Shown piece after piece: positions 1-64,000 of a DNA stretch of 64,000 nucleotides. The first letter of the stretch is position 1, and the number at the start of each line of letters is the position of its first letter. The position numbers were made by a program, and so were the translations under genes. Location of the stretch: contig NC_019695.1 in NCBI RefSeq assembly GCF_000317125.1, forward strand, positions 4,762,336-4,826,335, given 5' to 3'. The notes below the pieces were generated by a model. It was not told the DNA's origin, made no database searches, and saw only the letters and a list, made by a program, of their open reading frames with translations. The DNA comes from Chroococcidiopsis thermalis PCC 7203 (GTDB lineage: Bacteria > Cyanobacteriota > Cyanobacteriia > Cyanobacteriales > Chroococcidiopsidaceae).

Positions 1-6
1 ATCAGA

Positions 7-174
7 TCAGCCGCAACCGCAACCAGTGTGACCGCAGCCACTACTACCATCGGGATGACCGCTAGCACAGGCTTCACTACAGTAAGCCTTGCCATCTTTT
101 TGAATCGCGTCCTCTAAGGAAACAACGCACAAGCAATTGTCACAAGCACATTTCATTGAAGTTACTGTCGTCAT
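7..174 (-). CDS. smtA: Metallothionein, SmtA type
   Basis: A 55-residue cysteine-rich protein that should bind Zn/Cd as a thiolate cluster in the cytoplasm. It has nine cysteines (9, 11, 14, 16, 32, 36, 47, 52, 54) and histidines at 40 and 49, which is the ligand pattern of cyanobacterial SmtA, and a C-terminal CGCG tail. An upstream in-frame ATG at 201 would add nine residues. I prefer the ATG at 174 because the protein then has the SmtA length and ligand numbering, and because an AGGAT box lies just before it. An SmtB/ArsR-like operator lies about 40 bases upstream. No smtB gene is visible, but the window ends close by. Confidence 0.93.
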   Translation of the reverse strand: MTTVTSMKCACDNCLCVVSLEDAIQKDGKAYCSEACASGHPDGSSGCGHTGCGCG

Positions 175-210
175 AGTTTTAATCCTATTCACCTCTCCCA
201 TCAGGATAAC

Positions 211-233
211 ATATGAACATACATTCAGATGTT
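211..233 (-). promoter_or_regulatory. Candidate SmtB/ArsR-family metal-responsive operator
   Basis: The stretch ATATGAACATACATTCAGAT followed by GTT resembles the imperfect 12-2-12 inverted repeat (TGAACA...TTCAGAT) of cyanobacterial smt/zia operators. It lies just upstream of the metallothionein, where an ArsR-family repressor would block transcription until Zn or Cd binds. The motif is seen; regulator identity is inferred. Confidence 0.72.
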
Positions 234-346
234 TTTTAAGAAAAGTTCACCTAAGCTAAAGTTCACCTAAGCTGTTATCCAGGGAAAGAACTGTTTCCTT
301 GAAATCGAACCAACACAAACCAAGTTTGATTTTTGACTTTTGACTT

Positions 347-838
347 TTATCGATAATTGGTGAATTGTAGAGCTACAGGATAATCTTCTTGCTTCAAGCG
401 TCCCATTACAGCTTGCAAGTCATCTTTAGATTTCGCCGACACCCGTACAGCATCACCTTGAATTGAAGCTTGCACTTTTTTAAACTCATCGCGGATCAAT
501 TTAGAGATTTGTTTGCTAATTTCTTGACTGATGCCCTTCTTGAGCTTAATTTCTTGCCGGACGCGGTTACCACTAGCAGATTCCACTTTGCCGAAATCAA
601 AAATTTTCTGAGATAGTTGACGCTTTGCAGCTTTTTCGCGCAGTATAGTATGAACGGATTCGAGCGTAAATTCGCTATCGGTGTTGACAGTAATCGTCTC
701 TTCACCTAACTCTACTGTCGTTTGAGTATCTTTGAGATCGTAACGGCTTTTAATATCGCGGCTAGTCTGATCGACAGCGTTAACTAGTTCTTGGCGATCG
801 AAGTCGCTGACAATATCGAAGGAAAAAGTAGAAGCCAT
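347..838 (-). CDS. YajQ family nucleotide-binding protein
   Basis: 163 residues, the usual full length for the YajQ/DUF520 family. It begins with the family signature (S-F-D-I-V-S-D-F-D at residues 5-13), followed by two ferredoxin-like folds. The segment with DTQTTVEL and the later lysine-rich KLKKGISQE stretch are typical. Some members bind cyclic di-GMP or tRNA/rRNA; the function in cyanobacteria is unsettled. It stands alone on the minus strand. A tandem G-rich repeat lies immediately upstream of its ATG, so its promoter sits in or beyond that array. Confidence 0.93.
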
Positions 839-865
839 AAGAATGAGGGGCTAGAGGCTATAGAA

Positions 866-982
866 AGACAAGGGAGGGGGAGACAAGGGAGAGGGGGGAG
901 ACAAGGGAGACAAGGGAGACAAGGGAAAGAGGGAGACAAGGGAGACAAGGGAGAGGGGGGAGACAAGGGAGACAAGGGAGAA
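866..982. repeat. Tandem 9-mer G-rich minisatellite (GGGAGACAA)
   Basis: Near-perfect tandem copies of GGGAGACAA with some GGGAGAGG variants. The same family recurs near 13.5, 24.2, 26.7 and 28.9 kb. Open frames through it on both strands are low-complexity and are not called as genes. Confidence 0.9.
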
Positions 983-1067
983 AGAAATTTAAAATCTCCA
1001 CACCCTACACCCTACAGCCTACACCCCACTTACCACTAGTCACCAGCTACTAGCCACTAATAACTGG

Positions 1068-1490
1068 TCACTGATAACTAGTTGCTTGTAGGATGCTAGT
1101 AATAAACAAGATACCAGAGCAAAGACTGCCGATCGCAAACATCAGCGATCGCGCTAAGGGGATATTAGCTATGTAGAATATCGAGTAAAACAATCGCACT
1201 ACCACAAAGGCGATCGCCGCTCCCACAGCCAAGGTAGAATCAACTCCCGTAACATATGCCATCAACGCGGCTGGCGCAAAAATGGTGAAATTCTCAAATG
1301 AATTTTGGTGCGCCCAAGCTGCTCGTTGCGCGTAGGGTGGTAGCTTGTCAAACATAGCACGAGGAGCTGCCATATCGTAGCCAGCTTGCACTCGTCCGTA
1401 ACCGACAAGGAGAAACGGTACATAAACCAGTACTGCTGCTACTGCAATACAAAAGAGAAAAATTGCTGAAGTAGGGAGTTGTGAGTTCAT
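1068..1490 (-). CDS. MAPEG family membrane protein
   Basis: A 140-residue integral membrane protein with four hydrophobic helices (about 8-30, 62-85, 88-108 and 112-135). The motif AHQNSFENF at about residue 60 matches the MAPEG hallmark (N-x-x-E-x-x-x-x-F). Bacterial MAPEG proteins are often glutathione- or lipid-related enzymes; the substrate cannot be read from sequence. Its start lies five bases after the end of the DprA-like gene on the same strand, so the two are probably cotranscribed. Its 3' end runs into a degenerate repeat (CTGATAACTAG type). Confidence 0.85.
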   Translation of the reverse strand: MNSQLPTSAIFLFCIAVAAVLVYVPFLLVGYGRVQAGYDMAAPRAMFDKLPPYAQRAAWAHQNSFENFTIFAPAALMAYVTGVDSTLAVGAAIAFVVVRLFYSIFYIANIPLARSLMFAIGSLCSGILFITSILQATSYQ

Positions 1491-1495
1491 CTCGA

Positions 1496-2008
1496 TCAGT
1501 CAAGGTAGAACAGCGTCACGATCTTCCTTTGATCTTCTGCCTCTTGGCAAGTTTGCAAAAGCGTGCGGCTATCGTGGAAAGCAAAGCAGATTAGCTGTTG
1601 GCAACGAGAAACGATCTCTTGGTTGCATACAGCACTAGCTTCTGCCAAAGACATTTGGTCGTTTTTGGCGTTTTCTACTAAATGCATCACCTTTTCTAAC
1701 TGCTGGCGCGATTCCAGGGGTTGACGCTCTAAACTTTGTGGCAGAATTACAGTCAACATATTCGCATCGGCACGCATCGCACCGCGAATAGCAGCTGAAT
1801 TTGTCCCCGTCGCACCGGAAGTTATAATCCGATTACCCGACAGAACCAGAGCGTAGCTCATCATTTCGATTAAGTGCTGATGAGTCAGGGGGACGTGACG
1901 CGACCCCAGTAAAGCAATTCGTTTTGCGCCCGTTTGCTGAATCGTTGCCAACTCTTGGGCAAGGGTATCGACATCGGATACATTGATAGACTGGCTCTGC
2001 TCGATCAA
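1496..2008 (-). CDS. DprA/SLOG-like Rossmann-fold protein
   Basis: 170 residues with the fold signature of DprA/LOG proteins: a beta strand and GSRHVP (about residues 36-41), then SGNRIITSGATGTNSAAIRGA at about 57-77, corresponding to the G-S-A-x-G-x-D region of DprA. It is much shorter than true DprA, lacking the SAM and winged-helix domains. It could be a nucleotide- or nucleotide-sugar-sensing SLOG protein rather than a RecA loader. The frame opens with a TTG at 2008 and has no obvious ribosome binding site, so the start is uncertain. It is tightly linked to the downstream MAPEG gene. Confidence 0.75.
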   Translation of the reverse strand: MIEQSQSINVSDVDTLAQELATIQQTGAKRIALLGSRHVPLTHQHLIEMMSYALVLSGNRIITSGATGTNSAAIRGAMRADANMLTVILPQSLERQPLESRQQLEKVMHLVENAKNDQMSLAEASAVCNQEIVSRCQQLICFAFHDSRTLLQTCQEAEDQRKIVTLFYLD

Positions 2009-2163
2009 GGACGTAGGTTCGGATACACAACCTAGTTATTCTAGCAGAGAACAGTTATTAGTTATCAGGGAAGAATGGTAATTGGTAATTGGTAATTGGG
2101 AGTTATCAGTGGCGAGTAGCAGGAGGTTAGTTAATTGTGAATTGCAAATTGCGTAACGCTAAA

Positions 2164-2267
2164 CGCTGCGCTATACTGCGTGAGCGCTGCGCCTTTGGCT
2201 AACATGTAGCTTGTTTTCCCGTAGGGGGAAACGCTTTGTCGAAGACTAGGGCTAGTGTAGCGCAGCG
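2164..2267. repeat. Dispersed repeat with terminal inverted repeats
   Basis: A roughly 104-bp block starting CGCTGCGCTA and ending with its exact complement TAGCGCAGCG (13 of 14 matches if extended to 14 bp per arm). Inside is a second small hairpin (TTTCCCGTAGGGGGAAA). It resembles a non-autonomous palindromic repeat. It lies in the gap between the DprA-like and PadR genes, which is otherwise filled with short TAATTGG-type repeats. Confidence 0.65.
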
Positions 2268-2296
2268 TAAAAGTGCGAATGGCGAATTGTCCCCTG

Positions 2297-2824
2297 CTAT
2301 TTAAGTAACTCTATTGCTCGATCGATCCAAGACAACCAGTGGGTTTCGTAACTAATACCATTCAGGAGAGTGAGGTATTGAAACTTTTCGATTTCGGATA
2401 GTATTTGCGGATTGCTAAAGTACTTTTGCTCTATAGCTTTGTATACTGCCAGCTTTTCCTGATGTGCTTTTTGATGACGCTTCAACTCGATCGCGATCGC
2501 TTGAGGAGCAACATAACCAGCAAAAATTTTGACTAATAAATCGTCCTTGATTGGTGAAGCCTCTGAGGGGGAAGCTATCCAAGACTTTAGCTGTTGTTTG
2601 CCTATTTCTGTCACATAGTAAAGCTTTTTATCTGGTTTTCCTGATTGAAGCACAGTTTCGCCTGCAATCCAGCCTTGTTGTTCTAATTTGGATAATTCTC
2701 GATAAATCTGCTGGTGACTTGCTGCCCAGAAGTAGCCAACTGAGCCATCAAATTGTTGGGCTATATCGTATCCGCTTAAGGGAGTATCAATTAATCTGGC
2801 AAGGATCGCGTGCGTTAAAGCCAT
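2297..2824 (-). CDS. PadR family transcriptional regulator
   Basis: 175 residues. The N-terminal winged helix (about 1-80) has the PadR pattern: ILARLIDTPLSGYDIAQQF, then W-A-A-S-H-Q-Q-I-Y-R-E-L-S-K-L-E at about 33-48 and a KLYYVTEIGK wing. A C-terminal helical dimerisation domain follows (Vir_C-like). It is divergent from the small gene at 2986 and the gap holds a palindromic operator candidate, so it probably represses itself and that neighbour. The ligand is unknown; PadR proteins commonly sense phenolics or drugs. Confidence 0.92.
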   Translation of the reverse strand: MALTHAILARLIDTPLSGYDIAQQFDGSVGYFWAASHQQIYRELSKLEQQGWIAGETVLQSGKPDKKLYYVTEIGKQQLKSWIASPSEASPIKDDLLVKIFAGYVAPQAIAIELKRHQKAHQEKLAVYKAIEQKYFSNPQILSEIEKFQYLTLLNGISYETHWLSWIDRAIELLK

Positions 2825-2843
2825 AATATTTCTTTACTTTACT

Positions 2844-2861
2844 TATGCAAAAAAGTGCATA
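2844..2861. promoter_or_regulatory. Candidate PadR operator (TATGCA-N6-TGCATA)
   Basis: A perfect 6-bp inverted repeat with a 6-bp A-rich spacer, 20 bases before the padR start codon; a further TTGCATATT half-site follows near 2884. PadR boxes are typically ATGT/ATGC...GCAT palindromes, so this fits autoregulation. Inferred from motif and position. Confidence 0.6.
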
Positions 2862-2910
2862 TGATAGTAGTATATTCAACTAATTGCATATTAAACGATC
2901 TGCAATGGCT

Positions 2911-2938
2911 GTAAAGACGTTATATGCAACGTCTCTAC
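2911..2938. repeat. Palindromic repeat, GTAGAGACGTTGC family
   Basis: GTAAAGACGTTATATGCAAC followed by GTCTCTAC forms a near-perfect hairpin. Relatives lie at 21529-21564, 26001-26028 and 53891-53917. It sits in the padR/2986 intergenic region. Confidence 0.7.
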
Positions 2939-2985
2939 TGGTCAAAATTAGTCGATCGACCACCAATTAATGAGGAGATTCTCGT

Positions 2986-3366
2986 ATGAGTTATTCAATA
3001 TATCAAGTTGAGTTACCAGAAAACCCCGAAGCGATCGCCTTTGTGAACGGTTTCTTGGCACGCGATCGCGCAGGCTTGATTTGGATGTGGAAAAATCTCT
3101 TGTGGATTAAGAACACCACAGCAACGGCTGATGGCTGCGTGCAACTTAAAGCAGGGATTTGCGCTGCTAATGAAGTCTTGATGGTAAGTTATTGGCGATC
3201 GCCGCAAAGCTTGCAAGCATTTTTCAAAGGGAAATTTCATCGCCAGATGATGCAATTTGTTGCCAAGCATCCCGAGAGTTTGTGTTTATATAACGAGACA
3301 TATCAACCTACAGCAAGTGGTAAATACTCGCACGAACCGCAGGGAATGGCAACTATTTATGGATAA
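2986..3366 (+). CDS. Small protein, possible DUF4188/monooxygenase-fold
   Basis: 126 residues, preceded by a good GAGGAG box. I am not certain of the family. The segment around residues 55-80 (L-K-A-G-I-C then V-S-Y-W-R-S-P-Q-S-L-Q-A-F) and the following H-x-x-M-M-Q-F resemble the dimeric alpha-beta-barrel proteins of the DUF4188 / antibiotic-monooxygenase-like group. No signal peptide or membrane segment is present. It faces the padR gene across the operator candidate and is the likely regulated target, suggesting a role in metabolising or binding a small aromatic or drug-like compound (inference). Confidence 0.7.
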   Translation: MSYSIYQVELPENPEAIAFVNGFLARDRAGLIWMWKNLLWIKNTTATADGCVQLKAGICAANEVLMVSYWRSPQSLQAFFKGKFHRQMMQFVAKHPESLCLYNETYQPTASGKYSHEPQGMATIYG

Positions 3367-3373
3367 TTTAGAT

Positions 3374-4468
3374 CTAAGGCAAAGCAACAGCAGGGCTGAG
3401 GTCGAGTTGAGATAATAAGCGATTAAAGTCAAAATGTTCTGTCATTAACTGACGGATGCATTCAACTTTGAAGGGTTCGTGCAGGCGCACTTGTCCGAAC
3501 GTGCGATCGACGATCTCTACTGTAGTTAACGTATCGAGATCGACCGAGAGGATGGGAATTTCGAGTTCTTCTGCTTTACTAAGGATAAAAGTTGGTGCGG
3601 GAAGCTTGCCCGTTAGAATGAGGCATTGAGTAGAACTTTCCAAAGCTGCTAATTGAATTTCAACGCGATCGCCTCCCGTGACGACAGCCATATTTCGCCG
3701 CTGTCCGAAATATCTCAACGCTGAGTTGACATTCATTGCTCCAATTGCCAAACTTTCCACCATCAGATCGAGGCGATCGGCACGGCAAAGGACATCTGCT
3801 TTTAACTGATTGACTAATTCTCTAACGCTGACACTTCTGAGTAAGCGGTTGCTAGGCAGCATTCCTAAAACTGGAATACTGCGTTTTTCTAGATAAGGAC
3901 TGACTTCTGCTGCTACAGTTTCCATCTGTTCGAGAGGAATATCATTCAGTAGCACGCCAATTAAGCGATCGCCCAAGCGCCGTCGTGCCGAAATCAATGG
4001 TTCCACAGAAAACGCCGATTTGTAGCGAGACACTAGTAGAATTGAAGCATTAATAATTTCAGATACTTGCAGCATTCGCAGATCGAACAAACTGCCCTCT
4101 TCCAGAGTTCCCGGTCCTTCCAAGACTGTCAGATCGCCTGCTGGAAGTTGCAGATATTGCTTCAGGCGTTCGCGGTAGTCGATGTTGTCTTCTCCTCGCA
4201 AGCGTTTGCCAATGGCATTTTCGTCCAAGGATAAGATTGTGGGAAATACCCGCTGTGGTGGGAGTTTCAGTAGTTTAGTCACAAACTCAACATCAGCATC
4301 AGCGATCGCGGCTGTGGTATCTTCACTAAAACAGCTACCCAAAGGTTTGCCGTAGGCAAGATCCAGCCCCATTTGTTGCAATCGATGAGATAGACCTAAT
4401 ACAGTGGCAGACTTACCACTGTAAGTCTCAGTTGAACCAATTAGCAAAAACTTAGCAGCCTTCGACAC
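3374..4468 (-). CDS. P-loop/DRTGG protein (phosphotransacetylase-like family)
   Basis: 364 residues. The N-terminal dethiobiotin-synthetase-like P-loop domain (about 1-200) carries the Walker A-type GSTETYSGKSA at 11-21. A DRTGG-type domain follows at about 215-325, with alternating strands such as MAVVTGGDRVEI and QCLILTGKLP. This is the same N-terminal plus DRTGG architecture found upstream of the catalytic domain in long phosphotransacetylases, but the Pta catalytic domain itself is missing, so acetyl transfer should not be assumed. The start is a GTG with an AGGAG box. A regulatory role is plausible. Confidence 0.8.
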   Translation of the reverse strand: MSKAAKFLLIGSTETYSGKSATVLGLSHRLQQMGLDLAYGKPLGSCFSEDTTAAIADADVEFVTKLLKLPPQRVFPTILSLDENAIGKRLRGEDNIDYRERLKQYLQLPAGDLTVLEGPGTLEEGSLFDLRMLQVSEIINASILLVSRYKSAFSVEPLISARRRLGDRLIGVLLNDIPLEQMETVAAEVSPYLEKRSIPVLGMLPSNRLLRSVSVRELVNQLKADVLCRADRLDLMVESLAIGAMNVNSALRYFGQRRNMAVVTGGDRVEIQLAALESSTQCLILTGKLPAPTFILSKAEELEIPILSVDLDTLTTVEIVDRTFGQVRLHEPFKVECIRQLMTEHFDFNRLLSQLDLSPAVALP

Positions 4469-4594
4469 CCACCCACTCCTAACCCCAGTCAGGGAAACAA
4501 ATCAACTTTTATACTATTTTAATTAAGTAGAACTAAATGAAAAATGTATTTTTGCTAAAGCAATGAAAAGAGCAAGCGATCGGATTTAATAGTG

Positions 4595-4658
4595 ACTAGT
4601 GACTGGTGGCTAGTGGCTAGTGACCAGTTACCAACTACCAACTACCAGTTACCAGTTA
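4595..4658. repeat. Degenerate short repeats (TGACTAGTGACTGG / CAACTACCAGTTACC)
   Basis: Seven-base-period, low-complexity CTAGTGAC and ACTACCAGTT units. They are related to the TGGTCAC array at 54.6 kb. Confidence 0.6.
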
Positions 4659-4659
4659 T

Positions 4660-4860
4660 CTAACAACCATCACTACCGATTCGATCGCGCTTTTGCACAA
4701 TCATCTGTGCCATTCGTCCTGCACCAATGGAAGCAGGCATAATCACGCGATCCGCACCAGCTAATTTGAGTTTCTTTTCTGTCGAGGGATATTTCTAATA
4801 CAGGTGTCCTGCCAAAACTCGCCCCTACGACTCCCCTTCTTCCGTGACAACCCACTAGAG
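4660..4860 (-). pseudogene. Remnant of a potassium-channel RCK (TrkA-N) domain
   Basis: In one minus-strand frame (about 4660-4775) the translation reads K-L-A-G-A-D-R-V-I-M-P-A-S-I-G-A-G-R-M-A-Q-M-I-V, which matches the conserved A-G-A-D-x-V-I-x-P segment of RCK/TrkA-N domains in cyanobacterial K+ channels. Upstream sequence (to about 4860) is in a different frame and is not recognisable beyond a few residues. No pore or full Rossmann domain is present, so this is a short decayed fragment next to repeats. Confidence 0.6.
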
Positions 4861-4921
4861 GTATATCGGTGCTAGGATTGCGACAGAATCAGAATAGCGA
4901 TTAAGAAGGACAAAAAACTAA

Positions 4922-7072
4922 ATGGTAGAGATGGATAGGTCAATATCCTTCGATGGAAGGGATATTCGACTTAGAGTAGGTATGTTAGCCCCTCAAGCTG
5001 GGGGAGCAGTGTTAATTCAATCAGGCGATACGGCAGTTTTAGTTACTGCAACCCGAAGTACAGCCAGAGAAGGCATTGATTTTCTTCCCCTGACGGTAGA
5101 TTATGAAGAAAGACTCTACGCTGTCGGTCGAATTCCAGGTGGTTTCTTGCGGCGTGAAGGTCGCCCGCCAGAAAAGGCGATTCTGACGAGCCGCTTGATC
5201 GATCGCCCCTTGCGTCCGCTGTTTCCTGGTTGGCTGCGGGACGATCTGCAAGTCGTGGCGACGACTCTGGCAATGGATGAGTTAGTCCCGCCGGACGTGC
5301 TAGCGGTAACGGGTGCATCAATGGCGGTGATGCTGGCGCAAATTCCTTTTAATGGACCAATGGCAGCCGTGCGCGTCGGCTTGGTAGGAGATGATTTTAT
5401 TATTAACCCTACCTATGCTGAAATTAAAGCCGGAGATTTGGATCTGGTGGTAGCAGGCACTCCAGACGGCGTGATTATGGTAGAGGCTGGAGCTAACCAG
5501 CTATCAGAACAGGATATGGTTGAGGCGATCGATTTCGGCTACGAAGCCGTGCGAGATTTGATCGCTGCTCAACAAGACTTTCTCAAAGAGTTAGGGGTCG
5601 AACCGCCACAAGTCACACCGCCAGAAGTGGATTCTACTTTAACAGACTTCATTCGCGATCGCGCCCAAACTCAAATCAAACAAATTCTCTCGCAGTTTGA
5701 CCTTGACAAAAATAGCCGCGATGCTGCCCTTGATGAAGTGAAAGCATCTGTTGCCGAAGCGATCGCGGAACTGCCAGAAGAAGATCCGGTAAAGGTGATT
5801 ACGACTACCGAAAGCAAAGCACTGGGTAACACTTTCAAAGATTTGACCAAGCAATTGATGCGACGGCAAATTGTTGAAGATGGCGTGCGGGTTGACGGAC
5901 GCAAACTAGACGAAGTACGCCCTGTTTCCTGTAGAGTTGATGTTTTACCCAAGCGGGTTCACGGTAGCGGTTTATTCAATCGCGGTCTGACGCAGGTTCT
6001 GTCTGCCTGTACTCTAGGGACACCAGGCGATGCTCAAAACTTGTCGGACGATCTGCAAGAAGACCTAGAAAAACGCTATATCCATCACTACAACTTTCCG
6101 CCCTTCTCGGTTGGGGAAACAAAACCTCTGCGCGCCCCAGGTCGGCGGGAAATCGGTCACGGAGCCCTAGCAGAACGTGCGATCCTGCCCATTCTACCAC
6201 CCAAAGCTGATTTTCCCTACGTCATTCGCGTAGTGTCGGAAGTCCTCTCTTCTAATGGTTCTACGTCGATGGGTTCGGTCTGCGGTTCCACTCTTTCCCT
6301 GATGGATGCAGGCGTTCCGATTCTCAAACCCGTGAGTGGGGCAGCGATGGGACTGATTAAAGAAGGTTCCGAAGTCCGCGTCCTGACTGATATTCAGGGG
6401 ATTGAAGACTTCTTGGGCGATATGGACTTTAAAGTGGCTGGAACGGATACAGGAATTACAGCCCTGCAAATGGACATGAAAATTTCTGGGCTGCCTCTGG
6501 AAACGATCAAGCAAGCCATTGACCAAGCGCGTCCCGCACGGATGCACATCTTGGAAAAAATGCTTCAGGCGATCGACCAGCCGCGTAGCGAAATGTCAGC
6601 CTTTGCCCCGCGTCTGCTGACAATTAAGATCGAGCAAGATCTGATCGGCATGATTATCGGACCTGGTGGCAAAACAATTAAAGGGATCACCGAAGAAACT
6701 GGAGCCAAAATCGATATTGAAGACGATGGCACGGTGACTATCTCTGCAGTGGATGAGAGCAAAGCGAAAAAAGCTCGTAACATCATTCAGGGAATGACCC
6801 GCAAGCTACAAGAAGGAGAAGTCTACGCTGGTCGCGTGACTCGAATTATTCCCATTGGCGCGTTTGTAGAATTTTTGCCTGGAAAAGAAGGCATGATCCA
6901 CATTTCTCAACTGGCTGACTATCGTGTAGGGAAAGTCGAAGACGAAGTCACAGTTGGTGATGAAGTGATTGTCAAAGTCAGAGAAATCGATGGCAAAGGT
7001 CGGATCAATCTGACTCGCTTGGGCATTCATCCCGACCAAGCAGCCGCAGCGCGAGAAGCAGCTGTGAAGTAA
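4922..7072 (+). CDS. pnp: Polyribonucleotide nucleotidyltransferase
   Basis: 716 residues, full length for bacterial PNPase. It is a phosphorolytic 3'-5' exoribonuclease and polymerase; in cyanobacteria it also makes the heteropolymeric RNA tails. Two RNase PH domains (about 5-215 and 310-540) flank a helical linker. The catalytic core of the second domain shows [19 protein letters not shown] and the metal-binding [10 protein letters not shown] (about 555-615, with [11 protein letters not shown]) and S1 (about 620-695, [17 protein letters not shown]) domains follow. The start ATG has an AAGGAC box. The gene is monocistronic, with a CAGGAGT tandem repeat directly behind it. Confidence 0.98.
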
Positions 7073-7073
7073 A

Positions 7074-7104
<31 letters not shown>

Positions 7105-7188
7105 AATAATTTGTAATTATCTGCCTGTGTTTCCTTGCTCTTGCTCTAACGGTTTTTGTACAAAAGAATAAAGTGCGATCGCCTCAAT

Positions 7189-9894
7189 TCACCACCGTGG
7201 ATTTGTCACGATCAATGCCTCTGCTGCTGAAGCTTCTAGTGGCATAGAGAAAAAATATCCCTGTCCGTATCCACAGTTCAACTCTCTCAACCGGGCTAAT
7301 TGCTCTGCTGTTTCTACTCCTTCTGCTGTCACGTCTACGTCAAGCTTTTGGGCAAGCGTCACGATTGTTTCAGTGATTTCTAGACTGACCGCACTAGTCC
7401 CGATATTGCTAACAAAAGAGCGATCGATTTTCAACATATCGATCGCAAAGCGGTGAAGACGACCTAAAGATGAATAGCCAGTGCCAAAGTCATCAACGAG
7501 CAACCGAATTCCCATCGCTCCGAGTTGCGAGAGCATGACACTTGCCGCTTCATCATTCTGCATAATCGCATTTTCTGTAATCTCTAGCTGTAGACTAGAA
7601 GCATCTAGATGAGTCTCCTGTAGGACTCGATCGATGTGCTGTAGCAGCTCAGCTTGTCCAAACTGGGGAGTACCAAGATTGACGTTAATGGTTAAGGATT
7701 GAATTGCTCTTGAGGAATCACTCGCGGCGCTTTCCTCGTCAGCTGGGCTAGATAAGAATTGCTCTTGCCACTGTTGAAGTTGGTGACAAGCTTCCCGCAG
7801 CACCCACCGATCTAGAGCAAGACCTAGCCCGATTTCTTCTGCAATGGACATGAACTCGGTTGGGTAAACAAGACCTCGATTTGGATGCTGCCAGCGGATT
7901 AGCGCCTCAAAGCCTACAATTCTACCAGTTTGCAGCGATACGATCGGCTGATAGTGAATCCGAAACTCCTGACGCTCAATCGCTCGTCGCAGCTCCGTTT
8001 CCATCTGCAAGCGTGCGATGGCGCGATTGCGCATCTCTGGGTTGAAGATCTCGTATCGCGCTTTACCTAAGCTCTTGGCTCGGTACATAGCGATGTCAGC
8101 GTCGCGCAGTAGGTCTTCTGGATGGTTATTACTTGTCGTTCTCAGAACAATGCCAATACTTGCTGTAGTAAATACCTCTTGCCCGCCTAGATTGAAGGGC
8201 AATGTCAGTTGGGCTTGTATTCGTTCTGCGACTTGGATAGTGTCGCTGATGTCATCAATACCCTCAAGCAAGATAGTGAATTCGTCTCCCCCAAGTCTCG
8301 CCGCCGTATCTATAGGGCGTATGCAAGCTTCTATTCTTCTAGCAATAGCTATGAGAAATTCATCTCCAAGTGTATGCCCGAGACTATCATTGATTACTTT
8401 AAAACGATCTAAGTCAAGGAAGAGGACAGCAAATAGATAATCTTCATCTCGTTTACTATATTCCACCGCACGCTCTAGGCGATTCATGAATAAAGCTCGA
8501 TTGGGTAAACCAGTGAGGGCATCGTGAAACGCATTGTGCAGCAGTTGCTCCTCTGCGTGCTTACTCTCTGTAATATCTCGACAAATTACGTGCAACTCCG
8601 TAGGCGTTCCATCTTGGTCAAATAGTAGTTGGCTGCGTTCGCGAACCCACACAACCGAGCCATCTTTACGAATTTTGCGCAGTTCATTTTCACTAGTGAC
8701 CAACCTTTCCCTCAAGACTCTATCCAACCACTGTTGAGCCAACTGCCAATCTGGTTGGTAAATCGTCAGCCAAATCGGTCTGCCGATCAATTCTTGTTTG
8801 CGGTAGCCTAGAAAATCAGCACCAATCTGATTGATCGATCTAATAATTCCATTAACTGCGATCGAGGCATAGGAATCGGGAGCAGAATCGTACAAATTTT
8901 GATATTGTTGCTGACTCTCTCGCAGTGACGCTTCTACTCGCTGGCGTTCTGTAACCGCAGCACCCACAAGCAAACCCGTGTATGAAACTGTCATCAAGCA
9001 AAACTGTAAGGCTAATGTATTATTCCCAGAGCGAATGTAAACCAGGAGCGTGACACCAATATTGATGATTAAAACTGCCAGCACTGCTCGCTCGAATCCG
9101 TGCCGCACTGCAATCCAAATCAACGGCAAAAACACAAAATAGCTGTATTCTAAAGATAATCCTGGTGGAAATCCATAACCGAGCCAGATAGCGAAAATTA
9201 AAGCAGTCATATCTATGCTGTAATCTAGCACCGCTTGACTCCTCAACCGACCTGAGCCGATCTGCTGCGTCGGTCTTTCTTGAGTATCCTGCCACTTAGC
9301 CTCAGATGCTAGGCGTAACAAAAGCAAAAGCGGTGGCGCTAACATCGCAATGCCAGTAGCCTCTCCAGCCCATTCGCGGATGACTTGCACCGTCCATTGA
9401 GACCAAGAAAGACTGCCAGCTGCTGCTAACGTCGTTACATATAGCCCAGAAACTACAAGCGATGTGATAAAGGTGACAATAGTAAATCTAAAAACGTCCC
9501 GAAAACGGCGGAGGTATGGATCGATGTGTAACTTGTGCAACAACAAAGCACTAGCTAGACTGTAGCCTAGCATTATCCAGATAGCACAGAGCAACACGTA
9601 TAACGGAGCAATGTTTAGTGGGCTCACCACTAACATATGTAGTAACGGAATGAGCAGCAACTCAGGAGTATAGCGCAGACCAAACCCCAACAAAAGTACG
9701 AAGTGAAGTCCGGCTGATGGATCCCAAGGGCTGATCGCCGCCGCCGTGTCAAAGACAGAGGCTAATTCTTCTAGACCTAGTCCAGCTAAAACGTAAACCG
9801 CCACAAGCAGTAGAGTACGCAGACTTGAGGGGAGATGTCGCAGCCATCTGAATAGTCTTGGGAAAATGTGCCAGTTGTTACGCCCTATTCTCAC
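7189..9894 (-). CDS. MASE1-PAS-GGDEF-EAL cyclic-di-GMP enzyme
   Basis: 901 residues. The N-terminal MASE1 membrane-sensor domain (about 25-310) has eight or so hydrophobic helices. A PAS domain with PAC follows (about 325-445). The GGDEF domain (about 455-620) retains RLGGDEF. The EAL domain (about 630-890) retains FEALIRW, ENAIMQN, DDFGTGYSSL, KIDRSFV and EGVET. Both the diguanylate cyclase and phosphodiesterase sites look intact, so the net direction cannot be predicted. The start is a GTG with no convincing ribosome binding site. No in-frame ATG exists nearby. Confidence 0.95.
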   Translation of the reverse strand: MRIGRNNWHIFPRLFRWLRHLPSSLRTLLLVAVYVLAGLGLEELASVFDTAAAISPWDPSAGLHFVLLLGFGLRYTPELLLIPLLHMLVVSPLNIAPLYVLLCAIWIMLGYSLASALLLHKLHIDPYLRRFRDVFRFTIVTFITSLVVSGLYVTTLAAAGSLSWSQWTVQVIREWAGEATGIAMLAPPLLLLLRLASEAKWQDTQERPTQQIGSGRLRSQAVLDYSIDMTALIFAIWLGYGFPPGLSLEYSYFVFLPLIWIAVRHGFERAVLAVLIINIGVTLLVYIRSGNNTLALQFCLMTVSYTGLLVGAAVTERQRVEASLRESQQQYQNLYDSAPDSYASIAVNGIIRSINQIGADFLGYRKQELIGRPIWLTIYQPDWQLAQQWLDRVLRERLVTSENELRKIRKDGSVVWVRERSQLLFDQDGTPTELHVICRDITESKHAEEQLLHNAFHDALTGLPNRALFMNRLERAVEYSKRDEDYLFAVLFLDLDRFKVINDSLGHTLGDEFLIAIARRIEACIRPIDTAARLGGDEFTILLEGIDDISDTIQVAERIQAQLTLPFNLGGQEVFTTASIGIVLRTTSNNHPEDLLRDADIAMYRAKSLGKARYEIFNPEMRNRAIARLQMETELRRAIERQEFRIHYQPIVSLQTGRIVGFEALIRWQHPNRGLVYPTEFMSIAEEIGLGLALDRWVLREACHQLQQWQEQFLSSPADEESAASDSSRAIQSLTINVNLGTPQFGQAELLQHIDRVLQETHLDASSLQLEITENAIMQNDEAASVMLSQLGAMGIRLLVDDFGTGYSSLGRLHRFAIDMLKIDRSFVSNIGTSAVSLEITETIVTLAQKLDVDVTAEGVETAEQLARLRELNCGYGQGYFFSMPLEASAAEALIVTNPRW

Positions 9895-10101
9895 TACCTC
9901 ACCCGCTTTCCACTACTTAGATAGTGTATGGTTCTGTTGGTTAACTTGAATCTAGCTACTTACGTAGAAACGCTTCAAAACCGCAGCAAGATGATTTGGT
10001 AGATATCTTAGACTTATTGCAAATGCGCTTTCTTGAGTTTTATCTGCAACAGGTCTATTGTAGGATGGTTGAAGTCTGAGGCAGTTCTTCTCGCCGTTGC
10101 T

Positions 10102-10767
10102 ATGATTCTCACCCGCGCCTATCTCGAATCAGGGCTGCTACAAAAAGCGATCGCTCAATCTAAATTGGGAAAACTCCTGCTAAGCGAGGCGGAGTTGCAG
10201 GCATCTATTCAACAAACTTTAGCACGACAAAAACCCAATTCTGATATTTGGTTGTTTGCTTACGGTTCTCTGATTTGGAACCCAATTTTTCATTTTGCTG
10301 AATATCGCACTGGTACGATTTACGGTTTGCATCGCCGTTTTTGCCTCTGGACTCCCCTCGGTCGCGGTACGCCGGATAACCCTGGTTTGGTTTTGGGACT
10401 CGATCGCGGTGGTAGTTGTCGCGGCATTGCCTACAGAATCGCTGCGGCTAATGTCATGTCGGAATTAACCATCGTCTGGCGGCGAGAAATGATTGTTGGT
10501 TCCTACGTTCCTACTTGGGTCAAGTTTTATCACGATAAGCAAGTTGTAGAGGCGATCGCTTTTGTTGTGAATCGACGTCGTTCGGGCTACGCGGGTAATA
10601 TTTCTTTTGACGCTACTGTTGATACTCTTGCCACTGCTAAGGGTGAACTCGGTTCTAGTGCTGATTATTTGTTTCAAACTGTAGATGGTTTAAATAGTGT
10701 CGGAATTCATGACAAGCCGCTGTTACGTTTGCGCGATCGCGTGATTGCTAAGCAACAAGGGATTTAA
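10102..10767 (+). CDS. ChaC-like gamma-glutamylcyclotransferase
   Basis: About 221 residues from the ATG at 10102; an open frame extends to 10033 but the extra residues are not family-like. ChaC proteins cleave glutathione to 5-oxoproline and Cys-Gly in the cytosol. The signature W-L-F-A-Y-G-S-L-I-W-N-P lies at about residue 50, followed by the R-R-F-C-L-W-T-P-L-G-R-G-T-P segment and the catalytic-Glu region WRREM. Length and motif order fit ChaC rather than the shorter GGACT family. No operon partners are visible. Confidence 0.9.
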   Translation: MILTRAYLESGLLQKAIAQSKLGKLLLSEAELQASIQQTLARQKPNSDIWLFAYGSLIWNPIFHFAEYRTGTIYGLHRRFCLWTPLGRGTPDNPGLVLGLDRGGSCRGIAYRIAAANVMSELTIVWRREMIVGSYVPTWVKFYHDKQVVEAIAFVVNRRRSGYAGNISFDATVDTLATAKGELGSSADYLFQTVDGLNSVGIHDKPLLRLRDRVIAKQQGI

Positions 10768-10825
10768 TGTCACCTCATGATGCAAAGCGATAACTGAAAT
10801 ATTTTGGTTCGATCGCAATATACTG

Positions 10826-10853
10826 GTAGGGGCGCACAGCTGTGCGCCCCTAC
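10826..10853. repeat. 28-bp palindrome, GTAGGGGCGCACAGC family
   Basis: A perfect 28-bp palindrome (GTAGGGGCGCACAG joined to its complement CTGTGCGCCCCTAC). Other copies are at 19460-19487, 19883-19910, 31482-31509 and a half copy at 21511. This one is intergenic. Confidence 0.92.
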
Positions 10854-10885
10854 TACGGATTGTGTATTTCATGCTACCAAAGGCT

Positions 10886-11416
10886 ATGACTACCATTGCC
10901 CAAACCGATCGCCTCACGATTCGTAGCTGGATTCCTGAAGAGGATGCAGAATCGGCTTTTCAAATTTATAGCGATCCAGAAGTGACGCGATTTATTAAAA
11001 CTAAAACTACTAGTACTGAAGACGCAATTAAACTACTTCAACGCTGGGTAATATTATCGACTCAACTTAATGGTGGAGGCTTTTGGGCAGTTGTAAGTAA
11101 AGCAACGCCTGAAATTCTCGGTACGATTATTCTCATTCCCTTGCGAGATGAAGCAGAACAATGGACACAAGATTATGAAATCGGTTGGCATCTCAAGAAG
11201 TCTGCTTGGGGAAATGGATACGCCACGGAAGCAGCCAGGGCAATTCTTAACTATGGATTTAATATTCTAAAATTACCCACAATCTACTCAGTTGCTAGAC
11301 CCGAAAATACAACTTCAATTCGCGTGATGCAAAGATTGAACATGATACCAATTGGACGGACTCATAAATACTACAAGATGGAACTTGAGATGTTTAAATT
11401 GGGCAAACTCACATAA
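10886..11416 (+). CDS. GNAT family N-acetyltransferase (RimJ/RimL-like)
   Basis: 176 residues from the ATG at 10886 (TDRLTIRSW is the typical start of this subfamily). Acetyl-CoA fold: ILGTIILIPLRDE (beta 4), EIGWHLKKSAWGNGYATEAARAIL (about 108-131, pyrophosphate-binding loop), and the final V-A-R-P-E-N-T-T-S-I-R-V-M-Q-R-L-N-M segment. The substrate is unknown: relatives acetylate ribosomal N-termini, antibiotics or spermidine. It is followed by a short gap and galE on the same strand. Confidence 0.9.
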   Translation: MTTIAQTDRLTIRSWIPEEDAESAFQIYSDPEVTRFIKTKTTSTEDAIKLLQRWVILSTQLNGGGFWAVVSKATPEILGTIILIPLRDEAEQWTQDYEIGWHLKKSAWGNGYATEAARAILNYGFNILKLPTIYSVARPENTTSIRVMQRLNMIPIGRTHKYYKMELEMFKLGKLT

Positions 11417-11570
11417 CAGATACTTAGCGCTGGAACTAGTAATGGTTAAGGCAGGAGACAGAAGACAGAAGTAGTTTTTCTCCCCCAGCTCCCTCAACTC
11501 TCTTCCCTGCTCCCTGACAACTAAATAATCAGTTACATTAAAAGATTGTTGCAGCAAAGGGGAGAAGAGA

Positions 11571-12569
11571 ATGTCGTCTGTAAAACCCACAATCTTAGTT
11601 ACTGGTGGAGCGGGATATATTGGTTCCCATGCAGTATTAGCACTCAAACGAGCTGGATACGGCGTAGTCGTTCTCGATAACCTAGTCTACGGTCATCGCG
11701 ATTTAGTCGAACAGGTTTTACAAGTGGATTTGATTGTTGGTGATATTAACGATCGCCCCTTACTAGACGAATTATTTGCTAAGTACGACATCGCCGCTGT
11801 CATGCACTTTTCTGCTTATGCATATGTGGGCGAATCTGTCACGACCCCAGATAAATATTATCGTAATAACGTCGTTGCCACGCTCACCTTACTAGAGGCA
11901 ATGCAGGCTGCATCGATCGATAAATTCGTCTTCTCGTCTACTTGCGCTACCTACGGCGTACCCAAAACAGTACCGATCCCCGAAGACCATCCCCAAAGCC
12001 CAATTAACCCCTACGGTGCAACTAAATTGATGGTAGAGCGAATTTTGACGGATTTTGATGTTGCCTATGGCTTAAAATCTGTCTGTTTTCGCTATTTTAA
12101 TGCTGCTGGTGCAGATCCAACCGGATTGTTAGGAGAAGACCACGATCCAGAAACTCATCTAATTCCTTTGGTACTGCAAACAGCTTTAGGTAAACGCCAG
12201 TCTGTCTCAATTTTTGGGACTGATTACGATACTCCTGATGGAACTTGTATTCGCGATTACATCCACGTTAGCGATTTAGCCGATGCTCATATTCTGGGCG
12301 TGGAATATCTGTTACAAGGTGGAGATTCAACAATTTTTAATTTAGGTAACGGTAATGGTTTTTCAGTTAGAGAAATCATCGATACTGCCAAGCAAGTTAC
12401 GGGAAGAGAAATTAAAGTTGTAGAAAGCGATCGCCGCGCTGGAGATCCGCCTGCACTCGTCGGTAGTGGTGAAAAAGCCAGAAAAATTCTGGGTTGGAAT
12501 CCCCAATATCCAGAGATAGATAAAATTATCAGTCATGCTTGGAACTGGCATCAAAAACGACACGCATAA
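11571..12569 (+). CDS. galE: UDP-glucose 4-epimerase
   Basis: 332 residues, normal for GalE. It interconverts UDP-glucose and UDP-galactose for glycolipid and exopolysaccharide synthesis. NAD-binding GGAGYIGSH is at residues 11-19. The catalytic Ser/Thr region is FSSTCATYG at about 124-132 and the Y-x-x-x-K is YGATK at about 149-153. C-terminal substrate-binding elements N-L-G-N-G-N-G-F-S-V and R-R-A-G-D-P-P-A-L are present. An AGGGGAGAAG box precedes the ATG. Confidence 0.96.
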   Translation: MSSVKPTILVTGGAGYIGSHAVLALKRAGYGVVVLDNLVYGHRDLVEQVLQVDLIVGDINDRPLLDELFAKYDIAAVMHFSAYAYVGESVTTPDKYYRNNVVATLTLLEAMQAASIDKFVFSSTCATYGVPKTVPIPEDHPQSPINPYGATKLMVERILTDFDVAYGLKSVCFRYFNAAGADPTGLLGEDHDPETHLIPLVLQTALGKRQSVSIFGTDYDTPDGTCIRDYIHVSDLADAHILGVEYLLQGGDSTIFNLGNGNGFSVREIIDTAKQVTGREIKVVESDRRAGDPPALVGSGEKARKILGWNPQYPEIDKIISHAWNWHQKRHA

Positions 12570-12607
12570 TAACTGAATAGCGTCATCGAGATGAATTATT
12601 TGTTGCG

Positions 12608-15600
12608 TTAGGAGCGGTCGCCGGAGCGAGTTGTCGAGACCATCTCCGCGATCGCTTTCACCAATTCATCAGGGTCTATAGGTTTAGGCAAATGCAACTG
12701 AAATCCTGCGGTAATTGCTTTTTGTTGGTCGTATTCTCCAGCATAAGCAGTTAGGGCAATTGCAGGAATTGACAGCGATCGAGACTGCATTATATTTTTG
12801 ACTTTTTCTAGGAACATATAACCATCTATCAGCGGCATCCCAATATCGCTCAAAATGATATCCGGCATTTGTTGAGACAAAGCCACTAATGCATCTTCTG
12901 CCGAACTCACGACCGTCGCTTCTGCTCCATGCTGTTGTAACACGCAAGTCACATACTCTCGCATATCTGGATCGTCGTCTACTGCTAGTACGCGCACGCC
13001 TTGCAGTGGTAATTGCTGACTATTGGATGGCGAGTGATGCATCTCCCGATTCCCGACTCCTGACTCCCGACTCCCTTCCAACACAGGTAATGTCACAGTA
13101 AACGTAGCTCCCTGTCCTTCCCCCAGACTCTCTACCCCAACCGTACCACCGTGTAACTCTACCAAGTGACGTACAATCGCCAGTCCTAAACCCAATCCGC
13201 CAAAAGTCCGAGTTGTACTGCTATCGGCTTGGCGAAAGTAATCGAATACATAAGGCAGAAAATCAGGACTAATGCCTTTGCCAGTGTCGGAAACTTGGAT
13301 TTGGACAGATTTTTGGGAGTCGGGAGTGGGAGAGTGGGAGTCGGGATTCGGAAGTTGAAGTGAAATCTCTACCCGTCCGCCAGCAGGAGTAAATTTAACC
13401 GCATTAGATATCAGATTCCATACCACCTGTTGCAATCGTCCTGAGTCCCCTAGAACTAGGGGAGTCGGGAAGTTTTGGATTTTAGATTTTGGATTTTGGA
13501 TTGTAATTGCTGCTTCCTTGTCTCCCTTGTCCCCCTTGTCCCCCTTGTCTTTCCCAGCTCGTCCCTGCTCCCAGCTCGTCCCTGCTCCCTCAAAAACTAA
13601 ATGAATCTGCTTCGCTTCAGCACTTAGTTGCACCGTTTCCATTGCAGCGAGGATCGTGCTGACTAGATTCACAGGAGCAAATTTTAACGCGAGTTTGCCT
13701 CGGAGAATGCGGGAGACATCAAGCAGATCGTCTACGAGTTGGGCTTGGAGTTTAGCATTGCGCTCGATAGTTTCTAAGGCGCGGTTTCTGGCTGCTTCAT
13801 TATATTGACGCGATCGCAACAGTTTTGCCCAACCGAGGATCGGGTTGAGGGGCGATCGCAATTCGTGGGATAGTACGGCTAAAAATTCATCTTTAATCCG
13901 ATTTGCGGATTCTGCTACCTCTCTTGCCACTTGTTCAGCAGCGTACAATCGCGATCGCTCTAAAGCTTGGGCGCATTGCCGTGCAAGTGTCATCATAAAG
14001 GCACGTTCTGCCACATCGAAATCGCGGGGCTGGTTGAAACTTAGCCCTAAAGAACCGATTGTTCGCCCTTCGATTGTCAATGGTAAGCTGGCAATTGCTT
14101 GAGAACCAGAAGCAATATATGTATCTGCGAGACTCGGATAAAGCTGTTGATATTCAGCAGGCGATCGCGCGATGACCATTTCCCCGGTGCGGATTGTATC
14201 GGTGAGGGGAAGGGGTGTCGTTAGCGGAACGCGCCGATAGGGGGCAATTTCTGCTTCCTGGTAGCCAATCGAGCAGACAATCTCTACCGTTTTACCATTT
14301 TTATGCAGCAAACCGATCCAGCCTCTTGTGGCATTGAAGGCAGCTAGTCCTTGATGCAGTAAAATTTCTCTGACTTGCTCTGTCGTCAATGCTTGAGCTA
14401 GAGCCGCAGTCAAATTTTGTAATTGGTAAACTCGCTGGATATTTAACTCTGCAAGTTGACGTGCTGCTTGCTCTTGCTGCAACAGGCGATCGCGCTCTAG
14501 TTCGGCACGTTTGCGATCGGTCATATCGCTGACTAAAGAGACAAACCCCTCTACCTGTCCTCGACTGTCGAACTGAGGAATATAGACTGCTTCGATGTAA
14601 CGCACTCCGCCATCTTGATAGGGAACTTGACTTTCGTATCTAACTGCTCGTCCTGCTAGTGCTTGCTCTACATAAGGGCGAATCTTCTCGTAAGCAGCTT
14701 CGCCTAAGACTTGCCGTATATGCCTGCCACAAATTTCTGTAGCGGGATGACCGAACCATTGTTCGTAGGTCCGATTCACAAAGCGATAGCGCTGGTTAAG
14801 ATCGACATAGGCAATCAGCGCGGGTACGGTGTTGGTAATTAGGCTTAATTCAGCTTCCCGTTGACTCAGTGATGTTTGAGTTTGTTTGAGTTGAGTGATA
14901 TCGACTACAGTTGCACCTACACCCAATGTCTGTCCGTTTGCCAGACAAACGGGATAAAAATTGACCAGAGAATGGCGATAAACTCCTGGGGAATTTGTTT
15001 CACCGCTAAGTTCTTGATTAAGCAGTGGCTCTCCCGTTTGCATCACTTGCCGCAAAACTGGTTCTAGCGTATCGCCCCACGCTGGTAGCACTTCTCGCAC
15101 GCTGCGATGGAAGTGGTCTTTGAGGGGGATGCCATTAATGTCTGCCAAAGCTTGGTTGACGTGGACGTAGCGGAGATCGGTGTCTAAAAAAGCTAAACCG
15201 ACAGGAGAACTAGCTAACCAAGTATCGATCAATGCCAGGGTTGCTTCTTGTCGCTGCATTGCTTGCTTTAATTGGCGATGCAAGCGAGAGTTTTCCATTG
15301 CCAACCCGACGCGCCGTCCCAGTTCCTCAGCTAGGGTTAAATCTTCATTACAGTAATGACGCTGAGAAGTTGTCAGCATCAGCGACAGTACGCCAAACAC
15401 TTCTCTACCTGCAATCAACGGTACGCAAATCGCAGATTTAATCCCTAGTTGCCGAAAAAATTTCAACTGCTCGGCATCTCGCGCCATAGCTACATAGTTG
15501 GCATCTGTGACTTCAGGAATTAATTCCGATCGCCCTGTGTGAAAAACTCTAGTAATTGGGTGTGTTTGGTCGTTTAAATCTAAGGGATAGGTAGCTGTAA

Positions 15601-16204
15601 GTTGACGCACCAAGTCTGCTCGATTGGGGTCTTTGGCTTGAACGGCAGCCAAAGGATTAATCGCCATGTCTGCGGGGAGAATATCGACGGTGCAGAGATC
15701 GGCAAATTTGGGAATAGTCAGTTCTACAACCGATCGCAATGTTGTTTCATAGTCCAGAGAAGATGTGAGTACGGTGTTGGCAAGATCTAAAAAAGCCAAT
15801 CTTTGTTGCATTGCCTCTGCTCGATCTTTGGCTTTTTGTTCGCGCTGTCGATCGATCTCTGCTCTGTGCTTTGCTATGCGTAACTCCTCGCATAGATAGC
15901 TAATCATGACTCCTTGTAAGGCAAACAATCCTAGCCGTAGCAAGTCGGGCAGGTCAACTATAAATGTATAAGTCGGGTAGTGAAAGAAGTAATTGCTGAA
16001 TAGAATCGATAAGACAGTTGCTACTATTCCAGGTTTTAACCCTCCATACCAAGCCGCGATCGCTACTGCCCCATAAAACAGCAAAAACGGAGTTTTTGTC
16101 ATTCCCAGCCAAGAGTCTAGCCCCAACATGAGCGCCAGAGCTAGCATTACGGCAAGGATAGCAACCCCGTAGGAAGCAATCTGGGAGCGGGTAACTTTTG
16201 GCAT
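12608..16204 (-). CDS. Hybrid sensor histidine kinase with repeat insertions
   Basis: 1198 residues. Order: KdpD-like DUF4118 membrane module (about 12-110), GAF (135-300), PAS (325-440), PAS (450-570), GAF (595-755), HisKA with phospho-His in LAVLSHELRSPLNPI (about 775), HATPase_c (N-box NLISNAVKF; DTGKGIS; GLGLGLAIV) and a C-terminal receiver (DIILSDIGMP). Oddity: about 40 residues within the start of the ATPase domain (13461-13592) are encoded by tandem repeats (K-D-K-G-D-K-G-D-K-G-D-K), and two more low-complexity inserts lie at 13316-13350 and 13035-13080. All keep the frame. The signal sensed is unknown. Confidence 0.94.
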   Translation of the reverse strand: MPKVTRSQIASYGVAILAVMLALALMLGLDSWLGMTKTPFLLFYGAVAIAAWYGGLKPGIVATVLSILFSNYFFHYPTYTFIVDLPDLLRLGLFALQGVMISYLCEELRIAKHRAEIDRQREQKAKDRAEAMQQRLAFLDLANTVLTSSLDYETTLRSVVELTIPKFADLCTVDILPADMAINPLAAVQAKDPNRADLVRQLTATYPLDLNDQTHPITRVFHTGRSELIPEVTDANYVAMARDAEQLKFFRQLGIKSAICVPLIAGREVFGVLSLMLTTSQRHYCNEDLTLAEELGRRVGLAMENSRLHRQLKQAMQRQEATLALIDTWLASSPVGLAFLDTDLRYVHVNQALADINGIPLKDHFHRSVREVLPAWGDTLEPVLRQVMQTGEPLLNQELSGETNSPGVYRHSLVNFYPVCLANGQTLGVGATVVDITQLKQTQTSLSQREAELSLITNTVPALIAYVDLNQRYRFVNRTYEQWFGHPATEICGRHIRQVLGEAAYEKIRPYVEQALAGRAVRYESQVPYQDGGVRYIEAVYIPQFDSRGQVEGFVSLVSDMTDRKRAELERDRLLQQEQAARQLAELNIQRVYQLQNLTAALAQALTTEQVREILLHQGLAAFNATRGWIGLLHKNGKTVEIVCSIGYQEAEIAPYRRVPLTTPLPLTDTIRTGEMVIARSPAEYQQLYPSLADTYIASGSQAIASLPLTIEGRTIGSLGLSFNQPRDFDVAERAFMMTLARQCAQALERSRLYAAEQVAREVAESANRIKDEFLAVLSHELRSPLNPILGWAKLLRSRQYNEAARNRALETIERNAKLQAQLVDDLLDVSRILRGKLALKFAPVNLVSTILAAMETVQLSAEAKQIHLVFEGAGTSWEQGRAGKDKGDKGDKGDKEAAITIQNPKSKIQNFPTPLVLGDSGRLQQVVWNLISNAVKFTPAGGRVEISLQLPNPDSHSPTPDSQKSVQIQVSDTGKGISPDFLPYVFDYFRQADSSTTRTFGGLGLGLAIVRHLVELHGGTVGVESLGEGQGATFTVTLPVLEGSRESGVGNREMHHSPSNSQQLPLQGVRVLAVDDDPDMREYVTCVLQQHGAEATVVSSAEDALVALSQQMPDIILSDIGMPLIDGYMFLEKVKNIMQSRSLSIPAIALTAYAGEYDQQKAITAGFQLHLPKPIDPDELVKAIAEMVSTTRSGDRS
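13461..13592. repeat. Tandem repeats inside the histidine kinase gene
   Basis: Plus-strand TCCCTTGTCCCCCTTGTCCC (9-mer family of 866-982), a GATTTTGGATT 7-mer run and CCCAGCTCGTCCCTGCTCCC are concatenated within the coding sequence, in frame, between the first strand of the ATPase domain and the N-box. Confidence 0.85.
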
Positions 16205-16437
16205 GGAATGCTTAGAGGTATCTATTGCATACCTTAGTTAGCTGCTATCTTCTACCATATGACGGATGAATCGCTTTCTCTATTCTTCCTGAGATAGATT
16301 TTGGGTTGCAATCGATACCACAGGCGCGATTGCGAATCATCAAGACTGGAGGCAAAACTAAATAAAGAAATGTCTTTACAAAGTCGCGTGAAAGATAGTA
16401 CGATGCTTTGTAAAGTAAAAATTTGATTAAATTGGTC

Positions 16438-17151
16438 ATGAATATCCAACGAGTTGCCATAATTACGGCTGCCAGTCGTGGAATTGGGGCGGGTTGTGCC
16501 AGAGAGTTAGCAGCACGGGGTTACAAGGTTTCTTTGATATCGCGAAACCAGAGTATATTCGACTTAGCAGCGGAGTTAGGTGGAATTGCCACGCAGGGAT
16601 CGATCGCCAATGCCGAAGATTTGCAGCAATTAGTGGAAACAACATTGAGTCAATTTGGGCGCATTGATGCCGTTGTGAATAATTTTGGCGATCCGCCGCG
16701 ACCGGATTTACTTTCTATAACCGATGAAATGTGGCAGGAGAATTTTGAAATGCTGTTTCTCAGCGTCGTCCGCATGGCAAGACTGGTAACGGAACCAATG
16801 CGACAACAAGGAGGCGGGGCGATCGTCAATATATCAGCTTGCGATTCGCGCGAACCAGAATTAGGAACGCCCTTTAGCGGGACGCTGCGGGCTGCAATGG
16901 AAGGATTTACGAAACTATATGCCAAACGCTACAGAGCAGATAAAATTCGGATGAATTCCGTTGCCCCTTTTTTTGTAGCGGATAGTATGGAAGAACTTAT
17001 TGGGTGGAACGTACCAAAAGATTTAATGTACGGTCGTCCTGCGACTTATATCGAGCTAGCTAAAACGGTAGCTTTTCTAATTTCTGATGCTGCCAAATTC
17101 ATCTCTGGCACAACACTTAAAATGGATGAAGCTTACTCAGCAGCAATTTAA
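16438..17151 (+). CDS. Divergent SDR-family oxidoreductase
   Basis: 237 residues from ATG 16438. The N-terminal Rossmann signature is clear (VAIITAASRGIGAGCARELA), as are N-N-F-G (NNAG equivalent, about 84) and N-I-S-A. The expected Y-x-x-x-K is absent: the region reads TPFSGTLRAAM, so the catalytic Tyr and Lys are not at standard positions. Some FabG-like SDRs carry S-N-x-x-R-A-A-V there, so this may be an atypical subgroup or a non-catalytic protein. The C-terminal G-T-T-L-K-M-D-E-A-Y replaces the usual V-D-G-G. It ends two bases before the convergent kinase gene. Confidence 0.85.
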   Translation: MNIQRVAIITAASRGIGAGCARELAARGYKVSLISRNQSIFDLAAELGGIATQGSIANAEDLQQLVETTLSQFGRIDAVVNNFGDPPRPDLLSITDEMWQENFEMLFLSVVRMARLVTEPMRQQGGGAIVNISACDSREPELGTPFSGTLRAAMEGFTKLYAKRYRADKIRMNSVAPFFVADSMEELIGWNVPKDLMYGRPATYIELAKTVAFLISDAAKFISGTTLKMDEAYSAAI

Positions 17152-17152
17152 A

Positions 17153-18760
17153 CTATCCCCTTCTGTTAGGTTTTTTAGTAAACCAATCAGTCTTAGCTAG
17201 TGCCAGCTGATCGTCAGAAAGAGTCGCACCAGTTAGATTAGCACCGCACAAATTTGCGCCTCTGAGGTTAGCATTGCTCAAATAAGCACCGCTTAAATCT
17301 GCACCGCGTAAATCGGCTCCCGACAAATCGGTATAACTCATGTATGCTTTGGTCAATACGGCATTTCTCAGATTGGCTTGACTGAGACAAGCTTGCCCAA
17401 AATCACCGTTACACAAAACTGCTTCTTGCAAGTTTGCGCGATCGAGCCTGGAAGCGTAACATTTAATACCAGCAAGATTTTTTCTCCGTAAATCGATCGC
17501 GCTCAAGTCTTGAGAGGTAAAATCTCTTCTGCCATTGATGTATGCATTTAGTAAACTACCAGAGTCTAAACGCTCCACTTCTTTGGATTTTAATTTGGTT
17601 GGGCTAGGGGTTTTTACGGTTGTTACGGCATTTGCTCTAGCAGCAACTGGCTGTTGGCGAGTCATTTGAGTATTTACACCAGTCGTAGCACCCAACTCGC
17701 GCCGCGCCCGAATATTCTGAGCTAATGCTGCTACGTACTGCTGATGGGAATTCAAGCCAGAATAAACTGGTTGCGAAGGTTGAGATGGTTGGGAAGCAGG
17801 GGTACTCGTAGGGCGCGAGCGAATTTGTGTAGCCATCCCAGACGAGATGCTGTCGAAGTATGGTTCCATCTCCAAAGCTTTGAGGACATCATCAGCTGAT
17901 TGATAGCGGTGGCGCACGGAAGCCTCAACCATCTTCCGCAGAACGGTAGTTAGGTGCTGACTAATTCTGACTTCTTGTTCCCAGAGCATTTCACCTGTAG
18001 AAGGATGATAGTCAAAATCTTTCGGAGATTTTCCAGTTAAAAGGAAAATACAGGTGATGCCCACAGCATAAATATCGCTGGCGTAGACTGGACGCATGGC
18101 GATTTGTTCTGGTGGTGCAAAGCCATTTGTTCCCACAGAAAAAGCAGTCAGGGTGGTATTTTCGATTTGGCTGCTATAGGTTTTGCTAACTTGATTCTTG
18201 ACCGCACCAAAATCAATTAAGACAAGTCTGCCGTCTTCACTGCGGCGGATCAAGTTATTGGGCTTGATGTCTCGATGGATAACTTGTTGCGAGTGAATGT
18301 ATTTTAAAATTCCTAAAATTTCACTTAAAAATTGCTTGACTCCAGCTTCGCTCATTAGACCTTTACGTTTGATCTCTTGCTGGATGGTTAAACCGTTGAC
18401 GAATTCTTGAACTAGATAAAATTCTCGATCGGTTTCAAAATAGTCTAATAATCTTGGCACTTGGGGATGATTGCCAATTTTGCCAAGGGTTTGTGCTTCT
18501 CTGGCGAATAATTCCCGCGCCATTGTCAAAACTTCAGGAGTATTGATTGAAGGGCGCAGTTGTTTGATGACGCACCAGGGCTGTCCGGGTAAACTATCAT
18601 CTTGAGCTAAGAAGGTTGCACCAAAGCCACCTTGGGCTAGTGCTTGCGTCACGCGGTAGCGATCGCGCAGTTTTTGCAGGGGCGACCCACAAGACTGACA
18701 CTGTGCGACAGAATTTGGGTTTTCTGGAGACTGGCAAGTTGGATTTAAGCAGTAGCTCAT
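17153..18760 (-). CDS. spkB: Ser/Thr protein kinase with zinc-ribbon and pentapeptide repeats (SpkB-like)
   Basis: 535 residues from ATG 18760. The N-terminal four-cysteine ribbon C-x4-C-x10-C-x2-C (residues 4-25) precedes a Hanks kinase domain (about 33-290: QGGFGATFLAQD, HRDIKPNN, LIDFGAVKN, GFAPPEQ). A linker of about 100 residues is Ser/Pro/Gln-rich, and the C-terminus (about 430-525) consists of pentapeptide A(D/N)LxX repeats. This architecture is that of Synechocystis SpkB, whose cysteine motif is reported to matter for activity in oxidative stress. A longer frame start (18790) is less likely. Confidence 0.92.
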   Translation of the reverse strand: MSYCLNPTCQSPENPNSVAQCQSCGSPLQKLRDRYRVTQALAQGGFGATFLAQDDSLPGQPWCVIKQLRPSINTPEVLTMARELFAREAQTLGKIGNHPQVPRLLDYFETDREFYLVQEFVNGLTIQQEIKRKGLMSEAGVKQFLSEILGILKYIHSQQVIHRDIKPNNLIRRSEDGRLVLIDFGAVKNQVSKTYSSQIENTTLTAFSVGTNGFAPPEQIAMRPVYASDIYAVGITCIFLLTGKSPKDFDYHPSTGEMLWEQEVRISQHLTTVLRKMVEASVRHRYQSADDVLKALEMEPYFDSISSGMATQIRSRPTSTPASQPSQPSQPVYSGLNSHQQYVAALAQNIRARRELGATTGVNTQMTRQQPVAARANAVTTVKTPSPTKLKSKEVERLDSGSLLNAYINGRRDFTSQDLSAIDLRRKNLAGIKCYASRLDRANLQEAVLCNGDFGQACLSQANLRNAVLTKAYMSYTDLSGADLRGADLSGAYLSNANLRGANLCGANLTGATLSDDQLALAKTDWFTKKPNRRG

Positions 18761-19039
18761 AACAGACTCGACGTTGCACAATGGACGCAAACAATAGAAG
18801 CAAACAGAATTGTTACACTCTGAATCAATTATTCAAATAAAAATTGACTTTTACTAGGTTAGTCTTGCGGAGAATCGTTGAAGAATTGCTAAAGTTATTG
18901 GCAGCAATATCGGGTAATTGTGAGTTTTGTTTAAATATCAATTAGCCAACTGTTGGACTAGGGGGTAAAAGCACGTAGGTTTTGGATCGAGAATTTTGTA
19001 AGATAGATGAGCTGCGATTGAAACAAGCAAACACACTCC

Positions 19040-21508
19040 ATGCGTATCTCTTTGAACTGGCTGCGGGAAATAGTCGATATAACGATGACTCCAGAGGAGT
19101 TGGCTCATACGCTCACTATGGCTGGCTTCGAGGTGGAAGAGATCGAAGACCGTCGTACTTGGGCTGATGGTGTCGTCATCGGCAAAGTGCTGGAGTGTCA
19201 GCGCCACCCTAACGCCGATAAATTGAGCGTTACGAAGGTCGATATTGGCAAAGGTGAACCTTTAAATATTGTGTGTGGCGCACCGAATGTACGTGCAGAT
19301 ATCTATGTAGCAGTTGCTACCGTCGGCACTTACTTACCTAAAATTGACGTAAAAATTCGTGCTGCCAATCTGCGGGGAGTGCGTTCCGAAGGCATGATTT
19401 GTTCCCTAGCAGAACTAGGCTTATCTAAAGAATCTGCTGGTATCCATATTTTTGATGAAGTAGGGGCGCACAGCCGTGCGCCCCTACAGTTGGGTGATGA
19501 CGTTCGCCCCCTTCTAGGTTTAGACGACACAATTTTAGACTTGACAGCAACGGCAAATCGTGCTGATGCGTTGTGCATGGTAGGGATTGCACGGGAAGTG
19601 GCAGCTTTAACTGGAGCAACGCTGAGATTACCACAACCAGATGCTTTGTCGATTCCGACAACAGAGGGATTAGAGATCGCCGTTCTCCAACCGCAAGCTT
19701 GTCCGGCTTATATCGGTACTGTTATTGAAGGAATAAAAATTGCACCTTCTCCCGAATGGTTGCAACAGCGCTTGCAAGCAGCAGGAATGCGACCGATTAA
19801 TAATGTGGTGGATGCAACCAACTACATTATGTTGGAGTGGGGACAACCGCTACACGCATTCGATCGCGATCGCTTATTAGCAGTAAGGGCGCACAGCAGT
19901 GCGCCCCTACCTATTACCATTGGCGTTCGCTTTGCTGAATCGGGAGAAAGTTTAAAAACTTTAGACGGACAAAGCCGCAACCTGACAAGCCAAACTCTGC
20001 TGATTACTGCCAACGACAAACCTGTAGCTTTAGCTGGAGTGATGGGAGGAGAAGCAACGGAAGTTGGCGACACAACGCAAAATTTATTATTAGAAGCAGC
20101 GTTATTTGATTCTGTGGCGATCCGTCGTTCAGCGCGCAGTTTGGGGTTGCGTACAGAAGCTTCGGCAAGGTACGAGCGCGGTGTGAATTATGCTGAATTA
20201 GAATTAGCCTGTCGTCGCGCCATTAGTTTAATCCAGCAAATAGCTGGGGGTACAGCGGTAAGTCAGCAAATTGCCGATCGCAGACCGGATATGGGTACGC
20301 TATCGCGATCGATTCAACTGCGCCTCGATCGCGTCAATCAAATTTTAGGCTTAGTCGATCTGGGCGATACGGATGGAGAATTACAGCCAGACGAAATGCA
20401 ACAAATCTTGACGGCGTTAGGCTGTCAAGTCACACCAGACGCAGAAAAAGAGCGAGTCTGGATCGTTACCGTACCACCTTATCGCTACCGCGATTTAGAG
20501 CGGGAAATCGATTTAATTGAAGAAATTGCCCGCGTTTACGGTTACGATAAATTCTGCACCACGCTGCCAGAAGCAACAGAATTTGGCTTTCTTTCGGTCG
20601 AACAACAGCTAACGCGGCAAATCCGAGCAGCGATGCGGGCAGCAGGATTAACAGAGTTGATGCACTATTCTTTAGTGAAACCAGGGGAAGATCGGCAGGT
20701 GGTGCTGGCTAACCCTTTATTTGCCGAATATGCAGCCCTACGGACAGATTTGATTGCTGGTTTAGTCGATGCCTTCCAATACAATTTGGAACAGGGAAAT
20801 GGGGCGCTCAATGGTTTTGAAATTGGGCGAATCTTCACTCAAGATGAAGCTGGGATCGATGAAATGGAGGCGATTGGAGGGATTTTAGGTGGCGATCCAA
20901 CGCAAGGTAAATGGGTCAGCGCCGGACGCGATCGCCCTATGAGTTGGTATGAGGCAAAGGGTATATTAGACAGCGTATTTCAGCGTTTGGGATTGTCGAT
21001 TGAATATCAACCCAGCCGACAAGATACGCGCTTGCACCCAGGACGAACGGCTTCTTTGTGGTTGCAAGGAAACCGCTTAGGTGTCTTCGGACAGTTGCAT
21101 CCCCAGTTACGGCAAGAAAGAGGTTTACCGGATGAGGTTTATGTTTTTCAACTCGATTTAGATTTGCTATTTGATGCTTTGGATGTAGAGGAAATGCTCG
21201 TTCCTCGCTTCAAACCTTATTCTACTTACCCAGCTGCCGACAGAGATATTGCTTTTTTTGCCCCCGTAGATGTCTCGGTAGCAGAATTAGAACGGGCGAT
21301 CGCTCATGCAGGTGGTCAGCTACTAGAGTCGGTAGAATTATTTGATGAGTATAGGGGTCAAGGTGTTCCCGCAGGACAAAGAAGTTTGGCTTTTCGATTA
21401 GTTTATCGGGCAAGCGATCGCACTTTGACCGATGCAGAAGTAGAACCCGTGCATCAAAAAGTCAGAGAATCTCTAGTAGAGAAATTTAGTTTGAATTTGA
21501 GAAGTTAA
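19040..21508 (+). CDS. pheT: Phenylalanyl-tRNA synthetase beta subunit with two repeat-derived inserts
   Basis: 822 residues, the alpha2beta2 PheRS beta chain. Domains: N-terminal tRNA-binding OB-fold (about 40-150), B3/B4 editing domain (about 210-390), B5 (about 400-490), catalytic-like core and the C-terminal anticodon-binding FDX-ACB domain (about 725-820, [13 protein letters not shown]). Two short in-frame inserts come from the 28-bp palindrome family: residues about 141-149 (VGAHSRAPL) and about 282-290 (VRAHSSAPL). Both fall in surface loops by inference. pheS is not in the window. The start is ATG 19040, at the expected M-R-I-S-L-N-W-L. Confidence 0.96.
19460..19487. repeat. 28-bp palindrome inside pheT, copy 1
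   Basis: GTAGGGGCGCACAGCCGTGC followed by GCCCCTAC, 27 of 28 bases identical to the intergenic copy at 10826. It is translated as V-G-A-H-S-R-A-P-L in the frame of pheT. Confidence 0.93.
19883..19910. repeat. 28-bp palindrome inside pheT, copy 2
   Basis: GTAAGGGCGCACAGCAGTGC followed by GCCCCTAC; translated V-R-A-H-S-S-A-P-L. Same family and orientation as copy 1, about 420 bases downstream. Confidence 0.9.
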
Positions 21509-21510
21509 TC

Positions 21511-21564
21511 GTAGGGGCGCACAGTTTCCCGTGTAGAGACGTTACATGCAACGTCTCTACACGG
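21511..21564. repeat. Fused half palindromes: GGGGCGCACAG half plus GTGTAGAGACGTT hairpin
   Basis: A half copy of the 28-bp family (21511-21524) joins a complete hairpin CCGTGTAGAGACGTT-N6-AACGTCTCTACACGG (21529-21564, perfect 15-bp arms). The composite sits between pheT and the guanine deaminase gene and may act as a terminator or transcript-stabilising hairpin. Confidence 0.85.
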
Positions 21565-21587
21565 ACTACATTCATCAGAGATTCTTT

Positions 21588-22910
21588 ATGTCATCTCTTA
21601 AGGCTTTTCGTAGCTCGTTTTTAGATTTTATTGCCGATCCATTCTATGTATCTGAATTAGAAAGCGTGCGCTATATTCCTGATGGATTATTAGTTTTAGA
21701 AGATGGCAAAATTAAAGAAATAGGAACCTACGATAGCCTCCAGCACAAATACAAAGAAATTTCAATAACTGCTTATCCTGGGATGCTGATAATGCCAGGA
21801 TTTATTGACACTCACGTTCACTTTCCCCAACTAGAAATGATTGCTTCCTATGGGGAACAATTACTAACGTGGTTGAACAAATATACATTTCCTACAGAAG
21901 GGAAATTTAAAGATAAAACCTATGCTCAAAAAGTAGCAGCTATCTTTCTCGATGAATTATTGAAAAATGGTACGACAACAGCATTAGTATTTGCTACCGT
22001 TCATCCTGAATCTGTAGATGCTTTTTTTGAGGAAGCTAACCGCCGCCATCTACGAACGATCGCTGGTAAAGTGATGATGGATCGTAACGCTCCAGATTTT
22101 CTCACCGATACCGCAGAAACATCATATCAAGAAACAAAAGCTCTCATTCAGAAATGGCATAAAAAAGACCGCTTGCTTTATGCTGTAACTCCCCGCTTTG
22201 CCATAACTTCAACCAACGAGCAATTACAAATTGCTGGAAGACTTTTACAAGAATTTCCCGATGTTTATTTGCATACTCATATATCAGAAAATGTAGATGA
22301 AGTTGCATTTGTCAAGCAATTATTTCCAGAAAGTCAGGGTTATTTAGACGTGTACGATCGCGCTGGATTAGTAGGCGATCGCTCTGTGTTTGCCCACGGA
22401 GTCCACTTAACTGATGCAGAGTTTCATAGATTATCTCAAGCAAATGCTGCGATCGCATTTTGTCCGACATCAAATTTATTCTTAGGTAGCGGACTATTTA
22501 GAATTGAAACAGCTAAATCAAAAGATTATCCTGTGAAAGTTGGTTTGGGTACAGATGTAGGTGGCGGAACGAGTGTATCTCTCCTACAAACCGCAAACGA
22601 AGCCTACAAAATCGCTCAACTAAGGCAACAAAAGCTCTCACCCTTTCAAACACTATTTTTAGCAACTTTAGGAGGAGCAAAAGCACTCAATTTAGAAGCT
22701 AAAATTGGTAATTTTAATCCTGGTAAAGAAGCAGATTTTGTTGTCTTAGATCCGCGTGCTACACCATTAATGGCATTTCGTAATTCTGACGCAACTCCAA
22801 CATCTTTAGAAGAATTAGCAGAAAGAATATTTACCTTAGTCATTATGGGAGACGATCGCGCTATACATGCTACTTATATTATGGGAGGATTGGTAATGGG
22901 TAATGGGTAA
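21588..22910 (+). CDS. guaD: Guanine deaminase
   Basis: 440 residues from ATG 21588. It belongs to the amidohydrolase superfamily and converts guanine to xanthine and ammonia. Metal ligands are visible: PGFIDTHVHFPQ (about 73-84), H in LHTHISENVDEV (about 227-238), H in VFAHGVHLTD (about 268) and D in KVGLGTDVGGGTS (about 322-334). The segment EGKFKDKTYA is typical of GuaD. It lets cells use guanine as a nitrogen source. The C-terminus (M-G-N-G) ends in an AATGGGTAATGGGT repeat. Confidence 0.94.
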   Translation: MSSLKAFRSSFLDFIADPFYVSELESVRYIPDGLLVLEDGKIKEIGTYDSLQHKYKEISITAYPGMLIMPGFIDTHVHFPQLEMIASYGEQLLTWLNKYTFPTEGKFKDKTYAQKVAAIFLDELLKNGTTTALVFATVHPESVDAFFEEANRRHLRTIAGKVMMDRNAPDFLTDTAETSYQETKALIQKWHKKDRLLYAVTPRFAITSTNEQLQIAGRLLQEFPDVYLHTHISENVDEVAFVKQLFPESQGYLDVYDRAGLVGDRSVFAHGVHLTDAEFHRLSQANAAIAFCPTSNLFLGSGLFRIETAKSKDYPVKVGLGTDVGGGTSVSLLQTANEAYKIAQLRQQKLSPFQTLFLATLGGAKALNLEAKIGNFNPGKEADFVVLDPRATPLMAFRNSDATPTSLEELAERIFTLVIMGDDRAIHATYIMGGLVMGNG

Positions 22911-22950
22911 TGGGTAATGGGTCATTTGTCATTTGTATTTTCACTACTCA

Positions 22951-23853
22951 CTAACCACTAGCCACTGATTTAGTCACTTCTAAATAAATATATTCTAGTC
23001 GCACGGGTTGACGGGAGATAGCATTAAGAGGAATACCTTCAAAGAGAGAAATAATTTCTTTTAAATCTAAAGATTCTGGGAGCCAAAAAGCAAGATCTCT
23101 GCCATAGTAACGATAGTTGAAACCTAATTCTATTGCCCGGGCGATCGCTTTTTCCGCTTCATCTGTCTGCACGATAATAATTTCTTCAGCAGATATGTAT
23201 TGACGTAGTTGAGCTAAACTACCCTCAGCGACAATTTGACCATTTTTCAAAATTCCAATTCTGTGACAAAGACGTTCGGCTTCTTCTAATAAATGAGTGG
23301 TGAGTAAAATAGTAGTCCCTTGACGTTGGAGTTGTAGAATTAAATCCCAAATCTCATAACGCGCCTCTACATCTAAACCTGTGGTTGGTTCGTCTAAAAT
23401 AACTAATTTGGGTTGATGAACTAAAGCGATCGCCATATTCAATCGCCGTTTCATGCCTCCACTGAGTTTTTCTACAGGAGTTTTTGCCCAGTCTAATAAG
23501 TTGACAGCAGCTAAACAAGACTGAATTTGCTGCTTTCTTTGCTTAACTGAAATACCGTAAAGCTGGGCAAAAAAATTAAGATTTTCCGTGCAAGTTAAGG
23601 TTTTGTAGAGTAAATTTTCTTGGGGGACAATACCAATAATTTTCTTGGTAGCATCAGAAACTGCTCGATCGCCGATCTTAACTTCTCCGCTATCTGCTTG
23701 TAGAAGATTACAAATAATATTTATTACAGTTGTTTTTCCTGCTCCATTTGCCCCTAATAAACCGTAAATTTCTCCTGGTAAGATATGCAAAGTTAGGTCT
23801 TGCAATATTCGTCTTTTTCCGTAAGATTTATTAAGCTTCTGGATTCTTAACAT
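22951..23853 (-). CDS. ABC transporter ATP-binding protein
   Basis: 300 residues from ATG 23853. Walker A GANGAGKTT (about 39-47), Q-loop VPQENLL, signature KLSGGMKRR, Walker B KLVILDEPTTGLD and H-loop LLTTHL are all intact. The C-terminal extension of about 80 residues is of the ABC-2/DrrA type (export of drugs, lipids or polysaccharide). No membrane partner lies next to it, so it is an orphan subunit here. The start 45 bases further upstream is less likely. Confidence 0.93.
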   Translation of the reverse strand: MLRIQKLNKSYGKRRILQDLTLHILPGEIYGLLGANGAGKTTVINIICNLLQADSGEVKIGDRAVSDATKKIIGIVPQENLLYKTLTCTENLNFFAQLYGISVKQRKQQIQSCLAAVNLLDWAKTPVEKLSGGMKRRLNMAIALVHQPKLVILDEPTTGLDVEARYEIWDLILQLQRQGTTILLTTHLLEEAERLCHRIGILKNGQIVAEGSLAQLRQYISAEEIIIVQTDEAEKAIARAIELGFNYRYYGRDLAFWLPESLDLKEIISLFEGIPLNAISRQPVRLEYIYLEVTKSVASG

Positions 23854-24199
23854 GAGCAATCTTAGGAGCGAACAGTAAAGTAGGGCGGATAATCCCAACC
23901 CTACTTAATCTTGCAGAAAAAGTGGGCAGAGTTCACCCTATCAAATTAGATGAAAAAAGTAAATATCGATCCGCTCGATTGTATTTAAATTGTAATTATA
24001 GGAGCAGTTGCCGATTAAGCGTCGATTGAATCGCTGCATCTCTATACTTGCTTCTTGTCTCTTTTGGTACTTACCTGTATTCGACAGACAGTATAAAATT
24101 GCAATTCATATACTTTACTTGTCTCCTTTTTGAGTGGTGGGTGAAGAAAGGGTGTAGGGTGTGGAGTGTGGGATGTAGGGTGTAGGGTGTAGGTTTTTT
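23854..24199. other. Intergenic region without a recognised gene
   Basis: About 350 bases between the ABC ATPase and the minisatellite. It has an AT-rich stretch (GTATTTAAATTGTAATTATA near 23975) that could hold promoters, and TGTAGGGTGTAGG repeats at the right end. I see no gene. Confidence 0.5.
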
Positions 24200-24293
24200 C
24201 TCCCTTGTCTCCCCTGTCTCCCTTGTCTCCCTTGTCTCCCCTGTCTCCCCTGTCCCCCTTGTCCCCCTTGTCTCCCCTGTCCCCCCTGTCCCT
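24200..24293. repeat. Tandem 9-mer minisatellite (TCTCCCTTG/CCCCTGTCC)
   Basis: About ten tandem copies of the 866-982 family in opposite orientation. The array ends only about 12 bases before the ATG of the transglutaminase gene, displacing the normal leader. Confidence 0.9.
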
Positions 24294-24304
24294 CACGCAC
24301 GCAT

Positions 24305-25957
24305 ATGAGTCAACCCCTTTGGCAACGGACAATTAGACCTTTTGGTGCAGCAGCCTTGCATGGTATTGCCAGTTATGGCGATCGCCTGTTAGCCATCGAT
24401 CGGGTCAAAGGGTATTTGCTGCAAATCGATCCAGTTAGTGACAACACCACAATTTTGAATTGGCAAACCGCAGAAGAGTTTGTTGACATAACGGGAATCG
24501 CGGTGTGGGAAGACACTCTGTGGTGTACGCGGGACGATACGGTTTACTATTGCCAGTGGGGAGAATTTAAACTCAAACCTTTTGTTACCTTACCTTACAC
24601 TGCCGATGGGGTCGCAGTGTGGAGATCGACAATTTACATCACTTGTCAAAAAGCAGGCTATATCTTAATTTTTGACAGTAATACAGGGGGACAAATTACC
24701 AGATTTTTTGCTCCAGGGGTAGGGATAGAAAACATTACAGTTAAGGAAGAGAATTTGTGGGTATGCGATCGCACGGAACAGACAGTGTATTGTCTCGATC
24801 GCGCTACGGGGGACATTCAATTTAGCGTCCTGACTCCGTTTGAATGTCCCACGGGGTTGACTTTTTATACCCAGCCACAAACTAATGAGACATTACTCTA
24901 CGTCGCTTATGCATCAGAAGAGGCGTATATCAGGGATAATCCTAATTTAGATCCATCGCACGAATTAACCTATCGCGATCGCACCTTTATCCATCCGCTG
25001 CAATACCACTACAACTCCCAAGGACACTACGCTCTTTCCAACGGCTACGCGATCGAAATGGTCTATGCTGAGGAATTATCGCCGCTAGACGAAGTAGACT
25101 TAGAACAGGTAGAGTGGCGAATTGCTTTACCTGCATCCACCGACCGTCAAAAAGTCGTTCACGTTGAACCGATTGGTCTGCCTTTTACAGAAGAAATCCA
25201 AGACGGACAGCGAGTCGCAGTATTTAAATTCGACCATTTAACAACAGGCGATCGCCATGTTTTCGGTTGGAAAGCGATCGTTGAAGTTCGCAGCATCAAG
25301 TATCGCATTGCCCCTAGAGAAGTAGAAAATATCCCTCCTCTCCCGCCAGAATTTGCCCAGCGTTATTTGGTAGATGATGATGAATTAGCAATGGAATCAT
25401 ACATCGTCCGTCGTGCTGCTCGCGAGGCGATCGGTAGCGAAACCAATATTCTGCGCCAGATGTACAGTATCCGCAATTACGTCTACGACCAATTATCCTA
25501 CGGGATTAAACCACACATCGACACGCCCGATATTGTTCTCGATCGCGGTGTTGGTTCCTGTGGCGAATATGTTGGTGTTTTACTGGCTTTGATGCGCTTA
25601 AATGGAATCGCTTGTCGTACAATCGGACGCTACAAGTGTCCTCCCTATGCCGAACACCAGCAAGTCCCCCTGCAACCAGATTTTAACCACGTTTGGGTAG
25701 AATTTTACTTACCAGGACTAGACTTGTGGTTGCCGATGGAATCAAACCCCGACGACGTAGTAGAACAAGGTCCCTACCCTGCTAGATTTTTTATGGGTTT
25801 AGCCTGGTATCACATTGAAATTGGCAAAGGTATTTCTTTTGAAACTGTGAAAAGCAATGGCGTACCGCTGAATAAAGAAGAAATCTCAATTGGCGACTTA
25901 GCAATTAATCATATTCGCTTCACGATTTTGCATGAATTACCACCTGTAAAGTCGTAA
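24305..25957 (+). CDS. Transglutaminase-like protein with N-terminal propeller-like region
   Basis: 550 residues. The first 220 or so have repeating blades (LHGIASYGDRLLAIDRVKG, VAVWEDTLWCTRDDTV, GVAVWRSTIYITCQKAG) like a beta-propeller. The C-terminal half is a transglutaminase-core domain with Cys in GVGSCGEYVG (about 419), His in DFNHVWVEFY (about 459) and Asp/Glu in PMESNPDD. Such proteins may be proteases or peptide crosslinkers; the partner is unknown. No signal peptide is seen. The leader is replaced by a minisatellite and no clear ribosome binding site precedes the ATG. Confidence 0.88.
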   Translation: MSQPLWQRTIRPFGAAALHGIASYGDRLLAIDRVKGYLLQIDPVSDNTTILNWQTAEEFVDITGIAVWEDTLWCTRDDTVYYCQWGEFKLKPFVTLPYTADGVAVWRSTIYITCQKAGYILIFDSNTGGQITRFFAPGVGIENITVKEENLWVCDRTEQTVYCLDRATGDIQFSVLTPFECPTGLTFYTQPQTNETLLYVAYASEEAYIRDNPNLDPSHELTYRDRTFIHPLQYHYNSQGHYALSNGYAIEMVYAEELSPLDEVDLEQVEWRIALPASTDRQKVVHVEPIGLPFTEEIQDGQRVAVFKFDHLTTGDRHVFGWKAIVEVRSIKYRIAPREVENIPPLPPEFAQRYLVDDDELAMESYIVRRAAREAIGSETNILRQMYSIRNYVYDQLSYGIKPHIDTPDIVLDRGVGSCGEYVGVLLALMRLNGIACRTIGRYKCPPYAEHQQVPLQPDFNHVWVEFYLPGLDLWLPMESNPDDVVEQGPYPARFFMGLAWYHIEIGKGISFETVKSNGVPLNKEEISIGDLAINHIRFTILHELPPVKS

Positions 25958-26000
25958 GTCGTAAGTCGTAATTCGTAAGTCGGAATTAACTGATAACTTT

Positions 26001-26028
26001 GTACAGACGTTACATGTAAAGTCTGTAC
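26001..26028. repeat. Palindromic repeat GTACAGACGTTACATG family
   Basis: GTACAGACGTTACATGTAAA followed by GTCTGTAC, a divergent member of the GAGACGTTGC family. It lies downstream of the transglutaminase gene and could act as a terminator hairpin. Confidence 0.65.
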
Positions 26029-26031
26029 ATT

Positions 26032-26177
26032 AGACCTCCTGCATGAATCAAAAAATCATGGATGTCATTCTGTTGGCGAAGCCTTCCCGAAGGGTACGCA
26101 ACGCAGTGTAGTGAAGAATCTCCCAGATGTTTCGCTTCGCGTGTGGATGACAATTCAAGTATTCACGCAGGAGGTCT
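26032..26177. mobile_element. 146-bp MITE-like element with 17-bp terminal inverted repeats
   Basis: Left end AGACCTCCTGCATGAAT, right end ATTCACGCAGGAGGTCT (16 of 17 complementary). The flanks show TA at both ends. The interior contains further small inverted repeats (TTCGCTTCGCG, GGCGAAGCC) and no coding capacity. Confidence 0.7.
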
Positions 26178-26199
26178 ATTGATAACTGATAACTGATAA

Positions 26200-26595
26200 C
26201 TACTTACTACTCGCAAGGTAACGAATGAGGTTTAGAAAAGAGTTGTAGTCAGTAATCGGCTTAGCCACGAACTCGTCAGCTTGGGAAGCAGCCAGCAGAA
26301 ATTGACGTTCGCCTGCCAAAGCGTAAGCTGTCACGAGAATAATCGGAATTTGGGCTGTTTGCGCTTGATTTTTTAACACGCGCGAAATATCAGCACCACT
26401 AACAGCTTGACCTTGCCACTGTGCGTCTGGCAAATTAATATCCATAATTACCAAATCAACTGCTTGCGTCTGACAGCGCTGAAAGATTTCTGCTGGATCG
26501 TCCGTAATGTAAACGTAATGACCCCCCAGACGTTGCAAGAGCTTGGCAGTGCTGCGAGCCAATGTGTAATCGTCATCAACTAAGAGAATATTCAA
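26200..26595 (-). CDS. Single-domain response regulator
   Basis: 131 residues, receiver domain only. The acidic pocket is L-V-D-D-D-Y (8-10), phospho-acceptor D in LVIMDINLP (about 53), T in LVTAYA (about 89) and K in FVAKPI (about 112). No output domain. The start is a TTG in this frame, with no in-frame ATG near. It lies downstream of the phytochrome-like kinase (26797-28815) on the same strand and is a likely phosphorylation partner. Confidence 0.9.
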   Translation of the reverse strand: MNILLVDDDYTLARSTAKLLQRLGGHYVYITDDPAEIFQRCQTQAVDLVIMDINLPDAQWQGQAVSGADISRVLKNQAQTAQIPIILVTAYALAGERQFLLAASQADEFVAKPITDYNSFLNLIRYLASSK

Positions 26596-26699
26596 GCAGG
26601 CTACGAAAAAAAATTAGAGCGCGATCGCAATTATATACAGTTATCAGTTATCAGTTATCAACGGAAAGTGGTAATGGGTAATGGGTAATTGGTAGTTGC

Positions 26700-26788
26700 T
26701 CCCTTGTCCCCCTTGTCTCCCTTGTCCCCCTTGTCCCCCTTGTCCCCCCTTGTCCCCCCTTGTCCCCCCTTGTCCCCCCTTGTCCCTC
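26700..26788. repeat. Tandem minisatellite (CCCCCTTGT)
   Basis: About nine CCCCCTTGT/TCCCTTGT units between the kinase and the response regulator; same family as 866-982. It is followed by TACTCCCTACTCCC copies that end at the kinase stop codon. Confidence 0.88.
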
Positions 26789-26796
26789 CCTACTCC

Positions 26797-28815
26797 CTAC
26801 TCCCTACTCCCTTGTCTCACAGGAAGAGTAAAAGTAACTTTCGTGCCTTGTCCTAAACCCGCACTCTCTAGACAGATTTTTCCTCCCATCAGTTCTACTA
26901 AACGCTGACAGACGGTTAAGCCTAATCCCGTACCTCCATAGCGCCGTTTCACCGAACCGTCTGCTTGGACAAAAGGCTCAAATAATACTGCTGCTTGGCT
27001 TGGTTCGATCCCAATTCCAGTATCAGTTACCGAAATTTCAATTGCTGGTTCGTCAGTTTTGGTAATTGCTCGAATGCAAACTTGTCCGGTTTCAGTAAAT
27101 TTAAAAGCGTTAGCCAAGAGGTTAGTTAGGACTTGTCGCAGTCGGAATTTATCGGCATAAATCCGCTCCACTTGACAATCAATGCTTAAAGGAATACCCT
27201 TGCAATTGCTCTCAATTTGAAATAAACGTTGTAGTTCTGTCAATAGAGGCATTAGCTCAAATTCTTCCCAATGCATCACCAATCTTCCGGCTTCAATTTT
27301 TGCCAGGTCGAGAATATCGTTAATTAAGGTGACGAGATTTTCTGCTGATTGATAGGCAATTTGAATGTATTCTTTTAACTCTACTTCGTTGTAGTAAAGT
27401 CCTTCTTTGAGCAATTTCAAATAATTAAGCGTGGCTGCTAAAGGCGTACGTAATTCATGACTGGTGGAGGAGAGAAAATCTGATTTGAGGCGATTGGCTT
27501 CTTCTGCCAGGGTGCGGGCAGTCTTTAGTTCTTGATTACGTCTTTCTAACAATTGCCTCTGTTGTCGTTCGTATTCATGTAATCGGTGCTGCATGACGGC
27601 AAGTGAGAGATGATTGGCTAGGGCTTGGACTAATTCTATTTCCGAACTCGTCCATTCTTTGCTTTGTCCTCGTTTTAATTCTCGCCAAGCCTCAAAAGAA
27701 TGCCTCACTCTGGAAATACGTTCGTCAGGATCGAATCTTCCCGCCCAGGTAATATCAGTATCGATCGCATCGCGGAAAATGGTCAGGCAACCCAAGGTTT
27801 CACTACCATAATGCAAGGGCATAACAAATAGGCTGCGGATATTCGTAGTTTGAAAGGCAGGAGCAACTTCTAGTAACTCCGGTGCTTGATAAAGATTGGC
27901 GATCGCCACATACCCGTGCTGGGGGTTTCTACCAACACCAGCCATCAACTGTTGCCAAAATGGAGCGTTCTCCAACATCCCTTGAGGTTGGGCTTTATCG
28001 GTATAAATTTCTGTGATTTGTGCTTGCCCTGTAGGACAAAGATATAGTCTGCCACCAGAACCATCAACGCTGTTGACAATACTTTCAAGAGCAATTTGTA
28101 AAATTGTTTGAATTGAGTGGGGAGAGTGAAGCAGAGTTGAAATTTTGTTGATTAATTCTTGGCGAATAGCTCTTTCGCGTGCTTGCGTCAATAGTTGAGA
28201 TTGAGAAATTGCGATCGCGAGGTGTTCTACCACGAGTCGCACCACGTCTAATTGTTCCTGACGAAAAGTTTTTGGTTGCGCGTGGTGACAAGCCAGCAGT
28301 CCCCACAACTGGCAATCGTGAAGAATTGGGATGACTAGGGAAGACTGCACCCCCATAGCTGTGAGATATTCGACGTGACAAGGATCGACGGGGCGTTGGA
28401 GAATTTCTGTAACGGTTCTTTGCTGAACTTCCTCTAACGTCAAATCTCCTGTAGTTTGGGGAGATTTTAAATAGCTGAGGCTAATCTGTTGTTGGGGAAC
28501 GTCCACAATCGATCGCGCCCCAATTTTGACAAACATCTCCCGTGCGTGGGCAGGAATATCATCTGCGGGAAAGTGCAACCCTAGCAAAGATGGTAAACGC
28601 TTTGCCGCGATCGCTTCAGCAATCACTTGTCCCGTTCCATCAGGATGAAATTTATAAACTTTGACTCTATCTATTTGTAAAAATGCCCGAATCTCCTGCA
28701 CTGCAACAGAGAGAATCTGCTGTAGTTCCAAAGATTGATGGATGCGATTCGTAATCCGATTTAACAGAGAATTTCGGTTCAGTCCCGCTCGATTTGGATG
28801 TTTTTTATGACGCAT
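26797..28815 (-). CDS. Phytochrome-like GAF-GAF histidine kinase
   Basis: 672 residues from ATG 28815; the longer open frame is read through repeats. Phytochrome-type GAF (about 20-190) has FPADDIPAHAR (82-92) and PCHVEYLTAMGVQSS, with Cys146-His147 at the position that binds bilins in Cph1 and CBCR GAFs. A second GAF follows (about 215-430), then HisKA (LSSTSHELRTPLAA), N-box NLLANAFKF and DTGIGIE, G-G-T-G-L-G-L. No PHY domain is present. It sits between two single-domain response regulators on the same strand, so a three-gene light or redox signalling unit is plausible. Confidence 0.9.
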   Translation of the reverse strand: MRHKKHPNRAGLNRNSLLNRITNRIHQSLELQQILSVAVQEIRAFLQIDRVKVYKFHPDGTGQVIAEAIAAKRLPSLLGLHFPADDIPAHAREMFVKIGARSIVDVPQQQISLSYLKSPQTTGDLTLEEVQQRTVTEILQRPVDPCHVEYLTAMGVQSSLVIPILHDCQLWGLLACHHAQPKTFRQEQLDVVRLVVEHLAIAISQSQLLTQARERAIRQELINKISTLLHSPHSIQTILQIALESIVNSVDGSGGRLYLCPTGQAQITEIYTDKAQPQGMLENAPFWQQLMAGVGRNPQHGYVAIANLYQAPELLEVAPAFQTTNIRSLFVMPLHYGSETLGCLTIFRDAIDTDITWAGRFDPDERISRVRHSFEAWRELKRGQSKEWTSSEIELVQALANHLSLAVMQHRLHEYERQQRQLLERRNQELKTARTLAEEANRLKSDFLSSTSHELRTPLAATLNYLKLLKEGLYYNEVELKEYIQIAYQSAENLVTLINDILDLAKIEAGRLVMHWEEFELMPLLTELQRLFQIESNCKGIPLSIDCQVERIYADKFRLRQVLTNLLANAFKFTETGQVCIRAITKTDEPAIEISVTDTGIGIEPSQAAVLFEPFVQADGSVKRRYGGTGLGLTVCQRLVELMGGKICLESAGLGQGTKVTFTLPVRQGSRE

Positions 28816-28850
28816 ATTTTTGAAAGTCGGGAGTCGAGAGGATAAGAGGA

Positions 28851-28885
28851 TAAGGGGGACAAGGAAGACAAGGGGGACAAGGGAG
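28851..28885. repeat. Tandem GGGGGACAA units
   Basis: Three to four copies of the GACAAGGG family in the leader of the phytochrome-like kinase gene. Confidence 0.75.
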
Positions 28886-28978
28886 AGCGCTCTCGAAAAT
28901 TCTTTGAGTGTCCTCCCGCATTTCCCATACTTCCAACACTTCCCACACCCTTTCTTCACTGGTCACTCTCTCAGCCCC

Positions 28979-29018
28979 CTCAGCTCCCTGCTCCCTGCTC
29001 CCTGCTCCCTGCTCCCTA
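28979..29018. repeat. Tandem 7-mer CTCCCTG
   Basis: Five copies of GCTCCCT between the kinase leader and the second response regulator. Confidence 0.8.
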
Positions 29019-29033
29019 TTCACTGATAACTGA

Positions 29034-29423
29034 TTACCTATTTACCAATAATTGTTGCAATTGCCGTGAAATCTCATCTAACCCTGCATCTTTAGCTAAG
29101 AAAGCATCAGCTTCTTTACAGAAAATCTCGCCACTATTCAATTCATTTTTTCCAATAAATGCGGTCACTAACACGAGAATGGGAGGTTCTAGTAAAACTT
29201 CTCTGATATAGCGAATAAATTTCCGCCCGTCAATTTCTCCGTAAGCATCGGGTGGCAGAGACAGATCGACCATAATTAAGTCATACTGCCGCACATCTTG
29301 AATCAAATCTTCGATGAGCGAGGTAGCATCGTTGAAAATAGACACTTCAAAGGTGTTTTTTAAAAAACGCTGAAGTGCCATGCACCAATTGCGATCGTCA
29401 TCTAGTACTGCGATTCGGCACAT
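29034..29423 (-). CDS. Single-domain response regulator
   Basis: 129 residues: acidic pocket V-L-D-D-D-R at 6-11, phospho-acceptor D in LIMVDLSLP (about 54), T in LVTAFIG (about 89) and K in FLAKDAG (about 112). Receiver only. It is upstream of the phytochrome-like kinase, same strand, but separated by repeats, so cotranscription is uncertain. Confidence 0.9.
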   Translation of the reverse strand: MCRIAVLDDDRNWCMALQRFLKNTFEVSIFNDATSLIEDLIQDVRQYDLIMVDLSLPPDAYGEIDGRKFIRYIREVLLEPPILVLVTAFIGKNELNSGEIFCKEADAFLAKDAGLDEISRQLQQLLVNR

Positions 29424-29587
29424 GCAAAGGTAAGCCCATAAAACTTGATAAATCTTTACTAAACGCAGGCAAATTTTGACTAACTTCTTTTAGCTTAAAA
29501 CTAGATAACCATTCGTTAGTTAAAAAAATAATTAAGCTAGAGGCGATCGCAAGGCAGGTACGATCTCTGCCTCACAAGATAGCACTT

Positions 29588-30937
29588 TTAAGGAGAGCTG
29601 GACGGCAAAGTTTTAGTAAATAAACTTCTATACATCAATCTATAAATCTCAGTATTATCTATAGTAGGTTGCATCCTTGCAGCGTTCATTCCGTGTGCTT
29701 TGGCAACAATCGATCCGGCATTGTCGGCAAAACCAGTCCAGGCGATCGCAAATGGAAAACGCTGTCCTCTAGCGTCGGGTGCAGAAACAAAAGGTAACGT
29801 ACCTGTACCATCTCTACCATCCAAAGGTGCGCCATTTTTCTGTCTAGGAGGTAAAGGCTGGTTCAGTGGCATATTGCTTATCTGTTCGCCAATGACTTCT
29901 AACCCGCTAGCATCGCTATCTGCGGCTGTTAATAACATAGTATTGGGATTTTGCTCGATAAACTTCATTGCTACCCCAACTGCATCATCTGCCCGTTTCA
30001 TGGCTTCGAGACAGCCTTTAGCATTGTTGTAATTAGAAAAGTTATCCGTTCCTTCCTCCTCTTGAACGATAAAAAAGGGTTTCGATCTATTAGATAAAAC
30101 CCTCAGCGTTGTTTGTAACATTTCTGCCGCAGTTGGCGCACTCTCGACATACAACGGTAGCTTTTGCTTTTTCAAATCCTCTTCTGGTTCATCGTTGTAA
30201 GTATCTTCAGCTGCAAATATGCCTAAAACTTTTTTGGTGTTAGTGGGTAGTTTCAATAGTTCCTCGCGGTTGTATACCACTGTGTAACCTTTACGTTTTG
30301 CTAGATCGATTAGATTTACGCCGTCTTCTCGTTTACCTGACTTAGCGTGTCGTCCAGTTTTTTCTTTAGGAAGATACCAAATTTCTCCACCACCCAAAAT
30401 GATATCTACGCCAGACTCAACAATTTGTTTGGTAATCTCTGCGTGTGCTTGACGATTTTTTACCTTAGCTAAGAAAGCACCAGTACCAGGTTCGCTAATA
30501 ATACCAGAGTTAATAATTGCTGTTGGAATACCTTGGGCGATCGCTTCTTGCATAATTGTCTGTGGCTTGCCTGAAAGCGCCGTCATTGGCTTTCCAGTTT
30601 CGTCTAAGCCGTAGGAGTCAGCATCTACTTTCACTCCCGTAGCATGAGTCACAGCGCCAGCATTAGAAGTGGCAGTCAGCTGATTTTTCATGTGTCCTAA
30701 ATAGACACCAAGATGAGACATGCGATCCCAATTCAGCCTACCATCGGAACCGTAATTGAGAAAACGGGCAGCTCCCCAATGGGCAGCACTCGTACCATCG
30801 GGATGCAGAAAAATAACATTTCCAGTATCAAGGCTAGTACTTTGATTCGTCTGGGAAAAAGTGCGGGCAACAATAGTTAAAGTGGCGATCGCAGTTGTGG
30901 CAACTAAACCAATTGCGAATGGTTTGCGTAGCGTCAT
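29588..30937 (-). CDS. Alkaline phosphatase, PhoA family
   Basis: 449 residues with a signal-peptide-like N-terminus (hydrophobic about 8-26), so probably periplasmic. It releases phosphate from organic monoesters. Metal-site motifs: IFLHPDGTS (about 43-51), the nucleophile region TSNAGAVTHATGVK (about 91-104), E in VQEEEGTD and D in LLTAADSDASG, and a final H in KAHGMN. In the nucleophile region the usual Asp before Ser looks replaced by Thr, a substitution that can alter activity. No Pho box was recognised upstream; short TAATTGG repeats fill the leader. Confidence 0.88.
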   Translation of the reverse strand: MTLRKPFAIGLVATTAIATLTIVARTFSQTNQSTSLDTGNVIFLHPDGTSAAHWGAARFLNYGSDGRLNWDRMSHLGVYLGHMKNQLTATSNAGAVTHATGVKVDADSYGLDETGKPMTALSGKPQTIMQEAIAQGIPTAIINSGIISEPGTGAFLAKVKNRQAHAEITKQIVESGVDIILGGGEIWYLPKEKTGRHAKSGKREDGVNLIDLAKRKGYTVVYNREELLKLPTNTKKVLGIFAAEDTYNDEPEEDLKKQKLPLYVESAPTAAEMLQTTLRVLSNRSKPFFIVQEEEGTDNFSNYNNAKGCLEAMKRADDAVGVAMKFIEQNPNTMLLTAADSDASGLEVIGEQISNMPLNQPLPPRQKNGAPLDGRDGTGTLPFVSAPDARGQRFPFAIAWTGFADNAGSIVAKAHGMNAARMQPTIDNTEIYRLMYRSLFTKTLPSSSP

Positions 30938-30955
30938 ATAAAAAATCTTAGTAAT

Positions 30956-30981
30956 TGGTAATTGGTAATTGGTAATTGGTG
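30956..30981. repeat. Tandem 7-mer TAATTGG
   Basis: Four copies of TAATTGG directly upstream of the alkaline phosphatase gene. Confidence 0.75.
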
Positions 30982-31089
30982 TTAGTTCTTTTGGCTCAGC
31001 CCATGTACATTTATATTGACTCTGTCTTCATCTGTCTTTAATCGTCAGGTGGGCATTGCCCACCATACATTGAAATTCTATTTTTAGTT

Positions 31090-31377
31090 TTATTTAAAAG
31101 TATTAGCCCAAATAATTAAAATAAAAAATAATAACAAAGGAATGCTAGATGTAAATGTAGCAAGTCCTAAAATAATCCTCCATGTCTTGTTTTTCCACTC
31201 TAACCCAACCAAAACCGTGCCAATCATAATAAAAATACTACTTGTTACGAGCATGACTAGACCAAGCCATCCAACTGCATAGCTACATCCCCATCCCTTA
31301 CAACCTAAACTATCTTGGTCGATTGTTAACAATTCATACAATAATTTTGCTGGATACCAGCACCATAAAATAAACAA
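31090..31377 (-). CDS. Small hypothetical membrane protein
   Basis: 95 residues with hydrophobic segments at about 1-15, 31-57 and 66-92. There is a cysteine pair (C26, C31) between the first two. No family recognised. The frame opens with a TTG and has no clear ribosome binding site, so the call rests on length, on hydrophobic pattern and on the lack of a competing frame. Confidence 0.5.
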   Translation of the reverse strand: MFILWCWYPAKLLYELLTIDQDSLGCKGWGCSYAVGWLGLVMLVTSSIFIMIGTVLVGLEWKNKTWRIILGLATFTSSIPLLLFFILIIWANTFK

Positions 31378-31481
31378 AATTTTGAATAATAAAAATAATA
31401 ATCTTAATATTTTTGCAGCGATCCAGCAATTCTTCTCATAAGAATTAGGGGATATTCTTTAAAAATTTAGAAATATATTTA

Positions 31482-31509
31482 GTAGGGGCGCACAGCTGTG
31501 CGCCCCTAT
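31482..31509. repeat. 28-bp palindrome, GTAGGGGCGCACAGC family
   Basis: GTAGGGGCGCACAGCTGTGC followed by GCCCCTAT, 27 of 28 bases match the copy at 10826. It lies just downstream of tgt and could be its terminator hairpin. Confidence 0.92.
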
Positions 31510-31532
31510 CGTTTTATTAACGTGCCGATCTG

Positions 31533-32801
<1,269 letters not shown>

Positions 32802-33374
32802 TTACCCATTACCATCGACTAATTGAGCAACAATAGGTTTCAATCTTACATCAAAACCTTCGATTCCAAATAACCGCCTTTGGGTAAATGCACCGTCAAT
32901 TAATAGCAGGAGATGAACGCCTAACTGTTGAGGGTTGTCTACTCCCACTGCTTCAGCTAAAGACACGAGGCGATCGCGAATTGCTATCCTATTAGATACA
33001 GCTAATTGATGCGCCGGATGTTCTAGTTCCGGTAACTCCGATGCTGTCACCAAGAACGGACAACCGTAACATTCGGGTTTTGTCAAATACTTGTCTAACC
33101 AGGCAAATAAAGCAATTATCTGCTGTTTCGGCTCGTTTGGGTATCGGGCGATCGCAATTTCAAATAATCGCTTGAAGCTGTTTTGACGTTCCTCTAAGTA
33201 CGCCACCACTAAGTCATCCTTAGAAGGAAAGTAGCGGTATAGCGTCGTTTTGGCAACTCCTGACTGAGCAATAATTGTATCTACTCCTACTGCCCGAATT
33301 CCTTCGCGGTAGAACAGATTGTCAGCAACTTCTAGAATCTTCTGGCGGGTTGAGGTTTTGCGATCGCTTGACAT
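32802..33374 (-). CDS. TetR family transcriptional regulator
   Basis: 190 residues from ATG 33374. The helix-turn-helix (about 8-55: TRQKILEVADNLFYREGIRAVGVDTIIAQSGVAKTTLYRYFPSK pattern) is standard TetR/AcrR; the C-terminal domain has GCPFLVTASELPE (about 102), shared by a subgroup of TetR proteins. It is divergent from ridA-cupin across a gap with two identical palindromes, so it probably controls both directions. An ATG at 33434 is possible but would extend the protein into the operator region. The last residues (V-D-G-N-G) and stop lie in a TAATGGG repeat. Confidence 0.92.
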   Translation of the reverse strand: MSSDRKTSTRQKILEVADNLFYREGIRAVGVDTIIAQSGVAKTTLYRYFPSKDDLVVAYLEERQNSFKRLFEIAIARYPNEPKQQIIALFAWLDKYLTKPECYGCPFLVTASELPELEHPAHQLAVSNRIAIRDRLVSLAEAVGVDNPQQLGVHLLLLIDGAFTQRRLFGIEGFDVRLKPIVAQLVDGNG

Positions 33375-33437
33375 TGTTTTCTCTTCATCTTGGCATCTCA
33401 TCAGGGCATAGCATTGGTATCTCCCTATTGACATGAT

Positions 33438-33451
33438 ACAGACCTGTCTGT
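33438..33451. promoter_or_regulatory. TetR operator candidate, copy 1 (ACAGACCTGTCTGT)
   Basis: Perfect 6-2-6 palindrome ACAGAC-CT-GTCTGT, in the divergent tetR/ridA promoter region. Confidence 0.82.
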
Positions 33452-33476
33452 TACATCTTCTAATGGCAGTAACAAT

Positions 33477-33490
33477 ACAGACCTGTCTGT
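33477..33490. promoter_or_regulatory. TetR operator candidate, copy 2 (ACAGACCTGTCTGT)
   Basis: Identical 14-mer, 39 bases from copy 1 centre to centre and 18 bases before the ridA ATG. Flanks also match (TACAGACCTGTCTGTT in both). Confidence 0.82.
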
Positions 33491-33508
33491 TTCTATTAAT
33501 TGATATCT

Positions 33509-33892
33509 ATGCCTAAACGAGTTGTGTATGCGCCAGATGTAGCAATTCCTGTAAAAGCCTATTCTCAAGCGATCGATACAGGAAGTTTAGTATTTTGTTC
33601 GGGACAACTTGCATACGATGCTAAAAACGATGCAGTATTTTCAGAATCAGCGGCAGAACAAACTGATTATTTGATGCAGAACATTCAAGTGATTTTGGAT
33701 GCCGCTGGTTTACAGTTACGAGACGTAGTAAAGACAACTATTTTCTTGACCGATATGAATGATTTTGTATCCGTCAATGAAGTTTATGCCCGCTATTTCG
33801 ATCTCGATCCTCCAGCGCGATCGACCATTGGTGTAAATGCATTAGCCAAGGGAGCCAAAGTCGAAATAGAAGTTATTGCTAGCAGAACTTAA
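33509..33892 (+). CDS. RidA family protein
   Basis: 127 residues from ATG 33509, the RidA/YjgF/UK114 length. Family members hydrolyse reactive enamine/imine intermediates. Signature regions: VFCSGQLAYD (about 28-37), NIQVILDAAG and V-V-K-T-T-I-F-L-T-D-M (about 71-81), and the closing E-V-I-A-S-R. The conserved Arg near the end of the substrate pocket is PARSTIGV (about 104-111). It is the first gene of a pair with the cupin gene (23 bases between them) and lies just after the TetR operator. Confidence 0.93.
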   Translation: MPKRVVYAPDVAIPVKAYSQAIDTGSLVFCSGQLAYDAKNDAVFSESAAEQTDYLMQNIQVILDAAGLQLRDVVKTTIFLTDMNDFVSVNEVYARYFDLDPPARSTIGVNALAKGAKVEIEVIASRT

Positions 33893-33914
33893 AGTCTCAA
33901 AAGGAGTCAAAAAT

Positions 33915-34382
33915 ATGACAGCATTTGACTATAAAACAAAGCATGGTGAAAACTTTACTGTAGCTAATATAGGTAAGTTGTCGCAGCTACATCATTTCTC
34001 CTTTCAACTACCATCAAGAGTAATTGAAGTTGAAGGCAAGTTATTTATTAAGCAAATTGTAGATTTAACAAGTTGTGAAATCTCCTTCAATAAGCTACCA
34101 GCAAAAGCAGCAATTCCTTTCTACCACAAACACAAGCAAAATGAAGAAGTTTATCTCTTCCTTCAAGGTGAAGGTGAATTTCAAATTGATGGTGAGATTT
34201 TTCCCATCAGTGAAGGAACAGTAGTACGAGTCGATCCTGATGGCGAGAGAACTCTTAGAAATATTTTAAATGAAGATTTGGTCTATATTGTTATTCAATC
34301 TCAGGCTAACAGTTACAAGGGACATACAATTTTGGATGGTGTTGCAATAGATAAAAAAGTGAATTGGGTAAATTCCGTTTAA
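33915..34382 (+). CDS. Cupin domain protein
   Basis: 155 residues from ATG 33915, preceded by AAGGAG. The cupin core shows motif 1 as P-F-Y-H-K-H-K-Q-N-E-E-V-Y (about 74-86: two His and a Glu as metal ligands), and motif 2 as P-I-S-E-G-T-V-V-R-V-D-P-D-G (about 103-116). The third His of motif 2 is replaced by Asp, so metal binding may be atypical. Probably translated from the same message as ridA. Substrate unknown. Confidence 0.85.
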   Translation: MTAFDYKTKHGENFTVANIGKLSQLHHFSFQLPSRVIEVEGKLFIKQIVDLTSCEISFNKLPAKAAIPFYHKHKQNEEVYLFLQGEGEFQIDGEIFPISEGTVVRVDPDGERTLRNILNEDLVYIVIQSQANSYKGHTILDGVAIDKKVNWVNSV

Positions 34383-34483
34383 CATCCTCACAACTTCCTC
34401 AAAGTTTTTTACTAAGTTTGTAAATGGGTAGAGAACAGTAACCAATTACCAATTACCAACAATACATTTGGAGGTAACTTCAT

Positions 34484-35035
34484 ATGTTTCAAAAAATATT
34501 AGTAGCGCTCGATACTTCTAGTCTTAATCGCAGCGTTTTTGAGGAAGCACTAGGCTTAGCAAAGGCACTTAATGCTAGCGTCATGCTATTACACGTACTC
34601 TCTGCTGAAGAAGAGGGTAGCCCAGATATTTATATGATGTCCCATGCAGACTACTATCAGGGATATGGGATGAGTAGCGAAATCATCCAAATGCAGCGCC
34701 AGCGATGGGACGAGTTTGCAAATAAAGGACTGGAAATGCTGCAAAGTTTTACAGATGAAGCAACTGCGGCGGGAGTGAAAACGGAGTTTAGTCAGATAGC
34801 TGGTAGTCCTAGCCGTACTGTCTGCGAGTTTGCGCGAAATTGGCAAGCTGACTTAATTATTATGGGTCGTCGGGGTCACTCTGGTTTGAGCGAATTGTTT
34901 ATGGGTAGTGTCAGCAACTACGTCCTGCATCACGCTCCCTGCTCCGTACTTACGGTACAACATTCAGCGGTGAATCGCGACACAGAAGCAGAACACGTTA
35001 CACCTGCGATGAGACATTATCGATCGAGTAACTAA
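34484..35035 (+). CDS. Universal stress protein
   Basis: 183 residues with a strong GGAGGT box. UspA domain with an intact ATP-binding G-x2-G-x9-G-S motif (GRRGHSGLSELFMGSVSNYV, about 127-146). There is an insertion around residues 45-75 (D-I-Y-M-M-S-H-A-D-Y-Y-Q-G-Y-G) seen in the single-domain cyanobacterial Usp group. Stress-responsive role inferred from family. Confidence 0.94.
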   Translation: MFQKILVALDTSSLNRSVFEEALGLAKALNASVMLLHVLSAEEEGSPDIYMMSHADYYQGYGMSSEIIQMQRQRWDEFANKGLEMLQSFTDEATAAGVKTEFSQIAGSPSRTVCEFARNWQADLIIMGRRGHSGLSELFMGSVSNYVLHHAPCSVLTVQHSAVNRDTEAEHVTPAMRHYRSSN

Positions 35036-35240
35036 TTGAAATTTTGCTAACGGCGATCGCTTACAGTTGTAGCTACTTTATTTACTTTTTTGGCAAGTCA
35101 TTTGCTAGAAAATGCATACAGTACCAGAAGAAGCACTGTAGTTACTAGATGAATTGCGGATCGTAACGCGATCGCCATTTCTGACATTTACACCTTGCGA
35201 TCGGAGAACGGATCGAGACGTGAAGACGCGAAAAGTTCTA

Positions 35241-35402
35241 TCAATCAGCAGGCGCATCACCCGTTTTAGGAACTTCACCTGCTTCTGAAATAGGATCTTC
35301 TGGGTTTTCACTGTCCTCGACCGCAGGAGATTTCACTTCTACTTCTGGTGCCACTTTTTGTTGAACTTCAGAGGTGACTTTCTCTTGTTTTCGATCTGTC
35401 AT
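35241..35402 (-). CDS. Small acidic hypothetical protein
   Basis: A 53-residue frame from ATG 35402 to the TGA at 35241, too short for usual gene callers. It is rich in Glu/Val/Pro/Lys (Q-Q-K-V-A-P-E-V-E-V-K, then D-S-E-N-P-E-D-P) and has no cysteine, membrane segment or known domain. An AGGAG box sits just before the ATG. An alternative minus-strand frame (35105-35257/35311) overlaps its 3' end; I could not decide between them. Confidence 0.45.
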   Translation of the reverse strand: MTDRKQEKVTSEVQQKVAPEVEVKSPAVEDSENPEDPISEAGEVPKTGDAPAD

Positions 35403-35441
35403 AACTCCTATCCTCTTAAATTAGAACTGAAGTTCATTCTA

Positions 35442-36649
35442 CTCAGATCTTGCAGCAAGTGATTTGAATGTCAAAACCAAGGGAGCGTGCTAGGGGTGTG
35501 AGGCGTTTGCTCTCCAGCAGCAGGAGCAACACCACTAGTTGAGGCAGTAATGCTTCAAGTGCCAGTTGAGCCGCCTTACCCCAATCAGGTGAGTCGGTAG
35601 ATGCAGTAGACAAATAAGCCCAATGTGCTAACAAATAAGCTAAAAGTGACAATACCAGCCAACGGTAGACACCTAGCAATGTGCCCTGACCAAATTGGTC
35701 TAATCCAAACCGATGTTTAGCAGTTTTGAACCATCCCTCAATCTGCCAACGCTTTTTGCCCCAGTAATTGATAGTACTAGCTTTAAGTGGTTTGGTAGAG
35801 AGGACAAAGCGCTTTTCCAGCCTACCGTCGTCACGCTTGAGATAGTACCAAGACAGTGAAACTGGAAACTTTAATTTTACCAGTCGCACTTGTTGTCCCC
35901 GCCTGCATAGTTGCTTAACATTGCGCCCATCTTGTAGCTTGCGGTCACAGCGTACTCCGGCAATGGCGTGATATTTTAATTTACGTATACCATGTAAAAA
36001 TTCGGCACTACCAAAGGCTGTATCTACTAAAATCATGAGCTGAAAGTGTTGACTCAGCAATGAAGGTAAGCTTTGTACAAGTCGTAGCCCCAACTGTGCT
36101 GGTGAGGAATGATTTTTCCCTCGGTAAACTCGAAAATTCCACGGCACGCGCCATTGACCCACTACTAGATACATCACGACTAGGTGTAGCCCACGTTTGC
36201 TATGGAAGACTCGCACTAATCCATCCAACAGCTTGAACTTGCCGCGTTTTTCTAGGGTGGTTAAGTCGATGATGACTTGTAAGATGGGTCTACGTCCAAT
36301 TCGTGGCTGTGACAGAATTTGCTGCAGGACAAAGGAGCGGGTACTACGAATCAGCCGACGAGTTGACCAGGGGTAGACGTTGAGAAACCGACTTAAGGCA
36401 CTGGCTGATTTAGTTTTGCATTGTTGGGGCAGAGGATGTCCTTGAGCTTGTAAAAATAATCCCAGCAAGGCTTGTAGGCTATCTCGTTGATAGTGGCTCG
36501 GCATCAAATCAAGTAGGGTGTAGACTAGCCCTTGGGCGTGGGCAAGAAGGGTTTCCATCGTTCTTGCATTCAATTGGTTTCACGCCCTTTTCTCTCATTG
36601 AAACCTACTCTTTCGCAACTAGAGTATCTGTACTGGTGCAAGATCTAAG
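35442..36649 (-). mobile_element. IS element, copy 1 (IS4/IS701-type DDE, 1208 bp)
   Basis: Ends are CTCAGATCTTGCAGCAAG (left) and the complement of CTTAGATCTTGCACCAGT (right), 14 of 18 bases matching. Flanking direct repeat TTCTA (35437-35441 and 36650-36654). It carries one intact transposase gene, whose stop codon lies within the left inverted repeat. A second copy lies at 40697-41903 in the same orientation. Confidence 0.92.
35443..36558 (-). CDS. Transposase, IS4-superfamily DDE
   Basis: About 371 residues from ATG 36558; the frame can also open at TTG 36573. The core has D in VIIDLTTLEKRGK (about 97), D in ILVDTAFGS (about 180) and the RWQIEGWFKTAKHRFGLD region (Y-x-x-R-x-x-x-E-x-x-x-x-x-x-K pattern) near 275-290. 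The family assignment is by this Y-R-E-K motif; the exact IS group is not certain. It looks functional (no stops). Confidence 0.9.
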   Translation of the reverse strand: METLLAHAQGLVYTLLDLMPSHYQRDSLQALLGLFLQAQGHPLPQQCKTKSASALSRFLNVYPWSTRRLIRSTRSFVLQQILSQPRIGRRPILQVIIDLTTLEKRGKFKLLDGLVRVFHSKRGLHLVVMYLVVGQWRVPWNFRVYRGKNHSSPAQLGLRLVQSLPSLLSQHFQLMILVDTAFGSAEFLHGIRKLKYHAIAGVRCDRKLQDGRNVKQLCRRGQQVRLVKLKFPVSLSWYYLKRDDGRLEKRFVLSTKPLKASTINYWGKKRWQIEGWFKTAKHRFGLDQFGQGTLLGVYRWLVLSLLAYLLAHWAYLSTASTDSPDWGKAAQLALEALLPQLVVLLLLLESKRLTPLARSLGFDIQITCCKI

Positions 36650-36705
36650 TTCTAAAAAGATTCTCAATATTCATTCCTCTTCCTAAAAGATTGTTTGTGG
36701 CTGCG

Positions 36706-37668
36706 TTATGAAAAATTCAAGCAGTGAATTGGTGGCAGATCTGAGGCGAACTGTTTCCATGTCAAGCCCGCATCCTCTGATAGGAAGATCTGACCTTTAC
36801 TCGTACCAAAAACAGTTCTATCCTTTAACGCCACAAGGCTTCCCGTATCAATGTTGTGCGAAAACCACTGCGGCAAACCTCGATCGCACTTCTCGAAAGT
36901 CCCCGCTCGGTCGAGCGATCGCCGATAAATTGCGGCTTTAGCACCAGATGGACCGCTAGAGGTACTTATCAAGACTGTCTCGCCACAAATAGCAACAGCG
37001 CGGGAGTACGTGGAGTGTAGGTTAGCTCGATCCAAGCTCCATGTATCGCCTCTATCTGTACTCGTAGCCAATCCTTCTGCTGTAGCTGCTAGCACGACAC
37101 CAGGACGATCTGGAACAGTGATGACTTGGTGAACATCCCAGTGCAAATCGATAGTTGGCTGCCACGAACGTCCGCGATCTTGGGAACGCAAGATGCCACC
37201 AACGTGTACGTTGGCATAAAGTTCGCCCGATTGTCCTCCTGCCATAGAGCGAACATCTGGCAACCCACCCCAAGGTGTATACCACTCGTCTCGCCCTTGA
37301 GCTGTATCAAAACTTTGGATGAATTCAATGCCACCATCTACAATCCAGAAAAGATGAGCATTAGATGTACCGACCAGAACTTTCCCACTCAGTGGCTGAA
37401 TGCAATTCAACTGCAAATCTTGAATACTTGGGGCTACTACTTGCCATTCACCCTCAGAATCGCGATGCCATACCGACTCGCCATCAACCACCGCCCATAG
37501 TCCGTTCAGGCTTGGAGCGATCGCAGTGATACTGTGACCCTCCAGTTCCATCCACTGCTGGGATGCTGTAAACCATACCAAACCGGCAGATGTTCCTACT
37601 GTTAATGAATGCTCCTGATTTACACCAGTTTCTTTTGACGCTATTTTTTGTTGCACAAATTCAGTCAT
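36706..37668 (-). CDS. BNR/sialidase-type beta-propeller protein
   Basis: 320 residues from ATG 37668, with a GGGAG box. No signal peptide, so probably cytosolic. It contains several bladed repeats with Asp-box-like S-x-D-x-G-x-T/S-W signatures (ILRSQDRGRSWQ, ATSTDRGDTWS, IFLSEDAGLTWKQ). The fold is that of WD/YVTN/BNR propellers such as photosystem II assembly proteins and sialidase-like proteins, without a recognisable active site. It lies in the IS-flanked island next to katG, so transfer with it is possible. Confidence 0.8.
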   Translation of the reverse strand: MTEFVQQKIASKETGVNQEHSLTVGTSAGLVWFTASQQWMELEGHSITAIAPSLNGLWAVVDGESVWHRDSEGEWQVVAPSIQDLQLNCIQPLSGKVLVGTSNAHLFWIVDGGIEFIQSFDTAQGRDEWYTPWGGLPDVRSMAGGQSGELYANVHVGGILRSQDRGRSWQPTIDLHWDVHQVITVPDRPGVVLAATAEGLATSTDRGDTWSLDRANLHSTYSRAVAICGETVLISTSSGPSGAKAAIYRRSLDRAGTFEKCDRGLPQWFSHNIDTGSLVALKDRTVFGTSKGQIFLSEDAGLTWKQFASDLPPIHCLNFS

Positions 37669-37822
37669 ATCTAGACTCCCTTTCCCGATCTCTCCGGTTG
37701 GCTCAGACAAAAGAGAATTGCGGAATTAACTTTCTAAACATATTTCTTTAGTTTCACTCTAGCACCTTCGGTAGTCCTACACAAGTAAGGATGTAAGTAT
37801 AGATGAAGAGGTCTTTCAAGGA

Positions 37823-38160
37823 CTTTGTTGCATGAATAAGAGAAAGTCACGCCTCACCTTTAATGATGCGGTGATTAGCCTTCTACTTTGTAACTAAATG
37901 TGCTTTGTCGGACGCTGCCAACTCAATTCTCATCACTATAAACAACGACTCCAAAAAGCTTTCTGTTTGCCGTCCTGTCAGATGAAACAACGATTGAATC
38001 GTGCCCCGAAGTAGTAACCGCTGTGTCACTGTAATAGTTAGAGGCTCCCCGTCTCCCAGTATGCTTGCTCGTTGCGCCATTGCTCAATCACTTCCTCACT
38101 CATCCAGAAGCTAATACTGCCTCAATGCCCTTCGGACGCACTCAATCTCGCAAGTCTCGC
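37823..38160 (-). pseudogene. Degenerate IS5-type transposase remnant
   Basis: In successive minus-strand frames one reads G-S-I-S-F-W-M-S-E-E-V-I-E-Q-W (about 38070-38120) and then L-F-H-L-T-G-R-Q-T-E-S-F-L-E-S-L-F (about 37930-37995), the N-terminal signature of IS5-family transposases. They are in different frames, and most of the gene is missing. An IS5-like terminal sequence (CTTTGTTGCATGAAT) is at about 37827. It accounts for the gap between the BNR gene and katG. Confidence 0.7.
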
Positions 38161-38211
38161 TGCTCCACTGAGGGAATAAAACTGGCAACGTACAAGTCAG
38201 GGTCTAAAGCT

Positions 38212-38247
38212 AGGGCGGCGTTTCAAGACAAGTTGAAACGCCGCCCT
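38212..38247. terminator. Perfect 15-bp inverted repeat, possible terminator
   Basis: AGGGCGGCGTTTCAA-GACAAG-TTGAAACGCCGCCCT, about 95 bases behind the katG stop codon in the direction of transcription. No U-run follows, so it could instead be a repeat or the trace of a mobile element. Confidence 0.45.
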
Positions 38248-38339
38248 CATTATTGTCTCTGGCTTTCACCTACGCTCAGGATTTCTGCCGGTTTGCGTAG
38301 CCTCAACCTGCGATCGCCCAATGACCGTGGAAGTTACGC

Positions 38340-40556
<2,217 letters not shown>

Positions 40557-40678
40557 CTACAGTTGCAAATTGGAGCTACCGAGAAAGCGATTTAAATTGC
40601 CATGAAATAGTCACGAATTTAATCATAATCGGTATGACTCCGTTTTAGCAGCACCCTTAAACTATTGTAATAAGTGCG

Positions 40679-40695
40679 CTCGGCTTTGTTGCATA
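40679..40695. other. IS5-type end-like sequence
   Basis: GCGGCTTTGTTGCATAA resembles the terminal inverted repeat of IS5-type elements and abuts the second IS copy directly. A similar sequence is at about 37827. Confidence 0.5.
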
Positions 40696-40696
40696 A

Positions 40697-41903
40697 CTCA
40701 GATCTTGCAGCAAGTGATTTGAATGTCAAAACCAAGGGAGCGTGCTAGGGGTGTGAGGCGTTTGCTCTCCAGCAGCAGGAGCAACACCACTAGTTGAGGC
40801 AGTAATGCTTCAAGTGCCAGTTGAGCCGCCTTACCCCAATCAGGTGAGTCGGTAGATGCAGTAGACAAATAAGCCCAATGTGCTAACAAATAAGCTAAAA
40901 GTGACAATACCAGCCAACGGTAGACACCTAGCAATGTGCCCTGACCAAATTGGTCTAATCCAAACCGATGTTTAGCAGTTTTGAACCATCCCTCAATCTG
41001 CCAACGCTTTTTGCCCCAGTAATTGATAGTACTAGCTTTAAGTGGTTTGGTAGAGAGGACAAAGCGCTTTTCCAGCCTACCGTCGTCACGCTTGAGATAG
41101 TACCAAGACAGTGAAACTGGAAACTTTAATTTTACCAGTCGCACTTGTTGTCCCCGCCTGCATAGTTGCTTAACATTGCGCCCATCTTGTAGCTTGCGGT
41201 CACAGCGTACTCCGGCAATGGCGTGATATTTTAATTTACGTATACCATGTAAAAATTCGGCACTACCAAAGGCTGTATCTACTAAAATCATGAGCTGAAA
41301 GTGTTGACTCAGCAATGAAGGTAAGCTTTGTACAAGTCGTAGCCCCAACTGTGCTGGTGAGGAATGATTTTTCCCTCGGTAAACTCGAAAATTCCACGGC
41401 ACGCGCCATTGACCCACTACTAGATACATCACGACTAGGTGTAGCCCACGTTTGCTATGGAAGACTCGCACTAATCCATCCAACAGCTTGAACTTGCCGC
41501 GTTTTTCTAGGGTGGTTAAGTCGATGATGACTTGTAAGATGGGTCTACGTCCAATTCGTGGCTGTGACAGAATTTGCTGCAGGACAAAGGAGCGGGTACT
41601 ACGAATCAGCCGACGAGTTGACCAGGGGTAGACGTTGAGAAACCGACTTAAGGCACTGGCTGATTTAGTTTTGCATTGTTGGGGCAGAGGATGTCCTTGA
41701 GCTTGTAAAATAATCCCAGCAAGGCTTGTAGGCTATCTCGTTGATAGTGGCTCGGCATCAAATCAAGTAGGGTGTAGACTAGCCCTTGGGCGTGGGCAAG
41801 AAGGGTTTCCATCGTTCTTGCATTCAATTGGTTTCACGCCCTTTTCTCTCATTGAAACCTACTCTTTCGCAACTAGAGTATCTGTACTGGTGCAAGATCT
41901 AAG
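40697..41903 (-). mobile_element. IS element, copy 2 (1207 bp, decayed)
   Basis: Nearly base-for-base identical to the copy at 35442-36649 over its whole length. It has one missing A in the run at about 41707 (four instead of five). The flanks share ATAA at the two ends (left ...GCATAA, right ATAAATAA). Confidence 0.93.
40698..41812 (-). pseudogene. Frameshifted transposase of IS copy 2
   Basis: The 1-bp deletion near 41707 shifts the reading frame about 35 codons from the start. Translation can only resume at an internal ATG (41483), leaving a 261-residue C-terminal part. It retains the RWQIEGWFKTAK motif but lacks the first catalytic Asp region, so it should be inactive unless the deletion is bypassed by ribosomal slippage on the A-run. 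Confidence 0.9.
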
Positions 41904-41972
41904 ATAAATAAATTGAGAGCGCCCTTCCCTCTTCTAGAGAGAAATTAGTTTTTTACTTTGTAGCTATTGGGC

Positions 41973-42357
41973 TTACCCAGTTGAGTTCGATCGGCAGCAC
42001 CAACTCTACCGAAAAGAGAATAAATGAGTCGAAGCACCTCTAATCCTCGCTCGCTGGCAAGCAGCTCTGAGGATCGGCAGCTGCTCTAGTGAGTGGCTTG
42101 TTTCCATTGCGTTCTGGAAATAACAGACCAGACGGTGGATCGTCAGCTGCTAAATATCCCTGTAGCTTCGGGTGCTCTGGCAGCGTGCGCGTGGCAATCT
42201 TGCCCTTGGTAGTACATTTACGCAGCGTCACCACACTACCCGCTAAATCTTCAGCCGTCAGCGCCAGCACTTCACTAACGCGACAGGCGCAGTAATAAGC
42301 GATCGCAAATAGCAGTTTGTCTCTAGGGGTGAGGAAGCCGCGTGTAAATAGGCGTTC
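41973..42357 (-). pseudogene. Tyrosine recombinase/integrase remnant, frameshifted and cut by a MITE
   Basis: One frame reads R-D-K-L-L-F-A-I-A-Y-Y-C-A-C-R-V-S-E-V-L-A-L-T-A-E-D-L (box I with the catalytic Arg) and goes on through L-R-K-C-T-T-K-G-K-I. It breaks after L-T-R-A-A-A-D. The next frame continues A-C-Q-R-A-R-I-R-G-A-S-T-H-L-F-S-F-R, i.e. the H-x-x-R of box II. The C-terminal Tyr region is absent. The first 24 residues of the open frame (42358-42429) come from a MITE, not from the integrase. Confidence 0.78.
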
Positions 42358-42450
42358 TATAGCAGTTCTAAATGATTTGTAAAGTAGGCTTTTAGCCTGC
42401 GGCAGGCTAAAAGCCTGCTCCACGTTCATGAATCAAATAGGATTGCTATA
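42358..42450. mobile_element. 93-bp MITE, copy 1
   Basis: Ends TATAGCAGTTCTAAATGATT and AATCAAATAGGATTGCTATA are imperfect inverted repeats. Inside is a hairpin GCTTTTAGCCTGCGGCAGGC TAAAAGC. Copy 2 (51001-51093) has the same length. It lies at the 5' end of the integrase remnant and supplies its first ATG. Confidence 0.88.
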
Positions 42451-42959
42451 GGAAATAGCTAGTAAATTTTGTTAACGGACAAAAATTGTGTTTGCAAGAT
42501 GCAGAGAGAATCGTCAGAGTCAGAATTTTTGCTCCCGCACTCAACGCTACTTTAAGCTTTTGTTGTTTTCTCCCTACTGGTAGTTTCCATTTCAATAGGA
42601 GTGCAGAACGCTTGAATCACGGTAGTTGGTGTAGGTAACGGCATCACGTTACACTTTCGCACTCAGAGGAAGTGCGATCGCACTTTATAACAAATGTAGT
42701 TTCTATTAATACCTCGATAGCCAGATAAATTTATCCTTAGTTAAGAGATGAAACAAAACTGCGCTCAGCTTTCACTCAAAATTACCTAAAGTTGAATTAT
42801 TGGTATTTTTTTGTCACTTTCTCATCATATTTATCTCTAAAACTGAAATAAAAGATGTCATTTATTCTAGTTAGGGTTAGCAATTATGTTGTCCATCATT
42901 TGCCTTGTTTGGTCTCTTGCAAAAGCCTTGCACTTTAATTAACGCCATAGAAACAAACA
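42451..42959. promoter_or_regulatory. Intergenic leader of the P-type ATPase gene with regulatory motif
   Basis: No gene recognised in these 500 bases. It contains the TTGTCACTTTCTCATCATAT element at 42811-42830 (see the shared-motif finding), AT-rich sequence suited to promoters, and a GCGATCGCAC site near 42675. A weak box precedes the ATG at 42960. Confidence 0.55.
42811..42834 (+). promoter_or_regulatory. Shared regulon element (TGTCAYTTTCTCATCAT), P-type ATPase promoter
   Basis: TTGTCACTTTCTCATCATAT, about 127 bases upstream of the ATPase ATG. It matches four other elements at 57595-57618, 58465-58492, 60632-60657 and 60740-60764 in the same orientation relative to their genes. Confidence 0.7.
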
Positions 42960-45731
42960 ATGACAACCTCTGCAACAGGTAGCCAATTAGAACCTCAATA
43001 TCACGAACTCGCAGCCCAGGCAGTAGCCCACTCGCTGAATACTAACTCAGATAGGGGCTTAACAGCAGCAGAAGTTAGGCAACGGTTGAACCAGTATGGG
43101 GAAAACGAACTCAAGGCTAAACCAGGTAAACCAGCATGGTGGCGCTTTTTATTGCAATTCAACCAGCCGCTACTTTATATCTTATTAATCGCCGGAATCA
43201 TTAAAGCCTTTTTAGGTTCTTGGACAAATGCGATCGTGATTTGGGGTGTAACGGTAATTAACGCGATTATCGGTTTCGTGCAAGAATCAAAAGCAGAAGG
43301 GGCGATCGCCGCTTTAGCGCAAGCCGTCACTACAGAAGCTACCTTATTACGCGACGGACAAAAGATTCGCCTTCCCTCACGAGAAATCGTACCTGGAGAT
43401 ATCGTCATGCTGGCTTCTGGCGATAAAGTGCCAGCCGATCTGCGCTTGGTAAATAGCCGGAACTTGCAAGTAGACGAATCAGCTCTCACGGGCGAATCTG
43501 TCCCAGTGGAAAAGTCAACCGCTCCACTTCAGCCTGACGCTCCTTTAGCAGAACGGCTTAACATGGCATATGCAGGTAGCTTTGTTACCTTCGGACAGGG
43601 AAGCGGTATTGTCGTAGCAACAGCAGGCAATACGGAGGTAGGGCGCATTTCCCAAACCATCGAGCAACGGAGTAACCTGAGTACGCCCTTAACTCGCAAG
43701 TTTGACAAATTTAGCCGCACGTTACTCTACGTCATTTTAGGGCTGGCGGCGCTCACGTTAGCAGTAGGGTTGGGTCAAGGACAGACCTTTGCCGGAATGT
43801 TTGAAGCGGCTGTTGCCTTAGCAGTCAGCGCCATTCCTGAAGGACTACCAGCAGTGGTAACGGTGACGTTGGCAATTGGAGTCAACCGCATGGCACGCCG
43901 CCACGCGATTATCCGCAAGCTACCTGCGGTAGAAACTTTAGGCGGTGCAACAGTCATTTGCTCTGATAAAACAGGAACGCTAACCGAAAACCAAATGACA
44001 GTGCAAGCGATTTACGCTGGAGGCGATCGCTTTACTGTTAGCGGTACGGGTTACAGTCCAGAAGGGGAGATAAGAGAGCTGAGGGAGCTGAGGGAGAGGT
44101 TGCCTGTAGCTCTGGAAGAATGTTTAATCGCTGGGTTGTTGTGCAACGACTCTCACTTAGAAGAAAAAAACGATCGCTGGGTAGTCGTGGGCGATCCGAC
44201 GGAAGGAGCTTTGATTGCAGTTGCTAAGAAAGCAGGGTTGAGTCAGTCCGAATTAGTAGAGTCAATTCCCAGAGTGGATGCAATTGGGTTTGAATCTCAG
44301 TTTCAGTACATGGCGACGTTGCATGAACTGGGGAGTGGGGAGTCGGTACGGGTGGGTTTAGAAACCCGCCCGTACGGGAGTGGGGAAGAATCTAAAGTTA
44401 TTTATGTCAAGGGTTCTGTAGAAGCAATTTTGAGCCGCACTCGGCAAATGCTGGATCGAAACGGCAACTCTATTTCCATCAACCGCGCCGAAGTCGAACA
44501 GCAGGTTGAGTTAATGGCAAAGCAGGGATTACGAGTGCTGGCTTTTGCCAAAAAAACAGTAGGGGATAACCAGACTTCTGTAGACCATAACGATATCGAA
44601 TCCGATCTGGTTTTTATCGGCTTGCAGGGAATGATCGATCCACCACGCGCTGAAGCGATCGCCGCAGTACGCAACTGTCAGTCGGCAGGAATTGACGTGA
44701 AGATGATTACGGGCGACCACATTACCACAGCGAAAGCGATCGCCCTCCGCATGGGTTTGCAAAAAGATGGTAGGGTGGAGGCATTTGAAGGGCAGCAACT
44801 CGCCCAAATGGACGATCGCGAATTGGCGCAGGCGGTGGAAGAAGGTGTAGTTTTTGCCAGAGTCGCCCCAGCCCAAAAATTGCGGTTGGTAGAAGCATTA
44901 CAAGCCAAAGGCGAAATTGTTGCCATGACGGGAGACGGGGTAAATGATGCCCCAGCCCTCAGACAAGCCGATATTGGCGTAGCGATGGGTGGTGCGGGAA
45001 CGGATGTTGCTAGGGAAGCCGCCGATATGCTGCTGACGGATGATAACTTTGCTTCGATTGAAGCCGCAGTAGAGGAAGGACGGACGGTCTATCAAAATTT
45101 ACGCAAGGCGATCGCGTTTATCTTACCCGTCAACGGTGGCGAGTCGATGACGATTTTAATTAGTGCTTTACTCGCCAGAGATCTACCAATTCTGTCTTTA
45201 CAAGTCTTGTGGTTGAATATGGTCAACTCAGTGGCGATGACAGTGCCGCTTGCATTTGAACCCAAATCTGAGGGGGTAATGCAGCAACCGCCACGCAACC
45301 CAAGGGAACCGTTAATCTCAGGAAAACTGCTACAGCGGATTTTGGCAATTTCCGTTTTTAACTGGATTCTAATTTTTGGTTTCTTCGAGGGGGTACGTCG
45401 AAACACGGGAGATGTCACCTTGGCGCGAACGATGGCAATTCAAGCTTTGGTTGCAGCCAGAATCGTGTATTTATTGAGTATCAGCCATTTAGGGAAAGCG
45501 ATCGCGCTGAAAATCCGTGGTAGAAAAGTTTCTATTAGTGGTACAAAGGCGATCGCGCTGGGTATTCTTGCCGCAGTCTTATTGCAAATTGTTTTCAGTC
45601 AATGGAGCGTCATGAATAATTTATTTGCTACTGCACCGTTGAATTTAGATCGGTGGTTAATCTGTCTGCTGCCTGCTTTACCGATGATTCCTTTGGCTAT
45701 TTTGGTTAACTGGATCGACCGCCCTGAATAA
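42960..45731 (+). CDS. Cation-translocating P-type ATPase (P2-type)
   Basis: 923 residues in the membrane. N-terminal cation-ATPase domain, actuator with [10 protein letters not shown] (about 177), M4 with [13 protein letters not shown] (about 292), phosphorylation site [11 protein letters not shown] (about 336), and hinge [22 protein letters not shown] (about 660). Type P2 (PMR1/PacL-like) by PEGLP. The M6 segment reads [14 protein letters not shown], where SERCA pumps have an ion-binding Asp, so Ca2+ specificity is doubtful. Two repeat-derived in-frame inserts lie in the nucleotide-binding domain (44067-44100 and 44330-44389). The PAP2 gene starts one base after its stop. Confidence 0.93.
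44067..44100. repeat. Tandem GAGCTGAGG repeats inside the ATPase gene
   Basis: GATAAGAGAGCTGAGGGAGC TGAGGGAGAGG, translated [10 protein letters not shown], in frame at the start of the nucleotide-binding domain. Confidence 0.75.
44330..44389. repeat. Nested palindrome within GGGGAGT repeats inside the ATPase gene
   Basis: GGGGAGTGGGGAGTCG flanks a 30-bp near-palindrome (44346-44375, GTACGGGTGGGTTT-AG-AAACCCGCCCGTAC), closed by GGGAGTGGGG. Translated [19 protein letters not shown], in frame. Confidence 0.82.
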
Positions 45732-45732
45732 C

Positions 45733-46611
45733 ATGGAGATTCTGTGGAGCGTTGAGCCAATTATTTTTGTCCAAAGATGGTTTGGCGAAAGCTGGAGTTG
45801 TTTTTTTGAAACTATGACGCAACTCGGATCGGGTGGAGGAATTGCGATCGCTTTCGCTTTAGCATTTTGGCTCAAGGGTCGAAAGCTGGCTTGGAGCTTA
45901 GCGAGTGCTGTTATTTTTGTGACAGCGATAAATGCAGCGATCTGGTCGTTGTTCTACGTACCGCGTCCGCAGCATCCGCAAATAAGCGTCTACAAACAGC
46001 TAGACGTGTCATCGTTTCCGAGCGGACATACCGGAACTGCTACGATGCTTTGGGGATCTTTGACTGTATTAAGTTATCTGCCAGCAGTCATTACAGTCTG
46101 TATTGTGGCGTTAGTCATGCTATCGCGCATATATCTGGGCGTACATTATCTGATGGACTTACTAGGCGGTTTAGCGGTCGGGCTGATTTCACTATTTATC
46201 TATCAGCGGTTGTTACCCGTACTGGTACGCTGGTTTTCTGGCAGAACATTTCATTTTTTCCTAGTTCTGAGTTTTGTATTACCAATTGTGGCATTTCCCG
46301 CCGCCGATGCCTTTCCCGACGGTTGGGAGGTTTTTGGTGCTGCTGTTGGTGTTGCAATTGGAATGCCGTTAGAATACTGGTACGTCAGATACCATCCTGC
46401 CCAGGTATCGTTACAAAAGCAAGTCGTGAAAGTAGCGATCGGTTTAGGAGTGCTGGCGGGGATTGTGTTTGTGGCTCGTCTCATAAGTAGTAACGAATTA
46501 CCACGCGATCCGATCGCTTATGGTTTAGCAGTGTTTTGGATCGTATTCCCAGCACCAGCACTATTCGCTCGCATGGGATTATCGAGAACTGTGGAGCAAC
46601 GCTTGCGATAA
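45733..46611 (+). CDS. PAP2 family phosphatase
   Basis: 292 residues, integral membrane protein with about seven hydrophobic segments. Lipid-phosphatase motifs: R-P in YVPRPQHP (about 75-82), SFPSGHTGTATML (about 93-105) and SRIYLGVHYLMDLLGG (about 133-148). It probably dephosphorylates a prenyl or lipid phosphate. One base separates it from the ATPase stop codon, so the two are transcriptionally, and perhaps translationally, coupled and share the upstream regulatory element. Confidence 0.92.
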   Translation: MEILWSVEPIIFVQRWFGESWSCFFETMTQLGSGGGIAIAFALAFWLKGRKLAWSLASAVIFVTAINAAIWSLFYVPRPQHPQISVYKQLDVSSFPSGHTGTATMLWGSLTVLSYLPAVITVCIVALVMLSRIYLGVHYLMDLLGGLAVGLISLFIYQRLLPVLVRWFSGRTFHFFLVLSFVLPIVAFPAADAFPDGWEVFGAAVGVAIGMPLEYWYVRYHPAQVSLQKQVVKVAIGLGVLAGIVFVARLISSNELPRDPIAYGLAVFWIVFPAPALFARMGLSRTVEQRLR

Positions 46612-46693
46612 CTTTCTTTCTCCCTTGTTAAGGGGGGTTAGGGGGGATCGAGATTCTGATTCCAGCGCGTAACTCCTGCTGAATCTAAAATAA

Positions 46694-48073
46694 CTACATC
46701 TGACAACCTGGACTTTCAACTCCCTCCTCAAAGCTGAATAATTCAATGTGCTTCGGATTATTCATTATCTCTTTTGCTGCTAGCAATCCGGCGATCGTCC
46801 AAGTTTGATAAGTTCTCGCTTCTTTGCCGATCAAGCGCCCATTTTTACCGTCATAATATTCGGGATATTTATCTTGAACCAAGCGAGTTTCAGCCAGCGC
46901 GATCGCTCTAGTCGCTAGTTCTATTCGTCCTGTTTTTTGGGCTGCGGCAGCAAATAACCATAGAATTGTAGCCCAACTACCGCCATTATGATAAGACCAA
47001 GGGAGATTTTTGGGATCGCATCCAGTCACGATCCGCCACTCTAATCCTTCTACAGCGGGAAAGCAAATTTTCAAAGGCATAAATCCAATTAGATCTTGCC
47101 AGCGTTGTTCAAATAGATCCATAATCTTTTGAGATTCTGCTTCGCTTGCTAAAGAAACTAGAATTGCCAGCAGATTTCCCAATGAAAAGAAGCGAAAATC
47201 CATCAGTCCTGGACCCAGATTTCCGGCTAAATAGCCTCCGGTTTCGGGCAACCACTCGGTTAACCAATTGGGAATTGATTCGGCATAAATGTTGAATTTA
47301 TTCGCAACTTCTTGACCAAACTCATCACTTTTATAGCGGTAAATTTCATTTAACCGTTGCAAATCTATCCAATAATATTCGCGGACGTGGTAATTTAAAG
47401 CACCAAGTCGCTGCTTGACTGCATCAAGATAGCGATCGCCGCCATTTTCTGGCAACAACAAATCTTTTACAGTCCGCAAAGCCGCATAGAATAATACTTG
47501 AATTTCTAAAGGATGCCCGTCAACCCCCATGCGACGGTCAATCATAAACGAGCCATCGAGAACTGGAAGAGTAGGATACATGGCGAACCGATGCACCAAA
47601 CATAAATCGAGAATCAGTTTTATTCCCTCTTGAAATTCTGGCTGATGAGCTAATTCAATATCTCCTGTGGTTTTGATATAAGCTCTTAGTAATAGCAGCC
47701 ACCACAGACAAGAATCGACAGGAGGAACGCGGGCGATCGCGCTTTCGCCAAAATCAGATTCTATATATTCTTTGTCGCCATCATGTTCCACCTTAAAGCT
47801 AGCAGGCATTAAGCCTGGTCCTGGCGCAAAGCAATCCATCTCGCGATCGTGATTTTGTTGCATGGCTAGCGTTTCGATTAAGAAATTACGCACGATTTCT
47901 GTTTTGCCATGCATCAGAAATACTAAGGCTGAGGGGACGAAATCGCGGATGAAACACTGGTCGTAGTTGAGTGCTTCTAGTGCTGGATCTTGAGCCGCCA
48001 GCGTGCCAATTGGTCGTCCTTGATAGTAGATGATGGAGTCTTCTAGTAGTTTCCAGGCTTCTTTTTCCCACAT
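46694..48073 (-). CDS. Glycoside hydrolase family 100 (alkaline/neutral invertase)
   Basis: 459 residues, no signal peptide, so cytosolic. Splits sucrose into glucose and fructose. The GH100 start is recognisable ([23 protein letters not shown], with catalytic-Asp in C-F-I-R-D-F), as are the [20 protein letters not shown] block and [10 protein letters not shown] near the end. Cyanobacterial InvA/InvB belong to this family. It is preceded on the same strand by the GH63 glucosidase; a repeat-rich gap of 144 bases separates them. Confidence 0.93.
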
Positions 48074-48217
48074 AGTTTTGTTTTGATAAGGTGTTTTGAA
48101 GATTTGTGTCGCGCAAAGACAAGCCAGTGCGCTGGCGTGAGGTTTCCCCGCCCTGTAGCACCTGGCGTGCAGAGGCGCGAAGAAAGGCGATGAAGATAAG
48201 AAGAAGTCGCGGCTGAA

Positions 48218-50857
48218 TTACTTCATTTCTCCACTGTCGCGGATTAAGTTTGCTACTAATCCCGTCCAACCTGTTTGATGATTTGCTCCCAATCCTGCGC
48301 CGTTGTCGCCATGAAAGTATTCATAGAATAATAACAAGTCTTGCCAGTCTGGATGAGTTTGAAATATAGCGTTGCCACTGTGAACAGGACGACGATTACT
48401 ACTATCTCGTAAGAAAATTCTTGTCAATCTTTGAGACAACTCTGTAGCCACTTCTGCCAAATTCATCCATCGACCGGAACCAGTGGGACATTCAACTTTA
48501 AAGTCATCTCCTAAATAGTTATGAAATTTTTGCAGAGACTCAATGATGAGATAATTCATCGGAAACCAAATAGGACCGCGCCAGTTAGAATTCCCGCCAA
48601 ACATCCCACTGGTAGATTCAGCCGGTTCGTAACTCACTTGATGCTGCTGACCGTCAACATTGAAAGTGTATGGGTTTTCTAGATGAAATTTCGAGACAGA
48701 ACGAATGCCATACTCGCTCAAAAATTCGCCTTCATCTAACATTCTTTGCAAAATTAACTTGAGTTTTTCAGGGTTAACAATTGCTAGCAATCGTTTGCTT
48801 TCTTTTCCTTCGTCTGTCAAAGAGGCAATGTTCTCTTGCAGTTTAGGACGATTGTTAATAAACCACTCAAAGCGTTTTTTAAACCCTGGAAATCGCTCTA
48901 GTAAATCTGGTTCTAGAATCTCTACTGCAAATATGGGAACTAAACCCACCATCGAACGCACCTTGAGGTGATGGCGTTCGTCATGTGGAGAATGCAAGAC
49001 ATCATAAAAGAACTTGTCTTCATCATCCCATAGGTGAATCTGAGTTTCGCCAATGTGGTTCATTGCATCGGCAATATAGAGGAAATGCTCGAAAAATTTA
49101 CTGGCGATATCTTCATAAGTAGAGTTAGTTTTTGCCAATTCTAATGCGATCGCCAGCATATTCAGACAATACATTCCCATCCAACTCGTACCGTCTGATT
49201 GTTCTAAATAGCCACCTGTAGGCAACTCAGCACTGCGATCGAAAATGCCGATGTTATCTAAGCCTAAAAATCCTCCTTGAAAGACATTATTGCCATCGTT
49301 ATCTTTGCGATTTACCCACCAAGTAAAGTTGAGCAATAATTTCTGAAATACTCTTTCCAGAAAATCAGTATCAGCGCGATCGTAAATATCTCGTTCAATT
49401 TGATAAACTCGCCATGTTCCCCAAGCATGAACGGGAGGATTGACATCACTAAAATGCCATTCATAAGCTGGAATTTGCCCGTTAGGATGCATATACCATT
49501 CCCGTGTCAGTCTATCCATTTGTCGCTTGGCAAAATCTGGATCGATTGTTGCTAAAGGAATGACATGAAAAGCTAAATCCCAAGCCGCAAACCAGGGAAA
49601 TTCCCATTTATCGGGCATAGAAAGAATATCATCATTAAATAGATGCATCCATTCTTGATTGCGAGCATTATGTCGCTGTGGCACTGGTTGATTTGGATCG
49701 CCATTCAACCAATCTTCTATGACGTAGTGATAAAACTGTTTTGTCCACAATAAGCCAGCAAAAGCTTGTCGTTGCACGTTACGACAATCTGCTAACAACT
49801 CTTCTGGAGAAATTCGTTGATAAAATTCATCTGCTTCTTGTTTGCGAGTTTGTAAAATTGTATCAAACTCTAAAAATGGATGTGTTAGCTTACCGAGATC
49901 GCTGAGTCTTAGCTTGATGATTTGTTCTTCACCTGCATCAAGATTCAGTGAGTAATAACAAGCAGCTTTTGTACCTATTTTTTCTGGGTTAATAGCCTCT
50001 TCGATATTCTCCACAACATAATCGTTTACCCCGTCTTTGACATAAGGAGATTTATTGCTAACTCCAAATAGCTTTTGATAGTTAGTCTCATTTTCTGTAA
50101 ACAACAACTTGCAGCCATTTTGACAATACAACCATCTTTTCCCCAAAGTTGGATGAGCAGCTTCAATAGCACAGGCAAGAAGATCGGGCTTCATGACTTG
50201 AAGTGATGGTTTTTCACTCTGTTTATCCCAAGCCCAAGTATTGCGGAACCAGAGAGTAGGTAAGAGATGAAGTGTTTTTTCTTCCGAACTACGATTGACA
50301 ACTGTAATTTGAATTAAAATATCTTCAGGAGAGTTTTTAGCATATTCGACAAACACATCGAAGTATTGATTATTGTCAAATATACCAGTATCAACTAATT
50401 CAAATTCCGGCTCGTAGTATCCTCGTTGCTGATTTTCTTGCACCAATTGCGTGTAAGGAAATGCTGATTGAGGATATTTGTAGAGATATTTCATATAGGC
50501 ATGACTGGGAGAATTGTCAAGATAAAAATAATATTCTTTGACATCTTCCCCATGATTGCCTTCAGGTCCAGCTAACCCAAATAATCTTTCTTTCAGGATT
50601 GGATCTACTCCATTCCAAAGCGCGATCGCAAAACAAAGTCTTTGATGATTGTCAGAAATTCCCGCAATCCCATCTTCTCCCCAACGATAGGCGCGACTCC
50701 GAGCGTGTTCGTGGGGAAAATAATCCCAAGCATTACCATTCTGGCTATAATCTTCGCGTACAGTTCCCCATTGGCGATCGCTTAAATATGGACCCCAGCG
50801 CCGCCAGTATGCTTGACGGGTGCGATTTTCTTCCAGTCTTTTTTCTTCTGCGGTCAT
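48218..50857 (-). CDS. Glycoside hydrolase family 63-like glucosidase
   Basis: 879 residues, (alpha/alpha)6-barrel type. The opening [10 protein letters not shown]...[15 protein letters not shown] and later [25 protein letters not shown] (about 415-440) and [19 protein letters not shown] (about 755-775) are hallmarks of the bacterial GH63/MGH1-like group, whose members cleave alpha-glucosides such as glucosylglycerate. The substrate is not readable from sequence. It is in line with the GH100 gene, suggesting use of sucrose or related compatible solutes (inference). Confidence 0.9.
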
Positions 50858-51000
50858 GTTTTTACTCCATGAACTGAAATAAAGTCAAAAGTCAAAAGTT
50901 AAAAGTCAAAACATTTCAAGTAGGGTAGGTATCGCCCATCATGAGTTACATATGCCAATTGTGGTAAGCATTGCCTACCTGAAAATTATTAAGATTTACC

Positions 51001-51093
51001 TATAGTAGTTCTAAATGATTTGTAAAGTATACTTCTAGCCTGCCGCAGGCTAGAAGCCTGCTCCACGTTCATGAATCAAATAGGATTGCTATA
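51001..51093. mobile_element. 93-bp MITE, copy 2
   Basis: Same ends (TATAGTAGTTCTAAATGATT and AATCAAATAGGATTGCTATA), same length and same internal hairpin as 42358-42450. It is in the leader of the GH63 gene, downstream of the phospholipase D gene. Confidence 0.9.
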
Positions 51094-51121
51094 CAACTAA
51101 TTTAAATTTCTCACTAAACTA

Positions 51122-52444
51122 CTACAACAAAGGCTTGAAAATCAGCCCTATTTGACCGAGTAATTTCTCTGTTGCTGAACGATTTTGCCATTCTATGCGA
51201 GTAAGATAATTGCTATTATCCAAAGCGTTTTGAAATAAATTGTCTGTTTTTTCAATTAATTGAGTATTGTTAGTAGAAATATTTAATTCGTCATTGTGAT
51301 GATAGCTGCGGGGGTCAAAGTTTGCACTGCCCGTACTTACCCAGTCATCGTCAATTAAAGCTAGTTTAGCGTGCATCATACTTGGTTGATATTCGCAAAC
51401 TTGCACCCCAGCTTCTAGTAGTTCGCCGTAGAGTTCGCGAGAAGCAAAACGTACAATTGGCTTATCATTCTTCTGTCCCATTGTCAGAACGCGCACGTCA
51501 ACCCCCTTTTGCCTGGCTTGAATTAGCACGTTGCGCGTATTGCGATCGGGGACAAAATAGGGGCTACCAATCCAAATTCGCTCTCTAGCTGCCAAAAAGC
51601 TTACCTGAAATAGCATTCTGATTGTTGACTCGCTCAAAGTAGACGTGTCGTTCGTGATGTAAAGTGGCGTTCCTTTTTCTGGTTGCACTTTGATTACATC
51701 CTGCGCCAAATCTACCGTGCCACCAACATATGCCCAATTTTGGAAGAAATTGCCTTCCAATAGACTGACGACTTCTCCCGTATAACTTGCTTCAAATTCT
51801 AACCAAGGAGCGGTATCACCTATTTCTGGATCGCCATCCCAATCATCTGAAACTCCTGCACCACCAATTAAAACCCGTTGACCGTCAATTAACAGTAACT
51901 TGCGATGAGTGCGAGAATTATACTCCAATGGCGCTCTCCAATCGAATTCGCGGAAAAAACGAACCTCAACACCAGCTTGCTGCAATCTTTGCCAATACTC
52001 GCTGGGAATCGAATCAGTACCGTAGTCATCGATCAAAAGTTGTACTTCCACACCTGCTTGAGCGCGATCGCTGAGTGCGGCAGCAAATTCATCAGCACGA
52101 CGACCAGGGGTCATGTAGTATGTTTCAAAGTGAATCGTGCGTTTGGCGCTCTTGATAGCATCTATGCGAGCAGCATAAATAGCATCTGCTCCGCTCCAAT
52201 AGTCAGTCAAGCGACCGCTAGTAGGTAAAGCATTGGATAAACTTACTACTAGTAGTGGAAAACGGGGATCTTCTAAACTAGGTCCATTGGTAATTTTATA
52301 CTCGACTTCCGAGCGAAAAAACCCTCTCAGGTAGAGAAAGCCCAAGCAAAGAATTGCCAAAGCAAGGACTCCTCCACCAATCCACCACCACAGCTTTTTC
52401 TTTGCTGCGCGACGGTTTGCCAATTGCCGTTGTCTAGTCTGCAT
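51122..52444 (-). CDS. Phospholipase D/cardiolipin synthase-like protein
   Basis: 440 residues with one N-terminal membrane helix (about 18-40) followed by two PLD domains. Both catalytic HKD motifs are intact: SRTHRKLLLIDGQRVLIGGAGVSDD (about 180-204) and MMHAKLALIDDDWVSTGSANFDPRS (about 353-377). It is probably a membrane-bound phosphatidyl transferase such as cardiolipin synthase (cyanobacteria typically have little cardiolipin, so a phosphodiesterase role is possible). It is in the minus-strand envelope block. Confidence 0.9.
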   Translation of the reverse strand: MQTRQRQLANRRAAKKKLWWWIGGGVLALAILCLGFLYLRGFFRSEVEYKITNGPSLEDPRFPLLVVSLSNALPTSGRLTDYWSGADAIYAARIDAIKSAKRTIHFETYYMTPGRRADEFAAALSDRAQAGVEVQLLIDDYGTDSIPSEYWQRLQQAGVEVRFFREFDWRAPLEYNSRTHRKLLLIDGQRVLIGGAGVSDDWDGDPEIGDTAPWLEFEASYTGEVVSLLEGNFFQNWAYVGGTVDLAQDVIKVQPEKGTPLYITNDTSTLSESTIRMLFQVSFLAARERIWIGSPYFVPDRNTRNVLIQARQKGVDVRVLTMGQKNDKPIVRFASRELYGELLEAGVQVCEYQPSMMHAKLALIDDDWVSTGSANFDPRSYHHNDELNISTNNTQLIEKTDNLFQNALDNSNYLTRIEWQNRSATEKLLGQIGLIFKPLL

Positions 52445-52497
52445 TTCTAGCCTAGTAATTTCCAGTCATTTCAAAACGCAAAGCTGAAGCAGACAAA

Positions 52498-52989
52498 TCA
52501 CCTATTTCTAACTGTGCCATCAGGCATGACTGTGTTCTCAAATTCTGCTTGTTGTAAATTTGCTCCCGTGATGTTGGCTTTGGTAAGATTTGCTCCTTCT
52601 ATGTCTGCTCGCTGGAGACTAGCTTGTTGTAAATTAGCCGACTGTAGGTTTGCCTTTTCTAGATCGGCGCGAATCAGATTAGCTCCTTGTAGGTTAGCAC
52701 CTTGTAAGTTAGCTTCTTCTAAATCTGCATTTTGTAAATTAGCATTCTGGAGATTAGCACCTTGTAAGTTAGCTTCGTCCAAATCTGCGTTTTGTAGATT
52801 TGCTCCACTCAAGTTGCAACCCGGACATTGCTTAGTTTTTAGCAATTTTTGTACTTCAGAAGATTGAGCTTGAGTTTGGGCTTGAGCGATCGCTTCAGGT
52901 ATTTGATTCAGGGAAAATCCAGCAACGAGTGTCACAAAGGTTGCTGTTACACTCCAGAATTTCAATGTTTGTGAAGTTAATCCATTCAT
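52498..52989 (-). CDS. Secreted pentapeptide-repeat protein
   Basis: 163 residues from ATG 52989. Signal-peptide-like N-terminus (hydrophobic about 8-28, cleavage near A-I-A-Q-A). The rest is a run of A(N/D)LQ-type pentapeptides (about 55-155) forming a right-handed beta-helix. The [11 protein letters not shown] segment starts with two cysteines. The DNA codes tandem 15-base units, so the repeats are also nucleotide repeats. Function unknown; probably thylakoid-lumen or periplasmic. Confidence 0.88.
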
Positions 52990-53044
52990 TTTCAATTCTC
53001 AACGTTTAACTTTTAACTTTTAACTTTTGACTTTTGACTATCAA

Positions 53045-53854
53045 TCAGGCTGACCACGCCTCGCGAAAATCGGCGTACAAAGTCAAACCACCATCGACAA
53101 ATAGAGTTTGTCCGGTGATGTAGGCGGCTTCATCCGAAGCTAAAAAAGCAACTGCTGCTGCCATTTCTTCGGAAGTACCAGCACGACCCATCGGAATGTG
53201 ACTTTCAACGATCGCCTTCTTTTCTGGGTCATTTGTCCAGGCTTCGTTAATTGGTGTAACTGTTGCGCCTGGAGCGACGGCATTAACTCGAATTCCTCGA
53301 TTGGCATACTCTAAAGCTAGGGTTTTGGTCATATTTTCCATCCCACCTTTGCTGATGGAATAGCTGACATACATCGGTCTGGGAATAATTTCGTGAACGC
53401 TGGAAATGTTAATAATAATTCCAGAACGATTCTGGGATAGTAATTGTTTGATAGTTTCGCGGGCGCACAAATAAGCACCGCGCAAATTAACTGTTAATAC
53501 TCGATCGAATTCTACCGTTTCAATTTCGTGGGAGGGAGATTCAGTTTGAATTCCAGCATTGTTGACCAGAATATCTAAACTACCAAATCTTTCAACTACA
53601 GTATTGACCATGCTGATGATGTCTTCTTCTTTCGAGACATCTCCCTGTACCAGCAGAGATTTCACGCCGCAATTTTCCACGTCTCCACATGCTTTTTGCA
53701 TTGCCATTTCTTCTGTATCTTCTGCCCCATCAGGACTTTTGCGGTAATTGATGGCAATATTGCATCCTTCAGAGGCGAGGCGAATGGCGATCGCTTGTCC
53801 AATGCCCGAACTTGCACCAGTCACCAGTACGTTTTTGCCTTTTAATCCCTTCAT
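53045..53854 (-). CDS. Glucose 1-dehydrogenase-like SDR
   Basis: 269 residues. NAD(P)-binding V-T-G-A-S-S-G-I-G-Q-A (about 12-22), NNAG (about 98), catalytic Ser in ISSVHEI and Y-S-I-S-K (about 169-173), then NAVAPGATVTPIN and VDGGLTLYADF. The ending and the 269-residue length fit bacterial glucose 1-dehydrogenase. In this setting it may make NADPH under osmotic stress or gluconolactone from sugars released by the nearby GH genes (inference). Confidence 0.9.
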   Translation of the reverse strand: MKGLKGKNVLVTGASSGIGQAIAIRLASEGCNIAINYRKSPDGAEDTEEMAMQKACGDVENCGVKSLLVQGDVSKEEDIISMVNTVVERFGSLDILVNNAGIQTESPSHEIETVEFDRVLTVNLRGAYLCARETIKQLLSQNRSGIIINISSVHEIIPRPMYVSYSISKGGMENMTKTLALEYANRGIRVNAVAPGATVTPINEAWTNDPEKKAIVESHIPMGRAGTSEEMAAAVAFLASDEAAYITGQTLFVDGGLTLYADFREAWSA

Positions 53855-53890
53855 AGAGTTATTCCTTCATCTCTACGTATCATCTTCTTG

Positions 53891-53917
53891 TAGAGACGCA
53901 GAATTTTGCGTCTCTCA
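53891..53917. repeat. Hairpin TAGAGACGCAGAATTTTGCGTCTCT
   Basis: Near-perfect inverted repeat with TAGAGACGCA arms, a variant of the GAGACGTTGC family, in the leader of the glucose dehydrogenase gene and downstream of the fasciclin gene. Confidence 0.7.
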
Positions 53918-53940
53918 ACCGAATTAGATAGAAAAGCGAA

Positions 53941-54576
53941 TTAGATAGAGAAATTGGGTGGTAAGATGACGCGATCGACAATGTGGATGACACCATTGCT
54001 AGCAGGAATGTCTGCCTGGGTCACGGTGGCATCATTCACTGTTACTTGGTTGGCTGTTTGGTCAACTTTAACGTTAACGTTTGCACCTTCTACCGTTTTC
54101 ACGTCTCCCGATTGCAACTGATTGGCGCTCACTTGACCAGGAACGACATGGTAAAAAAGAATCTGCGCTAGTTGTTGGCGATTTTCTGGTTGTAGTAGCC
54201 TTTGGCGAGTTTCTGCGGGAAGAGCATTAAAGGCATCATCTGATGGTGCAAACACCGTGTATGGACCTTGAAGTTCTAAGACTTCGTTAGCATCTGTTTC
54301 ATCAATGACAGAAGCAAGGGTTTTCAGCGAAGGATTTGCCTGTACTACATCAACGACATGGTTGTCATCTGCCTCTGCTTGAGCGGCGGGAGGCGCAGTT
54401 GGAGCAGCAGGAGATTGTGTAGTAGCCCCTGGCGTAGCTTCCGCAGTCGGCGCAGTAGCAGGAGGTGTTTGTGCAGTTTGCTGAGGTTCGCAAGCAGCAA
54501 TAATTGGCAAGATCGTCAGTCCTGCTGCCAATCCAGCTAATTTTTTGATTGAATTAGTTCGATTTTGAACGTTCAT
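53941..54576 (-). CDS. Fasciclin-domain lipoprotein
   Basis: 211 residues. N-terminal lipoprotein signal with lipobox I-I-A-A-C at about 25-29, then a Thr/Pro/Ala-rich linker (about 30-70), then one fasciclin (FAS1) domain (about 72-208) with the H1 and H2 motifs (YTVFAPSDDAFNALP and VIHIVDRVILPP). FAS1 domains mediate adhesion; here it is probably anchored to the outer face of a membrane. The heptamer array lies in its leader. Confidence 0.93.
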   Translation of the reverse strand: MNVQNRTNSIKKLAGLAAGLTILPIIAACEPQQTAQTPPATAPTAEATPGATTQSPAAPTAPPAAQAEADDNHVVDVVQANPSLKTLASVIDETDANEVLELQGPYTVFAPSDDAFNALPAETRQRLLQPENRQQLAQILFYHVVPGQVSANQLQSGDVKTVEGANVNVKVDQTANQVTVNDATVTQADIPASNGVIHIVDRVILPPNFSI

Positions 54577-54603
54577 TGGATTATCCTTTATTATTTGTCA
54601 TTA

Positions 54604-54736
54604 GTCATTGGTCACTGGTCACTGGTCACTGGTCACTGGTCACTGGTCACTGGTCACTGGTCACTGGTCACTGGTCACTGGTCGCTGGTCACTGGTCACT
54701 GGTCACTGGTCACTGGTCGCTGGTCGCTGGTCACTG
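54604..54736. repeat. Tandem 7-mer array (TGGTCAC)n, about 19 copies
   Basis: Head-to-tail TGGTCAC with a few CTGGTCG variants, continuing ATTGGTCATTAGTCATT. The array runs into the end of the methyltransferase gene at 54703, supplying its last 10 residues and its stop codon. Period seven and no spacers exclude a CRISPR array. Confidence 0.95.
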
Positions 54737-55365
54737 CCCCTCTGCTCCCTTTCAGGTACAGTCCACAAGTAAATCGTTCTGCCGTCTACTTGCTCGACTC
54801 TTTCAGGTTTCCAATCGCCCATGCCGTAGTTGTGAGAAACAATGCGAGTACCTGGTTTGAGTTCTTGCAACAGCTTGGGACGCAGTTTGATGTTGTTCTC
54901 TGTCAGTAGATAGAGCGTCACTACTGTTGCTTCGCTCATGTCGGTTTTGAATAAGTCTGAGTTGCGAAACTGGACGCGATCGCTCACTCCTGCTGCTTTG
55001 GCATTCTGATTCGCCTGTGCAACAAGTTCTGGATCGATCTCTATACCAACTCCTCGCGCTCCATATCTTTGGGCAGCCGTCACCGGAATTCGCCCATCAC
55101 CGCTACCCAGGTCGTAAATTATGTCATCCTTGCCCACATTTGCTATTTTCAGCATTGCATCTACAACAGGTTGAGGTGTTGGAACGTAAGGAATACTGGA
55201 CTGATATTCCTGGGGCGAAGTTGTCGGAGCTGTTGCTGGAGATTGAGTTGTCGAAGTCGGTGTTTGTGCCTCAGCTTTTAGTTCGGGTGGCGTGCATCCA
55301 GCTATGCCCAAGCTGACAACGCTTGTACTTGCAACTATTCCTAGTAGCATTTTTTGTAATTGCAC
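54703..55365 (-). CDS. Lipobox-bearing SAM-dependent methyltransferase, copy 2
   Basis: About 220 residues from a GTG at 55365, chosen because AAAGGAG lies eight bases before it; the open frame reaches 55383. An N-terminal hydrophobic segment ends in L-G-I-A-G-C, a good lipobox. The class I methyltransferase core begins with VPYVPTPQPVV and D-L-G-S-G-D-G-R (SAM-binding motif I). It resembles the FAM173/DOT1-like group and is about 60% similar by eye to the gene at 56748. The last residues (R-G-S-D-Q-R-P-A-T-S-D-Q) are encoded by the heptamer array. Confidence 0.88.
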   Translation of the reverse strand: MQLQKMLLGIVASTSVVSLGIAGCTPPELKAEAQTPTSTTQSPATAPTTSPQEYQSSIPYVPTPQPVVDAMLKIANVGKDDIIYDLGSGDGRIPVTAAQRYGARGVGIEIDPELVAQANQNAKAAGVSDRVQFRNSDLFKTDMSEATVVTLYLLTENNIKLRPKLLQELKPGTRIVSHNYGMGDWKPERVEQVDGRTIYLWTVPEREQRGSDQRPATSDQ

Positions 55366-55416
55366 GAGCCGCACTCCTTTCACTTGTGTTTGTAAAAAAT
55401 CAACTATCGCTAATTG

Positions 55417-56751
55417 CTAATTGCTTTGATGCCATTGCCACAACGGGATACCGAGTCCTACCACCAAAATGCTCGCGATCGCCCCGATGCCCGTGTACGC
55501 CAAACTGGAATAAAACAGATAGGCACAGACTACACAAAAAAGTAGGGGTGTCAAAGGATAAAGCGGGACTTGAAATGGACGCTGAACGTCGGGTTCTCGC
55601 ATCCGTAGTACCAACAGCGAAATTCCAGTTAAGAGAAAAAAGAACCAAAATACGGGAGCGGTATAGTCTACCATCGTTTCAAAGCCTCTACGAGTCAGCG
55701 TGCCTAGTACCACTAACACTATGGCGATCGCTCCCTGTACAAGCATTGCACCAGTAGGAGAACTACGTGACCCAGACGATTTAAGAAAACTCAGTCGGGG
55801 AAAATCTTGCCCCAAAGCATAGTTGGAGCGTGCGCCAGTGAAAATTGTGGCGTTGAGCGAACCCAAACTGGCAATGACTATGAGCAGACTAATAATTATT
55901 GCACCGCGCTCGCCCAAGGCTTGCTGCATCAAATCTGCTGCTACTGCTTGAGACTGTCCCATTGCCTCTAATCCCAACCCTTTAAGATATGCTAGGTTGA
56001 CCAGAAAATAGATAACTGTAATGATGCCGATACTCCAGAGCAACGACCGGACAATATTGCGTTGTCTATTCTGAATCTCGGCTGAGATGTAAGCTGCTTC
56101 GTTCCAACCGCCGTAGGATAGCAAAACAAATAGCATTGCCAATCCCCAGCCTCCAGAGTTGGTTGATTCTGTAGCGGGAATTGAAGTAGGGGTAGCAAAG
56201 GCGATGCCGATAATGACTATGAGTAACAATCCCAGCACCGTAGCAACCGTAAGTAAGTTTTGCGTTCGCTTGCCCTGTTGCAGACCAAAAATATTGAGAG
56301 TCGTGAACAGAGCGATTGCACCTGCTGCATAAACTGAGGCAGAAAACGTACCCAAACCTAAGATTCTAGAGGCATAGTCGCCAAAAACAAATGCCAAAAG
56401 CGCAATTGAACCAGTTTGAACAACTGTCATTCTCGCCCAGGCAAACAAAAAAGCTACTCTCTGCCCGAAGCTGCGCTTGAGGTAATAGTAGTTCCCTCCC
56501 ACATGAGGATATGCCGTTGCCAGCTCTGCATAACACAATGCTCCGACCAGAGATATCGCACCTCCTACCAGCCAAGTTAGCATCAGTGCTGCATTACTAC
56601 TGACATTAGCAGCAACTAGAGCAGGGGTTTCAAAAATCCCCGCGCCAATGACAATCCCTACAATCAGGGCAACTGCATCGACAAATGCCAGCGATGGTTT
56701 TGGAGAGGCGACTTTGGCGATCGCAGCTTGACTGTGTTGTTTGCGTCTCAT
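55417..56751 (-). CDS. APC-family amino acid permease
   Basis: 444 residues with about 12 hydrophobic helices and the APC consensus G-A-G-I-F-E-T-P (about 37-44) in the first helix. The substrate is unknown. Its ATG overlaps the stop codon of the methyltransferase gene (ATGA at 56748-56751), which implies translational coupling. The second methyltransferase follows 52 bases downstream, so the three genes probably form one unit. Confidence 0.94.
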   Translation of the reverse strand: MRRKQHSQAAIAKVASPKPSLAFVDAVALIVGIVIGAGIFETPALVAANVSSNAALMLTWLVGGAISLVGALCYAELATAYPHVGGNYYYLKRSFGQRVAFLFAWARMTVVQTGSIALLAFVFGDYASRILGLGTFSASVYAAGAIALFTTLNIFGLQQGKRTQNLLTVATVLGLLLIVIIGIAFATPTSIPATESTNSGGWGLAMLFVLLSYGGWNEAAYISAEIQNRQRNIVRSLLWSIGIITVIYFLVNLAYLKGLGLEAMGQSQAVAADLMQQALGERGAIIISLLIVIASLGSLNATIFTGARSNYALGQDFPRLSFLKSSGSRSSPTGAMLVQGAIAIVLVVLGTLTRRGFETMVDYTAPVFWFFFLLTGISLLVLRMREPDVQRPFQVPLYPLTPLLFCVVCAYLFYSSLAYTGIGAIASILVVGLGIPLWQWHQSN

Positions 56752-57422
56752 GCTAGGTAGTGGACTGGTGCGGAAGTATCTTCTGTTCGTGCTTTGTCAG
56801 GATTGTTTTGAGAGTGGAAATTTTTCGGCACGCGATCGGGTATGACCCAGTAGTAAATGGTTCTGCCACCCACTCGTTCAACTCTTTGAGGTTTCCAATC
56901 ACCCATACCGAAAGCGTGGGAGACAATCCGAGTTCCTGGCTGGAGTTCTCTGAGCAATTTCGAGCGCAGCTTGAGATTGACAGCAGGTAAAAGGTAGAGG
57001 GTGACTACCGTGGCATTGCTCAAATCTGCTTTAAACAAATCTTGTTGACGAAACTCTACCAAGTTAGTAACTCTAGCCTCTCTTGCGTGGGTATTTGCTT
57101 CTTGGATGCGCCTGGGATTAATATCTATACCCACACCCCTAGCACCATACTTTTGTGCTGCGGTAATGACCAACCGTCCATCACCACTACCGAGGTCATA
57201 AACCACATCGTTGCGGTTGACTTTGGCAATTTCTAGCATTCGCTCTACCACAGGTTGAGGTGTCGGTACGTAGGGAACGTCAAGTTGCCGTTGTAAAATC
57301 CGCACGCCAGGAGTAGATTCTGTTTGGTTGTCCGTGCCAAACTGACGCTGTTGAGTGCAGCCGACAAATACCAAGCTACTAATACAGATTACGAGTAACT
57401 GTAGCATCCGTCGTTGCTGCAT
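56748..57422 (-). CDS. Lipobox-bearing SAM-dependent methyltransferase, copy 1
   Basis: 224 residues from ATG 57422 (231 if ATG 57443 is used). Hydrophobic N-terminus ends in V-F-V-G-C, a weaker lipobox. Motif I is D-L-G-S-G-D-G-R and the body runs through KYGARGVGIDINP, FRQQDLFKADLS and TVVTLYLLP. The end reads GMGDWKPQRVERVGGRTIYYW. It is the paralogue of the gene at 54703. The regulatory motif at 57595-57618 is about 175 bases upstream. Cytosolic versus external location of the catalytic domain is unresolved, since SAM is normally cytosolic. Confidence 0.9.
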   Translation of the reverse strand: MQQRRMLQLLVICISSLVFVGCTQQRQFGTDNQTESTPGVRILQRQLDVPYVPTPQPVVERMLEIAKVNRNDVVYDLGSGDGRLVITAAQKYGARGVGIDINPRRIQEANTHAREARVTNLVEFRQQDLFKADLSNATVVTLYLLPAVNLKLRSKLLRELQPGTRIVSHAFGMGDWKPQRVERVGGRTIYYWVIPDRVPKNFHSQNNPDKARTEDTSAPVHYLA

Positions 57423-57594
57423 AGTCAGTATATTTCCCTCCATCCAATCGAGCTAGTTTTACAACAACACAAATTTACAGTTTTGCTAGTGGGGCAGGTG
57501 CTGGCGGGCGAGTCTTTGCAGAAAACGCTTTTTGAGCTTAATTTCTCTCCACCAGCGAGGAGCGGCATTAACAATCTGCTTCTAGTTTTCAAAC

Positions 57595-57618
57595 CAAAAA
57601 TGATGACAATATGACAAC
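57595..57618 (-). promoter_or_regulatory. Shared regulon element, methyltransferase/permease promoter
   Basis: In the gene direction it reads TTGTCATATTGTCATCATTT, one of five matching elements. It lies between the beta-barrel gene stop (57629) and the methyltransferase start. Confidence 0.68.
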
Positions 57619-57628
57619 TCGACAGTTC

Positions 57629-58348
57629 TTACAATCCTTCAAAGTTGTAACCAACACCGATAGTCAGTCCTACACTAGTACTGTCAAAGAAGCCGACATT
57701 CACACCAGCATTGGCTGTCAGTCGATCGCCTAGAGGTACGTCAGCACCAGCAGTGAGCATTGGTCCTACATCGCTGTTGTCTCCTGTGGCGATCGCTAAA
57801 CCACCTCCTACGTAGGGTGCAAAACTAGATATTGCTTCTGTCGCTACCCCTGTAGGTTGCACGGTAAAGTCATAAGTAATTGGAATCAGAAAGGTAGTGT
57901 TGTCCCCAAATACCACAGCAGGACGAGCAGAGACAGCTTCGGTGAATCCGATTTTGCTGATAACTGTGAAGTTGCCGATACCCAAAGCCGTGTCGCCACC
58001 GCCTAGACCGATGTTGCCGCCAACTCCAACATAGCTGGAACCACCACGAGTAGCTCTACCTGGTTCAATTGCACCTGGTGTGGTTTGAGTTGGTGTAGTT
58101 TCGGGTGTAGTTGCAGGTGGTTCTGTAGTGGGGGTAGTTGGTTGAGTGCTGGGGTATGTATGGTCAACTTGAGCCACTGTTGAATTTGCCGAGTCATTTC
58201 TGAGTGCAGCAGCCGAAGTTGAAACTTTCGTGTCTTGAGTAGGATTGGAATTAGCAGTCTGAGCTTGGGCTGACAATCCGCCTGCTAACACAGCTACGGT
58301 AGCGATGCCGACCGCAACAAAAATCTGCTTAATAGGTTTTGCGTTCAC
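57629..58348 (-). CDS. Outer-membrane-like beta-barrel protein
   Basis: 239 residues, GTG start with a GAGGGAA box. Signal peptide with cleavage near G-L-S-A-Q-A-Q-T (about 26-31). A Thr/Pro-rich linker (about 60-95) is followed by alternating strands ending V-G-Y-N-F-E-G-L, like an eight-stranded OmpA/OprF-type barrel; short for a porin. Specific function unknown. The regulon element is about 120 bases upstream. It precedes the methyltransferase/permease unit on the same strand. Confidence 0.82.
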   Translation of the reverse strand: MNAKPIKQIFVAVGIATVAVLAGGLSAQAQTANSNPTQDTKVSTSAAALRNDSANSTVAQVDHTYPSTQPTTPTTEPPATTPETTPTQTTPGAIEPGRATRGGSSYVGVGGNIGLGGGDTALGIGNFTVISKIGFTEAVSARPAVVFGDNTTFLIPITYDFTVQPTGVATEAISSFAPYVGGGLAIATGDNSDVGPMLTAGADVPLGDRLTANAGVNVGFFDSTSVGLTIGVGYNFEGL

Positions 58349-58690
58349 GAGCGTTCCCTCAAATGTTTCTAAAAGTAGTTAATAGCGCCATAAACTATGG
58401 CAAATGGTCAAAAATTAACTGATTTTTGTTTAGCTATCTTTTGTTCAGCTTTCTTTAGCATTACAATCAAAAATGATGAGAAAATGACAGCATAAAGATA
58501 AAAATTTATTTTTTTTAGAGTGTTTAATGAACCACGAACCGAGAGGTGTTGAGCTATAATCTGACTTCTGAGTTCTGACTCTTCTTTACTAGAAAAAAAG
58601 TTCTAACCCAGGATAGATATTTTTATGCGAGTGAGGATAATTCGTGTTTAATCCTCACATAGATTTAATGCCTAACCTTCTCAGTCAAAC
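58349..58690. other. Intergenic region with regulatory element, no gene
   Basis: About 340 bases between the barrel gene and mgtE. It holds the regulon element at 58465-58492 and AT-rich stretches. I see no open frame worth calling. Confidence 0.5.
58465..58492 (-). promoter_or_regulatory. Shared regulon element, beta-barrel gene promoter
   Basis: Gene-direction reading TGTCATTTTCTCATCATTTT, the best match to the consensus, about 120 bases before the GTG. Confidence 0.75.
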
Positions 58691-60088
58691 CTACAATTGC
58701 AGAACTACCCTTGCTACCCAAAGATAGATTGAAACACCTAAAACATCAACTACGGATGTAATAAATGGCGCTGACATCAAAGCTGGATCTAAACTCAGCT
58801 TGCTAAACAAAAAAGGGAGGGCAGAACCGGAAACGGAGGCTAACAAAGTAATCGCCAGCAAACTAACTCCAACCGCGATCGCCACTTCCCAACTATTTTC
58901 TAAAAAGTAAGCCCATACAACCACCGCTAGTCCTAGCATTACCCCCAGCAGCAGCCCAACCAAACTTTCTCTGGTAATTACACTCAGAGCTTTTTTGACG
59001 CTAACTTCACGCAGATTCAAACCGCGAATCACGACTGTTGAAGACTGCGCTCCGACATTACCACCCGCATCAATCAATAAGGGAATGAATGCAGCTAAAG
59101 CAACTACTCGTTCGATAATTTCTTCTTGGTTAGCAATAACGGCACTAGTAGCTGTATTAGCAAACAAGAGAATAAACAACCACTTCACCCGCATTCGAGC
59201 AATTTGAAATAAGTTGGTTGTTTGGAAATATTTATCGCCTCCAGACTCGACACCGCCTAGTGCATAAATATCCTCTGTGGTTTCCTGCTCGATAACATCG
59301 AGGACATCATCAACAGTGATAATGCCAACTAGACGCTGCTCTGTATCTACTACAGGCAGTGCCCCAAAGTCATAATCCTGAACGATCCTGGCTACTTCTT
59401 CTCGATCGGTATCTGTGCGGACAATAACTACCTCCCGTTTCATCACATCAGCCACAGTTTGCTCTGAGCCAGCAGTTAATAAAGCGCGTAAGGTCAGGAC
59501 ACCAGTAAGGTGACGAAACTCATCGGTAACATACAGATAGTAAATGGTTTCAGTCACGTCTGCCAAACGGCGAACCCGTTCTAAGGCTTGGGCAACTGTC
59601 AAACTTTCCTTGAGTGCAATATACTCTGGGGTCATAATCCGCCCAGCAGTATCAGGTTTGTAACCTAGAAGTAGGGTAGTAGCTTGGCGTTCGGTAGGGC
59701 TGAGTTGATTCAGTAAACGCCGGACAACCTTAGCAGGTAATTCGTCAAACAGTCGCGCTCGATCGTCGGGGGACATCTTATCCACAATATCGAGGACATC
59801 TTGCTGCTTAAATTCTTCAATCAGAGCTTGCTGTACGTTGGAATCGAGATACTCGTAAACTTCGATCGCTTCATCTTTAGACAACAAGCGAAAAGCGATC
59901 GCCTGTTTTACAGCTGGTAATTCTGTAATGACAGCGGCAACATCTACAGGTTGTACGGGTACGAGTAAAGCTTTAGCTCCCCGCAAGTCTTCTTGTTCTA
60001 GCAGTACCAGCAATTGCGATCGCACTATCTCCTGTAGTTCTTGTCGCGATATATTCGCTGGTAGAGAAGGAGAATTTTGATTTTGCAT
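58691..60088 (-). CDS. mgtE: Magnesium transporter MgtE
   Basis: 465 residues. Order: cytosolic MgtE N domain (about 20-145), two CBS domains (about 150-270), a plug helix and five membrane helices (about 300-465). The pore region is typical: FIPLLIDAGGNVGAQSSTVVIRGL (about 333-356, with the conserved A-G-G-N-x-G-x-Q) and LSLDPALMSAPFITSVVDVLGV near the end. A Mg2+ channel gated by cytosolic Mg2+. It follows the holin-like gene after 113 bases and may be cotranscribed with it. Confidence 0.96.
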   Translation of the reverse strand: MQNQNSPSLPANISRQELQEIVRSQLLVLLEQEDLRGAKALLVPVQPVDVAAVITELPAVKQAIAFRLLSKDEAIEVYEYLDSNVQQALIEEFKQQDVLDIVDKMSPDDRARLFDELPAKVVRRLLNQLSPTERQATTLLLGYKPDTAGRIMTPEYIALKESLTVAQALERVRRLADVTETIYYLYVTDEFRHLTGVLTLRALLTAGSEQTVADVMKREVVIVRTDTDREEVARIVQDYDFGALPVVDTEQRLVGIITVDDVLDVIEQETTEDIYALGGVESGGDKYFQTTNLFQIARMRVKWLFILLFANTATSAVIANQEEIIERVVALAAFIPLLIDAGGNVGAQSSTVVIRGLNLREVSVKKALSVITRESLVGLLLGVMLGLAVVVWAYFLENSWEVAIAVGVSLLAITLLASVSGSALPFLFSKLSLDPALMSAPFITSVVDVLGVSIYLWVARVVLQL

Positions 60089-60201
60089 CTAGGCAACTCC
60101 CTGGCTGTAGTAAGCGATCGAAATGAATCGGAAATGTCTTCAGCGATGAGTCAGAAATAATAGTTGCAACTGGCGATTCAACTTGAGGTAGATCGGCAAC
60201 T

Positions 60202-60585
60202 TCATCTCACATTTGTGACTAATTGACCTAACACAGTAGCAACTAGTGTCAGTACGATCGAACCTAACAAGGCAGGTAGAAAGCCAGTTACAACAAAACC
60301 AGGGGTAATAAAACCTACCAGCCACAACATCAGGGCATTAATAACAAAAAGAAATAGACCAAACGTTAACAGCGTGAATGGTAAAGTCAAAATTATCAGA
60401 ATTGGGCGCACGAGCGCATTAACTAGTCCTAAAATTGCCGCAGCAATTAATGCTGTGGTAAAACTATTCACCGTAAAACCAGGGACGACATAGGCTGTAA
60501 TCAAAAGTGAGATAGCAGCGGCTATCCAAGTGAGTAGAAAGTACAGCATAAATCTTCGGGTGAGCAATAGCAACAAATAACTCAT
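60202..60585 (-). CDS. Phage-holin-family IV-like membrane protein
   Basis: 127 residues, four hydrophobic helices (about 10-35, 40-62, 65-90, 98-120). The segments AAAISLLITAYVVPGF, L-V-N-A-L-V-R-P-I-L (about 54-63) and L-W-L-V-G-F-I-T-P-G-F are typical of the four-helix holin-like family common in bacterial chromosomes. No lysis gene is near, so phage function is unlikely. Its promoter holds the regulon element about 47 bases upstream. Confidence 0.88.
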   Translation of the reverse strand: MSYLLLLLTRRFMLYFLLTWIAAAISLLITAYVVPGFTVNSFTTALIAAAILGLVNALVRPILIILTLPFTLLTFGLFLFVINALMLWLVGFITPGFVVTGFLPALLGSIVLTLVATVLGQLVTNVR

Positions 60586-60631
60586 GCGAACTCAGGTGCG
60601 ATCGCCGAAGTTACTATCTATAATCTTGACT

Positions 60632-60657
60632 AAAAATGTGATGAGAAAATGACACAT
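60632..60657 (-). promoter_or_regulatory. Shared regulon element, holin-like gene promoter
   Basis: Gene-direction reading TGTCATTTTCTCATCACATT, in the divergent holin-like/rhomboid gap. The separate element for the rhomboid gene is about 100 bases away. Confidence 0.75.
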
Positions 60658-60739
60658 ATCAGTGACCAGTGACCAGTGACCAGTTACCAATATCTACTTT
60701 TGACAAATGACAAATGACGAATGACCAATAACAGCCATA

Positions 60740-60764
60740 TTGTCATTTTTTAGTCACATTCAAA
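60740..60764 (+). promoter_or_regulatory. Shared regulon element, rhomboid promoter
   Basis: TGTCATTTTTTAGTCACATT, about 60 bases before the GTG start. It keeps the 11-base period (GTCA...GTCA) though the middle differs from the other four. Confidence 0.68.
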
Positions 60765-60824
60765 GTTCAAATTAGGAAATAAGCAGAATCAAACTTATCA
60801 CAATTCTGTCAAACTGAACCACCC

Positions 60825-61508
60825 GTGGTTCCCCTGCGAGATAACAATCCCACAACAATTACCCCGTATGTCAATTATGGGCTAATTGCCGCAAATATCG
60901 CCGTTTTTATTTATCAATTGAGTCTGAATAGGCAAGAGTTACAAGAGTTCTTCCGCTCTGCGGCAGTCGTGCCTTGCCAAATCTCCAACACTTGTCTTCA
61001 AATCCCCGCGCAACCCATACCAGAATGGTTGACACTGTTTACATCCCAATTTTTGCACGGCGGTTTTTTACATATAGCCGGAAATATGTTGTTTCTGTGG
61101 GTGTTTGGTAATAATATTGAAGACCGATTGGGTCATATCAAATTTTTATTTTTCTATGTGACTTGCGGTGCTTTGGCAGCATTGGCTCAGTGGTTTTTCT
61201 CTCAGAATTCTCCGATTCCTGCTCTGGGTGCTAGTGGCGCGATCGCTGGCGTTCTGGGTGCGTACATACTCCGCTTCCCCCGCGCTCAAGTTCTCACCTT
61301 AGTTCCCTTGGGCTTTTTCATCACGACGATCCGCATCCCCGCTATGTTTTTTCTGGGGGTTTGGTTCGTTCAGCAAGCTTTCTATGGCATTGCTAGCCTC
61401 CAAGCTCCCAGTTCTGTAGGCGGTGGTGTGGCTTACTGGGCGCACGCTGGGGGTTTCGTTTTCGGGGCAATTCTCGCCCCCCTGTTAGGTTTGTACAAGC
61501 GGGACTAG
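60825..61508 (+). CDS. Rhomboid family intramembrane serine protease
   Basis: 227 residues from a GTG. Six membrane helices. Catalytic Ser in GASGAIAGVLGA (about 136-147) and His in YWAHAGGFVFG (about 203-213), with HIAGNMLFLWVFGNNIEDRLGH (about 80-101) in the L1/TM2 area. It cleaves membrane protein substrates, none identified here. The divergent gene across the 240-base gap is the holin-like membrane protein. Confidence 0.95.
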   Translation: MVPLRDNNPTTITPYVNYGLIAANIAVFIYQLSLNRQELQEFFRSAAVVPCQISNTCLQIPAQPIPEWLTLFTSQFLHGGFLHIAGNMLFLWVFGNNIEDRLGHIKFLFFYVTCGALAALAQWFFSQNSPIPALGASGAIAGVLGAYILRFPRAQVLTLVPLGFFITTIRIPAMFFLGVWFVQQAFYGIASLQAPSSVGGGVAYWAHAGGFVFGAILAPLLGLYKRD

Positions 61509-61590
61509 GTTTAGGTGGTTATTTGAGCTGCTCTATCCTACCTTGGATTAATTAACCAGTTGGTAGTTTGAGTTCTAAAGTAGGCAAGTA

Positions 61591-61941
61591 CTAGAGGTGC
61601 GAGGAAAGTGCATCTATTCTTGTTTGCATTGTCTCTAGATAAATTGCAAGTGCTTGGAGGTATGATTTTTTTGCTTCTGCTTGCGCTTGTGTGGCTTGCT
61701 GATATAGATCTTCCGAACAAAAATTTTCCAACTGTGCTAACTGAATATACATTAATAACTTATCCGCTTGCTTCTGGATGAACTCGCTATAACCTTCAAT
61801 AATACGACCGTTCTTTTGTAACGACAAATCATCATATTTCTGTAAGATTTTACCGCACGACTCTACTAATAGCGCACATCGACGTGTGAGGTCTAAGTTT
61901 TTTAGCATTACATGTAATTCATGTTGTAGAAAGTCTTGCAT
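61591..61941 (-). CDS. Hypothetical helical protein downstream of a response regulator
   Basis: 116 residues from ATG 61941, with an AGGAA box; a TTG at 61968 would overlap the regulator stop. All-helical composition with repeated Gln/Ala/Leu (QATQAQAEAKKSYLQALA), no known domain seen. It follows the receiver gene within 20 bases and is likely in one message with it, perhaps as its output or phosphotransfer partner. Confidence 0.7.
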   Translation of the reverse strand: MQDFLQHELHVMLKNLDLTRRCALLVESCGKILQKYDDLSLQKNGRIIEGYSEFIQKQADKLLMYIQLAQLENFCSEDLYQQATQAQAEAKKSYLQALAIYLETMQTRIDALSSHL

Positions 61942-61960
61942 AAAATAATTCCTATATTGA

Positions 61961-62389
61961 CTATTCAAATAAAGAAGAATGTTTGAGCGGCAAGATATGC
62001 TGGATATGATTTAAAAGTGCATCGAAATTAATTGGCTTTAGAATAAAACCAAGCGCCCCAGCACCGAATGCTTCAATTGGCTCCACGCAGTCATAGCCTG
62101 TAACTAATAAAATTGGAATAAAGGGTAAGTTGACATTTTGGTGGATATGTCGAGTCACCTCCAAGCCATCCATTTCTGGCATCATCACATCCAATAACAC
62201 TAAGTGCGGTCGAAAAGTTTCGATTAAGCTAAGGGCTGCGCGACCGCTATCAGCAGTTTCCACTTGATAGCCTTCTTCCTCTAAAAAAGATTGCAGCAGT
62301 AAACAGTTGTCGGCAATGTCGTCAACTACTAAAACTCTGTGAATTTGAGGTGTTGGGTTATCGGGTTTATACACGATCGACTCACTCAA
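61961..62389 (-). CDS. Single-domain response regulator
   Basis: 142 residues. Receiver with V-V-D-D-I-A-D-N (about 21-28), phospho-acceptor D in LVLLDVMMPEMDG (about 66), T in LVTGYD (about 98) and K in FILKPIN (about 119). Start is a TTG in this frame; a GTG a few codons in is an alternative. The gap upstream (62390-62717) leads to the divergent OmpR-type regulator. Confidence 0.92.
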   Translation of the reverse strand: MSESIVYKPDNPTPQIHRVLVVDDIADNCLLLQSFLEEEGYQVETADSGRAALSLIETFRPHLVLLDVMMPEMDGLEVTRHIHQNVNLPFIPILLVTGYDCVEPIEAFGAGALGFILKPINFDALLNHIQHILPLKHSSLFE

Positions 62390-62717
62390 AAATTAATCAG
62401 GTTCGGATTTTTGGGTTAGCACGGTACGTTGTTTGCAGCTCGTGTACACATCATACTAGTCTCTCTATACAAAAATTAGAAGTTTTCTTCAAAATTGCTT
62501 CATTTTTATAGATTGTAACTAAAAGGCATATTTTTTGTGTTAAAAAACTATCTATGGTAGTATATTCGACTCAACAAGAGGAAAATTCAAATCTTTTAGC
62601 TGCAAGGTAACTTTTTTGCTGAGAAATTTGAGGTTGTACGAGGTAGTTATCGCCAAACCTGCAATTTCTTTCTCGATCTGAAGTGGTAGTTACTCTTTAC
62701 TCGAAGCAAGGGTGCTG
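62390..62717. promoter_or_regulatory. Divergent promoter region between response regulator genes
   Basis: About 330 bases with AT-rich sequence (TTTTTTGTGTTAAAAAACTA near 62530) serving genes on both strands. No gene seen, and no copy of the regulon element. Confidence 0.5.
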
Positions 62718-64000
62718 ATGAAAATTTTGCTAGTAGAAGACGATCGCTACACGGTAGCAAAAATCATAGAAATACTTGCACAACACCAGTATGTAGTCGA
62801 AGTGGCTGCTGATAGCGAAAAGGCAATTCAACTGATGCAGTCTTACGAATATGACCTGCTGATCGCCGATGTGGTTCTGCCTGGATTAGATGGGATCAGT
62901 CTGTGTTGCTACCTGCGGGAAAAGAACTATCAATTGCCGATTTTGCTGTTATCTGTGAAAGCTAGTGTCAGCGATCGCGTCTTTGGATTGAATGCAGGCG
63001 CGGACGATTACTTAGTCAAACCCTTCGACTCAGCAGAGTTAGTTGCTCGCGTGGGCGCTTTGCTGCGGCGACGAGAACAATTTGTTTCTCCTGCACTGAC
63101 TTGGGGAGCTTTGCGACTGTTTCCCAATACCCGCAGAGCCACTTGGCAAGGAAAGCCGCTGAATTTAACCGCAAAAGAATTTAGATTACTACAGCTTTTT
63201 TTAGAAAATCCACAACGGATCTTCAGTAAAGACGTAATTTTAGATCGGCTGTGGACGGCGACGGAGTCTGCCAAAGCAGGGACGGTTGCAGCACACATGA
63301 AGGGACTGCGGCAGAAGTTGAAAGCAGCTGGTGTCAAAGTAGAGATAATTGAGACGATCTATGGCGTAGGCTACCAGTTGGGATCTCCACTCGATCTAGA
63401 GCAACCCGTACAAGGCTCGCCTGTATTGCCAATCAAAATCGAACCAAGTCCAGCGCAGCAGGAAGTTATGGCTGTCGCGGCTGAGGTTTTGCAGGAAATT
63501 AGAGCCAGCCTCAATGAGGAGACAGCATTGTTCGAGCAAGTCATTGCCCAATTATCTGCTGGAACGCTGGAACGAGAACTGCGGCGACAAGCTGAAAGAC
63601 ACGCCCATCAATTAGCTGGCTCGTTAGGCTCTCTAGGTTTATCGCAAGGATTTGAAGCGGCACAGCAGATCGAGCTATTACTGCAAGGTGAAATGGCGTT
63701 GCGGCAGACAGCAACACGACAATTACAGTATTTTGTAGAGTTACTCAAGCAAGCTTTGGTCGCAATCCCTATGCCAATTGCCCCAGCTTCACCAAGAATT
63801 GCTTCGGCGCGACTGCTGGTCATAGATGACGATCGCATTCTCGTCAACCAACTACGACTAGCGGCAGTCGCGGCTGGATTCAATCTAGAAATAGCAACGA
63901 CTTTGGCAGATGGTAGAAGGGCGATCGCCCAAAACCCGCCCGATGCCATTTTGTTAGATTTAAGCTTTAATGAAGATACTGAGGATGGACTCAAGCTTTT
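62718..64000 (+). CDS. REC-wHTH-Hpt-REC response regulator (runs off the window)
   Basis: Begins at ATG 62718 and is still open at 64000 (427 residues seen). Receiver 1 (about 1-115): V-E-D-D at 6-9, D in LLIADVVLPGLDG (about 53), K in LVKPFDS (about 102). OmpR/PhoB-type winged helix (about 125-225, LTAKEFRLLQLFLENP, IETIYGVGYQLG). A linker leads to an Hpt domain with phospho-His in RHAHQLAGSLGSLG (about 297). A second receiver starts at about 372 (L-V-I-D-D-D-R) with D in AILLDLSFN. Such multi-step regulators in cyanobacteria integrate phosphorelays. The 3' end is missing. Confidence 0.93.
   Translation, partial: MKILLVEDDRYTVAKIIEILAQHQYVVEVAADSEKAIQLMQSYEYDLLIADVVLPGLDGISLCCYLREKNYQLPILLLSVKASVSDRVFGLNAGADDYLVKPFDSAELVARVGALLRRREQFVSPALTWGALRLFPNTRRATWQGKPLNLTAKEFRLLQLFLENPQRIFSKDVILDRLWTATESAKAGTVAAHMKGLRQKLKAAGVKVEIIETIYGVGYQLGSPLDLEQPVQGSPVLPIKIEPSPAQQEVMAVAAEVLQEIRASLNEETALFEQVIAQLSAGTLERELRRQAERHAHQLAGSLGSLGLSQGFEAAQQIELLLQGEMALRQTATRQLQYFVELLKQALVAIPMPIAPASPRIASARLLVIDDDRILVNQLRLAAVAAGFNLEIATTLADGRRAIAQNPPDAILLDLSFNEDTEDGLKL

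Follow-up and report, generated by a model that had tools for sequence, protein, structure and literature searches.

A hybrid histidine kinase with repeat-derived inserts

On its minus strand, the 64,000-nucleotide stretch of DNA analysed here (the window) encodes a hybrid sensor histidine kinase whose C-terminal part contains three inserts built of short tandem repeats. The gene, its C-terminal domains, the inserts and the arrays that compose insert 1 are the following.

12608-16204, minus strand: hybrid sensor histidine kinase, 1198 aa, with the domain order DUF4118-GAF-PAS-PAS-GAF-HisKA-HATPase_c-receiver, including two PAS stretches (ORF call and Pfam domains)
13706-13894, minus strand: HisKA domain, aa 771-833 (Pfam)
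13463-13579, minus strand: insert 1, 39 residues, in a beta-hairpin turn (turn 1) before the N box
13552-13589, minus strand: 17-mer TCCCAGCTCGTCCCTGC in insert 1, 2.2 copies (TRF)
13516-13549, minus strand: 9-mer array CCTTGTCCC in insert 1, sense GACAAGGGG, peptide DKG, 3.8 copies (TRF)
13473-13502, minus strand: TTTTGGA heptamer array in insert 1, sense AAAATCC, peptide IQNPKSK (TRF)
13082-13450, minus strand: HATPase_c domain as matched by Pfam, aa 919-1041
13307-13351, minus strand: insert 2, 15 residues, PNPDSHSPTPDSQKS, in a beta-hairpin turn (turn 2) before the G1 box
13043-13075, minus strand: insert 3, SRESGVGNRE, GGGAGTC-type heptamers, in the linker between ATPase domain and receiver (TRF 7-mer)
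12650-12991, minus strand: receiver domain, aa 1072-1185 (Pfam)

The protein has a HisKA domain with an H box, an HATPase_c domain with N, G1 and G2 boxes, and a receiver, the parts by which a hybrid histidine kinase is recognized. Insert 1 lies between the flanks VFEGAG and PLVLGDS and is composed of heptamer, 9-mer and 17-mer arrays, the last of which (TCCCAGCTCGTCCCTGC) overlaps a CAGGGAG-type stretch at 13579-13590; insert 2 (PNPDSHSPTPDSQKS) consists of ACTCCCG-type heptamers between VEISLQL and VQIQVSD, and TRF calls a 7-mer array there at 13315-13355. As the original prediction held from the letters of the window alone, repeats are found both within a domain (the two turns of the ATPase domain) and between domains (the linker before the receiver); TRF and translation place all three inserts where they had been described, none of them breaks the reading frame, and the kinase retains its N, G1 and G2 motifs. 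The prediction also stated that the 9-mer period makes expansion of the arrays frame-neutral, which does not hold in general: most units are 7-mers or 17-mers, so that a change of one 7-mer copy shifts the frame and only a minority of the insert is neutral per copy. The observed inserts preserve the frame in net length, and in-gene arrays sit in a stop-free sense.

STRRs (short tandemly repeated repetitive sequences) of cyanobacteria are tandem units of about 7 bp in several copies, dispersed in the genome and lying mainly outside genes. The inserts are made of several copies of such units, together with which the 9-mer and the 17-mer also occur, and the own genome is rich in further, dispersed copies: in 1.48 Mb of it, words of the 9-mer, GGGAGTC and CAGGGAG families number dozens to hundreds, and the insert arrays are therefore not the product of chance. 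The TTTTGGA heptamer is rarer (3 places in the 1.48-Mb sample), so that the AAAATCC array of insert 1 represents a family rare in the genome.

Residues 759-1046 were modelled with AlphaFold2 (12 sequences, mean pLDDT 77.9), and both hairpin inserts come to lie between strands. Insert 1 falls in model segment 122-154, with pLDDT below 50, flanked by strands 118-121 and 158-161; the strands that flank insert 2 are 186-192 and 208-215. The rest of the modelled core is mostly confident. The best match among solved folds is HK853 (6rh0; TM-score by target 0.88). In a sequence search, one chain of entry 7p8e matches the sequence on either side of turn 2 but leaves a long stretch in the middle unaligned (residues 173 to 252 of the chain, 190 to 206 of the query), a hint that turn 2 may take long insertions in other proteins too.

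Elsewhere in the window, 19 tandem copies of GTCACTG with the top TRF score of the window lie outside called genes at 54604-54736, and a second kinase ORF (26797-28959, minus strand) has a 9-mer array at 28852-28883 near its start, where the true start codon may be downstream. Repeats of a different kind are also seen. The 12-mers of a palindrome at 10826-10853, GTAGGGGCGCACAGCTGTGCGCCCCTAC, are among the commonest in the sample (GTGCGCCCCTAC, 73 counts), which marks it as a dispersed non-tandem repeat; the 12-mers of another dispersed set of palindromic words, around ACGTTACATGTAACG, reach about 64-79 counts (sample L056-L130).

Variation among congeners

The own genome (6,689,401 bp) was compared with those of two congeners, G002 and G001, in which full-length orthologues of the window kinase are 93% and 92% identical to it, respectively. 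For proteins of about 1,200 residues, the three-way alignment has 1,188 ungapped columns, 1,051 of them invariant, and its internal gaps fall only at turns 1 and 2. Turn 1 measures 39, 35 and 20 residues in the own genome, G002 and G001; turn 2 measures 15, 15 and 37 residues, and is identical in the own genome and G002. The 9-mer, with 3.8 copies in the own genome, forms no array in G002 and amounts to about one unit in G001, and the contents of the turns are mostly rewritten between orthologues. Neither a fixed repeat number nor identical inserts in distant orthologues, the outcomes that the original prediction had named as speaking against it, were found: number and content differ already among these three congeners, and distant relatives mostly carry other sequence at the turns.

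Away from the gaps, dN/dS of the window kinase is 0.129-0.167 at a dS of 0.225-0.289, and that of three other kinases is 0.11-0.24. Judging from these substitution rates, the window kinase is under purifying selection outside its turns, and dN/dS values of 0.13-0.17 suggest that it is functional.

Four further sets of kinases (K2-K5) were aligned, K3-K5 having been chosen because they bear repeats in the own genome; K2 had another origin and, with 377 invariant columns among 679 ungapped ones, is the more divergent set, so that its orthology is less sure. All four sets read through the turns in frame. Turns 1 and 2 are gapped in K2, K3 and K4. The linker before the receiver is gapped in K3, a set in which one G001 protein is counted twice, and by a single column in K2; K2 has one further gap in its N-terminal part, and K5 has one at another stretch that bears repeats. 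The K5 proteins differ at the N terminus, and their G002 match is in two pieces.

Placement of repeats in the kinases of the genome

The sample of the own genome comprised 1,483,030 bp, drawn from 75 stretches chosen around HATPase genes together with the window and 30 search loci; its genes are crude longest-ORF calls. STRRs were masked with 460 12-mers of period 7 or 9 and at least 12 copies, both strands being counted; the mask is strict and covers only part of the visible inserts, and it also has a 12-bp match, probably by chance, at 12795-12806 in the receiver-coding part of the window kinase. STRRs cover 7.9% of intergenic and 0.82% of coding bases, and 407 of the 1,247 arrays in the sample are coding; they thus lie mainly outside genes, and the kinase inserts belong to the coding minority. 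At least 24 STRR bases are found in 118 of 1,115 crude genes. STRR-bearing genes make up 19 of 55 kinases and 60 of 1,060 other genes, proportions that are not those of a random genome sample because the DNA was chosen around HATPase genes.

Repeats are very unevenly placed within the 55 kinases that could be parsed by their motifs. Repeat-derived residues account for 356 of 1,961 (18.2%) in the region from N box to G1 box, 114 of 4,892 from H box to N box, and 236 of 31,497 (0.75%) in the rest of the protein; there are none in the boxes (1,738 residues), the ATP lid (1,293) or the tail (1,540). The motif parser caught only these 55 HATPase genes, and to avoid this loss a 239-position HisKA-HATPase profile, built on 21 insert-free kinases, was used, which matched 117 proteins. 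Of the inserts of at least 5 residues in the 117 proteins, 55 fall in the two turns (model positions 118-119 and 156-162) and 25 at other positions; STRRs (at least 4 masked residues) are borne by 17 of the 55 and by 0 of the 25 (p 0.0009). The 17 are distributed over 14 genes, 4 at turn 1 and 13 at turn 2; a uniform null gives 6e-25 for 17 of 17 falling in 9 of 239 positions, a value to be read in the light of the shared ancestry of paralogues, whose events are not independent. The remaining 38 of the 55 turn inserts are without STRRs, and thus the two turns attract inserts generally, repeat or not.

Within the 117 profile spans, 403 of 521 masked residues lie in the tallied inserts. Among the other 118, the examined stretches of at least 4 residues are mostly at turn edges or between two ATPase copies of one protein, and one 4-residue stretch is in the lid region of a CheA-type-looking protein (gene at C1:4755829); the absence of repeats from the ATP lid accordingly applies to inserts and to the 55 motif-parsed kinases rather than to every masked word. 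The kinase gene at C1:4826925, with repeats by turn 2, is absent from the tally.

Reading sense and composites

In-gene heptamers with a stop codon in one sense run almost exclusively in the opposite sense (AATTACC 19:0, AACTACC 16:0, AAAAGTC 10:1); ACTAGCC, which contains a stop whichever way it is read, nevertheless forms 5 in-gene arrays. Nine in-gene families are stop-free in both senses; among these the polar sense, with peptides that include DKG, GQG, SREQGAG and NNQQPTT, prevails by 126 to 3 (126 of 129 arrays), the polar labels having been assigned from the peptides after the orientation table was seen. Outside this count are ACTCCCG (11:6) and AATTCCG (16:2), of which both senses are stop-free and fairly polar, and AGCTCCCTC, at 1:8, stands against it or outside it. 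Arrays without a stop-constrained neighbour within 200 bp are in the polar sense at 24 of 26 loci (p 1e-5). The relative orientation of adjacent blocks is the same in 42 of 42 in-gene pairs and in 53 of 64 intergenic pairs; since the same block order is found between genes, composites have a preferred order even there, and this order accounts for part of the orientation bias, not for that of isolated arrays. These ratios suggest that in-gene repeats are filtered by peptide chemistry besides stop codons, and by such a filter repeat litter would become a source of probably disordered protein sequence.

A stop codon inside a loop was seen in a related kinase on a 0.37-Mb contig (L005, G000:C3:364019-365317), where an in-frame TAA in the turn-2 loop divides the gene into two ORFs. 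It sits in a stretch resembling degenerate heptamers, and is possibly a loop insertion failing the stop filter.

The three genomes were searched with the 107-bp insert that occupies turn 2 in the G001 orthologue. Itself excluded, at least 10 further places among the matches listed align with 94 or more of the 107 bases, at identities of 71-83%. Dispersed copies of one element, together with terminal inverted repeats or a target-site duplication, characterise MITEs and other small dispersed repeats, but simple repeats in preferred order could align over much of that length. Each species has one match that falls in turn 1 of kinase K3: those at G001:C3:206648-206749 and G002:C1:5826856-5826958 were both checked against the turn borders, and that of the own genome (G000:C1:6034158-6034235, 79 query bases) was placed by its coordinates. 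Such diverged matches show that ordered repeat blocks recur at unrelated places, and exchange between arrays or transposition would be the route.

Distant relatives

From other genomes 29 loci were collected, of which 26 could be parsed; they were found by similarity to the window core, which may slightly favour long loops. Turn 1 is long in all 26, with mostly different sequence, and the distance from H box to N box (from cut points) is at least 121 residues, as against a median of 108 in 44 own kinases. Turn 2 has 9 residues between cut points in 7 of the 26 and up to 36 in others. A turn 1 with at least 12 matching bases at a tandem period is found in only 2 of 26. Long unrelated sequence at the turns means that tolerance by the protein extends beyond repeats; and because turn 1 is uniformly long, mostly without a clear array, this subfamily may require such a length there and not simply put up with it.

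The AAAATCC heptamer has a distribution of its own. Among 28 loci scored, two AAAATCC units fit 14 of 14 bases at turn 1 in five genomes (own, G162, G227, G253 and G264), and another four fit at 12-13 of the 14. One rotation of this 14-mer is found at about ten places in the own genome, three of which are kinase turns: turn 1 of the window kinase, and turn 2 of genes C1:2924568 and C1:3617047. In G227 and G253 one rotation is a single genome-wide copy each, in kinase turn 1; the second rotation has two other copies in G227, none in G253, and 56 in G213, of the same genus. These counts hint at an ancient domesticated AAAATCC array at turn 1, and vertical persistence and re-invasion fit alike.

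Two side observations concern single genomes. In G253 and G227 the rare 14-base AAAATCC word sits in the turn-1 loop as if in a refuge for a repeat lost elsewhere. A kinase of Hassallia byssoidea (L010:2971-3879) has a very large repeat-built turn-2 insert, partly in the less polar sense, in which KDKGDKGDKG is followed by SPLSPPSPL-type repeats.

Discussion

We hypothesize, with a probability of roughly three in four, that the inserts are tolerated genomic filler, renewed by slippage and exchange and filtered by reading frame, stop codons and peptide polarity. STRRs (7-mers and the G-rich 9-mer, often joined in composites of preferred order) would have entered turns able to carry disordered chain; the N-box hairpin, the G1-box hairpin and the receiver linker would be open to them, being clear of the catalytic boxes and of the ATP lid. 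The loop would then change fast: slippage would alter its length and exchange with similar arrays elsewhere its content, with selection at the protein level keeping copies in frame, stop-free and polar. The chain would be disordered in the cell, and its variation would be largely neutral. Two things speak against this account: turn 1 is long in every parsed relative, and AAAATCC is found there in several families, more often than would be expected of purely neutral turnover.

The original prediction went further in proposing that length variation could tune the sensor, and the alternative that fares best is of this kind: loop length and content would set kinase output or the tether between kinase and receiver, and slippage would supply selectable variants. 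Insert lengths do vary between species, and turn 1 is long in 26 of 26 parsed relatives regardless of its sequence. However, content is largely unrelated between orthologues at a dS of 0.22-0.29, 7 of 26 relatives have only a minimal turn 2 of 9 residues between cut points, and repeats are far denser between genes than within them (7.9% vs 0.8% of bases). Nothing in the analysis points to an effect on activity, and the unrelated insert contents and low dN/dS of the orthologues fit tolerated turnover at least equally well; we regard tuning as unlikely. If turn 1 is selected to be long, the question whether sensors can be retuned by turnover of repeats could be put to it directly. A wider proposal, doubtful on present evidence, would make the repeat composites a lineage-wide generator of disordered chain at two fixed kinase hairpins, with the length of turn 1 selected and its sequence renewed, and hence a fast-evolving, adjustable tether in repeat-rich cyanobacteria.

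A mobile element that recognises DNA target sites in the stretches coding for the hairpins, instead of tolerance by the protein, could in principle explain why the same two positions are occupied in many paralogues and why a composite is common to the loops of two kinases. That seems improbable, as relatives mostly without clear arrays carry long unrelated sequence at those same turns and 38 of 55 own-genome turn inserts have no STRR; together these point to protein tolerance.

Phase variation, in which the arrays would switch the kinase on and off by frameshift within a population, gains something from the frameshift that a single-copy 7-mer change entails and from one other own-genome kinase, whose turn-2 loop contains a stop codon. 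A phase-variable gene is known by alleles that, in close relatives, are out of frame at the repeat. None was seen among the three orthologues of the window kinase, which are in frame through the turns like the four other aligned sets; the arrays of the window kinase are short and imperfect, and the split of the G002 K5 orthologue is in its N-terminal part, away from the turns. We therefore consider phase variation very improbable. Repeats are hard to assemble, yet an artefact of assembly or ORF calling is scarcely credible when flanking motifs share one frame in three genomes and the pattern recurs in 14 genes.

The first observation made in the window is confirmed as real and proves broader than noted at the time, and the interpretation given to it is, as a whole, partly supported. 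In the sampled genome, natural insertions map where a conserved signalling enzyme takes foreign chain: in two turns and a linker, not in the catalytic boxes.

Comparison with known repeats

Among the papers listed from the open-licence literature, judged by title and start of abstract, none is about STRRs in kinase hairpins or the polarity bias. Vioque reportedly described, in 1997, STRRs of cyanobacteria, including some inside the RNase P RNA gene. Like those, the arrays in the kinase are short, tandem and dispersed, and lie inside a functional gene; unlike those, they are translated, occupy two defined turns of a fold, and have a sense bias towards polar peptides.

Cyanobacterial heptamer repeats, their intragenic share and the stop-codon argument are already in print (PMC4692102, PMC4679880). 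For arrays of the TAACTGA heptamer, which the text of PMC4679880 describes as mostly intergenic in the genome studied, stop codons were argued to restrict the orientation within genes; here, in contrast, many families are found in genes, and the polarity bias exists even where both senses are stop-free. The GGGGA(C/T)T repeats of Nostoc sp. PCC 7120 are described in PMC4692102, the main text of which does not contain the word 'kinase', as G-rich heptamers that are 68% intergenic, variable in copy number and under-represented on the coding strand, whereas the in-gene G-rich 9-mers studied here are nearly always in the sense orientation. Rickettsia palindromic elements, in the account of a review (PMC10969869), are likewise small repeats inserted in frame in unrelated protein genes; they are palindromic, about 150 bp long and encode a conserved peptide, whereas the kinase inserts are tandem arrays and composites with variable peptides.
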